This document shows, piece after piece, positions 1 to 39,312 of a DNA stretch of 39,312 bases. Origin of the DNA: Candidatus Gastranaerophilales bacterium (GTDB lineage: Bacteria; Cyanobacteriota; Vampirovibrionia; Gastranaerophilales; Gastranaerophilaceae); the NCBI GenBank assembly GCA_028693235.1, contig JAQUVW010000007.1, positions 1 through 39,312 on the forward strand, written 5' to 3'. The stretch's first letter is position 1, and every line of letters begins with the position of its first letter. The notes under the pieces were generated by a model. The model was not told the origin of the DNA. It saw only the letters and a list, made by a program, of their open reading frames with translations, and ran no database searches. The translations under genes and the position numbers were made by a program.

Positions 1-387
<387 letters not shown>

Positions 388-500
388 ATCATCGAAAAGC
401 AATGATGATTACTTATAATTTTATGCAGCTTTCAGCGTATGAGCTAGGTTAGCTCTAGAATGATTGAATTTCTAATTCAGATGTCATTCTACAAAAGCTT
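388..500 (+). other. 23S-5S spacer with processing hairpins
   Basis: No tRNA is present in this spacer. Two hairpins are visible. GAGCTA (441-446) pairs with TAGCTC (450-455). A longer one has AGAATGA (457-463) pairing with TCATTCT (484-490), with an inner TGAATT/AATTCA arm. Stems of this kind flanking 5S are commonly substrates for rRNA maturation nucleases; that role here is inference. Confidence 0.5.
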
Positions 501-615
501 TCTGGTGACAAAGCGGCAGGACACCACTCGTTCCCATCCCGAACACGATCGTAAAGACTGCTTGCGGCGACAATACTCGGAGGATGACCTCCCGGAAACA
601 TAGCTAGTTGCCAGA
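501..615 (+). rRNA. 5S ribosomal RNA
   Basis: About 115 nt. The terminal stem is formed by TCTGG (501-505) and CCAGA (611-615). The conserved bacterial 5S core CCATCCCGAACACG is at about 535-548. This RNA sits in the central protuberance of the large subunit. It is co-transcribed with the 23S gene and ends just before a strong terminator. End points may be off by one or two bases. Confidence 0.95.
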
Positions 616-624
616 TTCTATTTT

Positions 625-660
625 AAAAAAGGTATTTTGATTTTTCAAAGTACCTTTTTT
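625..660 (+). terminator. Rho-independent terminator of the rRNA operon
   Basis: A near-perfect stem of 16 bases on each side (625-640 and 645-660, one T-G wobble) with a TTTT loop. The 3' arm ends in a run of six T. It lies ten bases after the 5S end and separates the rRNA operon from the cyclase gene. Confidence 0.85.
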
Positions 661-698
661 GTTTGTTATTTTCTCTGATTTATACTATGATTATTTTT

Positions 699-2741
699 AT
701 GAAGTCGCATTTATATAAATTATTATTTTCTATTTTTGTATTATTTTTGCTCATTTTGAGTTTTGTTTTCTCTAAGTTTTTTGCGGGGTTAGAAACTTTT
801 TCTCAAGACTGGAAGCAGACACTCGAGTTGAATTTTTCAAAACACAATGATTATAATAATGTTCGAGAGAAAATTGTAATTTTATCAATTGATGATTTAA
901 CCTCTTTTGATTTAAGCAATCATCCTGAGGTAAATATAAAACGTTGGCCTTTAGGGCGTGACATGTGGGGTGAAATAATTGATTTTTTAGAAAAGGGAAA
1001 GCCTGCAACAATAAGTATAGCGATACCTTTTCAAAATTATGAGGATATTACTCATTCAGCGAGTTCGTCGGATTTAAAGTTAGCAGATACTTTAGAAAAA
1101 TATGACAATGTTATTTTGGGGACTATCTTGAATACGCCACAGACTGTTACAAAGGATTCCCCAATGACAGTTTTGATGGACAAGATTGATAATTCTTATG
1201 TCCCGTTGAGAGAGTCTTTGAATGTTAATTTTGTATCTGATAGAGAATTTGGAGATGATGTAAATTATTTTTCTTATTTAGCAATACCTCCGATTTTTGT
1301 TGATAGCAGTTCTATTGGGTATATGAATTTGCAACGTGAGTATGATTCTGTAATTCGCTATTCGCAACCGATTTCACGTATTATTGATAAAAGTATTGTT
1401 TATTATATGCCGTCTTTTCCTTTTGCAACATTTTTAAAATATATAGGTTACGAAGGGCGTTTGAATATTGATAAAACTAAAATGAGCTTCAAGAATTATT
1501 CCATACCATTAAATAAAGGTGCAGACAATTATGTAAATTGGAACGGAATGTCACGATATTATAATTTTATTCCGTTAAGCAAGATTATTATAGGTATGAA
1601 AACCACCGGAAGGTCTTTTGAATACGAAAAAATCAAATATCCGGTTGAGTATTTCAAGGGTAAAATAGTTATAATAGCACCTACTCAAACAAACTCAAAT
1701 ACGCATGATACTGCTATTTATCAAGGTTTGACTGATGCTGAGGTGTATGCAAATATAATTCAAAATTACATTAATGATGCTCAGCTTGATAATCCTGTAA
1801 GGACAAAATTTTTGAGGGAAATGCCAGCGGCTATGACTATAGCGATTGTGCTTTTCTTTGTATTGTTGATTGTTTTAAATGCATTATATTCAAAAATTTC
1901 TTTGCTTACTTTTTTTAATTCTATTTTAATAATATTATTATATTTATTTTTGGATTTATTTTTGTTTTCGCACCCAAAAATCAGGTTAGATATGCCCTTG
2001 GTTCATCCCTTGTATTTACTTTCTATTACTTTGTTTTGCTCATATTTGTATGTTTTGATTGATGAAAATACAAAGAAAAAAGAGATTGTTGGTATTTTCG
2101 GCAAGTTTGTAGCTGACAATGTTTTAGATAGATTATTAAAAAATTCAAGAAACTTTGAGCTCAAAACTGCACATAAGAATGTTTCTGTTATGTTTTGTGA
2201 TGTTACTAATTTTACATCTATAAATGAAAAGTATTCAGTGGATTTAGTTGTTGAAAAGTTAAACGAAGTTTTTACAATTGCGACTGAGAAAATATTCAAA
2301 TATCAAGGAACTATTGATAAATTTATTGGTGACGCTGTAATGGCGTATTGGGGCGACCCTATTTCTGACCCGAAAGATGCCATGAATGCTGTAAAAGCTG
2401 CAGTTGAAATAATCGAGGCGATAGATGATTTCAACAAATCATTGCCCGAAAAAGAGTTGAAGCTCGATGTCAAAATAGCTATAAACACAGGTGAGGCACT
2501 TGTTGGATGTATAGGAACTGACAAAATCGTTGATTATACCGTTTTGGGTGACACTGTCAACATTGCGTCAAGAATGACAGAGATATGTTCTGAGTTTAAT
2601 AAAAAATTGCTTATTTCAGAAGCCACTTATGAGGCTGTTAAAAACATTATTCAGGCTGATTATACAGGTAATATTAAGCTGAAAGGCAAAGATATTCAGG
2701 TTGCTCTTTACGCTCCAAAAATGGGTGAAGATGATGATTAA
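699..2741 (+). CDS. CHASE2-domain class III adenylate cyclase
   Basis: Membrane-bound cyclase, probably making cAMP from ATP in response to an extracytoplasmic signal. Order of parts: an N-terminal membrane segment (residues about 5-30); an extracytoplasmic CHASE2 sensor (about 35-370); two or three membrane segments (about 380-460); a cytoplasmic class III cyclase domain (about 490-675). Metal-binding aspartates are Asp501 (FCDVTNFT) and Asp545 (KFIGDAVMAYWG). The Lys in KFIGD, the later DYTVLGD and the Asn/Arg in NIASRM fit adenylate rather than guanylate specificity. The start is uncertain: I chose ATG 699, but ATG 687 and a TTG at 663 are in frame and none has a clear ribosome site. The stop overlaps the next gene, suggesting co-transcription. 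No cAMP receptor protein gene is in the window. Confidence 0.9.
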   Translation: MKSHLYKLLFSIFVLFLLILSFVFSKFFAGLETFSQDWKQTLELNFSKHNDYNNVREKIVILSIDDLTSFDLSNHPEVNIKRWPLGRDMWGEIIDFLEKGKPATISIAIPFQNYEDITHSASSSDLKLADTLEKYDNVILGTILNTPQTVTKDSPMTVLMDKIDNSYVPLRESLNVNFVSDREFGDDVNYFSYLAIPPIFVDSSSIGYMNLQREYDSVIRYSQPISRIIDKSIVYYMPSFPFATFLKYIGYEGRLNIDKTKMSFKNYSIPLNKGADNYVNWNGMSRYYNFIPLSKIIIGMKTTGRSFEYEKIKYPVEYFKGKIVIIAPTQTNSNTHDTAIYQGLTDAEVYANIIQNYINDAQLDNPVRTKFLREMPAAMTIAIVLFFVLLIVLNALYSKISLLTFFNSILIILLYLFLDLFLFSHPKIRLDMPLVHPLYLLSITLFCSYLYVLIDENTKKKEIVGIFGKFVADNVLDRLLKNSRNFELKTAHKNVSVMFCDVTNFTSINEKYSVDLVVEKLNEVFTIATEKIFKYQGTIDKFIGDAVMAYWGDPISDPKDAMNAVKAAVEIIEAIDDFNKSLPEKELKLDVKIAINTGEALVGCIGTDKIVDYTVLGDTVNIASRMTEICSEFNKKLLISEATYEAVKNIIQADYTGNIKLKGKDIQVALYAPKMGEDDD

Positions 2742-4380
2742 TATTGACTCTTTGACTATGAAGGCATTCCTTGAGGAAAATTCAGGGTTTTTGATTGGAG
2801 CAAGGGTTCAAAAAATTCAGCAGCCAAACAGGCGAGAGCTGATTTTTCAGCTTAGGGGGCTCAAAGAAACCAGAAAATTTTATGTAAATATTAATCCTTC
2901 GTTTTATCATATTTGTTTTATGTCAAAGGGAAACGAGGCGGCAAGGGCGATTGAAATACCTAAGCAGGCAGCTATGTTTTGCATGCTGTTACGTAAATAT
3001 TTAGATGGTGCAAAAATTGTTGACGTGGTTCAGCCAAAGCATGAAAGAATTATTGAATTTTATTTTGATTATTATGATGTGTTGAACGAAAATTCTAAAC
3101 TATGTCTTGCGATAGAGCTTATGGGGAAGCATAGTAATGTCATTTTGTATAACGCTGATACAAATGTAATTATCGGTTGTGCTCATAATGTCGGGGCTGA
3201 AAAAAGCAAAGAGCGTGAGCTTGCAGGTCTTTTGCCTTACATTTATCCTCCTAAAAAACGCAAAAAGAGTATAAATAAAATTGATTTTGAAGTTTTTAAT
3301 TTGATTTTATCAGCTGCTGAAAACAAAATTGATGCCATAATAAATTCTTTTTATGACATAACAAAACCCATTATTGAGTCTGTTTTAAAAAATGGTTTTT
3401 CTTTTGAAAATCCACAAGAGTTGTTTATTGAACTTCAAAAAACGGTTGAATTGTATTATGTAGAGCCGAGTATTTCAGAGGATTTTTCTTGTTTTTCAAT
3501 ATATCCTGTTGCCGGAGTTAATTCAGTTGGTACTGTGAATAATATGCTTGATGATTATTTTTCCTTTTATCAAGCTCAGACTATTATTAGAAATTTAAAA
3601 CAACGATTGCTTACTATATTAAATAATAATTTGAAAAAATTAAATAGGCTGAAATCAAAGCAACAATATCAGCTTGACCAAATTGATAAAGCAAATTATT
3701 ATAAAAAAATTGCAGATATTATAATGGCGAATTTGTACCGGATAAAATCATTTGAAAAATCAGTTACACTGCTTGATTATGAAATAGGTGAAAATGTCGA
3801 AATTGACCTTGATACAACGCTTTCTGCTTCGGATAACGCAAACCGCTATTATAAGCTTTACAAAAAGATGAAATCAGCGTACGAGCATTCTGTCGAAATG
3901 ATAAAAGAAACTCAAACGCAAATAGATTATTACTCAGAGCAAAAGTTTTATGTCGAACTGGCGTCGTCGATTAATGAGTTAAACGATATTGCTCAAGAAA
4001 TTTTGCCTGCTGAAAATAAAAAATCTAAGGAAAGCGAAATCAAGGTAGAAAGTAGAGAGTTTGCCGGGTTTAAGGTGTACGTCGGTAAAAACAGCAAGCA
4101 AAATGACTATATATTATCAAAGCTTTCATCGCCTGAAGATTTGTGGTTCCACTCATTAAACATGGCAGGAGCACACGTCGTTATTAAGAAGAATGCTCCA
4201 AAAGAGTCGGTTCCAAACGATGTTTTATTGGTGGCAGCTCAACTGGCAAAAAAATATTCAGTCCAAAAATCAGGTGCAAAAATACCAGTTATTTATACTA
4301 AACGCAAATACGTGAAAAAATCTAATTCAAAGGGCTTGGCGTTTGTTACATACAAAAACGAATCAGAGATTTATTGTTAA
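2734..4380 (+). CDS. rqcH: RqcH/NFACT family ribosome-associated quality control protein
   Basis: About 548 residues, the usual family length. RqcH (bacterial Rqc2, older name fibronectin-binding protein A) binds stalled 50S subunits with peptidyl-tRNA and recruits tRNA-Ala to add C-terminal alanine tails. Visible parts: NFACT-N domain (about 1-200), helix-rich coiled-coil middle (about 270-420) and the C-terminal NFACT-R domain with VYVGKNSKQNDYILSKLSS and DLWFHSLNMAGAHVVIK. The catalytic Asp-Arg pair of RqcH seems to be Glu-Arg here (KHERIIEF, residues about 99-106), so elongation activity should not be assumed. ATG at 2731 or 2734; 2734 is chosen, with GGGTGAAG upstream. It overlaps the cyclase stop by eight bases. 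Confidence 0.88.
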   Translation: MINIDSLTMKAFLEENSGFLIGARVQKIQQPNRRELIFQLRGLKETRKFYVNINPSFYHICFMSKGNEAARAIEIPKQAAMFCMLLRKYLDGAKIVDVVQPKHERIIEFYFDYYDVLNENSKLCLAIELMGKHSNVILYNADTNVIIGCAHNVGAEKSKERELAGLLPYIYPPKKRKKSINKIDFEVFNLILSAAENKIDAIINSFYDITKPIIESVLKNGFSFENPQELFIELQKTVELYYVEPSISEDFSCFSIYPVAGVNSVGTVNNMLDDYFSFYQAQTIIRNLKQRLLTILNNNLKKLNRLKSKQQYQLDQIDKANYYKKIADIIMANLYRIKSFEKSVTLLDYEIGENVEIDLDTTLSASDNANRYYKLYKKMKSAYEHSVEMIKETQTQIDYYSEQKFYVELASSINELNDIAQEILPAENKKSKESEIKVESREFAGFKVYVGKNSKQNDYILSKLSSPEDLWFHSLNMAGAHVVIKKNAPKESVPNDVLLVAAQLAKKYSVQKSGAKIPVIYTKRKYVKKSNSKGLAFVTYKNESEIYC

Positions 4381-4563
4381 TCGTCCAGCATTCCGTCGCT
4401 GTCTATGCTGTTGATTATGAATTTTTCAAACTCCCATGTTGGTTTAGTTTGATGTTTTTTTGCAGTATTCAGTGTACAAGTCCCACAAGTCATCATTGAA
4501 TGTGAGGCTGACTTTCCTAAATTTATTAGTACTAAAACTGTGAATACGTTCTGCCTTGTTCAT
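4377..4563 (-). pseudogene. small ribbon-helix-helix-like protein, frameshifted at an A7 run
   Basis: Reading the minus strand from ATG at 4563 gives MNKAERIHSFSTNKFRKVSL, then TFNDDLWDLYTEYCKK, before the frame stops at 4444-4446 (39 residues). Removing one A from the A7 run (plus-strand T7 at 4455-4461) restores a continuous frame, HQTKPTWEFEKFIINSIDSD then GMLDD, ending at TAA 4377-4379. The joined product would be about 61 residues. A short strand (KVSLTF) followed by two helices looks like the Arc/CopG DNA-binding fold of antitoxins and plasmid regulators. The two halves joining at a homopolymer suggest a recent frameshift, a sequencing error, or expression by slippage. Its restored stop overlaps the stop of rqcH by three bases (4378-4380, convergent). 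The fold is inferred by eye. Confidence 0.55.
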
Positions 4564-5264
4564 AATAATATTATTATGCTGTATATTTACCCTCTAAAAC
4601 AACTAGTGTATTATATATATATAAATATGAGATATTGCTGCACATGCAAAAGAAAAGAAAGAAAAAGCTTGTCGATGCAGTCGCTGTTGTTTATCGTGAC
4701 GCCATTTTCTACGGCTCGTAACTCGCCTTTAAAAGAAGGCAAAAAAAAGCCCTTTCTAATGAAAAGGGTTTTGAATCTGTTTTGATTCCTCGTGTGTGTA
4801 AAAGTAAAGTGTAAGGTTAGTAAGTAGTGTGGAGTGTGTGTGGTTAAAAAATCTTTTTGAATGTTTTGCATTTTAGCTTACATTCATTTTATTAAATCTT
4901 TCGACTAATTATCTCTTGTGTATATATAAAGTATATCAATCAAGAAAGATTGACTTTTGTATGAGTGTGGATTTTTCATTAATAGGGTGTAAAGTCTTGT
5001 CTAACAATAGAATAACGGGCTTGAAATTTGATTTAACAAAACTTAACAATAAAAATCTTGTCATCTTAAAGTATAATAAACACTGGAGCTACATACATTT
5101 AATAGAGGTGTGATATTGTGGAGATTTATGATTTAATGCATACTTATACAAAATGGTAGGAATAGGCGTTATCCGTGAATTATATCACACATCTGTTCTT
5201 GCTTTAAAAAAATCATTTATCCCCAAAAATGCCTAAAAATATACATAACTTAAAAATTGTAAAA
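4564..5264. other. long region without a convincing gene
   Basis: About 700 bases. Open frames at 4611-4871 (minus) and 4916-5113 (plus) lack good starts and protein-like composition. Seen here: a hairpin GCCTT (4725-4729)/AAGGC (4736-4740) next to an A8 run; a minus-strand terminator-like hairpin just beside it; a GT-rich stretch at 4793-4842; an inverted repeat GTGTGATAT (5108-5116)/ATATCACAC (5182-5190) enclosing 65 bases. With the frameshifted gene next door, this may be a decayed or recently exchanged stretch. Confidence 0.5.
4741..4770 (-). terminator. terminator-like hairpin, minus-strand orientation
   Basis: On the minus strand AACCCTTTTC pairs imperfectly with GAAAGGGC, followed by a run of eight T (plus-strand A8 at 4741-4748). 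It would end a minus-strand transcript entering from the right, for which I see no gene. It also lies upstream of the frameshifted small gene and would insulate it. Confidence 0.4.
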
Positions 5265-5271
5265 AATACAC

Positions 5272-5300
5272 TTGAAAAATTATTATATTGGTAATATACT
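5272..5300 (+). promoter_or_regulatory. adhE promoter (-35 TTGAAA, -10 TATACT)
   Basis: TTGAAA at 5272-5277 and TATACT at 5295-5300 are separated by exactly 17 bases, a good fit to a housekeeping sigma promoter. The start of transcription would fall near 5307, directly at the Rex-type palindrome. Confidence 0.65.
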
Positions 5301-5304
5301 TTGA

Positions 5305-5324
5305 TTAGTGAAATAAATCACGAT
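5305..5324 (+). promoter_or_regulatory. Rex operator upstream of adhE
   Basis: TTAGTGAAATAAATCACGAT contains the inverted repeat GTGA-N6-TCAC (5308-5321), matching the known Rex operator form TTGTGA-N6-TCACAA. It overlaps the predicted +1, so Rex binding would block adhE transcription when NADH is low. The Rex gene is the next gene downstream of adhE. Confidence 0.7.
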
Positions 5325-5343
5325 AAGAAAAGGAGAAACATTA

Positions 5344-7989
5344 ATGGCTGCTAAAACAAAAAAAGACATTGAAAAACTTGAAAAAGCTCTCAATGCTTCT
5401 GCTGTCGTTGACAGTGCTGAAGCTCTTGAGCAATTAATCAGTAGAGTAAAAAAAGCACAAAAAATCTATGCTTCTTTCACTCAAGAACAAGTGGATAAAA
5501 TCTTTAAAGCTGCTGCTACTGCCGCAGACAAAGCTCGTATCCCCCTAGCTAAAATGGCTGTCGCTGATACAGGCATGGGTATTGTAGAAGACAAAATTAT
5601 TAAAAATCACTTTGCTTCTGAATACATTTACAACAAACATAAAAACGCAAAAACTTGCGGTATTATTAAAACCGACAAAACTAACGGTATAAAAATTGTC
5701 GCTGAACCTTTAGGTTTGCTTGCAGGTATCATTCCTACAACTAACCCTACTTCAACTGCTATTTTTAAGTCTTTGATTTCTTTGAAAACAAGAAACGGTA
5801 TAATTTTCTCACCACACCCGAGAGCTAAAAAATCAACTATTGCTGCTGCTAAATTAGTTTTAGATGCTGCTGTTGCTGCCGGTGCTCCTGAAGATATTAT
5901 CGGTTGGATTGATGTACCATCTATGGAACTTTCTAACGCTTTACTTCACCACCCTGATATCAACTGCATCTTGGCTACAGGCGGTCCGGGAATGGTTAAA
6001 GCTGCTTATTCTTCAGGCAAACCAGCTTTGGGCGTAGGACCGGGAAACGTTCCTGCTATCATTGATGAAACTGCTGATTTGAAAATGGCTGTTTCTTCAA
6101 TCTTGATGTCTAAAACATTCGATAATGGCATGATTTGTGCTTCTGAACAATCTGTTACTATCGTTAAAGATGTTTATGATGAAGTTAAAGAAGAATTTAT
6201 ATACAGAGGTGCTTACCTTCTAAACGCTAAAGAATCTGAAGCTGTTGCAAAAATTATTTTGACACCAGCAGGCAGTGTAAATCCTGCTATCGTAGGTCAA
6301 CCGGCTTACAAAATTGCAGAACTTGCAGGGCTTAAAGTTCCAGAAGACGCAAAAGTATTGGTAAGCGAAAGAAAAGATGTTTCTGTTGAAGATCCTTTCG
6401 CTCATGAAAAATTATCTCCAATCTTAGCTATGTATAAAGCTAAAGATTACGAAGATGCTGTTAAAAAAGCTCACGACTTAGTGCTTCTAGGCGGTGCAGG
6501 TCACTCAGCAGCATTATATACAGATGCAAGAACTCAAGAAAGAATTGACTATTTCTCACATATTATCCCTACTTGCAGATTGTTGATTAACTCACCATCA
6601 TCTCAAGGTGGTATCGGTGACTTATACAACTTCAAATTAGAACCATCATTGACATTAGGTTGCGGTTCTTGGGGCGGCAACGCAGTTAGTGGTAACGTAG
6701 GCGTTGAACACTTATTGAATTACAAAACAGTCGCTGAAAGGAGAGAAAATATGCTATGGTTTAAGGTTCCACCGAAACTTTACTTCAAACGTGGTGCTGT
6801 TGATTTAGCTTTGCGTGAATTAGAAGGCAAAAAACGTGCATTTATCGTAACAGACAGATTCTTATTCAATTCAGGTGCTGTTTATAACATCACTAACGTT
6901 TTAGATGAAATCGGTATCGATTACCAAATCTTCTTCGACGTTAAACCAGACCCGACTATAGCTACTATTAATCAGGCTATGGATATCATAAGACCTTATG
7001 AACCTGATGTTATTATTTCATTGGGTGGTGGTTCACCGATGGATGCGGCTAAAATTATGTGGTTAATGTATGAACAACCTGATACAGATTTCTCAGATAT
7101 TTCAATGAGATTTATGGATATCAGAAAGAGAATTTGCAGAATTCCTGATCTTGGTAAAAAAGCTACAATGGTTGCTATTCCTACAACTTCAGGTACCGGT
7201 TCAGAAGTTACACCATTTGCAATTATTACAGATGAAAAGACTCATGTAAAATATGCAATCGCTGATTATGCTTTGACTCCAAATATGGCAATCGTTGACC
7301 CTAACTTCGTTGACGGAATGCCTAAGGGCTTAACTGCAGCATCAGGTATCGATGCTTTGGTTCACGCTATTGAAGCTTATGTATCAGCTATGGCTACAAA
7401 CTTCACAAATTCAAATGCTTTAGAAGCTTCTAAATTGGTATTCAGATATTTAGGACGCTCATACTCTGATGGTGCTAACGACCCGATTGCAAGAGAAAAA
7501 ATGCACTATGCTGCAACTATTGCAGGTATGGCATTTGCTAACTCATTCTTAGGCTTGTGTCACTCAATGGCTCACAAGCTAGGTGCTATGTATAATGTAC
7601 CTCACGGTGTAGCTAATGCGTTGTTAATAAGACAAGTAATCAAATACAATGCAACCGATAAGCCTAAAAAACAAGCAATCTTCCCGCAATACAAATTCCC
7701 GAATGCAAAAGCAAAATATGCACAAATTGCTGATGAACTCGGCTTGGGCGGAAAAAATGACGATGAAAAAGTTGAATTGTTAATCAAGGCAATTGATAAA
7801 TTGATGAAAGAAATCAATTTGCCAAATTCAATCAAAGATTTCGGTGTTTCTGAAAAAGAATTCAACGAAAGATTAGATGAATTAGTTGAATTGGCATTTG
7901 ACGATCAATGTACAGGTGCTAACCCGGCATATCCATTGATGGAAGATATCAAACGCATTTATCAACAAGCTTTTGTTGGTGAAATATAA
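5344..7989 (+). CDS. adhE: bifunctional acetaldehyde-CoA/alcohol dehydrogenase AdhE
   Basis: 881 residues, full family length. It reduces acetyl-CoA to acetaldehyde and then ethanol, using two NADH, which regenerates NAD+ in fermentation. The N-terminal aldehyde dehydrogenase half (about 1-450) carries the catalytic Cys265 in [10 protein letters not shown]. The C-terminal iron-dependent alcohol dehydrogenase half (about 460-881) shows [10 protein letters not shown] and the metal-binding histidines in [21 protein letters not shown] 5344 follows AAAGGAG with good spacing. Codon use is richer in C-ending codons (AAC, TTC, ATC) than in neighbours, which suggests high expression. It has its own promoter, a Rex operator and a strong terminator, so it is probably monocistronic. 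Confidence 0.97.
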
Positions 7990-8015
7990 ACATAAGAAAC
8001 CTTATTTGTGTCATG

Positions 8016-8044
8016 AAGGGTCGGAATTCCGACCCTTTCTTTTA
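8016..8044 (+). terminator. terminator after adhE
   Basis: A perfect 22-base palindrome at 8016-8037, with arms AAGGGTCGGAA and TTCCGACCCTT, followed by TCTTTTATG. It is a strong GC-rich stem in an AT-rich gap, 26 bases past the adhE stop. The symmetric stem might also act on the other strand, but no minus gene is near. Confidence 0.85.
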
Positions 8045-8089
8045 TGATAGATATTTGTATTAATTTGTCATAATATATATAAAAAAATA

Positions 8090-8103
8090 GTGAAAAATTT
8101 CAC
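8090..8103 (+). promoter_or_regulatory. Rex operator upstream of rex
   Basis: GTGAAAAATTTCAC is a 14-base palindrome of the same type as the one at 5308-5321 (GTGA-N6-TCAC). A candidate -10 box TAATAT lies just after it at 8113-8118, so the site would overlap or precede the promoter. This suggests that Rex represses its own gene. Confidence 0.65.
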
Positions 8104-8259
8104 ATTTTGTAGTAATATAAAGTGGAGAGTCGCGGAAATATTGAAATTCAATCGTGAAAAAAGGGCGTAATGTGATAAAAGCCAGTTTTCTGAATAGGTC
8201 AAAATCACTTAAGTACCTTTTTAAATTGAGTAGATAAATCGCAATTAGGAAGAAATATC

Positions 8260-8877
8260 ATGCATAAGAGAATTTCAGAAAAAGTTATTAATAGACTTAC
8301 TTTGTACCATTGTATTTTGGTTGATTATATGGAGAAAAACATTGAAGTTATCTCTAGTCCTCAAATTGCTGCTTTGCTTCAAATTGACGATTCTCAAGTA
8401 CGTAAGGATATCAGCCATTTGAATAACATTGGCAAATGCCGTGTGGGTTATATAGTGAAAGATTTGAAAGAATCTATTGAAAAGACATTAGGGTTTGAAA
8501 AGCCTAAAGACGCTTTCATTGTAGGGGCGGGGAATTTAGGTTTGGCTCTTGCAAAATATGACAATTTTGAAAGTTATGGTTTGAATGTTTTGGCTCTTTT
8601 TGACAATGACCCGTTAAAGGTTGATATGTCTGTTAATAGCAAGCAGATTTTTCATATTTCTAAATTGCCTAATTTGACAAGTAGGTTAAGTGTTGAGATT
8701 GCTATTTTGACAGTCCCGAGAGAACATGCACAAAAAACAGCTGAATTTTTAATTGATTCTAATATTAAATATATTTGGAATTTTACGCCTTCAGTTTTGA
8801 ATGTTCCATCTGATATTCAGGTGTGGAATGAAAATTTGATGGGTAATTTCTTGCAATTTACTTATAATATTCAGTAA
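8260..8877 (+). CDS. rex: redox-sensing transcriptional repressor Rex
   Basis: 205 residues, typical length. Rex is a dimeric repressor that senses the NADH/NAD+ ratio and releases its operators when NADH rises. An N-terminal winged-helix domain is seen at about 10-75, with SSPQIAALLQIDDSQVRKDI as the recognition part. A Rossmann NAD(H)-binding domain follows, with VGAGNLG at about 88-94 and a C-terminal domain-swap helix (WNENLMGNFLQFTYNIQ). ATG 8260 has AGGAAG seven bases upstream. A leader of about 140 bases precedes it. The palindromes before adhE and rex make these two its likely targets. Confidence 0.95.
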   Translation: MHKRISEKVINRLTLYHCILVDYMEKNIEVISSPQIAALLQIDDSQVRKDISHLNNIGKCRVGYIVKDLKESIEKTLGFEKPKDAFIVGAGNLGLALAKYDNFESYGLNVLALFDNDPLKVDMSVNSKQIFHISKLPNLTSRLSVEIAILTVPREHAQKTAEFLIDSNIKYIWNFTPSVLNVPSDIQVWNENLMGNFLQFTYNIQ

Positions 8878-8878
8878 A

Positions 8879-8985
8879 ATTGAGTCAGGTAGTGTTTTTC
8901 TAAAACGCCTAGAGATAATGTGTTTAGAGTGTTTTAGCAGTTGTTGTCATAAATATTTTTATAGAAAAACCGGTTTAAACTCAAT
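8879..8985 (+). repeat. large composite inverted repeat / structured element after rex
   Basis: Nested arms are visible: ATTGAGT (8879-8885) with ACTCAAT (8979-8985), GTTTTTCTA (8894-8902) with TAGAAAAAC (8962-8970), and an inner CTAAAAC (8900-8906) with GTTTTAG (8931-8937). The last two overlap by three bases, so two folds compete. It begins two bases past the rex stop and lacks a T-run, so it is not a simple terminator. It could be a 3' structured RNA, an RNA stability element, or a small palindromic repeat. A weak ACAG/CTGT hairpin followed by TTTTT lies just beyond, at 8990-9010. Confidence 0.5.
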
Positions 8986-9155
8986 GGATACAGGTCTTTT
9001 ACTGTTTTTGCAAAATTTTATTTATACAGAAATCTTCTAAATGCTTTAATAAAGTGATTGTAGGCTGTTCATATCTTTGTAACATTCGTATTTATAAAGT
9101 GAAATAAAAAATTTCTGCATGATAAAATCAATAAGGAATGTTCAGAGAGGCAGTT

Positions 9156-9989
9156 ATGCAAAATTTGATAAGGAAATTTATATTTTTAACACTGGGAGCC
9201 ATTATCGCAGCGTTTGCACTTGAAGGGTTTTTAGTCCCGAACAGAATTATTGACGGCGGAGTTGTCGGCATATCTATTATGTGCCATACTTTAACGTCAA
9301 AGCCATTGGGATTGTTTATTTTCTGTTTGAATTTGCCGTTTTTGTTTTTGGCATACAAAAAATTCGGAAAACGATTTGTTTTATCAACATTATATTCGGT
9401 TTCAGTATTATCAATATTTGTCACGGTTTTTAAAACTACGCAGGTAACAAATGATTTTACTTTAGCTGCTGTTTTCGGCGGTGTAATATTGGGTCTTGGC
9501 GTCGGGTTAATTTTGAGGAATGAGGGCTCTCTTGACGGAACAGAGATTGTATCTATCAGATTGGCTAAAAAAATCGGATTTTCAGTTGGCGAAATTATTA
9601 TGTTTTTTAATGTATTTATATTTTTGGCTGCAGGATTCTTGTATGGTTGGAGTCAGGCTATGTATTCGATTTTAACCTATTTTATTGCGTATAAAGTTAT
9701 TGATATTGTTATTGAGGGGTTAAACGAGTCGAAATCAATTAGGGTCGTTTCTGATTTTTCTAATGAAATCGGGCAAGCCATTATAAATGATTTGGACGCA
9801 AGTGTTACTTATATTGATGCTGAGGGCGGGTTCTCTGGGGCTAAAAAACGAATTGTTTTTTGTATAATATCAAGGCTTGAGTTGATGAAGTTGAAAAAGA
9901 TAATTAAAGATATTGACCCTACTGCTTTTATCGCAATCGAAAATGTTCATGAAGTAGAAGGCGTAAGAATTAAGAAGAAAAAAATATAA
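9156..9989 (+). CDS. YitT-family membrane protein (DUF2179 C-terminal domain)
   Basis: 277 residues. The N-terminal 200 residues hold five or six membrane helices with the family-typical small-residue segments FLVPNRIIDGGVVGISI and LGLGVGLILRNEGSLDGTE. The C-terminal 75 residues are a soluble DUF2179 domain (SVTYIDAEGGFSGAKKRIVF), as in the full-length YitT/YebE group. The biochemical role of the family is not established; a transport function is often suggested. I prefer ATG 9156 because GAGAGG lies six bases upstream; the upstream in-frame ATG at 9138 has its purine run too close. Followed by aspS after 68 bases. Confidence 0.88.
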   Translation: MQNLIRKFIFLTLGAIIAAFALEGFLVPNRIIDGGVVGISIMCHTLTSKPLGLFIFCLNLPFLFLAYKKFGKRFVLSTLYSVSVLSIFVTVFKTTQVTNDFTLAAVFGGVILGLGVGLILRNEGSLDGTEIVSIRLAKKIGFSVGEIIMFFNVFIFLAAGFLYGWSQAMYSILTYFIAYKVIDIVIEGLNESKSIRVVSDFSNEIGQAIINDLDASVTYIDAEGGFSGAKKRIVFCIISRLELMKLKKIIKDIDPTAFIAIENVHEVEGVRIKKKKI

Positions 9990-10057
9990 ACCTTTGAAAA
10001 ATTGCTGTTTTTGGGGTAAATTTATTTTATACGTACGAAAGTGAGAAGATTATAAAA

Positions 10058-11839
10058 ATGACTTGTAAAACATCGATGAAAACAAACGGCTGTGGAGAGC
10101 TGACAAGTAAAAATATAGGCGAAACCATTACTCTTGCAGGATGGGCATCTGCCGTCAGAGATTTAGGCGGCATTATCTTTATTGAATTGAGAGACCGCAC
10201 AGGGGTATTCCAATTGGTTTCTGACCCTAATAAAAATCCTGAAGTTTATAAAATTATTCAAAAAGTAAAATCTGAATATGTCCTTCAAGCGACAGGCGTT
10301 ATTTCTATGCGACCTGATGAAACCTATAACGACAAGCTTCCTACAGGTGAAGTTGAAATTTATCCTACAGAGTTGAAAATTCTTTCAGAAGCTCAACCTT
10401 TGCCTTTCCCATTGGAAAGTGAAGATGTTTCAGAAGATGTTCGTTTAAAATACAGATATTTAGATATAAGAAGACCTCAAACTATTGAAAATTTGAAAGT
10501 CAGACATAATGTCGTTTCTGCAATAAGAAATTATTTGAATAATAATAGTTTCTTAGAAGTTGAAACTCCGATTTTGATAAATACAACTCCTGAAGGAGCT
10601 CGTGATTACTTGGTTCCGTCAAGAGTCCACGAGGGCAAGTTTTACGCTTTGCCACAATCACCTCAAATCTTCAAGCAATTGTTGATGGTTGGTGGCGTTG
10701 AAAGATATTATCAAGTTGCAAAATGTTTCCGTGATGAGGATTTGAGAGCTGACAGACAGCCTGAATTTACTCAAGTTGATATGGAAATGTCTTTTGTAAA
10801 CCAAGATGATGTCATCTCAATGGTTGAGGGGCTTTTGATTGATGCTTTTAAAGCTGCAGGTGTTGAGGTTAAACCTCCTTTTGTTCGTATGCCTTGGCAA
10901 GAAGCTATGGACAGATTCGGCTCTGATAAGCCTGATACTCGCTTCGGATTAGAACTTTTTGACGTTACTGATATTATGGAAGCGTCTACTTTCCAAGCGT
11001 TCAAAGATGTTATCGCTGCAGGCGGTACTGTTAGAGCGATTAGAATACCGGGAATTGCCGGATATTCAAGAAAAGAAATGGACGATGTCAGAAATCTCGC
11101 TATAAAATTTGGTGCAAAAGGCTTGGCATGGGTTACTTATATGGAATCAGGCGAGGTTAAATCTCCTGTATTTAAGTTCTTGAACGAAGAACAAATTGCA
11201 GAAATTCAAAAACGTGCTAACGCTGATAAAGGGGATATCGTATTCTTTGTAGCTGATAAGCCAAAAGTCGTTTTCGATGTTTTAGGTCGTTTCAGATTAT
11301 ACTTCGGCGACAAATTAGGCATGATTGATGACAAAAAACATAATTTGTTGTGGGTAGTCGATTTCCCGATGTTTGAGTGGAGTGAAGAAGAAGGTCGCTT
11401 TATGGCTATGCACCACCCATTCACATCTCCAAATTTAGATGATTTGGACAAGCTTGATGCTGATGATTTGGGTCATGTTAATTCAATAGCTTACGATATA
11501 GTTTATAACGGTACAGAATTAGGCGGCGGAAGCGTTAGAATACACTCATCAGATGTTCAAAGCAAAATATTTAAAGCTCTTCGTTTGAGTGATGAAGACG
11601 TTCAAGAAAAATTTGGTTTCATGGTTAATGCTTTAAAATACGGTACACCTCCGCATGCAGGTTTGGCAATCGGGTTGGATAGATTGATTGCTCTATTATG
11701 TAGGACAGAGTCTATTCGTGACGTTATTGCATTCCCGAAAAATTCTTCTGCAAAATGCTTGATGACAGATGCTCCTGTCCACGCAAGCGAAGCTCAATTA
11801 AGAGAATTGCACTTGAAACTTGCAGTCAAATCTAAATAA
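10058..11839 (+). CDS. aspS: aspartyl-tRNA synthetase
   Basis: 593 residues, the bacterial-type length. It charges tRNA-Asp (and perhaps tRNA-Asn, if the lineage uses the indirect amidotransferase route) with aspartate. The N-terminal OB-fold anticodon-binding domain spans about 1-110. The class II catalytic core shows motif 2 at YYQVAKCFRDEDLRADRQPE and motif 3 at GLAIGLDRLIALLCR. The insertion (GAD) domain typical of bacterial AspRS lies between them, entered after WQEAMDRFGSDKPDTRFGLE. ATG 10058 is the first start and gives the expected N-terminus. A terminator follows. Whether it is discriminating or not cannot be told by eye. Confidence 0.96.
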   Translation: MTCKTSMKTNGCGELTSKNIGETITLAGWASAVRDLGGIIFIELRDRTGVFQLVSDPNKNPEVYKIIQKVKSEYVLQATGVISMRPDETYNDKLPTGEVEIYPTELKILSEAQPLPFPLESEDVSEDVRLKYRYLDIRRPQTIENLKVRHNVVSAIRNYLNNNSFLEVETPILINTTPEGARDYLVPSRVHEGKFYALPQSPQIFKQLLMVGGVERYYQVAKCFRDEDLRADRQPEFTQVDMEMSFVNQDDVISMVEGLLIDAFKAAGVEVKPPFVRMPWQEAMDRFGSDKPDTRFGLELFDVTDIMEASTFQAFKDVIAAGGTVRAIRIPGIAGYSRKEMDDVRNLAIKFGAKGLAWVTYMESGEVKSPVFKFLNEEQIAEIQKRANADKGDIVFFVADKPKVVFDVLGRFRLYFGDKLGMIDDKKHNLLWVVDFPMFEWSEEEGRFMAMHHPFTSPNLDDLDKLDADDLGHVNSIAYDIVYNGTELGGGSVRIHSSDVQSKIFKALRLSDEDVQEKFGFMVNALKYGTPPHAGLAIGLDRLIALLCRTESIRDVIAFPKNSSAKCLMTDAPVHASEAQLRELHLKLAVKSK

Positions 11840-11853
11840 TTAAACTTTGATTT

Positions 11854-11887
11854 AAGAGATTGATACTTCATTTAATCAATCTCTTTT
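11854..11887 (+). terminator. terminator after aspS
   Basis: AAGAGATTGAT (11854-11864) pairs with ATCAATCTCTT (11875-11885) around a ten-base loop and runs into TTT. It lies 15 bases past the aspS stop and 33 bases before dnaA. Confidence 0.8.
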
Positions 11888-11919
11888 TCAGAGTCGCAAT
11901 TTGCGAATGAGAAAAGGTA

Positions 11920-13305
11920 ATGGATGACATTGTAAAAATATGGGACGCCGTCCTTGACATAGCAAAAGATGAAATACCCCCGTCTACGTTTGGACCTTGG
12001 GTATTGCCTTTGGTGCCACATAATTATGACGGAAATTCTTTTTCGGTTTTGTCGGGGCAGTCTTTAGCTGTGCAAATTATTGCAAAAAATTGCCAACCGA
12101 TTTTAGTCAGTGCTTTGAAAAAGGTTGTCGGTTCAGAAGTTGCTTTGAACGTCATTTATGATGAAGAATTGTCTAAAAAGCTAAAGAAAAAAAGTGCAAA
12201 ATCCCGCAGGGAAGATTTGATTGCGGATTTAGAAAATAAGCTTGCCCCATCAAAATACGAGTCTTTGAAGCAGATGCGTTCATCTACAAATTTGAATTTG
12301 AAATATAAATTTGAAAATTTTGTTGTAGGTGAAAATTCTAAACTCGCTTATTTTGCCTCGACTGCTGTTGCAAAAGAACCCGGGAAAAAATATAATCCAT
12401 TATTTATCTATGGGGGTGCTGGGCTTGGCAAAACCCATCTTATGCAAGCTATCGGGCATCAAATTTTGTTTGAGCATGGTTTAAAAGTTAAATTTGTCAC
12501 TACAGAAGAATTCCTCAATGACCTTATAAATGCAATCTCTCATGGGTCTGATAAGACTACAAAGATGAATAATTTTCGGGATAAATATCGAAAAGTCGAT
12601 GTTCTTTTGATTGATGATATTCAATTTTTAGAAGGCAAACAGCGTACTGAAATTGAGGTTTTTAATACATTTGAAGCACTCCATAATGCAGGTAAACAAA
12701 TTGTGATTACAAGTGACAGACCTCCGGAAAATATCCCTGCTTTATCAGATAGGCTTAGAAGCCGCTTCCAATGGGGACTTATGGTCGATATTGGAGTACC
12801 TGATTTGGAAACTCGTATGGCAATTTTGCAAAAATTGGCAAGAGAAAATCACATGGAGCTTCCTTTTAATGTCGTTGAATTTTTGGCTCAAGTCTACAAA
12901 AACAATGTAAGAGAACTTGAAGGTGCTTTTAACAAAATAAGCGCTTACAGTGCTTTGTATCAAAACGAAATTACTGTTGATGAAGTTAAAAAAATAATTA
13001 AATATTCTGAAAACAAAATCAATATCACAATCGACGGAATAATTGACGCTGTTGCCGAGTATTACAATGTGTCTGTTGAAGATTTAAAAGGTACTTCAAG
13101 GTTTGCTAAAATAGCTTCCGCAAGGCAAGTTGCAATATATGCTGCTCGTGAGATTACGGGTGAAAGCTTCCCTTATATCGGAGAAAAGTTCGGGAAAAAA
13201 CATACAACTATTCTCTACTCTTATGAAAAAATTAAAGAGGAAATCTCTAAAAATTCTGAATTATCTCAAGATGTCACGGATTTGATTAACAAAATTAATG
13301 ATTGA
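11920..13305 (+). CDS. dnaA: chromosomal replication initiator protein DnaA
   Basis: 461 residues, full length. DnaA-ATP binds DnaA boxes at the origin and melts DNA. Domain I (about 1-85) resembles the helicase-loading domain and a variable linker follows. The AAA+ domain shows Walker A GGAGLGKT (165-172), Walker B LLIDDIQFL (229-237) and sensor/arginine region SDRLRSRFQWG. The DNA-binding domain IV (about 375-450) carries ARQVAIYAAREITGESFPYI. Its signature loop reads FGKKHTTI where most bacteria have FGGRDHTTV, one residue shorter and without the Asp. The context is unusual: it lies between aspS and the murF cluster, with no dnaN beside it and no cluster of DnaA boxes nearby. Confidence 0.95.
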   Translation: MDDIVKIWDAVLDIAKDEIPPSTFGPWVLPLVPHNYDGNSFSVLSGQSLAVQIIAKNCQPILVSALKKVVGSEVALNVIYDEELSKKLKKKSAKSRREDLIADLENKLAPSKYESLKQMRSSTNLNLKYKFENFVVGENSKLAYFASTAVAKEPGKKYNPLFIYGGAGLGKTHLMQAIGHQILFEHGLKVKFVTTEEFLNDLINAISHGSDKTTKMNNFRDKYRKVDVLLIDDIQFLEGKQRTEIEVFNTFEALHNAGKQIVITSDRPPENIPALSDRLRSRFQWGLMVDIGVPDLETRMAILQKLARENHMELPFNVVEFLAQVYKNNVRELEGAFNKISAYSALYQNEITVDEVKKIIKYSENKINITIDGIIDAVAEYYNVSVEDLKGTSRFAKIASARQVAIYAAREITGESFPYIGEKFGKKHTTILYSYEKIKEEISKNSELSQDVTDLINKIND

Positions 13306-13359
13306 GAATGCTTTTTATATTTATGATAAAATCAGAAGAGTATTTTGAGCGAGGGATAT

Positions 13360-14685
13360 ATGAAGCTTACAGTTGAAGAATTGGTAAAAGCAACTAATGC
13401 TGAACTTATTAAAGCGGAAGATTTATTGTCTGAGTTTTCCATCTCTACAGATTCAAGAACGGTTAAAAAAGGACAAATTTACTTGCCTTTAAAAGGTGAA
13501 AAATTTGACGGTGCTCAGTATATTGCTTCTTCTCTTGAACGTGGTGCGTCTGGTTATTTTACTTCAGACCCTTCTTTGTGCCATGAAGAAGCGACTTGCA
13601 TTTTTTTGGTAGAAGATACAAAAATCGCTTATCTTCAAATTGCAAGATTTATCCGCAGAAAATATAACCCAATAACAATTGCGATTACAGGTAGTAGCGG
13701 AAAAACTACTACTAAAGAAATGATGGCGTCTGTTGCTTCTGTTGCGTTTAAAACTCACAAGTCAATCCTTAATCATAATAACGAAATTGGGCTTTGCCAG
13801 ACTATATTGTCTATGCCAAAAGATACCAATGTTTTGATTGTTGAAATGGGTATGCGTGGACTTGGCGAAATTGAGTTGCTGTCAAAGTACGCAGAGCCTG
13901 ATATATCAATCATTGCAAACGTAGGTTCAGCTCATGTCGGGCGATTGGGGTCTTTAAACAATATTGCTCTTGCTAAATGTGAGATAACCTCTCATCAACA
14001 CAAAGAGGGCACTTTATTCGCTCATGATGACAAGTTGATTAAAAAAAATAACAAATATGAGGGCGAAACTTCTTATTTTTCACTTGATGATTCTGCTTTG
14101 AAAATACTGGAGCTCAATTCTACAAACAGTGTTTTTGAATATAAAAATCAAATCTACAAATTAAATATCGAAGGCGAACATAATATCCAAAATGCTTTGC
14201 CCGTTATTAATGCAGGTTTGAAATTGGGTATAAAGCCTGAAGATATAACCAAAGGTTTGGCTGAATTTAAGCAAATCGAAAAACGTTGGGAAATGGAAAA
14301 TATAAGTGGATATAACGTTTTGAACGACAGCTACAACGCAAACCCTGATTCAATGGCAGCTGCTATCAGAACTTTTACAAAAAGCTATGCTTCACCAAAA
14401 ATACTTGTTCTTGGCGATATGGGCGAGCTTGGGAAAGATGAAAAAAAATATCATAACGAATTGGGTCACATAATAGCTACCATGGATTATGATTGTTTGT
14501 TGACCTTTGGTTCACTCGCAAAATTTATCAAGCCTAAAAATATGAGAGTAAGACAACATTTTGAGACTAAAAACGAAATCGTTAGTTACATTAAAGATAA
14601 TATTCCAAAAGGTGCTAATATTTTGCTCAAAGCCTCAAGGTCTATGAAGTTTGAAGATATAATCGAGGAGTTAAAAAATATATGA
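13360..14685 (+). CDS. murF: UDP-MurNAc-tripeptide--D-Ala-D-Ala ligase MurF
   Basis: 441 residues from ATG 13360, chosen because GAGGGA is four to five bases upstream; a TTG at 13345 would add five residues. It adds D-Ala-D-Ala to UDP-MurNAc-tripeptide in the cytoplasm, the last soluble precursor step. The ATP-binding loop ITGSSGKTTTKEM (about 109-121) and the Mur ligase C-terminal domain (NDSYNANPDSM, about 325-335) are seen. It is the first gene of a compact wall-synthesis operon and its stop overlaps the mraY start as ATGA. Confidence 0.95.
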   Translation: MKLTVEELVKATNAELIKAEDLLSEFSISTDSRTVKKGQIYLPLKGEKFDGAQYIASSLERGASGYFTSDPSLCHEEATCIFLVEDTKIAYLQIARFIRRKYNPITIAITGSSGKTTTKEMMASVASVAFKTHKSILNHNNEIGLCQTILSMPKDTNVLIVEMGMRGLGEIELLSKYAEPDISIIANVGSAHVGRLGSLNNIALAKCEITSHQHKEGTLFAHDDKLIKKNNKYEGETSYFSLDDSALKILELNSTNSVFEYKNQIYKLNIEGEHNIQNALPVINAGLKLGIKPEDITKGLAEFKQIEKRWEMENISGYNVLNDSYNANPDSMAAAIRTFTKSYASPKILVLGDMGELGKDEKKYHNELGHIIATMDYDCLLTFGSLAKFIKPKNMRVRQHFETKNEIVSYIKDNIPKGANILLKASRSMKFEDIIEELKNI

Positions 14686-15650
14686 TTTTGATAATAGTTT
14701 CCGCTTTAATAGCGATTGTCTTGTCACTTTTATTCGGTGTTGTGTATGTGCATTTTTTGCAAAAAGGCGGTTATAACCAATATATTTTGGATGTGGCTCC
14801 TGAAAACCATGCAAAAAAAGCAGGTACACCTACAACGGGTGGCGTTTTTATTGTGGTGGCTACGGTTTTAGCTTCTATAATAGCATTGCTTATGGAGCAA
14901 AAATTGACCACTCCGGCAGCAATTATTTTGATGGCTTTTGTTTTCTATGCTTTTGCTGGTTTTAAAGACGATATTCAAAAAATTAAAAATAAACAAAACA
15001 AAGGTTTGACAGCAAAAGGAAAATTATTTTTGCAAATAGTTATAGCCCTTTTGCCTGCTTTATATATGACAGTTACCGGACATACCAATATAACTTTGGG
15101 TGGATGGGATTTCAATCTCGGTTGGTTTTATCCTTTCTTCGCAGTTTTCGTGATTACAGGTGTGTCAAATGCAGTTAATCTGACTGATGGTTTAGATGGT
15201 TTAGCTGCTTCTAACGTAGTCATTGCGATGGCTGCTTGTGCAATAATAGCTACTTTCTTGGGTAATATTGATATCGGTATCATTGCAGCAGCTACAGCAG
15301 GTGCTTCTGCAGGTTTCTTGTATTTTAACAAATATCCGGCTAAGGTTTTTATGGGGGATACCGGTTCTCTTGCTTTAGGCGGAATGCTTGGAACATTAGC
15401 TGTCATGGGTAAATTTGAACTATGGTTAATTCCTATCGGAATTATTTTCTTCTGTGAAACAATGTCTGTTATTTTGCAGGTTGCAAGTTATAAATTTACA
15501 GGAAACAGAATTTTTAAAATGAGCCCTATCCATCACCATTTCGAGCTATGCGGATGGAAAGAGACAAAAATTGTTGCAGTTTTTACCGCAATCACTACTA
15601 TTTTTTGTATCTTAGCGGTAATATTATTTTTGTGTACTTTTGTAGGATAA
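14682..15650 (+). CDS. mraY: phospho-N-acetylmuramoyl-pentapeptide transferase MraY
   Basis: 322 residues with about ten membrane helices. It transfers phospho-MurNAc-pentapeptide onto undecaprenyl phosphate to make lipid I. Family hallmarks are present: HAKKAGTPTTGG (about 43-54), the DD-type motif AFAGFKDD, NLTDGLDGLA, FMGDTGSLALGG and the histidine motif PIHHHFELCGW. The start codon lies within the murF stop (ATGA). The gap to murD is six bases. Confidence 0.96.
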   Translation: MILIIVSALIAIVLSLLFGVVYVHFLQKGGYNQYILDVAPENHAKKAGTPTTGGVFIVVATVLASIIALLMEQKLTTPAAIILMAFVFYAFAGFKDDIQKIKNKQNKGLTAKGKLFLQIVIALLPALYMTVTGHTNITLGGWDFNLGWFYPFFAVFVITGVSNAVNLTDGLDGLAASNVVIAMAACAIIATFLGNIDIGIIAAATAGASAGFLYFNKYPAKVFMGDTGSLALGGMLGTLAVMGKFELWLIPIGIIFFCETMSVILQVASYKFTGNRIFKMSPIHHHFELCGWKETKIVAVFTAITTIFCILAVILFLCTFVG

Positions 15651-15656
15651 GTATTT

Positions 15657-17000
15657 ATGAAAAGAAAATGGTTCGATAAAAAAGTAATTATATTAGGGCT
15701 TTCAAAAAGCGGAATATCAGCTGCAAAATATTTAGTTGACAAAGGTGCTGATTGCTATATCACAGAGGGTGCTGAAAATCCTAAAAATCAAGATAAGATT
15801 GCTGAGCTTCAAAGTTTGGGAATAAAAGTTGAAACAGGCGGTCATTCAGATGAGTTTTTATCTGATGCTTATGTTGCAATAACAAGTCCGGGGATACCTC
15901 CGCATTCAGATTTATTTAAGAAATTACAAGAAAAAAATATTCCGATTATGAGCGAAATTGAGCTCGCTTTTAAAGAGTCTGATGCTCCTTTAGTTGCAAT
16001 AACAGGCACAAACGGAAAGACTACTACAACTTGTTTGGCTGAGCACATTCTCTCAGGTGAATACAAGGCTCCTGCATGTGGCAACATTGGTGTGCCTCCG
16101 ACTTCTCTTTTAAATCAAAAAAATGATTATTTAGTTTGTGAAGTCAGCTCTTTTCAAATAGCTACGAGCCCCACCTTAAAGCCACAAATCGCTTGTTGGC
16201 TCAACTTTACACCTGACCATATAGATTGGCATCAAGGGCTTGAAAATTATTTCAAAGCCAAAGCTCTATTGTTTGCTTCTCACAAACTTCCTGCGTTCGC
16301 TGTATTTAACGCAGCTGACCCCAAGGTTTTTGAGTTTGGCGAGCAATATACTGGTGAAAAGTTCTATTTCTCAAAAGAATTTGATACAAATTGTTGTTTC
16401 GAAAAAGATGATGCGATTTGGTTCAAAAGAAAAAATACTGAAAAAATTATAGATTTTAAAGATATTCCATTGGTAGGTGAACATAATTATCAAAATATTA
16501 TGTGTGCTGTTATCATTGCAAAAATTATCGGAATGGAAAATGAAGCTATAAAAAATAAGATTATGTCTTTTAAAGCCGTTGAACACCGTATTGAATATGT
16601 AACTACAATCAACGGAAAGGCTTTCTATAACGACTCTAAAGCTACTAACCCGGAAGCGTCTTTGGTCGCTTTAAAAGCTTTCCCCAATAAAAATATGACG
16701 TTGATTGCAGGTGGACGTGATAAAAATACTGACCTTCAAGAATTTTGTGATTCTGTCAATAAAAACGTCAAAGATGTCATTTTAATCGGGGAAGCAACTA
16801 ATCGTTTTAAAGAAAATCTTGAAAAAAATGATTTTAACCATATTTATACTACCGATTCGATGGAATCTGCCATCGATAAGTCTATCGAGCTCGGAAATGA
16901 AATAGTTTTGTTGTCGCCGGCATGTGCTAGTTTTGATATGTTTGACGGCTATGAACACAGAGGAGATGTTTTCAAAAAGTATGTCTTATCAAAGGTATAA
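15657..17000 (+). CDS. murD: UDP-N-acetylmuramoylalanine--D-glutamate ligase MurD
   Basis: 447 residues. It adds D-glutamate to UDP-MurNAc-L-Ala. The N-terminal domain binds the uridine nucleotide (IILGLSKSGISAAKYL), the central domain has the ATP loop AITGTNGKTTTT (about 114-125), and the C-terminal domain starts near NDSKATNPEAS. ATG 15657 follows mraY by six bases. Its end overlaps the ftsW start by 20 bases. MurC and MurE genes, which would be needed for the complete ligase set, are not in this window. Confidence 0.95.
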   Translation: MKRKWFDKKVIILGLSKSGISAAKYLVDKGADCYITEGAENPKNQDKIAELQSLGIKVETGGHSDEFLSDAYVAITSPGIPPHSDLFKKLQEKNIPIMSEIELAFKESDAPLVAITGTNGKTTTTCLAEHILSGEYKAPACGNIGVPPTSLLNQKNDYLVCEVSSFQIATSPTLKPQIACWLNFTPDHIDWHQGLENYFKAKALLFASHKLPAFAVFNAADPKVFEFGEQYTGEKFYFSKEFDTNCCFEKDDAIWFKRKNTEKIIDFKDIPLVGEHNYQNIMCAVIIAKIIGMENEAIKNKIMSFKAVEHRIEYVTTINGKAFYNDSKATNPEASLVALKAFPNKNMTLIAGGRDKNTDLQEFCDSVNKNVKDVILIGEATNRFKENLEKNDFNHIYTTDSMESAIDKSIELGNEIVLLSPACASFDMFDGYEHRGDVFKKYVLSKV

Positions 17001-18156
17001 CAGAAATTATAATAATAACATGCCACCATCAGGTTCAAGCGTAATTATTTCGCCGCCTGATATGACGATTTTAATAGTTACTGCTTTTCTTGTCGTTATT
17101 GGTATAATGGCGATTTTTTCAGCAGGTGCTCCGAAAAGTATCATGATGGGAGAAAACCCTGCTTCTTTTGCGTTTAAGCAAATGGGCGGTTTGGTGATTT
17201 CAACTGTTGGGCTTTTGTATTTTGCAAAATTTGATTACAAAAAATTGAGCAAATGGGCAGTTCCTTTCGCTTGGTTTGTTATAGCAATGCTTGCCCTAGT
17301 CGATTTTACGCCTTTAGGTGTTACTGTAAATGGTGCCAAACGTTGGATTATGTTCGGACCTATCCAATTCCAACCGTCTGAATTCGCAAAACCTGCAGTT
17401 ATTCTGCTTTTGGCAAATGCTTTTCATCGTGACGCAAATATTTTTGATGAGACAAAAATAATGCGTTATTTTGTGCCCATAATTATAATGGTTTTATTAG
17501 TCTTTAAACAACCAAACTTAAGCATGGTAATGCTTTTAGGGTCTGTTAGTGTTATTACGTATTTGAACGCCGGTGGGTCGATGAAGATGTTTTTCTCCGT
17601 CGTCGGAACCGGTATTTTATCAATGTTTTTCTTAATAAAACCGTATCAATTATCACGTATCAAAATATGGTTCAACCCTGAAATCGACCCTTATGGTGCA
17701 GGTTACAATATTATTCAATCGTTGCTAGCTTTTGCCGCAGGCGGGTTGTGGGGCGTTGGATTTGGAAATTCCAAACAAAAGCTCGCTTGGCTTCCGGAGG
17801 GACATACAGATTTTATTTTTGCCGTGATTGGTGAAGAATTCGGATTTCTCGGCTGCCTTTTAATAATCGGGCTGTTTTTAACCTTGTTGCAACGAGGTTT
17901 GACTGTCGCTTCAAGATGTAGCAACATGTTTGGCAAACTTTTAGCTTCCGGCATAACTTTCTCAATCGTTCTTCAAGCGTTTATTAATATGGGAGTTTCA
18001 AGCTCATTTATACCAGCAACAGGCGTTCCGCTTCCGTTTATCAGTTATGGCGTTTCATCACTCGTCGTATCAATGTGTATGATAGGTGTTTTATTAAATA
18101 TTTCGAAAAAAAGAATAAGAAGGATTTCAACAAGTGCAACAAACCCAATCAGATAA
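16981..18156 (+). CDS. ftsW: peptidoglycan glycosyltransferase / division protein FtsW
   Basis: 391 residues from ATG 16981. It is a SEDS-family membrane protein, about ten helices after a 30-residue polar N-terminus, that polymerises lipid II at the septum. The family signature PEGHTDFIFAVIGEEFGFLG and the late GVPLPFISYGVSSL motif are present, as is WIMFGPIQFQPSEFAKPA. FtsW is preferred to RodA because of its place between murD and murG. An upstream in-frame start at 16924 would lie deep inside murD and is not used. The start overlaps murD by 20 bases. Confidence 0.92.
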   Translation: MSYQRYNRNYNNNMPPSGSSVIISPPDMTILIVTAFLVVIGIMAIFSAGAPKSIMMGENPASFAFKQMGGLVISTVGLLYFAKFDYKKLSKWAVPFAWFVIAMLALVDFTPLGVTVNGAKRWIMFGPIQFQPSEFAKPAVILLLANAFHRDANIFDETKIMRYFVPIIIMVLLVFKQPNLSMVMLLGSVSVITYLNAGGSMKMFFSVVGTGILSMFFLIKPYQLSRIKIWFNPEIDPYGAGYNIIQSLLAFAAGGLWGVGFGNSKQKLAWLPEGHTDFIFAVIGEEFGFLGCLLIIGLFLTLLQRGLTVASRCSNMFGKLLASGITFSIVLQAFINMGVSSSFIPATGVPLPFISYGVSSLVVSMCMIGVLLNISKKRIRRISTSATNPIR

Positions 18157-19267
18157 CAAAAAAGTTTATTTTATTTCAGGTGGTGGAACAGGTGGACATA
18201 TTTATCCTGCAGTTTCTATCGCTGAAACTCTTTTGCAACAAGAAGATACAGGAAAAATCTATTATATCGGCAACCCCGATAACCTTGAAAAAAATATCGT
18301 AAAGCAAAATCCCGAGTTGGAATTTCTACCCGTAAAAGTTTCCGGCATGCCTAGAAAATGCAGTTTTAAATTTTTAAAATGGTTTTGGGATTTGAAAATA
18401 GCAACCTTGAAAGCAGTTTTTTATATTAAAAAATATAAGCCTTCTGCTGTTTTTACAACAGGTGGCTATGTAAGTGCCCCTGCTGCCATTGCTGCAATAT
18501 TAACCAAGACACCGTTTATGATTCATGATTGTGACGCTCAACCGGGGCTTGTATCAAAGCTTGTAGCTCCTTATGCGGACAAGGTTTCAGTTGCTTTTGA
18601 GGGGTCTAAAAAACTTTTAAAATCAGATAAAATTGAAGTGAACGGTAACCCGATAAGAAGTTCATTTTGTAATTTGTCAAAAACTGAAGCCAGAGCAAAA
18701 CTTTCTTTGCGAAACAAGGTAACAATACTTGCTATGGGAGGCTCTCAAGGAGCAAGAACAATAAACAATGCCGTCATTGAAATGGCTCAAGCTGTTACAG
18801 AAGAGCTTGATGTCCAGTTGATAATTCAAACGGGAAAAAAGAATTTCGATGATGTTATAAAACGATTTGAGGAATATTTTCCCAATTATTATATGAATAC
18901 AAACCTTGTCATCAGACCTTATTTTGACGAAATGTGGGTTGCCTTAAATTCTGCTGATATTGTTATTTCAAGAGCAGGCTCACTTAGCCTTTCTGAGATT
19001 AATCTTTGCGGTTTGCCGTCAATTTTGGTTCCTTATCCTTATGCTGCTGCTGACCATCAAAAGAAAAATGCAAAAGCTATGGAGGAAAAAGGTGCCTCTG
19101 TTTGTTTAGAAGATAAAGATTGTTCAAGAGATAATTTATTAAATATTGTCAAAGAGATAATATTTAATTCAGATAAAATGTCTAATATGTCACACGCTGC
19201 ATATTTAATGGCAACACCTGATGCAGCGGTTTCAATAACAAAGCAATTAAAAAGTATTATAAAATGA
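18134..19267 (+). CDS. murG: lipid II synthase MurG (GlcNAc transferase)
   Basis: 377 residues beginning with GTG at 18134, overlapping ftsW by 23 bases; AAGGA lies about nine bases upstream. It adds GlcNAc to lipid I on the inner membrane face to give lipid II. The glycine-rich loop SGGGTGGHIYPAVSIAE (about 15-31) and the second nucleotide-binding loop MGGSQGARTINNAV are clear. The UDP-GlcNAc site RAGSLSLSEINLCGLPSILVP is near the C-terminal half. Its stop overlaps the folC start as ATGA. Confidence 0.95.
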   Translation: MQQTQSDNKKVYFISGGGTGGHIYPAVSIAETLLQQEDTGKIYYIGNPDNLEKNIVKQNPELEFLPVKVSGMPRKCSFKFLKWFWDLKIATLKAVFYIKKYKPSAVFTTGGYVSAPAAIAAILTKTPFMIHDCDAQPGLVSKLVAPYADKVSVAFEGSKKLLKSDKIEVNGNPIRSSFCNLSKTEARAKLSLRNKVTILAMGGSQGARTINNAVIEMAQAVTEELDVQLIIQTGKKNFDDVIKRFEEYFPNYYMNTNLVIRPYFDEMWVALNSADIVISRAGSLSLSEINLCGLPSILVPYPYAAADHQKKNAKAMEEKGASVCLEDKDCSRDNLLNIVKEIIFNSDKMSNMSHAAYLMATPDAAVSITKQLKSIIK

Positions 19268-20502
19268 TATCTTATGAAAAAAGCGTTGAAATCTTAACTT
19301 CGCAAGGCAAATTTTACATATCTTTAGGACTTGAAAGAGTGCAAAAGATACTGTCTTTGTTTGGAAATCCTCAAGACAATTTGAAGGTCATACACGTTGC
19401 GGGAACTAACGGAAAAGGCTCGACTTCAGCGATGCTTTCTGCGATTTTAACTCAGGCTGGGTTTAAAACAGCTCTTTATACAAGTCCCCATTTGTTTGAA
19501 TATACAGAGCGGATAAAAATATCAGGAGTCGATATTTCAAAAGACAAGTTTGCGTTTTATGTGAACGAAATTTGTATGTTAGCTGACGCTAATGATGTTC
19601 ATTTGACTGAATTTGAAATTTTAACTGTAATGGCATTTTTGTATTTCAACGAAAATAATGTTGATATTGCTGTAATTGAAACTGGTTTGGGCGGTAGGTT
19701 TGATGCCACAAATGTTATAAAAGAAAATATTTGTTCAATAATCACGTCTATTTCGATTGACCATAAAGATAGGCTCGGTGATACAATCGAAAAAATTGCA
19801 TTTGAGAAGGCGGGTATAATAAAAAAGGGTTGCCCGGTTGTAATTTCTCCTGAAAACAATGGGTTTGATGTGGTTTCTAATGTGGCTTCTGTAAATTCAG
19901 CAGAACTTATAAAAGCTCACAATTCTGTTGAATTGATGTTTGATGGGAAAATAAATTATGCAGTAATTGATGGGCAAAAACATCAATTCGGCATGCTCGG
20001 TTTATACCAAAAGGATAATTTAGAGCTCGTTTTGAGTACTATTTCGCTTTTAAAATGCAAAAAGTATGCTATAAATGATGAGGATTTGTTTGCGGCTTTA
20101 CAATACGTAACATGGCCTGCACGTCTTCAATATATACCCTCTAGAGCTATTATAGTGGACGGAGCTCACAATTTTGATGGAGCATTACGGCTTAGAGAAA
20201 GTTTGGATTATTATTTTCCTAAAAAAAATCGGGTTTGGATATATGGTTCATTGAACACGAAAGAATATGATAAAGTGGTAAAAACCCTATTCAGAAAAGA
20301 AGATACAGTGTTTTTTTATAAATTCAAAAACAAAAACGCAATTACTATAAACGACATAAAACTTAACATAAGTGCAAAATTGTCCGAAATAAAATTACCC
20401 GAAGCGGAAAATATATTAAATAATTTTAGTCATGATTCAGTCACAATAGTATCAGGTTCATTATACATGATCGGCGAACTGTTAAAAAACAAAAAATTTT
20501 AA
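19264..20502 (+). CDS. folC: dihydrofolate synthase / folylpolyglutamate synthase FolC
   Basis: 412 residues. It joins glutamate to dihydropteroate and extends folate glutamate tails. It belongs to the Mur ligase superfamily: the ATP loop VAGTNGKGSTSAM is at about 45-57, followed by YTSPHLFEYTERIKI and ETGLGGRFDATNV, and a C-terminal domain with DGAHNFDGALRL. It is tied to the wall operon by an ATGA overlap with murG. In many bacteria murC or murB follow murG; here FolC ends the operon. No clear terminator is seen. Confidence 0.93.
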   Translation: MISYEKSVEILTSQGKFYISLGLERVQKILSLFGNPQDNLKVIHVAGTNGKGSTSAMLSAILTQAGFKTALYTSPHLFEYTERIKISGVDISKDKFAFYVNEICMLADANDVHLTEFEILTVMAFLYFNENNVDIAVIETGLGGRFDATNVIKENICSIITSISIDHKDRLGDTIEKIAFEKAGIIKKGCPVVISPENNGFDVVSNVASVNSAELIKAHNSVELMFDGKINYAVIDGQKHQFGMLGLYQKDNLELVLSTISLLKCKKYAINDEDLFAALQYVTWPARLQYIPSRAIIVDGAHNFDGALRLRESLDYYFPKKNRVWIYGSLNTKEYDKVVKTLFRKEDTVFFYKFKNKNAITINDIKLNISAKLSEIKLPEAENILNNFSHDSVTIVSGSLYMIGELLKNKKF

Positions 20503-20542
20503 GGTATAGCCTCAAATATTACCTAACTGGTTAATACACGAT

Positions 20543-20585
20543 TACAATTTTACTATTATTATTAGTCTTATGATAATTTAAAAGT
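20543..20585 (+). promoter_or_regulatory. promoter of the solo response-regulator gene
   Basis: TTTACT and GATAAT are spaced by 17 bases just upstream of 20580, a plausible -35/-10 pair. An AAGTTA half-site follows at about 20582, resembling the repeats upstream of the paralogous regulator near 36286. Confidence 0.4.
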
Positions 20586-20622
20586 TAAAAATTGAGCTAA
20601 TTAGGATAAATCGGAGGCAAAA

Positions 20623-21306
20623 ATGGCTTTAGCAATGACAGAGAATGATATGATAAAGGTAGTTATTATTGAAGATTATAAACTTACTCGGGTAGGTTTG
20701 AGATCCACTTTGAATGAGTTTGAACATATTGAGGTTATAGGAGAATCTGAAGACGCAGTCAAAGGTTTGGAAATAATTGAAAAATTAAAACCAGACGTTG
20801 TGCTAATGGATTTGGGGTTGCCTGGTATGAACGGGCTTGAGGCTACTCAAAAAACTAAAGAAATTTCACCTGAAACAAATGTTGTTATTTTGACTTCGCA
20901 TGAACGTACAGAAGAAGTTATTGCAGCTTTGGGCTCAGGAGCTTGTGCATATTGTTTGAAAGATATTGATCCTTCTACCCTTGCAGATGTTATCAGAAAT
21001 GTTGCAAGAGGTGCGTGTTGGCTTGATCCGGCTATTGCAAAAGTCGCTTTAAATCTATTCCCAAAACCTGAAAATACAAGTCTTTTGCCGTCTGCTGAAG
21101 CAACCGATGCCAGAGCTCAATTGACAGAAAGAGAACTTGAAGTATTGAGGCATCTCGTTAAAGGTAAAAGTAATACTGAAATTGCAAAAGAATTAATAGT
21201 CAGTGTACATACAGCAAAAGCTCATGTTTGCAGTATCTTGCAAAAATTGTGCGTTGATGACCGTGTCCAAGCGGCAGTTAAGGCTATTAAAGAAAATATT
21301 ATTTAA
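20623..21306 (+). CDS. NarL/FixJ-family response regulator
   Basis: 227 residues. Receiver domain (about 10-128) with acidic pocket IIEDYK, phosphorylatable Asp63 in LMDLGLPGMNG and the conserved Thr/Lys positions in ILTSHE and CLKD. The LuxR-type helix-turn-helix (about 160-222) reads LTERELEVLRHLVKGKSNTEI. ATG 20623 has a strong GGAGG six bases upstream. It has its own promoter and terminator and no kinase neighbour, so it is an orphan here. It is closely related to the regulator at 35586-36257 (shared MDLGLPGMNG, TSHE, VSxHTxKAHV, DRVQAAVKA), and the kinase next to that gene may serve both; that is inference. Confidence 0.92.
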   Translation: MALAMTENDMIKVVIIEDYKLTRVGLRSTLNEFEHIEVIGESEDAVKGLEIIEKLKPDVVLMDLGLPGMNGLEATQKTKEISPETNVVILTSHERTEEVIAALGSGACAYCLKDIDPSTLADVIRNVARGACWLDPAIAKVALNLFPKPENTSLLPSAEATDARAQLTERELEVLRHLVKGKSNTEIAKELIVSVHTAKAHVCSILQKLCVDDRVQAAVKAIKENII

Positions 21307-21334
21307 GAAAACACATTAACACTAAACACACTAC

Positions 21335-21360
21335 GGAAGGGCTCGCCCTTCCTTTTCTTT
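21335..21360 (+). terminator. terminator after the response regulator
   Basis: GGAAGGG (21335-21341), loop CTCG, CCCTTCC (21346-21352), followed by TTTTCTTT. The T-run continues into the convergent methyltransferase stop at 21359. Confidence 0.88.
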
Positions 21361-22069
21361 ATTCTGTTGGCTTTTGAGCTATTTGTGTGGCAATTGTCCC
21401 GAATAGATAATTTTTGTTTTTCGCATTGATAAATCCGATATTTTTTAATTTTTGAATCATTTCTTTTTGCGTCGGATAAAGTTTAAGACTTTCGCCCAGA
21501 TATCTATAGGCACTTTCATTTTTTGAAATTAAAGACGCAATTGTCGGAATGATTTTGTTTAAATATATTGAATAAAAGGGTTTAATTATTTTGTTAGGTT
21601 GTCCCATATCGAGTATCGCAAGTGTTCCCCCGGGGGCAAGTTTTTTGTATGCTTCTTTTAAAAAAGTATCTACATTTGGTAGATTTCTGAGCCCGAAGCC
21701 TATTGTTATTAAGTCAGGTGCGATTTTCTGTTTATGTAATTCGGTCATATCGAATTGAGCAAGTGATACGTTTTTGCAAGAGGAGAGCTTTTTTGAGGCG
21801 ATTTTAAGCATAGTAGTAGAGAAATCAAGCCCCTTAATGTTTGAATTCGGGTATTTGTCGGCGAGAAAAACCAAAAGGTCGCCAGAGCCGCAACAAGCGT
21901 CTAATATTAATTGAGGGTTCTGTATTGGCAAATCCTTTATGAAGGATTTTTTGATTAGGCTTTGTAAGCCTAAAGACATCAAATTGTTTATTACATCGTA
22001 AGTCGGTGCAATAGATTGAAAAAGAGCTTTAATCCCGTTTTTGTCTGTTTTGGTGTATAAATTTTTCAT
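21359..22069 (-). CDS. UbiE/MenG-type SAM methyltransferase
   Basis: 236 residues. Probable demethylmenaquinone (or related quinone) C-methyltransferase. The family pattern YDxxNxxxSxG appears as YDVINNLMSLG near residue 24, the SAM loop is LDACCGSGDLLVFLA (about 57-71), GFGLRNLPN follows at about 125, and YRYLGESLKLYP fits the UbiE substrate region. The conserved Trp after the first motif is absent and the usual LEF after the glycine loop is LDM, so the substrate may differ. No other quinone biosynthesis genes are here. It converges with the response regulator and starts at ATG 22069. Confidence 0.8.
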   Translation of the reverse strand: MKNLYTKTDKNGIKALFQSIAPTYDVINNLMSLGLQSLIKKSFIKDLPIQNPQLILDACCGSGDLLVFLADKYPNSNIKGLDFSTTMLKIASKKLSSCKNVSLAQFDMTELHKQKIAPDLITIGFGLRNLPNVDTFLKEAYKKLAPGGTLAILDMGQPNKIIKPFYSIYLNKIIPTIASLISKNESAYRYLGESLKLYPTQKEMIQKLKNIGFINAKNKNYLFGTIATQIAQKPTE

Positions 22070-22150
22070 TTTAGTATTATATCAGATTTGCGGGGCAATT
22101 TTTTATCCTAAAAAACCTTTATTATAGCAGGTTAATATTTGGGGCGTTGT

Positions 22151-22342
22151 ATGCTAAAGACAAACAGAGTTCAAAATAATGAGCAAGTGAAGCTTGCTAA
22201 AACTGGTGAAGATGCTTCTTCTCAAAAGTCTTTGAAGAAAACTTCATGCCCTGTAAATGTTAAGTCGGTTTATGACAAAAACGGTCTATCGCAAGCATAT
22301 ATGGCAATGTGTTTGCCAAATGTTAATTTTCATAAGTCTTGA
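22151..22342 (+). CDS. 63-residue protein of unknown function
   Basis: Reads MLKTNRVQNNEQ..., polar and Lys/Ser-rich, no membrane segment or signal peptide, with two cysteines. The C-terminus is AYMAMCLPNVNFHKS. ATG 22151 has GGGGCG five bases upstream; an earlier TTG at 22139 is less likely. It lies alone between two minus-strand genes and ends exactly where the SIMPL gene ends (22342/22343). The NVNF end is reminiscent of the NPNFKG segment in the 708-residue protein at 27858-29984. I do not recognise a family. Confidence 0.5.
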   Translation: MLKTNRVQNNEQVKLAKTGEDASSQKSLKKTSCPVNVKSVYDKNGLSQAYMAMCLPNVNFHKS

Positions 22343-23071
22343 TTATTTGATTTGAAAATATACATTGGCAACGGCAGTTACTTTTTTGTCAATTGTAGTT
22401 GCATCGTTTACGCCCATGTCGCTTACAGAGTTTGAGTCAGGAGCTGTGATTTGGAATACGCCCATTTTTACATCTTTGATTTTGCCTACTCTGTTGTGAT
22501 TAGCTTTTAGCATTGCTTTGGCTCTGTTTTTTGAGTCAAGAGTAGCTTCTTCGAGCAATTTTACTTTTAAGTCCGCCATTTTTGAATATTGATATTCAGG
22601 TGGATTTGAAGTAAGTTCAATGTCTTGAGCAGAGAGTGCTTGCACGGCTGTTGACAAATTTTTGATTAAATTAACATCATTCGATGTGACTTTGATGTTT
22701 TGATAATAATTATAATAAGCAATATCATTAGTTGTATTGCCTGTTTTAGGGTCATTTCTGTATGTAGGATAATTCGATGCAGGCAAAATGTCGATTTGCT
22801 CTTTGGTTATGCCCTTTGATATTAAATAATTCGTTACAACAGGAATATCTTTTTGCATTTTGCTATAAGCATTTGCAATTGTTGCTCCACGTGTGTTTAT
22901 TTGTATAGTCCAAGCGGCAGAGTCTGATTTGACAATCTCATAAGCCGAGCCCGTTACATATATGCCGTCTTTTTTTATGTTGTTTGAAATAATCATAGAA
23001 CAAAAAATGAGCCCAAAAGCAATAATAATACCGACTATAGTAATTTGAAAATCTTTGATTTTTTCCAACAT
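22343..23071 (-). CDS. SIMPL-domain (DUF541) membrane-anchored protein
   Basis: 242 residues from ATG 23071, preferred to ATG 23083 because GGAG lies seven to eight bases upstream. One N-terminal membrane anchor (about 9-30, ITIVGIIIAFGLIFCSMII) and a periplasmic or extracytoplasmic SIMPL domain. Family features are VTGSAYEIVKSDSAAW, the KGITKEQIDILPASNYPTY segment, and KAMLKANHNRVGKIKDV. SIMPL proteins of Gram-negative bacteria are linked to oxidative stress or envelope functions (YggE), but no activity is established. Stop-to-stop with the 63-residue gene. Confidence 0.85.
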   Translation of the reverse strand: MLEKIKDFQITIVGIIIAFGLIFCSMIISNNIKKDGIYVTGSAYEIVKSDSAAWTIQINTRGATIANAYSKMQKDIPVVTNYLISKGITKEQIDILPASNYPTYRNDPKTGNTTNDIAYYNYYQNIKVTSNDVNLIKNLSTAVQALSAQDIELTSNPPEYQYSKMADLKVKLLEEATLDSKNRAKAMLKANHNRVGKIKDVKMGVFQITAPDSNSVSDMGVNDATTIDKKVTAVANVYFQIK

Positions 23072-23183
23072 TGATATCTCCATTTAAACAATATAAAGTC
23101 CAATTATAACAGATTGAATGAAGCTTTACAAGCCGGTTTCAGATATTTTAAACAAAAAATTGTTAAAAAATTTTTATTTGCTA

Positions 23184-23212
23184 TTTACAATTAAATGTTT
23201 TTTGAGTAGTAT
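23184..23212 (+). promoter_or_regulatory. tRNA-Ser promoter (TTTACA-N17-TAGTAT)
   Basis: TTTACA at 23184-23189, 17 bases, TAGTAT at 23207-23212. Transcription would start about seven bases before the tRNA. Confidence 0.55.
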
Positions 23213-23225
23213 ATTATTACTCCTT

Positions 23226-23313
23226 GGAAGAGTGCCAGAGCGGTTTATCGGAGCGGTCTTGAAAACCGTCGTACGTGACGAGCGTACCGTGGGTTCGAAT
23301 CCCACCTCTTCCT
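23226..23313 (+). tRNA. tRNA-Ser (anticodon UGA)
   Basis: The acceptor stem GGAAGAG (23226-23232) pairs perfectly with CTCTTCC (23306-23312). The anticodon loop CTTGAAA carries TGA at 23260-23262. The long class II variable arm has GTACG/CGTAC, and the T arm is GTGGG-TTCGAAT-CCCAC. The CCA end is not encoded. The base after the acceptor stem is T, whereas bacterial tRNA-Ser normally has G at position 73. It reads UCN codons, mainly UCA. Confidence 0.95.
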
Positions 23314-23319
23314 TTTTCC

Positions 23320-23458
23320 GGAGTTTAAGATTCTACCGGGGAAAGGGCAAGGTACATAGGCGTTTGTAGGACGCGGTTTTTAGTTTAAGCTTGTTCCTTT
23401 CATAACCTGTTATTTTCCCTAATTCGTAGAGAGAGTCCTCTGAATCTTAAAGTTCTCC
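23320..23458 (+). ncRNA. putative structured RNA between tRNA-Ser and the permease gene
   Basis: A long-range stem closes about 140 bases: GGAGTTTAAGATTC (23320-23333) pairs with GAATCTTAAA (23442-23451) and CTCC (23455-23458). Inside, AAAGGGCAAG pairs with CTTGTTCCTTT (one bulge), and GCGT/ACGC caps it. An alternative GGGGAAA/TTTTCCC pairing competes. The internal 3' side is a long unpaired stretch. Size and shape resemble 6S RNA (a rod with a central bubble), but I do not recognise conserved 6S sequence, and it could be a riboswitch-like leader for the permease 82 bases on. No protein frame fits. The tRNA promoter could drive it. Confidence 0.4.
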
Positions 23459-23540
23459 AACGAAAGGCTGTTTTTCCCTGACTTTTAGCGGATAAGAGTG
23501 CACTTTGGAGCCGATTCACTTAACGTAGGAATGTGTATTT

Positions 23541-24956
23541 ATGAGCAATGATTTAAGAAGAACCTTGAGTTTGCAAGATTCTATCTCTATGGTAGCCGGA
23601 AATATGATTGGTTGCGGGATTTTTCTCGTCTCCGCTGAAACGGCTCGAATAGTACAGTCCTCTTGGATGTTGCTTATTGTTTGGCTTACTGCCGGGCTCG
23701 TTTCTTTAATCGGGGCTTTGGCTTACGGTGAATTGGCCGCTAATATCACTGAAGAGGGCGGTCAGTATATGTATTTGAAAAAAATATATAATGACCTTAC
23801 GGCTTTTTCTTATGGCTGGACGTTGTTCCTTGTTATTCAAACAGGTTCTATCGCCGCTATTTGTTTAGCGTTTGCAAAATTCTTAGGAATTTTGGTGCCT
23901 TTTATCAGTTCCACCCACATATTGTTTTCAATCGGTGCGTTCCACTTATCTTCTGTTCAAGTGATTGCAATGTTTATTTGTATAATGCTCACATATATTA
24001 ACTCTCGAGGCGTTGAATACGGCGTTTTGACTCAAAATCTGTTCACGGTGACAAAAATCTTATCTTTGATTGCCATTGTTGTTTGCGGAATATTCTTCGG
24101 AATGAACTGGGACGTAATACATGCTAATTTTCCGCATGGGTGCACTCAAATGCATTTGGGCGACTTGAGAACTATCGCTACTGCCACTGTCGGGGCATTG
24201 TTTGCAGCTATAACTTGGAATAATCTGACTTTTATCGCAGGTGAAATTAAAGAACCTGAAAAAAATATCCCAAGAGCCATGGTTTATGGTGTTGGATTGG
24301 TCGTTATTTTGTACTTGTTAATAAACGCTGTATATGTTTATACCATTCCTTTAGATGCTATACAAAATGCACATGAAGACATTGTGGCTTCTGCTGTTAT
24401 GGGTGCTATGTTTGGCAAAGTCGGTGAGGCTATTATTGCTGTTATCCTTATGATTTCAGCTTTTGGATGTGCAAACGGTATGATTATGACTGGTTCTCGT
24501 GTATATTATAAAATGGCAAAAGACAGATTGTTCTTTAGAGGATTGGCTGCTATTAACAGACATACAAAAGTTCCTGTAAATTCTCTATGGATGCAAGGTA
24601 TGTGGATTTGCTGTTTAGTCCTTTTTGTTGGAGATTACAACCTTTTATTGGATTTCGTTATTTATATTAACTTGATATTCTACGCTATAACTACTTTCGG
24701 TATATTTGTCTACAGAAGAAAATTTGCAGATGAACCTAAAATTCTTACCGTAAATAACTTCTTCCCGATTACTTTTATTTCGGCAATTACATTTATCGTT
24801 GGATGTCTGACTTTGGATAAACCGACTTCAACTTTACCTGGTTTGTTGATTACTTTAGCCGGCTTCCCTGTTTATTATTTCTGGAGCCGTGCAAAAAATA
24901 AAAAAACAAAAGTATTGAATAAAAACAAACAAGACGCTATTATAGTTAATAAATAA
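23541..24956 (+). CDS. APC-superfamily amino acid permease
   Basis: 471 residues with about 12 membrane helices. The first-helix motif SMVAGNMIGCGIFLVSAETA is the substrate-binding unwound helix of APC transporters, followed by GALAYGELAANITEEGGQYMYL. EIKEPEKNIPRAM (about 235-247) is the typical cytoplasmic loop after helix 6. It probably exchanges or takes up amino acids; the substrate cannot be read from sequence. ATG 23541 has only a weak AGGA about 11 bases upstream. A structured region precedes it and pilT follows after 26 bases, so the two may share a transcript. Confidence 0.88.
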   Translation: MSNDLRRTLSLQDSISMVAGNMIGCGIFLVSAETARIVQSSWMLLIVWLTAGLVSLIGALAYGELAANITEEGGQYMYLKKIYNDLTAFSYGWTLFLVIQTGSIAAICLAFAKFLGILVPFISSTHILFSIGAFHLSSVQVIAMFICIMLTYINSRGVEYGVLTQNLFTVTKILSLIAIVVCGIFFGMNWDVIHANFPHGCTQMHLGDLRTIATATVGALFAAITWNNLTFIAGEIKEPEKNIPRAMVYGVGLVVILYLLINAVYVYTIPLDAIQNAHEDIVASAVMGAMFGKVGEAIIAVILMISAFGCANGMIMTGSRVYYKMAKDRLFFRGLAAINRHTKVPVNSLWMQGMWICCLVLFVGDYNLLLDFVIYINLIFYAITTFGIFVYRRKFADEPKILTVNNFFPITFISAITFIVGCLTLDKPTSTLPGLLITLAGFPVYYFWSRAKNKKTKVLNKNKQDAIIVNK

Positions 24957-24982
24957 AGTTTATTGTATTTGGAGTGATACCA

Positions 24983-26059
24983 ATGTTAATAGAAGAATTA
25001 CTTGAGGCTGCCGTCAACAAAGGGGCAAGTGACTTACATATATCAAACGGATTACCTCCCGTTATAAGAGTGGACGGTAATTTGCTTAGAATGGAGTATT
25101 CTGCATTAACTCCTGATGATGTCGAATCTCTCCTATTTCCGATGTTGAGTAACGAACAACGTAGAACCCTTGAACAAGTTTGGGAACTCGACCTCAGCTA
25201 CGGTATTCACGGTTTGGGTCGTTTCCGTGTAAATATATATAAAGACAAAGGCTCTTATGCAGCTGCATTCAGAACAATTAATGCTGTTATTCCGTCGTTT
25301 GAATCTTTGGGGCTATCTCCTACGGTAAAAACTATTACAGAACGTCCTAGAGGCTTGATTTTGGTTACTGGACCTACCGGTAGTGGTAAATCTACAACTT
25401 TGGCGTCTATGATTGACCATATTAACGAGCAACGCTCCGAGCATATTTTGATTATTGAAGACCCGATTGAGTATGTCCATTATTCTAAAAAAAGCGTCGT
25501 TCACCAAAGAGAACTCGGGCAAGATACCCGTTCATTTGCAAATGCTTTGCGTTCTGCATTAAGAGAAGATCCTGACATTATACTTGTAGGTGAAATGCGG
25601 GACCTTGAAACGATAAGTTTGGCATTAACTGCCGCTGAAACAGGTCACTTGGTTATGGCAACTTTGCATACATCTTCTGCAAGTCAAACTATCGACCGTA
25701 TTATTGATGTATTCCCTGAGGCTCAACAACAACAAGTTAGAGTCCAGCTATCAACTTCTTTGATTGCTGTTTTCTCTCAAACTTTGCTTCCAAGGCTTGA
25801 TGATGACGGCGAATCAAAAAAAGGTCGTATAATGGCTCAAGAAATCATGGTCGTAAATACAGCTATTGCGAACCTTATCAGAGAAGGCAAAACAGCTCAA
25901 ATATATTCTATGATGCAAACTGGGGCACAATTCGGTATGCAAACGCTCGAAACTGCTTTGAAAAACTTATATTTGCAAGGTTCTATTGATTTAGATGATG
26001 CTTTGGCTAAATCTCAAAGACCTGATGAGTTTAAGCGTTTAGCTAATTTAACTCGGTAA
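24983..26059 (+). CDS. pilT: type IV pilus twitching motility ATPase PilT
   Basis: 358 residues from ATG 24983, preferred because GGAG lies eight bases upstream; a GTG at 24974 overlaps that site. It powers pilus retraction as a hexameric cytoplasmic ATPase. Visible are the N-terminal PAS-like region with GASDLHISNGLPPVIRVDG (about 15-33), Walker A GPTGSGKST (about 130-138), the Asp box IEDPIEYVH, Walker B/PilT signature LREDPDIILVGEMRD (about 193-207) and the His box ATLHTSSA. The length and the AIRA-like ALRSALRE region fit PilT rather than PilB. Its 3' end overlaps the convergent mlaE-like gene by 12 bases. No pilin gene is nearby. Confidence 0.93.
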   Translation: MLIEELLEAAVNKGASDLHISNGLPPVIRVDGNLLRMEYSALTPDDVESLLFPMLSNEQRRTLEQVWELDLSYGIHGLGRFRVNIYKDKGSYAAAFRTINAVIPSFESLGLSPTVKTITERPRGLILVTGPTGSGKSTTLASMIDHINEQRSEHILIIEDPIEYVHYSKKSVVHQRELGQDTRSFANALRSALREDPDIILVGEMRDLETISLALTAAETGHLVMATLHTSSASQTIDRIIDVFPEAQQQQVRVQLSTSLIAVFSQTLLPRLDDDGESKKGRIMAQEIMVVNTAIANLIREGKTAQIYSMMQTGAQFGMQTLETALKNLYLQGSIDLDDALAKSQRPDEFKRLANLTR

Positions 26060-26791
26060 ATTATAATAAAACAAAAGGGCTAATAACAAGTCGGCAACAA
26101 GTAGATAAACAGTTGCTTTAATTGCTGCTTCTGTTGTTGATATACCAACGTTTTTTGCTCCGCCTTCTGTTTGATAACCTTGTGTTGCACAAACCGTTGT
26201 TATGATAATTCCGAAAATTGCACCTTTAATAACGCTGATATAGATATCTCTTGTGTTTAACCATAACCACACAGAGTTCATATATCTATTGGGATGCAAG
26301 CCGATTGTTGCGTATGAAACCAACATTCCGCCGATTATGCCGAACAATTCTGCTATCAGCACGACCATTGGAACAGTTACTGCTGCTGCAATAATTCTGG
26401 GTGCAAAATAATATCCTACAGGATTTACTTTCAATGTTTTCATTGCATCTACTTGAGATGTGACTTTCATATTAGCGATTTCAGCACTTATTGCTGTTCC
26501 GGCTCTTGCACTAATCGCTAAAGCTGCAAATCCCGGTGCTATTTCTCTAATCAAAGCAATAGCCAGAAATCCGCCTACGTAGTTTTCTGCTCCGCTCATC
26601 AAAAATTGTTTGGAAACTTGAAGTGCTATGACAACAGCTGCGATAAACACTATGATAAGTGCTATCGGCAGCGAGTCATAACTAATCATTGCTGCTCTGC
26701 TTATTACAGAGCCAAACTTTACATTTTTGTCAAAAATGTATTTGATTGATGTTATTAGGTTTTGAATACAAAGTCCTAAAAAATTAATCAT
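26048..26791 (-). CDS. MlaE/YrbE-family ABC transporter permease
   Basis: 247 residues with about five or six membrane helices. The family moves phospholipids between inner and outer membranes in diderms (Mla system) or lipids in chloroplasts and cyanobacteria (TGD1-like). The conserved core is seen as REIAPGFAALAISARAGTAISAEIANMKVTSQVDAMKTLKVNP (about 85-125, split here only for description: GRAG-like SARAGTAISAE followed by QVDAMKTL). The ATPase and MCE-domain partners are not in the window. ATG 26791 lies inside the end of ilvE (eight-base overlap), so translation is coupled. Confidence 0.88.
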   Translation of the reverse strand: MINFLGLCIQNLITSIKYIFDKNVKFGSVISRAAMISYDSLPIALIIVFIAAVVIALQVSKQFLMSGAENYVGGFLAIALIREIAPGFAALAISARAGTAISAEIANMKVTSQVDAMKTLKVNPVGYYFAPRIIAAAVTVPMVVLIAELFGIIGGMLVSYATIGLHPNRYMNSVWLWLNTRDIYISVIKGAIFGIIITTVCATQGYQTEGGAKNVGISTTEAAIKATVYLLVADLLLALLFYYNLPS

Positions 26792-27704
26792 AAATAGGTG
26801 TGCACCATTTTTTGTATTTTTCGACTTTGCCTTTTACAACATCAAAGTATAATTTTTGAATTTTGTCAGTAATAGGTCCGACTTCTCCTGTTCCAACGAG
26901 TCTATTGTCAATCTTAGTTATAGGACTGATTTGAGCACCTGTGCCACAGTAGAAAGCTTCGTCAGAGATATAAAGTTCTGTTCTGTCGATTTCTCTTTGA
27001 ACAGTTTCTATGCCTAAGTCTTTTGCAATCTCAATAATTGTGTTTCTGGTAACGCCAACCAAAATATTATCAGTGGTATTTGAGGTTACGAGTTTGCCGT
27101 TTTGAACCAAGAATAAGTTCATTGCAGAGCCCTCTGTCACGTGTCCGTCCGGTGAAAGAACGATAGCATCGTCAAAACCGGCCATTCTTGCGTCGGTTAC
27201 GATAAGAGCTGTATTTGCATAACAACCGGAAACTTTTGCACGTGGCGGAATTGCATTGTCATCAGAACGTTTCCAGCTTGAAACGCAAACGCTCAAACCT
27301 TTTGATGTATCAATATAATCACCCAATGGAATTGTGAAAATTAAAAGTGAATCAGGGTTATCAATTAAGCCGGGTCCGATTTTTAACGCACTTTTATAAA
27401 TTTGTGGTCGCATATAAGCATCTGCTTTATAGTCGTTTTTCTTGAATAGTCCTCTTGCTAATTCTACAAGCTCATCAGCTGTATATTTTGTATGCATGTG
27501 CATGATTTTTCCGCTGCGGATTAATCTTTCCATGTGTTCTTTTACTCTAAACGCATACATTTGGTTTTCTTCTTTGTTGTAGTATGCACGAATACCTTCG
27601 AAAACAGATGTTCCGTACAAGAATGCGTGATTTCTGACAGGGATGGTGGCTTCACTCATTTTTACATATTCGCCATCCATAAAAACTAAATCATCTTTGG
27701 TCAC
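26784..27704 (-). CDS. ilvE: branched-chain amino acid aminotransferase
   Basis: 306 residues, fold-type IV PLP enzyme that transaminates valine, leucine and isoleucine with 2-oxoglutarate. Seen: NHAFLYGTSVFEGIRAYYN near the N-terminus, the likely PLP lysine K157 in AKVSGCYANTAL, and the phosphate-binding region VTEGSAMNLFLV and GVTRNTIIEIA. The start is GTG 27704, supported by a perfect AGGAGG (plus-strand 27712-27717) seven bases upstream. It is followed by the mlaE-like gene with an eight-base overlap. Functional pairing of these two genes is not obvious. Confidence 0.93.
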   Translation of the reverse strand: MTKDDLVFMDGEYVKMSEATIPVRNHAFLYGTSVFEGIRAYYNKEENQMYAFRVKEHMERLIRSGKIMHMHTKYTADELVELARGLFKKNDYKADAYMRPQIYKSALKIGPGLIDNPDSLLIFTIPLGDYIDTSKGLSVCVSSWKRSDDNAIPPRAKVSGCYANTALIVTDARMAGFDDAIVLSPDGHVTEGSAMNLFLVQNGKLVTSNTTDNILVGVTRNTIIEIAKDLGIETVQREIDRTELYISDEAFYCGTGAQISPITKIDNRLVGTGEVGPITDKIQKLYFDVVKGKVEKYKKWCTPIYD

Positions 27705-27816
27705 TATAGTGCCTCCTTTTTTATTTCGGTTGTGCTAGTCTATTCTAGCATATATTTCAACTTTGGAGTAAATTTTTAACATACTTTTAATACAGCGATT
27801 AGACGATTTTATCCAC

Positions 27817-27847
27817 AAAAAAAGCTTCCTATAAAGAAAGCTTTTTT
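27817..27847 (-). terminator. terminator after the 708-residue gene
   Basis: On the minus strand AAAAAAGCTTTC, loop, GGAAGCTTTTTTT: a stem of about ten pairs followed by seven T. It lies ten bases past the stop at 27858 and separates the gene from ilvE. A lone consensus DnaA box TTATCCACA abuts it at 27809-27817. Confidence 0.75.
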
Positions 27848-27857
27848 AATAAAATAA

Positions 27858-29984
27858 TTATTTTTGTTTCGTTTCTATTTTTTTATAAACGCTATTTTGT
27901 TCTTGCTTTGTCTCTTTGGGAACAGCCATAAAATAAGGGTTTTGATATGTTTTATATGCTTGAGTTTTAGAATCGGCTATTTTAGTTGGAGTTTGAGCGG
28001 TTCCGTTTTGATTTGGAGTTTCAGGTTTTGTTTCTGCCGCTTTAGCGTTTCTGTTTTTGAACTTTTTCTTAGTAATGTGTTCGTTTATCTTTGGTAAGGC
28101 GAAGCCTAAGAAAGCAGGTACTAATACGCACATTGATAAGAAGTCGAATTTGCTGTTAAGAGCTTTTGCTTTGTGTAAAAATTCGTTATAAATTGTTTTG
28201 CCGTCAGCACCAATGTTGTTTTTAAATAAGCCGTACAAATCATCAATATCTTTTGATTTATTGGTAACCGCTTTTTTAATTGAGTCGGAAATAGTTTTGT
28301 TGTCTGCTTTTGCAAAATTTTCGGCACCGCCACAGATATTTTCGAGTAATGTTTTAGATTTATCGGTAGTGCTGAATATTTTTTTCAAATTGCCGCCTTG
28401 GTTATCGACAAATTCGCAGAAGCCTTCAATACCTTTTTTGTAGTCTTCAAGGTTACTGTATTTTGAAGTTAAGGCGTCACTTTTAAGTATTTGGATACCT
28501 TTTACGGGTTTAAGATAGTCTAAGAATTTTCCTATAGGAGTTTTGGCTTTAAATGCGTCGTCTTTAATCGCTAGTACATATCCTGATTTTGCTTCTGAGC
28601 TTTTTGTGAAAAGTTTTGCTAAAGCTCTGGCTCCAAAACCCATTGTTGCAATTGAGATAGTATCACGTCTTATGATTTCTTCACGGTCATAATTGTCTTG
28701 AGCTTGGACAATTCTGGGGGCTAAAACTCCACCAAGCATTGCAGTCATTAACATCGGAAATGACATATCTACGCCATCAAATTCTATGGTCTTTGCAATT
28801 TTTGATAATCCTGAACCATTGACAATATTATCTGCCATTTTTGCAGGATTCATACCGAAAGATGGTTGTTTTGCATTTGTTTGTTTTTTATCTGTTTCCG
28901 TTGTTTCTTGAGTTTGGTTAGGTTTTGTTGCTGTTTGGCTATTTGCAGTTGGAACAGCTCCTTGTGCTTGTTGTTCTTCAAGACCTCTTAAAGCAGGATT
29001 GTCTTTACTTATATTGTATAATTTAGGAATAATAGACAAAAATCCCATTACGGCAGCCATCATTCCGATGTTTACGCCAAATCTTGTATTTATTCTTTTT
29101 ACGTTAAATTTGTCAACGAATTTGCCTACAGTTTCAACAAAGTTTTCAGGTGCTTTTGTAAAGTTTTTTTGGGTTTGTTTTATCGCATCATCGCTGTAGT
29201 CTGCGATATGAGATACCATTTTTTTGAAGGTTGTTGCGATTGAGCCACCTTCAACTTTTGCATTTTTGATTTTTGCTGTCAAAAAGTCTGAAGTCGGATT
29301 GTCGGCGTATTTTTTAGTTAATTTAACAAATTTTTCCGCAACGTCGTTTAAGGCATCTTGTTGAGAGCCTTCAACTCTTATGCCTCGCATATTTGTTATT
29401 AAGCCTTTTTTCTTTTTGCTTCCTAAATTAATTAAGTCAGATGCGATTTCGTCTATTTCTTTTTCGACAATTTTGCCTTTTTGACCTGTGGTTTCTTCAA
29501 TAATATTGGAAACAACATTTTTATAGAAATCTTTTTTAAGTTTTACTCCGTCGGTAATATTTTCGGGAGAAACAGTGTTTTTGTATATATCGCCCAAGCC
29601 TTTAATAAAAGCTGCCGGTACATTTGTCGTTTTTCCGATACCTCTTGTAAGTCCTGCAAGAGCCATGCTCGGTATTATAAACATGCTCGGACCTGTTGTG
29701 AATTCGCGAATAGCTTCTTTTAAAGCGAAAGTTGTATTCTTTTTACCTGCGTTTTCTTTTTTATTACGTGTTAAGCCCGCAATCGGGCGTGGCAAGTTGG
29801 TTCCAAGTGTATCTTGGATACAAAAAGATGCAAAGAGTCCTCCTCTTTCGATTGCATCCATGACATTTATTACGACTGAGTCGACGCCTAATCCTTTGAA
29901 GTTAGGATTGTAATGTGATTTTGCCTGTTCCCCTTGTCGCACTTTCGTTTGCGGCTGTTGTGTAATCTGCTCTGAAATACGCAT
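27858..29984 (-). CDS. 708-residue membrane-associated protein of unknown function
   Basis: I do not recognise a family. N-terminus MRISEQITQQPQTKVRQGEQ is polar, then SHYNPNFKGLGVDSVV (about 23-38) carries an NPNFKG motif. Hydrophobic stretches without charged breaks occur near residues 95-115 (SMFIIPSMALAGL), 300-322 (IGMMAAVMGFLSIIPKL), about 408-428 (FPMLMTAMLGGVLAPRIV) and about 628-646 (LSMCVLVPAFLGFALPKI). Between them are Lys-rich helical parts and a Gln/Thr linker (about 335-375). The C-terminal 60 residues are polar and Lys/Gln-rich. No signal peptide is evident. It is a single gene with its own terminator and a weak start site. The composition suggests a lineage-specific membrane or envelope protein. 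Confidence 0.8.
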   Translation of the reverse strand: MRISEQITQQPQTKVRQGEQAKSHYNPNFKGLGVDSVVINVMDAIERGGLFASFCIQDTLGTNLPRPIAGLTRNKKENAGKKNTTFALKEAIREFTTGPSMFIIPSMALAGLTRGIGKTTNVPAAFIKGLGDIYKNTVSPENITDGVKLKKDFYKNVVSNIIEETTGQKGKIVEKEIDEIASDLINLGSKKKKGLITNMRGIRVEGSQQDALNDVAEKFVKLTKKYADNPTSDFLTAKIKNAKVEGGSIATTFKKMVSHIADYSDDAIKQTQKNFTKAPENFVETVGKFVDKFNVKRINTRFGVNIGMMAAVMGFLSIIPKLYNISKDNPALRGLEEQQAQGAVPTANSQTATKPNQTQETTETDKKQTNAKQPSFGMNPAKMADNIVNGSGLSKIAKTIEFDGVDMSFPMLMTAMLGGVLAPRIVQAQDNYDREEIIRRDTISIATMGFGARALAKLFTKSSEAKSGYVLAIKDDAFKAKTPIGKFLDYLKPVKGIQILKSDALTSKYSNLEDYKKGIEGFCEFVDNQGGNLKKIFSTTDKSKTLLENICGGAENFAKADNKTISDSIKKAVTNKSKDIDDLYGLFKNNIGADGKTIYNEFLHKAKALNSKFDFLSMCVLVPAFLGFALPKINEHITKKKFKNRNAKAAETKPETPNQNGTAQTPTKIADSKTQAYKTYQNPYFMAVPKETKQEQNSVYKKIETKQK

Positions 29985-30309
29985 AAATATACCATTCTAT
30001 TGTCTATACTTTATTAAAATAAGCTGAAAATTTTTATTGCCTTTTTGTGCTCTCATGTTAACAGTTATTTTACAAAGATTAACATTAAGTGTACTTAGTA
30101 TACTTATTAATTTGAAACTTCTCAACACCTAGTATATCCCTTATTCATATATGTTTACAATTTTTGTCTTCATGTTAGAAATTGTAAAAAAAATATGCCA
30201 GCATATTAGTGATGTCTCTTTTACTAATTTTTACTTCTTCCTTAAGGTGTTCTTTAAGGAAGTTTTTTTAACTTGAAAAAAATATTATTCTTAATGTATA
30301 AAAATCTTG
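29985..30309. other. intergenic region between mutL and the 708-residue gene
   Basis: Very AT-rich, no credible protein frame. It probably holds the minus-strand promoter of the 708-residue gene (a TATAGA-like box near 30015). Adjacent nine-base repeats AGTGTACTT (30088-30096) and AGTATACTT (30097-30105) lie in the middle. A plus-strand terminator at 30237-30269 suggests that a plus-strand transcript crosses the right part. Confidence 0.5.
30237..30269 (+). terminator. plus-strand terminator with no plus-strand gene upstream
   Basis: CTTCCTTAA (30237-30245) pairs with TTAAGGAAG (30254-30262), eight-base loop, then TTTTTTT (30263-30269). Flanking genes are both on the minus strand, and the minus-strand reading lacks a T-run, so it points to an unannotated small plus-strand transcript ending here. 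Confidence 0.65.
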
Positions 30310-32073
30310 CTAGGCATTTCTATTGAAAAATGCGGCTACTTCTTTGTTTGAAAGCGTTTTTGATATCGGACGTCCATGCGGGCATGTGTATGGGTGTTTC
30401 GTCTTTTTCCAGTTTTTGATAAGTTCTTCCATTTGCCACAAGTTTAGATGCTCACCAGCTTTTACTGCTGCTTTGCAGGACGTTGTTATTAAAATTTTTT
30501 CTTCTAATGAATCAAGGTTGCCTTTTATATTAACTAAAAGCTCTGCTACTATATCTACAGGTTTTATGTGGGCTATAATTTGAGGGACTTTCCTGAATAT
30601 AATTTGTGTAGCTGAAATTTTTTCGATTTGATAACCGAAAGACATCAATTTGTCTTTGGCTTGCATAAGGAGCTCTACTTCGCTGGTTTCAAGATTTAAA
30701 ATATCAGAAATTAAAAGAAGCTGTGAAGCGTTATTTTTATTGCTTTTGAGCTTTTCATAGATATATCTTTCGTCAGCAATATGTTGGTCTACAATCTCAA
30801 GTCCTGCTTTAGTTTCAATCAAAATGTAGGTGTTATAATACTGACCGATTATGTTATAGTCACGAGAGTCTTCCGTCTGGGGTTCAAGTTCTATTTTAAA
30901 GCTTTTTTGTGGCACTGGCGATTGGCTCTCTTTTACAGGGAAAATCTGTGGTGCAGAATATCTTTCTGTATTTATTGTTGCCGTATCATTTTTTTCTGTT
31001 ATATAAACAGCATTGTCTGATTCTTTTGAAGTTTGGGTAAAAGGTAAAATATTAATGTTTTCTGTTTCCTTATCGGTAGAATAAGTCCGATTTGAAAGGG
31101 CTAAATCTATTGCACTATATAAAAAATTGAATATTTGATTAGGGTTTTTATATCGAACCTCTCTCTTTGTCGGGTGGGCGTTTACGTCCACATCAGAAGT
31201 CGGAATTTCTAAATTTAACACGACGAACGGATATTTCCCATGCGGAAGCATGTTTTTGTATGCTAAATCGATTGCTTTTAGCAAGATAGGACATTTAACC
31301 ATTCTTGAATTTATAAAGGTATAAATTGCTTTTTTGCTTGAACGGGTATAGGCAGGAGTGCTAGTATAACCTGTAATCTTAAGCTTTGAGAGCTCGTCTG
31401 TTTTCTCAATGGGTCTTAAAAATTCAACAAATGAGCTTGAATATATTTCGTTTATCCTTGTTAAAAGGTCAGAATTTTGTCCTGTTGAAATTATATTGTT
31501 GCCGTTGTTTTTCAGGACAAAAGCTACTTCAGGGTGCGATAAAGCAATTGATTGCATTAATTCTTGAATGTAAGCAAATTCTGTTTTTGCACTTTTTAAA
31601 AATTTTAGTCTTACGGGTTGGTTAAAAAACAAGTCTTTAACTTCCATTATCGTGCCTATGGCACAGCCTGTTTGGGATTTTTTTACTACAGAGTTTTGCG
31701 ATTCGACTCTCGTTCCGTATTCAAACTCTTTGGTTCTTGTTGTGCAGGTGACTTTTGCTATTGAAATTATGCTGGCAAGTGCTTCTCCTCTAAAGCCAAG
31801 CGTGTGAATATTCCATAAGTCATTTTCGTTGGAAATTTTACTTGTAGCATGCTTTGAAAAAGCAAGTTCAATGTCGTCAGGATGAATGCCGGAGCCGTTA
31901 TCTGCAATTCTTATATCTCTACATTCGTTGGAAATCGAAACCTCAATTTTTGTTGCACCTGCGTCGACAGAGTTCTCAACAAGCTCTTTCACTACTGATG
32001 ACGGGCGTTCTATTACTTCCCCCGCTGCTATCTGGTTGATTACATGTATTGATAATTGATTAATTCTTTTCAT
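30310..32073 (-). CDS. mutL: DNA mismatch repair protein MutL (endonuclease type)
   Basis: 587 residues. GHKL ATPase domain (about 1-330) with ELVENSVDAGA, DNGSGI, HATSKI and TLGFRGEALASI. The C-terminal dimerisation and endonuclease domain has VDQHIADERYIYE (the DQHA(X)2E(X)4E metal site, with Ile in place of Ala), SCKAAVKAGEHL and TCPHGRPISKTL. This makes it a nicking MutL as found where MutH is absent. It acts with MutS, whose gene is not in the window. ATG 32073 faces the YkgJ-like gene divergently, 29 bases apart. Confidence 0.94.
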   Translation of the reverse strand: MKRINQLSIHVINQIAAGEVIERPSSVVKELVENSVDAGATKIEVSISNECRDIRIADNGSGIHPDDIELAFSKHATSKISNENDLWNIHTLGFRGEALASIISIAKVTCTTRTKEFEYGTRVESQNSVVKKSQTGCAIGTIMEVKDLFFNQPVRLKFLKSAKTEFAYIQELMQSIALSHPEVAFVLKNNGNNIISTGQNSDLLTRINEIYSSSFVEFLRPIEKTDELSKLKITGYTSTPAYTRSSKKAIYTFINSRMVKCPILLKAIDLAYKNMLPHGKYPFVVLNLEIPTSDVDVNAHPTKREVRYKNPNQIFNFLYSAIDLALSNRTYSTDKETENINILPFTQTSKESDNAVYITEKNDTATINTERYSAPQIFPVKESQSPVPQKSFKIELEPQTEDSRDYNIIGQYYNTYILIETKAGLEIVDQHIADERYIYEKLKSNKNNASQLLLISDILNLETSEVELLMQAKDKLMSFGYQIEKISATQIIFRKVPQIIAHIKPVDIVAELLVNIKGNLDSLEEKILITTSCKAAVKAGEHLNLWQMEELIKNWKKTKHPYTCPHGRPISKTLSNKEVAAFFNRNA

Positions 32074-32087
32074 TGCTTTTATTTTAA

Positions 32088-32093
32088 TATAAT
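32088..32093 (+). promoter_or_regulatory. -10 box close to the YkgJ-like start
   Basis: TATAAT lies only nine bases before the ATG at 32103 and no Shine-Dalgarno is present. Transcription would start almost at the start codon, so the mRNA may be leaderless. The -35 region is poor. Confidence 0.35.
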
Positions 32094-32102
32094 ATATTGA
32101 CT

Positions 32103-32828
32103 ATGGATAGTTTGAAACAAGATTATGTTAAGAAAAGAAAGATTTATCGAGATATCTTTTTTAAATCGGAAGACTCTATAAAAAAAGTGCTTTTAGCCTT
32201 AAAAGTAAAACATTTCTGTACTAATTGCAAAGATGTTTGCGAATTTAAGCAGGCTGAAAATCTACTTTTTGCAAAATTACCTCCCGAATGCTCCTACAAA
32301 GAATGGCAAAAAGAAGCACTCTCTAAATTGAAAAATGAAATATCTCGTGATATTTATGTTCGCCTGCAACAAATTTTGGCTTACAGAGAGGATTTCCACT
32401 GCGAAAAATGTGCCTTGTGTTGCAATTTCGCTTGCAGCGAATTTTCTCCTTCTGAATTAAAACAAAAGGCTGACAATGGTGACAAGTTCGCAACTCAGTT
32501 CCTGAGTGTTTTTATTCCTTATGAAAATATTGATGAAGCTAAAAAAATCTACCCAGAATACGTTTCACTTTTAGAAGCTAAATACGGTGATACTGAAAGT
32601 GTCTATTTCTATCATTGCCCCAAATTGTCTGAAAATAATTTGTGCAATGATTATGAAAATCGTCCAGATGTTTGTAGAGATTTTCCGAATAATCCTTTAG
32701 CGATTTTGCCCGATTCGTGCGGGTTTAAGCCTTGGAAAGACGAAATCGAAGTCATCGCACTTTCTTTGCATGCTCTTTTGGAAATTGTTGAGTATTATAT
32801 CGAAAAAATTGAAAAGGCTTTTTTGTAA
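32103..32828 (+). CDS. YkgJ-like cysteine-cluster (putative metal-binding) protein
   Basis: 241 residues from ATG 32103; a TTG at 32097 would add two. A central cluster CEKCALCCNFACSEFSP (about 100-116) and a later CPKLSENNLCNDYENRPDVCRDFP match the YkgJ/UPF0153 pattern thought to bind zinc or an iron-sulphur cluster. An extra N-terminal pair CTNCKDVCEF lies at about 39-48. The rest is helical and soluble. The molecular role of the family is not established. It is divergent from mutL and convergent with rubrerythrin. Confidence 0.85.
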   Translation: MDSLKQDYVKKRKIYRDIFFKSEDSIKKVLLALKVKHFCTNCKDVCEFKQAENLLFAKLPPECSYKEWQKEALSKLKNEISRDIYVRLQQILAYREDFHCEKCALCCNFACSEFSPSELKQKADNGDKFATQFLSVFIPYENIDEAKKIYPEYVSLLEAKYGDTESVYFYHCPKLSENNLCNDYENRPDVCRDFPNNPLAILPDSCGFKPWKDEIEVIALSLHALLEIVEYYIEKIEKAFL

Positions 32829-32831
32829 ATT

Positions 32832-32858
32832 AAAAAGCAGAGGCAAAAGACCCCTGCT
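32832..32858 (-). terminator. terminator after rubrerythrin
   Basis: On the minus strand AGCAGGGG pairs with CCTCTGCT (one G-T wobble) around a short loop, followed by TTTTTAATTT. It also lies just past the convergent YkgJ-like stop and may act weakly for that gene. Confidence 0.65.
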
Positions 32859-32881
32859 CTTTATACAAGATGTTTGCAATC

Positions 32882-33421
32882 TTAATAATTAGCTTTTTTA
32901 AGGAAGAAATATGATTGCGGGTGATTACATACAGGACAAACTGTTGGAGCTTCTTTCCCTACATACAAGTGTCCGCAGTTTGAACATTCCCAAACAGACT
33001 CATCTTCTCTTACAAAAACTTTTCCTTCTTTTATGTTCGCTAAAAGATTGCGGTATCTTTCTTCGTGAGCTTTTTCGATTTCGGCTACCTTTTCAAAAAG
33101 AACGGCAATTTTTTCAAAGCCTTCTTCACGAGCTTCTTTTGCGAATTTAGCATACATATCTGTCCATTCGTAATTCTCGCCGTTAGCAGCTTCTTCAAGG
33201 TTTTTAATGGTGTCGTCAATAGAGCCGCCATTTAATAATTTGAACCAAATTTTTGCATGTTCTTTTTCGTTATTCGCTGTTTCTTCAAAGAATTGACCGA
33301 TTTGGACGTATCCGTCTTTTTTAGCTTTAGATGAAAAATAAGTATATTTATTGCGGGCTTGGGATTCTCCTGCAAAAGCTTCCATCAAGTTCTTTTCTGT
33401 TTTTGAACCTTTTAAATCCAT
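32882..33421 (-). CDS. rbr: rubrerythrin
   Basis: 179 residues. A non-haem diiron peroxidase that reduces hydrogen peroxide in anaerobes. The four-helix diiron domain (about 1-140) has the ligand residues in [28 protein letters not shown] and [14 protein letters not shown]. The C-terminal rubredoxin domain binds one iron through CSNCGHLY and CPVCNHPQ. The start ATG 33421 is supported by AAGGAG upstream; a longer frame reaching 33478 runs into the preceding gene. It lies 32 bases after perR in the same direction, and this pair is a classic peroxide-stress operon. Confidence 0.95.
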
Positions 33422-33453
33422 ATTAGACTCTCCTTTACTAACCGGTGTCTGAG

Positions 33454-33852
33454 TTATTCGATAGTATTTTTCTCGCATTTACTTTGGCATTCAGGACAAA
33501 CGCCTCTGAATGTAATTTCGTGTTTAATTACTTTAAAGCCAGTTTTTTCTTCAAGTTTTTCGCATATATCCGGTGCAATATCAGCAGGAACATCAAAAAT
33601 TCTGCCACATTCAATACATATTAAATGATAATGCTCAAAAGTATTGTGGTCAAAGTGATCACTGGCTTCAAGCCCTTCTATTTTTTTTATTACCCCTAAC
33701 TCGGCAAGTTTATTCAAATTTCTATAAACTGTTGCAAGGCTTATGTTTGGGTAGGTTTTTTTTAAAATATTATAAATATAGTCTGCAGAAGGGTGAACCA
33801 CATTTTGGGTAAGCGTTTCAAGAATTAGTTCACGTTGTTTCGAATAATTCAT
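33454..33852 (-). CDS. perR: Fur-family peroxide-stress regulator, PerR-like
   Basis: 132 residues. Winged-helix domain (about 1-80, [19 protein letters not shown]) and C-terminal dimerisation/metal domain. The regulatory metal ligands appear as [21 protein letters not shown] and the Asp in RIFDVPAD. The last is Asp rather than Glu, favouring PerR over Fur. The structural zinc site is CIECG with CPECQSKC. Co-transcribed with rubrerythrin. ATG 33852 has AGGTGG upstream. A palindrome upstream is the likely autoregulatory box. Confidence 0.88.
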
Positions 33853-33862
33853 CTAACCACCT

Positions 33863-33885
33863 AAAATAATAACTATTATCATTTT
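33863..33885 (-). promoter_or_regulatory. Per/Fur-box-like palindrome upstream of perR
   Basis: An imperfect 23-base palindrome centred on TAATAACTATTATCA, close to the PerR box TTATAATNATTATAA. It ends 11 bases before the perR start codon, suitable for repression of the perR-rubrerythrin operon. Confidence 0.6.
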
Positions 33886-33916
33886 GACTTATTTTCGCAA
33901 CTTTGTCAATGGTTTG

Positions 33917-35566
33917 TTAATTTTTTTCAACATTACTTTTTGATAGCAGAGCAGGCTTTTTTAATGGGATTATAAATCCGAAAGTGTTGCCTTTCCCTTT
34001 TTCGCTTATAGCTATCATTTGTCCGCTATGTTTTTTAATTATTTCTTTTGACAAATAAAGCCCCAATCCATTACCGATTTGTCTGAATTTTGTTGCGTTT
34101 GAGATGTATTTTTCAAATAAACCTTGAAGTTCTTCCTTGTTGATATACAAGCTGTCATTGTGTACCGTGAACTTGAAATCTTCCTCGTCATTAGAGAGTC
34201 GTATGGTTATTTTTGTGCGAGATGTAGTATAAGAAACGGCATTTGAGATAAGGTTTGTTATTACTCTTTTTAGCTCTATTTTATCCCCTTCGATAAAATT
34301 TTGAGTAAGATTGTTTTCAACAATGACTTTTTGTTCTCTTTCTTCAATGAGATAAGCTAACTCAGTAATGCTGTTGTTGACTATGTCCATAACCTCAAAT
34401 GGTTCATATTGCAGAATGTATCGCCCGTCTTCTTGTTTGTATGTTGTGAGAATCGTTGAAATCATGTTTTTCATGAATTTACAAGAGTTCATTGTTTGTT
34501 TTAGTATGACTTTTTGTTCTTTCGTAATATCTCCGAAATGACCGTCTAAAGTTAGTTGCAAAGCTCTTATTTGTGCTGAAACAGGAGTCTTTAAGTCATG
34601 TGTCAGTGTTGCAATGAATGTTTCTTTTTGCTTCTCATTTTCTTTATATATAGTTATATCTCTGACTATAACAACAAAATCTGTTACTTTCCCTCTACCG
34701 TTTAGCACAGGGGCTTTGTGAATTTCGCCATGGAATTTTTTACCCGCTAAATCTAATGTTAAATCTTTTATTATAGCTTTTTTGTCGAAAGTTATTTGGT
34801 TATCTTCTTTTCGACATTGTTCAAGTTGAGCTTCAGGAAGATAATTCTCTAGAGAAATTGGGTCCATATTGTTTTCATCAATATTTAATATTCTTTTTAG
34901 CTCTCGGTTTCCGAATATAATGTTGTTATCAATATTTTTAATGAATGCTATATAAGGCAAGTTCTCAAAAAAAGCAACAAGAAGTGATTGCTTTTGCATA
35001 ACTTCCATACGCAAAAGTTCTCTTTGGGTTACATCTCTGCCTATTCCCATTAAACCTTTAAGCTCTCCATTAATAAAAAAAGGTGCTTTTACGATTTCTG
35101 CAACAATAGGTTTATTTGATAAAGTTCGAATTCTTTGTATATATTTGAATTGTTTTTGGCTTTTTAAAACAAATTCATCATTTTCTTTAATCAATCGTGC
35201 TGTTTCTTGCTCCAAAAGGTCTTTGTCTGTCAATCCAATAACGTTTTCTTTTTTGCCGAATTCATTAAAATCTATGAATGCTTTATTACAGTCTATGTAT
35301 CTAAAGTTCGTATCTTTAAGAAAAATCAAGTCAGGACAATATTTGAAGATATCTGATATTATTACTTTTTGCTCTGTGTATTTTTTAAATAAAAAGCTGT
35401 AATCTTTATGTTGTATATATATCAATCGAAGAAAAACAATAAGTATAATGAGCAAAATTGCATCTATAATTTTAACCTCAATGTAGGGAATAATGAAGCC
35501 GGCGATGACCAATATGATTCCTGTAATGGTTAGTATGTTTACCGTTGTTTTTTTATTCTTAAACAT
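33917..35566 (-). CDS. PAS-PAS sensor histidine kinase
   Basis: 549 residues from ATG 35566 (AAGG upstream; a TTG at 35599 would overlap the regulator gene). Two short membrane helices near the N-terminus (about 8-48) with almost no extracytoplasmic loop, then two PAS domains (about 65-185 and 195-310; ILKYCPDL-like IFKYCPDLIFLKD and ENLPYIAFIKNIDNN). The HisKA domain has the phospho-accepting His in ATLTHDLKTPVSAQ (about 330). The ATPase domain has NLISNAVSYT and GNGLGLYLSKEI. The sensing is probably cytoplasmic or within the membrane. It follows its regulator after 19 bases, so they form a two-component system. Confidence 0.92.
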   Translation of the reverse strand: MFKNKKTTVNILTITGIILVIAGFIIPYIEVKIIDAILLIILIVFLRLIYIQHKDYSFLFKKYTEQKVIISDIFKYCPDLIFLKDTNFRYIDCNKAFIDFNEFGKKENVIGLTDKDLLEQETARLIKENDEFVLKSQKQFKYIQRIRTLSNKPIVAEIVKAPFFINGELKGLMGIGRDVTQRELLRMEVMQKQSLLVAFFENLPYIAFIKNIDNNIIFGNRELKRILNIDENNMDPISLENYLPEAQLEQCRKEDNQITFDKKAIIKDLTLDLAGKKFHGEIHKAPVLNGRGKVTDFVVIVRDITIYKENEKQKETFIATLTHDLKTPVSAQIRALQLTLDGHFGDITKEQKVILKQTMNSCKFMKNMISTILTTYKQEDGRYILQYEPFEVMDIVNNSITELAYLIEEREQKVIVENNLTQNFIEGDKIELKRVITNLISNAVSYTTSRTKITIRLSNDEEDFKFTVHNDSLYINKEELQGLFEKYISNATKFRQIGNGLGLYLSKEIIKKHSGQMIAISEKGKGNTFGFIIPLKKPALLSKSNVEKN

Positions 35567-35585
35567 ATATGACCTTATTGCTTGT

Positions 35586-36257
35586 CTAGTGCTGTTCAAC
35601 CAAGTTTAATTTAGTTGCTTTTACTGCGGCTTGAACCCTGTCTTGAACATCTAGTTTTACTAAAATACTCGCAACATGTGCTTTTATTGTATGGGTGCTT
35701 ACCATTATTTCCGTTGCGATTTCAGGGTTTGTCTTACCTTGAATCATTAGTTTTAATACTTCTTTTTCTCTGTCTGAAAGTTTTATGTCATTATTTGGTA
35801 CAGGGTATAGATTGTTAATGTTTGATATGTCTGGTCTGGGCATGTATTTTGCCGGAATTGAGGCAACCTGAGAGTCTAACCATAAAGCACCTTTTGTTAC
35901 ACTGGCTATAGCATTCACTATGGTTTCATCGTCAGGGTCTTTCATGCAATAAGCGTCAGCTCCTGCTGAAATTGATGCTAAAACTGTATCATCTTTTTCA
36001 TGTGAAGTGAGGACTATTATTTTTGTAGAAGGATATTTTTCTTTCAATAACTTTGTTGCTTCGATTCCATTCATTCCCGGCAATCCTAAGTCCATAAAAA
36101 TAATATCGGCAACTTCTTTTTGCATTGCTAATATACATTCTTCTGCCGCTTCAAAATCTCCGAGGATTTTTAATCCTTTAATTCCTGCCAATGTGTGTTT
36201 TAAACCGACTCTTGTAAGGAGATAATCTTCGACTATATAAATTGAAATTTTATTCAT
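35586..36257 (-). CDS. NarL/FixJ-family response regulator
   Basis: 223 residues. Receiver domain with IVEDYL, phosphorylatable Asp56 in FMDLGLPGMNG, VLTSHE and CMKD, then a LuxR-type helix-turn-helix, LSDREKEVLKLMIQGKTNPEI. It is co-transcribed with the kinase that follows it. It is a close paralog of the regulator at 20623-21306; the DNA-recognition helices (VSVHTAKAHVCSIL versus VSTHTIKAHVASIL) are very alike, so target sites may overlap. A palindrome at 36286-36304 in its leader is a candidate operator. ATG 36257 has GAGG about 11 bases upstream. Confidence 0.92.
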   Translation of the reverse strand: MNKISIYIVEDYLLTRVGLKHTLAGIKGLKILGDFEAAEECILAMQKEVADIIFMDLGLPGMNGIEATKLLKEKYPSTKIIVLTSHEKDDTVLASISAGADAYCMKDPDDETIVNAIASVTKGALWLDSQVASIPAKYMPRPDISNINNLYPVPNNDIKLSDREKEVLKLMIQGKTNPEIATEIMVSTHTIKAHVASILVKLDVQDRVQAAVKATKLNLVEQH

Positions 36258-36285
36258 ATAGATATGTCCTCGTATAACTTCACAG

Positions 36286-36304
36286 AAGTTACCACTGGTA
36301 ACTT
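36286..36304 (-). promoter_or_regulatory. perfect inverted repeat in the regulator-kinase leader
   Basis: AAGTTACC-ACT-GGTAACTT, eight-base arms. A third AAGTTA half-site follows on the minus strand (plus-strand TAACTT at about 36275-36280). A -10-like TATATT lies just upstream on the minus strand (about 36305-36310). The arrangement suits binding of a dimeric LuxR-type regulator, perhaps the encoded one; a hairpin in the mRNA leader is the alternative. Confidence 0.55.
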
Positions 36305-36411
36305 AATATAGTATTTTTTGATGCTACTTTTATATTAACCAAGTGGCTATAGTTTTATTTTATTATAAGTATTCAAATATTTACTGCAATGTTTAATTTA
36401 ATAAAAAGACA

Positions 36412-36438
36412 AAAACGGAGACAATTTGTCTCCGTTTT
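36412..36438 (-). terminator. terminator after the lysozyme-like modular gene
   Basis: Arms AAAACGGAGACA (36412-36423) and TGTCTCCGTTTT (36427-36438) with a three-base loop. On the minus strand the stem runs into TTTTTGTCTTTTT. It lies 20 bases past the stop at 36458. The symmetry may also allow plus-strand action. Confidence 0.88.
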
Positions 36439-36457
36439 CAATTTAATATAGTTGATG

Positions 36458-38443
36458 CTATTCCATAATTGATTTAAGCATAACCATAACACCGAGTTGT
36501 TGATCATAGGCACTTGAGTCATAAACGCCGTCTGCGACATATTTACCACCGGAATAATTTGTGGTTCCTGCCCATACGTAAGGTGATGCTACACCTTTGT
36601 TTCTATATCCAAGACCGTTATATCTTTCTGCGTAATCGGCAATTGCATCTAGGTCATCAGAATTGTTTGCCAAACTTCCTTTATCTTGGCTGTTTATAGC
36701 GTCGATAGCAGCTTCTGTCCAATCGTTGAAGTTTTTGCCGGCGGGTACGTGCGTTGTCGGTTTTCCGAGTGGGTCGCCATTGTGAAGGTAAGTGTTGAAG
36801 TTACCTGAAGATTCTCTCCAGTGTATTGCCGCAACAAGTTCAGCAGGTACGCCGGTTGCTTCTGCAACTTTTTCATATTTGTCTTTATTGTCAGTGTATA
36901 ATTTTTTGAATTTTTCAAGGTCGGCTTTTTGAGAATCTGATAAGTTTTCTTCAAAATCAAATACAGGTCCGGTTCTGTTTTCTGCAATGACTTTGTCAGT
37001 TTTTTCCTTTTGTTCTGCTTGAGCAAGTTCTGTTTTAAGGGTTTGGATTTCCTTGTCTAAACCATCAACTTTAGTTTTCTTTTCACTTTCTAGGGATTTG
37101 ATTTTTTCATCAGTTTCTGCCTTTAATTCTTTAGTTTTTTCGGCAACTTTGTCTAATTTGTCTTTCATTTCAGGGTGGTCTTTAGCTAAAGTTTCAAGCA
37201 ATTTGTCTTTTTCTTCTTGAGCTTTAGTTTTAGCTTCTTGAGCTTTAGTTTTAGCTTCTTCAGCTTTGGTTTTATCTTCTTCTGCCTTTTTCTTGTCAGC
37301 TTCCAAAGTTTCTTTTTCTTTTGTTAAGTTGTCAATTTTTCCTTGTATATCAGCTTTTTTAGAGGCTGCGTCTTCAGCTTTTTCATCGACAGATGACATG
37401 CTACTTTGAAGATTGCCGATTTGTCCTTCTACGTCACTGATAGCTGTAGTTTTTGCTTCTATTGTGGCTGTAGCGTCTTGGATTTTTCCTTCAGCGTCTT
37501 GGATATTTTTGTCTTGAGTTGAGATTTCTTTTGCAAGTTCTTCACTCTTTTTGTCGTATTCTTGCTGAACTTTTTCATCGACTTTTTCTTCTTCCATAGC
37601 TTTTTGGACAGCTTCGTCGTATTTTTCTTGTTCAGCTTGAATTTTTTCTTCTGTATCTGTATTTACAGTTTCTTTTTCGGTTTCTTTTGTTTCTATTTCC
37701 TTTTTAATTTCATCAGGAGTTCTTGCATCCGCTGTTTCAGAGCTTGGATTTGTTGCAGAAGTATTTCCTGCTCCGTTGCTGCCTGAACTTGAGCCTGTGC
37801 CTCCTGTTCCTCCCACACCGCCTGATGGAGCACATTGGTAACTGCTTGATGGTGTGCTTGCGTTACTCGTTTTTGGAGAGTAAGTTTCTCCACGTTCTTG
37901 TTCTGCAGGGTCTTCGATATCTTCAAGTTTGCCTTCAGTTTCTGTTTCTGTTTCTGGGTCTAATGATTTTGCCACATTGCTGATAAGGTCAGAAAGATTA
38001 ACGTCTAAATCTTGAAATAATTTTTCGACATCATCAGATGAAATATTTCCGGAATCTGTGTCAAAAGCACTGATGTTTTTTAACATAGTTTGTATTTCGT
38101 CGTTGTCGATTTTTCCATCGTTATTTGCATCTGCTGCTTTTTGAACCTCTTTTACGTTAAGAAGCTCTTGTACCAGTTGAACGACACTCTTTTGTTCATC
38201 TGTCATATCGGCATCTTTGACATCTGTCGTGATTTCTTTCATTCCGTCTTCATCTTCTTCAACGAAATATTTCATTGAATTTGCGATGTCAAAAGATACA
38301 CCTTGTGCAAATATAGACTCACCTGCTATTCCTTCTTGCTCTTTCGTTTGGGAGTCTTGAAGTTTTTTCAGGTCATCTTCATTTACTTTGCTTGTATCAA
38401 GCTTTCCGTTTTGTACCAGTTTTAATAATAAATCACGCCACAT
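36458..38443 (-). CDS. EF-hand / coiled-coil protein with C-terminal lysozyme-like domain
   Basis: 661 residues, strongly acidic and modular. Residues 1-160 include a canonical EF-hand loop DANNDGKIDNDE (105-116) and a degenerate second one (128-139), so calcium binding is likely. Residues 160-240 are a low-complexity linker (SSSYQCAPSGGVGGTGGTGS). Residues about 243-490 are an uninterrupted charged coiled coil with a repeated KTKAEEA/KTKAQEA unit. Residues about 505-661 resemble phage-type muramidase domains: ATGVPAELVAAIHWRESSGN (likely catalytic Glu544), YLHNGDPLGKPTTHVPAGK, YAERYNGLGYR and SPYVWAGTTNYSGGKYVADG. No signal peptide is visible, so export, if any, uses another route. The coiled coil is shared with the next gene upstream. 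ATG 38443, weak ribosome site. Confidence 0.85.
   Translation of the reverse strand: MWRDLLLKLVQNGKLDTSKVNEDDLKKLQDSQTKEQEGIAGESIFAQGVSFDIANSMKYFVEEDEDGMKEITTDVKDADMTDEQKSVVQLVQELLNVKEVQKAADANNDGKIDNDEIQTMLKNISAFDTDSGNISSDDVEKLFQDLDVNLSDLISNVAKSLDPETETETEGKLEDIEDPAEQERGETYSPKTSNASTPSSSYQCAPSGGVGGTGGTGSSSGSNGAGNTSATNPSSETADARTPDEIKKEIETKETEKETVNTDTEEKIQAEQEKYDEAVQKAMEEEKVDEKVQQEYDKKSEELAKEISTQDKNIQDAEGKIQDATATIEAKTTAISDVEGQIGNLQSSMSSVDEKAEDAASKKADIQGKIDNLTKEKETLEADKKKAEEDKTKAEEAKTKAQEAKTKAQEEKDKLLETLAKDHPEMKDKLDKVAEKTKELKAETDEKIKSLESEKKTKVDGLDKEIQTLKTELAQAEQKEKTDKVIAENRTGPVFDFEENLSDSQKADLEKFKKLYTDNKDKYEKVAEATGVPAELVAAIHWRESSGNFNTYLHNGDPLGKPTTHVPAGKNFNDWTEAAIDAINSQDKGSLANNSDDLDAIADYAERYNGLGYRNKGVASPYVWAGTTNYSGGKYVADGVYDSSAYDQQLGVMVMLKSIME
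37215..37277 (-). repeat. three 21-base tandem repeats in the coiled-coil coding part
   Basis: Units at 37215-37235, 37236-37256 (identical) and 37257-37277 (a few changes). On the minus strand each codes seven residues of the KTKAQEA type, one heptad of the coiled coil. Slippage here would change coil length in whole heptads without breaking the frame. Confidence 0.85.
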
Positions 38444-38481
38444 ATTGGTTTTTCCCTTTTTATTTTATCCCTATCCATGAC

Positions 38482-38502
38482 GGTATAGACTACCGCTATA
38501 CC
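38482..38502 (-). promoter_or_regulatory. inverted repeat upstream of the lysozyme-like modular gene
   Basis: GGTATAG-ACTACCG-CTATACC, seven-base perfect arms and a seven-base loop, 39 bases before the start codon on the minus strand. It may be a regulator site or an mRNA leader hairpin. There is no T-run, so it is not a terminator. Confidence 0.5.
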
Positions 38503-38615
38503 ATGATTATCGGCATTTTAAGATGTTTACTTTAAGACATGGAGAAAGAGATTTAGAATGTGTTAATAATTTGTAACAAAAAAGATTTTTTAATAAAGTC
38601 ATTTTTGTTGTGGGT

Positions 38616-39312
38616 TTAGCCCATTGAAACAATTGCTCTTATTGTGCTCATATCGCGGTCTTTATATGCTACACAACTGCTTGAACTTCCGGAAGTGTTA
38701 CCTTCGATTGTTTTAATGTTGTAACCGTCACCTGAGTCGACTAATATTCCGACGTGGTCAGAGTTGTTGTCGCCATCCCAGTCAAATAAAACCATATCAC
38801 CCGGTTTTGCTTGACTTATGTCAATTACGGCACCTGCTGCTGATGCTTCGCTGTATAAGGTCGGACAATATGCAGGGTTTGAGGAGTTTTTGTACCAATC
38901 AGGGAGATTGTCTAATCCTACGCCTTCGCCAAGTGCCATTCTTACGAAGTCTGCACACCATGCTCCTGAGTCAAATTGGTAACCTTTTTCTTTAAAGACT
39001 TTTCGCATTTCGTCTTCGCTCATTCCTTCAAATTGTTTTGCGAATTCAATGGCTGCAGCTTGGTCACCTGTCATATTTTCTTTAAGGACTTTATCCGTCT
39101 TTTCTTTTTGTTCAGCTTGAGCAAGCTCTGTTTTAAGAGTTTGGATTTCACCGTTCAGTCCATCGGTTTTTGTATCTCTTGTTGATTCAAGTTCTTTGAT
39201 ATTCTTGTCGGTTTCTTCTTTTATTTCTTTTGTTTTTTCTTCTACTTTGTTTAATTTATCCTTTATTTCAGGGTGCTCTTTTGCCATTGTATCAAGCAAT
39301 TTGTCTTTTTCA
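38616..39312 (-). CDS. coiled-coil protein with C-terminal CHAP hydrolase domain (5' part outside window)
   Basis: The last 232 residues are visible; the frame is open to the window edge. The first 80 or so (EKDKLLDTMAKEHPEIKDKL to IQTLKTELAQAEQKEKTDKV) are nearly the same as residues 412-485 of the neighbouring protein. After ENMTG the sequences diverge. The rest is a CHAP (NlpC/P60-like) amidase/endopeptidase domain: catalytic Cys in SGAWCADFVRMAL, His in DHVGILV and a polar residue in TIEGNTSG. Such domains cut peptide cross-links of peptidoglycan. The upstream domains are unknown but may repeat the EF-hand and linker. It has the same orientation as the lysozyme-like gene, 172 bases apart. 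Confidence 0.85.
   Translation of the reverse strand, partial: EKDKLLDTMAKEHPEIKDKLNKVEEKTKEIKEETDKNIKELESTRDTKTDGLNGEIQTLKTELAQAEQKEKTDKVLKENMTGDQAAAIEFAKQFEGMSEDEMRKVFKEKGYQFDSGAWCADFVRMALGEGVGLDNLPDWYKNSSNPAYCPTLYSEASAAGAVIDISQAKPGDMVLFDWDGDNNSDHVGILVDSGDGYNIKTIEGNTSGSSSSCVAYKDRDMSTIRAIVSMG

Follow-up and report, generated by a model that had tools for sequence, protein, structure and literature searches.

Two neighbouring genes at the end of the window, here called A and B, encode almost the same coiled coil joined to two different wall-cutting tails. Our reading, to which we give a rough probability of 55%, is that both are polymorphic peptidoglycan hydrolases special to the Gastranaerophilales, exported without Sec and acting on other bacteria. 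The members of their family are probably secreted weapons or digestive tools. They would make up an order-wide and apparently undescribed set of weapons, modular proteins that cut cell walls, in gut cyanobacteria that are uncultured and of poorly known ecology, which suggests that this non-photosynthetic order attacks or digests other bacteria. Both the tails and the scaffold are open to direct expression tests.

The gene pair and its relatives in the same genome

The window, that is, the whole stretch of DNA analysed (39,312 nucleotides), spans contig C7 of genome G000 from end to end; the assembly comprises 2.1 Mb in seven contigs. All of the window features described in this section lie on the minus strand. 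Gene A (36458 to 38443) is a complete open reading frame of 661 amino acids that matches the family profile at E 1.2e-110. Gene B (38616 to 39311) is an open-ended frame of 231 amino acids, truncated at its 5' end by the end of the contig, and consists of scaffold coil followed by a CHAP tail. The last 75 coiled-coil residues of B (39087 to 39311) are identical to A, from residue 411 of the latter, at 58 of 75 positions (77%). When the DNA is compared in blocks of 30 bases, 16 to 27 bases match within the coil and about 6 to 14 after the motif ENRTG/ENMTG, so that similarity is at chance level directly past the coil. The original prediction of a near-identical coil that ends at this motif is thus borne out.

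The scaffold of A can be read from its N-terminus as follows. Residues 1-55 (38279 to 38443) hold an N-terminal helix with a SIF motif (ESIFAQG), and model confidence is low before residue 50; as had been noted from the sequence, there is no signal peptide, the N-terminus lacking a Sec-like hydrophobic stretch. Residues 82-160 (37964 to 38200) form a calcium-binding EF-hand domain, helical in the model, which matches Pfam EF-hand_7 at E 1.2e-5 and is conserved family-wide; at 26.0 bits it falls below the whole-protein Pfam cut-off of 30, and we nevertheless regard the predicted domain as real. Only ordinary EF-hand models were matched by the calcium-binding part of A (Pfam, E up to 1), and no dockerin. 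The Gly/Ser-rich linker at residues 161-240 (37724 to 37963), also foreseen, is predicted to be disordered (pLDDT below 50 over residues 156-239), with Gly and Ser making up 38% of residues 181-245.

Residues 243-488 (36980 to 37717) are modelled as a long antiparallel coiled-coil hairpin with helices at 243-351 and 359-488, of about 110 and 130 residues. Its Foldseek matches include the coiled coils of SMC, RipA, PcsB, and colicin E9; those to SMC and SH3BP5 were set aside as generic hairpins. The full-length model of A has a mean pLDDT of 77.3 and a pTM of 0.37, so the relative placement of the domains is not predicted.

The tail of A (residues 490-661; 36461 to 36976) carries an HWRE motif with Glu544 and, modelled alone, reaches a pLDDT of 93.5. 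Although it has no Pfam match above cut-off, the model aligns with the lysozyme superfamily and related wall enzymes: MltF is best (VIA Z 8.6), followed by g-type lysozyme at Z 8.1, with MltE, FlgJ, and similar wall enzymes also aligned. Such enzymes account for almost all of the structural matches listed (Foldseek E above 0.3). The His and Glu of HWRE are invariant across 27 sequences. On this model the tail likely adopts a lysozyme fold, the structural scores being middling, and the lysozyme-like assignment made from the letters is likely right. The CHAP domain assigned to B lies at 38697 to 38972 (WCADF...DHVG...EGNTS) and matches PF05257 at E 1e-8, with 36.0 bits against a Pfam cut-off of 26. 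Matches to HAM1_N and other eukaryotic coiled-coil Pfam families were dropped as coil noise.

A search for further copies, as the original prediction had proposed, found a third tail in the same genome. Contig C6 starts within the same coil and runs on into a GH73 glucosaminidase; 209 of the first 210 bases of B are equal to this copy (C6:1-225), and the two tails diverge at the same coil boundary. The N-terminus of B lies outside the window, and the only candidates found for it are on contigs C2 and C5, which end inside N-termini beginning MWIDLLLKLAGSGKA. These two are nearly identical to each other over about 140 bases and 49% identical to A over 50 amino acids, so the N-terminus of the CHAP gene, if it is one of them, does not differ fully from that of A. 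Two N-terminal and two C-terminal fragments point to a pair of almost identical scaffolds, each with its own tail, that were collapsed by the assembler, and the assembly is broken at the ends of C2, C5, C6, and C7 because of this near-identical repeat. Contig C1 holds two more family genes in tandem, both CHAP-tailed, one of them without the coiled coil. In more than one genome a scaffold gene is where a contig stops (at the C2, C5, C6, and C7 ends in G000, and at L098, L111, and L113), and family copy numbers taken from short-read assemblies are therefore probably underestimates.

An order-wide family with exchanged tails

A scaffold profile built from 15 members without any tail (A1) finds members in 85 of 286 Gastranaerophilales genomes, which belong to 17 of 50 genera; about 70% of the genomes of the order lack the family, and positive genomes hold 1 to 11 members. 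The named relatives are Candidatus Gastranaerophilales MAGs; a single-protein scan of the genome contigs returned none of them, and it was an alignment-seeded scan that found them. Judged by this kinship, the host of A and B is probably a member of the same order. The sample of the phylum outside the order yielded no convincing member, only two short cyanobacterial matches near 1e-9 that cover the coiled coil alone and were judged to be chance. No published description was found in the open-access literature, most subscription journals being outside this coverage, and the family is apparently undescribed so far.

The N-terminus carries the signature MNFxxLKxGFxxYL...SIFxYxxEFKDYL...SIFSxSxxDIL, which is best conserved in one set of genera. 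A SIF motif lies among the 110 N-terminal residues in 108 of 150 scaffold frames, as against 28 of 645 other frames.

For the C-termini, sequence clustering took in the tails of 112 members, and a tail type was assigned for 128. Tails are borne by 122 of the latter and fall into 13 groups: CHAP (39), lysozyme-like (27), NlpC-like (18, a label that rests on motif reading), GH73 (9), two SLT types (7 and 4), GH108 (6), M15/VanY (4), YkuD_2 (3), alpha/beta hydrolase (2), and single others (3). The remaining six are tailless, some being truncated where their contig stops. Most groups are wall-active, and Pfam backs the CHAP, GH73, GH108, SLT, M15, and YkuD_2 tails; C39 and esterase matches fell below its cut-off. 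Loss of catalytic residues would have spoken against the idea of exchangeable enzymes; the catalytic motifs are conserved, many CHAP tails reading WCAAF or similar, outside a strict CHAP pattern. The YkuD_2 tail is a transpeptidase fold, not a plain hydrolase, and this and the two alpha/beta hydrolases count against our main reading.

The distribution of these tails does not follow that of the scaffolds. A FastTree phylogeny of 114 scaffolds, scored for the 13 tail states, calls for no fewer than 40 changes of tail, where the minimum would be 12 if tails tracked the tree; the deep branches of this tree are weak, and several swaps fall within starred clades. Differently tailed scaffolds are up to 57% identical in the compared set, and near-completely so at the coil end in G000. 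Tandem pairs of members are common, frequently with unlike tails. Judged from these sequence comparisons, tails have been exchanged by recombination at the boundary between coil and tail. The view that A and B are copies of a single scaffold whose catalytic ends can be exchanged is thus supported far beyond one pair of genes, and the coil does turn up across the order with other C-termini.

Several loci depart from the common plan. In an SLT-tailed member at L143:3003-5897 the coil is preceded by a region resembling a calpain protease (PF00648, slightly under its cut-off), and at L126:3271-6192, L080:1442-3667, and L127:2241-3467 the tail is, respectively, a 496-residue sequence of unknown type, EF-hand-like, and missing. 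At L022 (G039, 909-3000), neighbouring lysozyme-like and CHAP genes have in common an unrelated repeat-type N-terminus, and it seems that another scaffold uses the same tails. A lysozyme-like gene that is short, stands alone, and lacks a signal peptide directly follows a scaffold gene of the same tail type at L129:7287-7985 and at L029 (G041).

Possible routes out of the cell and gene neighbours

In none of the 128 members does the N-terminus reach a hydropathy of 2.0, and adjacent secreted proteins, used as a positive control, reach 2.4 to 2.9. Export of the family would accordingly have to take a non-Sec route. Four export markers were scanned in the same 50 genomes, half of them family-positive and half family-negative. 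FlhA and FliP are present in all 50 and flagellin in 15, so that, among the exporters tested, only a flagellar (type III) one lacking the filament is universal. Type IV secretion was rejected as a general route (VirB4 in 1 of 50 genomes), as was contractile injection (sheath matches in 8 of 50).

We therefore see the filament-less flagellar type III apparatus as the most plausible exporter found and as a candidate route for the family. It is equally present in family-negative genomes and so is not a specific correlate, which leaves it a possible rather than an established route; the family genes also sit outside the type III gene cluster. A type III substrate would carry an N-terminal export signal, and the conserved N-terminal motif of the family is at most a candidate for one. 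According to Soo et al. in 2014, most of the Gastranaerophilales known by then had an incomplete flagellar gene set, considered non-functional (PMC4040986), and export would offer a possible function for this remnant. A bolder proposal holds that the incomplete flagellum of all Gastranaerophilales is a dedicated secretion machine, with the swap-tailed hydrolases as its main accessory cargo, breaking open other gut bacteria; we consider it unlikely.

Some features of the type III genes may be recorded here. On contig C3 of G000 (L174:11538-19001 and L175:460-2704), a second FlhA stands beside FliF, FliH, FliI, FliE, and rod proteins, and this second FlhA and FliP are kept in every one of the 50 genomes. 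The same contig encodes a 485-residue protein (L173:10758-12212, minus strand) with the cytoplasmic part of FlhA only (FHIPEP 321-653) and a weakly RraB-like N-terminus; similar proteins of about 490 residues are found across the tested genomes. In G018, a 122-residue protein with two SIF motifs (STSIFSQ and SSIFNQ), similar to those of the scaffold N-termini, is encoded a few kilobases from type III genes (L177:6125-6490, minus strand).

Around A and B the neighbours are ordinary. Just after A lies an intrinsic-terminator-like hairpin (36410 to 36440, minus strand; 14 pairs and a T run, a consensus match only), and the next gene past it is a response regulator. By eye, the flanks in the window encode response regulator, histidine kinase, Fur-like, and rubrerythrin-like proteins, and the recurrent neighbours across family loci are host metabolic genes. 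Neither A nor B is flanked by an immunity gene, and among the loci compared there is no small gene that recurs. Secretion genes and a small immunity gene had been suggested as things to seek nearby: the search brought out a candidate exporter, present elsewhere in every genome tested, and no general small immunity gene.

A secreted CarbopepD_reg_2 protein adjoins 13 members (L179:10847-11620 and 12 further loci), all of them with lysozyme-like or SLT tails and none with tails of other types; these neighbours occupy mostly one syntenic slot and so represent few independent events. We see in it a candidate partner or immunity protein restricted to the tails that cut glycan. As a general immunity factor it was dropped, since it stands beside these tails alone and mostly in that one slot.

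Proposed function and comparison with known systems

In the reading that we prefer, a constant body (N-terminal helix with SIF motif, EF-hand domain, disordered Gly/Ser linker, and coiled-coil hairpin) presents one exchangeable tail. The proteins would exit the cell without Sec, perhaps through the filament-less flagellar type III apparatus found in every genome tested; the EF-hand would then fold on contact with extracellular calcium, the hairpin would act as a spacer or adhesin toward the target surface, and the tail would cut wall bonds of other bacteria in competition, predation, or muropeptide scavenging. With 1 to 11 copies where present, and missing from some 70% of genomes, the family suits a role as accessory weapon or feeding tool better than one in core wall growth. 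We favour action on other bacteria: the lack of immunity genes, the accessory distribution, and the polymorphism all point that way without proving it. It is important to remember that the absence of a general immunity gene would be odd if the proteins kill kin, and this counts against our preferred reading.

This reading has two main rivals, colicin-like release and self-remodelling of the RipA/PcsB kind. The former would make these proteins diffusible bacteriocins that lysis sets free, that attach to a receptor by the hairpin tip, and that are armed with a swapped C-terminal killing domain. The layout of colicin E9 (PMC8561637) serves as the reference: like the E-group colicins, the family combines the lack of a signal peptide with a disordered Gly-rich stretch, a long hairpin, and a C-terminal enzyme in that order, and the colicin E9 translocation complex is among the Foldseek matches (E 0.58), a weak and generic hairpin match. 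Unlike ColE9, the family places an EF-hand domain ahead of the disordered linker, is present in several copies per genome, and carries wall enzymes instead of a nuclease; moreover, neither an immunity nor a lysis gene adjoins A or B, nor is there a general one in the compared loci. We consider this reading unlikely.

Self-remodelling, which we think less probable still, would cast the proteins as autolysins that the producer regulates, a coiled-coil hairpin restraining the wall hydrolase during division. RipA, PcsB, CwlO, and EnvC likewise join a helical hairpin to wall-cutting enzymes, the coil being paired with domains of the same kind (CHAP, NlpC, or glycosidase), and the fold matches include PcsB and the N-domain of RipA. 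However, these four are Sec-secreted, whereas none of the 128 sampled members of our family has a Sec-like N-terminus, and the family differs further in its accessory distribution and varying copy number, its additional glycosidase and carboxypeptidase tails, and its frequent swaps. Phage-derived or domesticated endolysins for programmed lysis of the producer are very improbable: two tails do match phage lysis or tail-lysozyme families, and an alignment-seeded viral scan with the lysozyme-type tail found one viral contig, but that contig has the catalytic domain without the scaffold, no phage genes recur around the family loci compared, and the body of coil and EF-hand is unlike that of endolysins.

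On the side of export, the nearest parallels to our preferred reading are filament-less flagellar type III systems. Retention of the flagellar export apparatus in the absence of motility has been reported in Buchnera, as basal bodies (PMC8109811), and in the non-flagellated Lysobacter enzymogenes (PMC9927559). Like these, the order keeps FliF, FliH, FliI, FliE, FlhA, FliP, and rod genes even where flagellin is missing; unlike them, its apparatus is only a candidate exporter for the proteins of the scaffold family. On the side of architecture, the comparison is with polymorphic toxin systems. Here the tails are almost all peptidoglycan enzymes, there is no general immunity gene, and the scaffold of EF-hand and hairpin matches no known trafficking domain; we call the family polymorphic-toxin-like in its working, and do not file it as a member because a downstream cognate immunity gene is missing. 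What it has in common with such systems is a constant body, many unrelated C-termini, repeated exchange, several paralogues per genome, and adjacent pairs.
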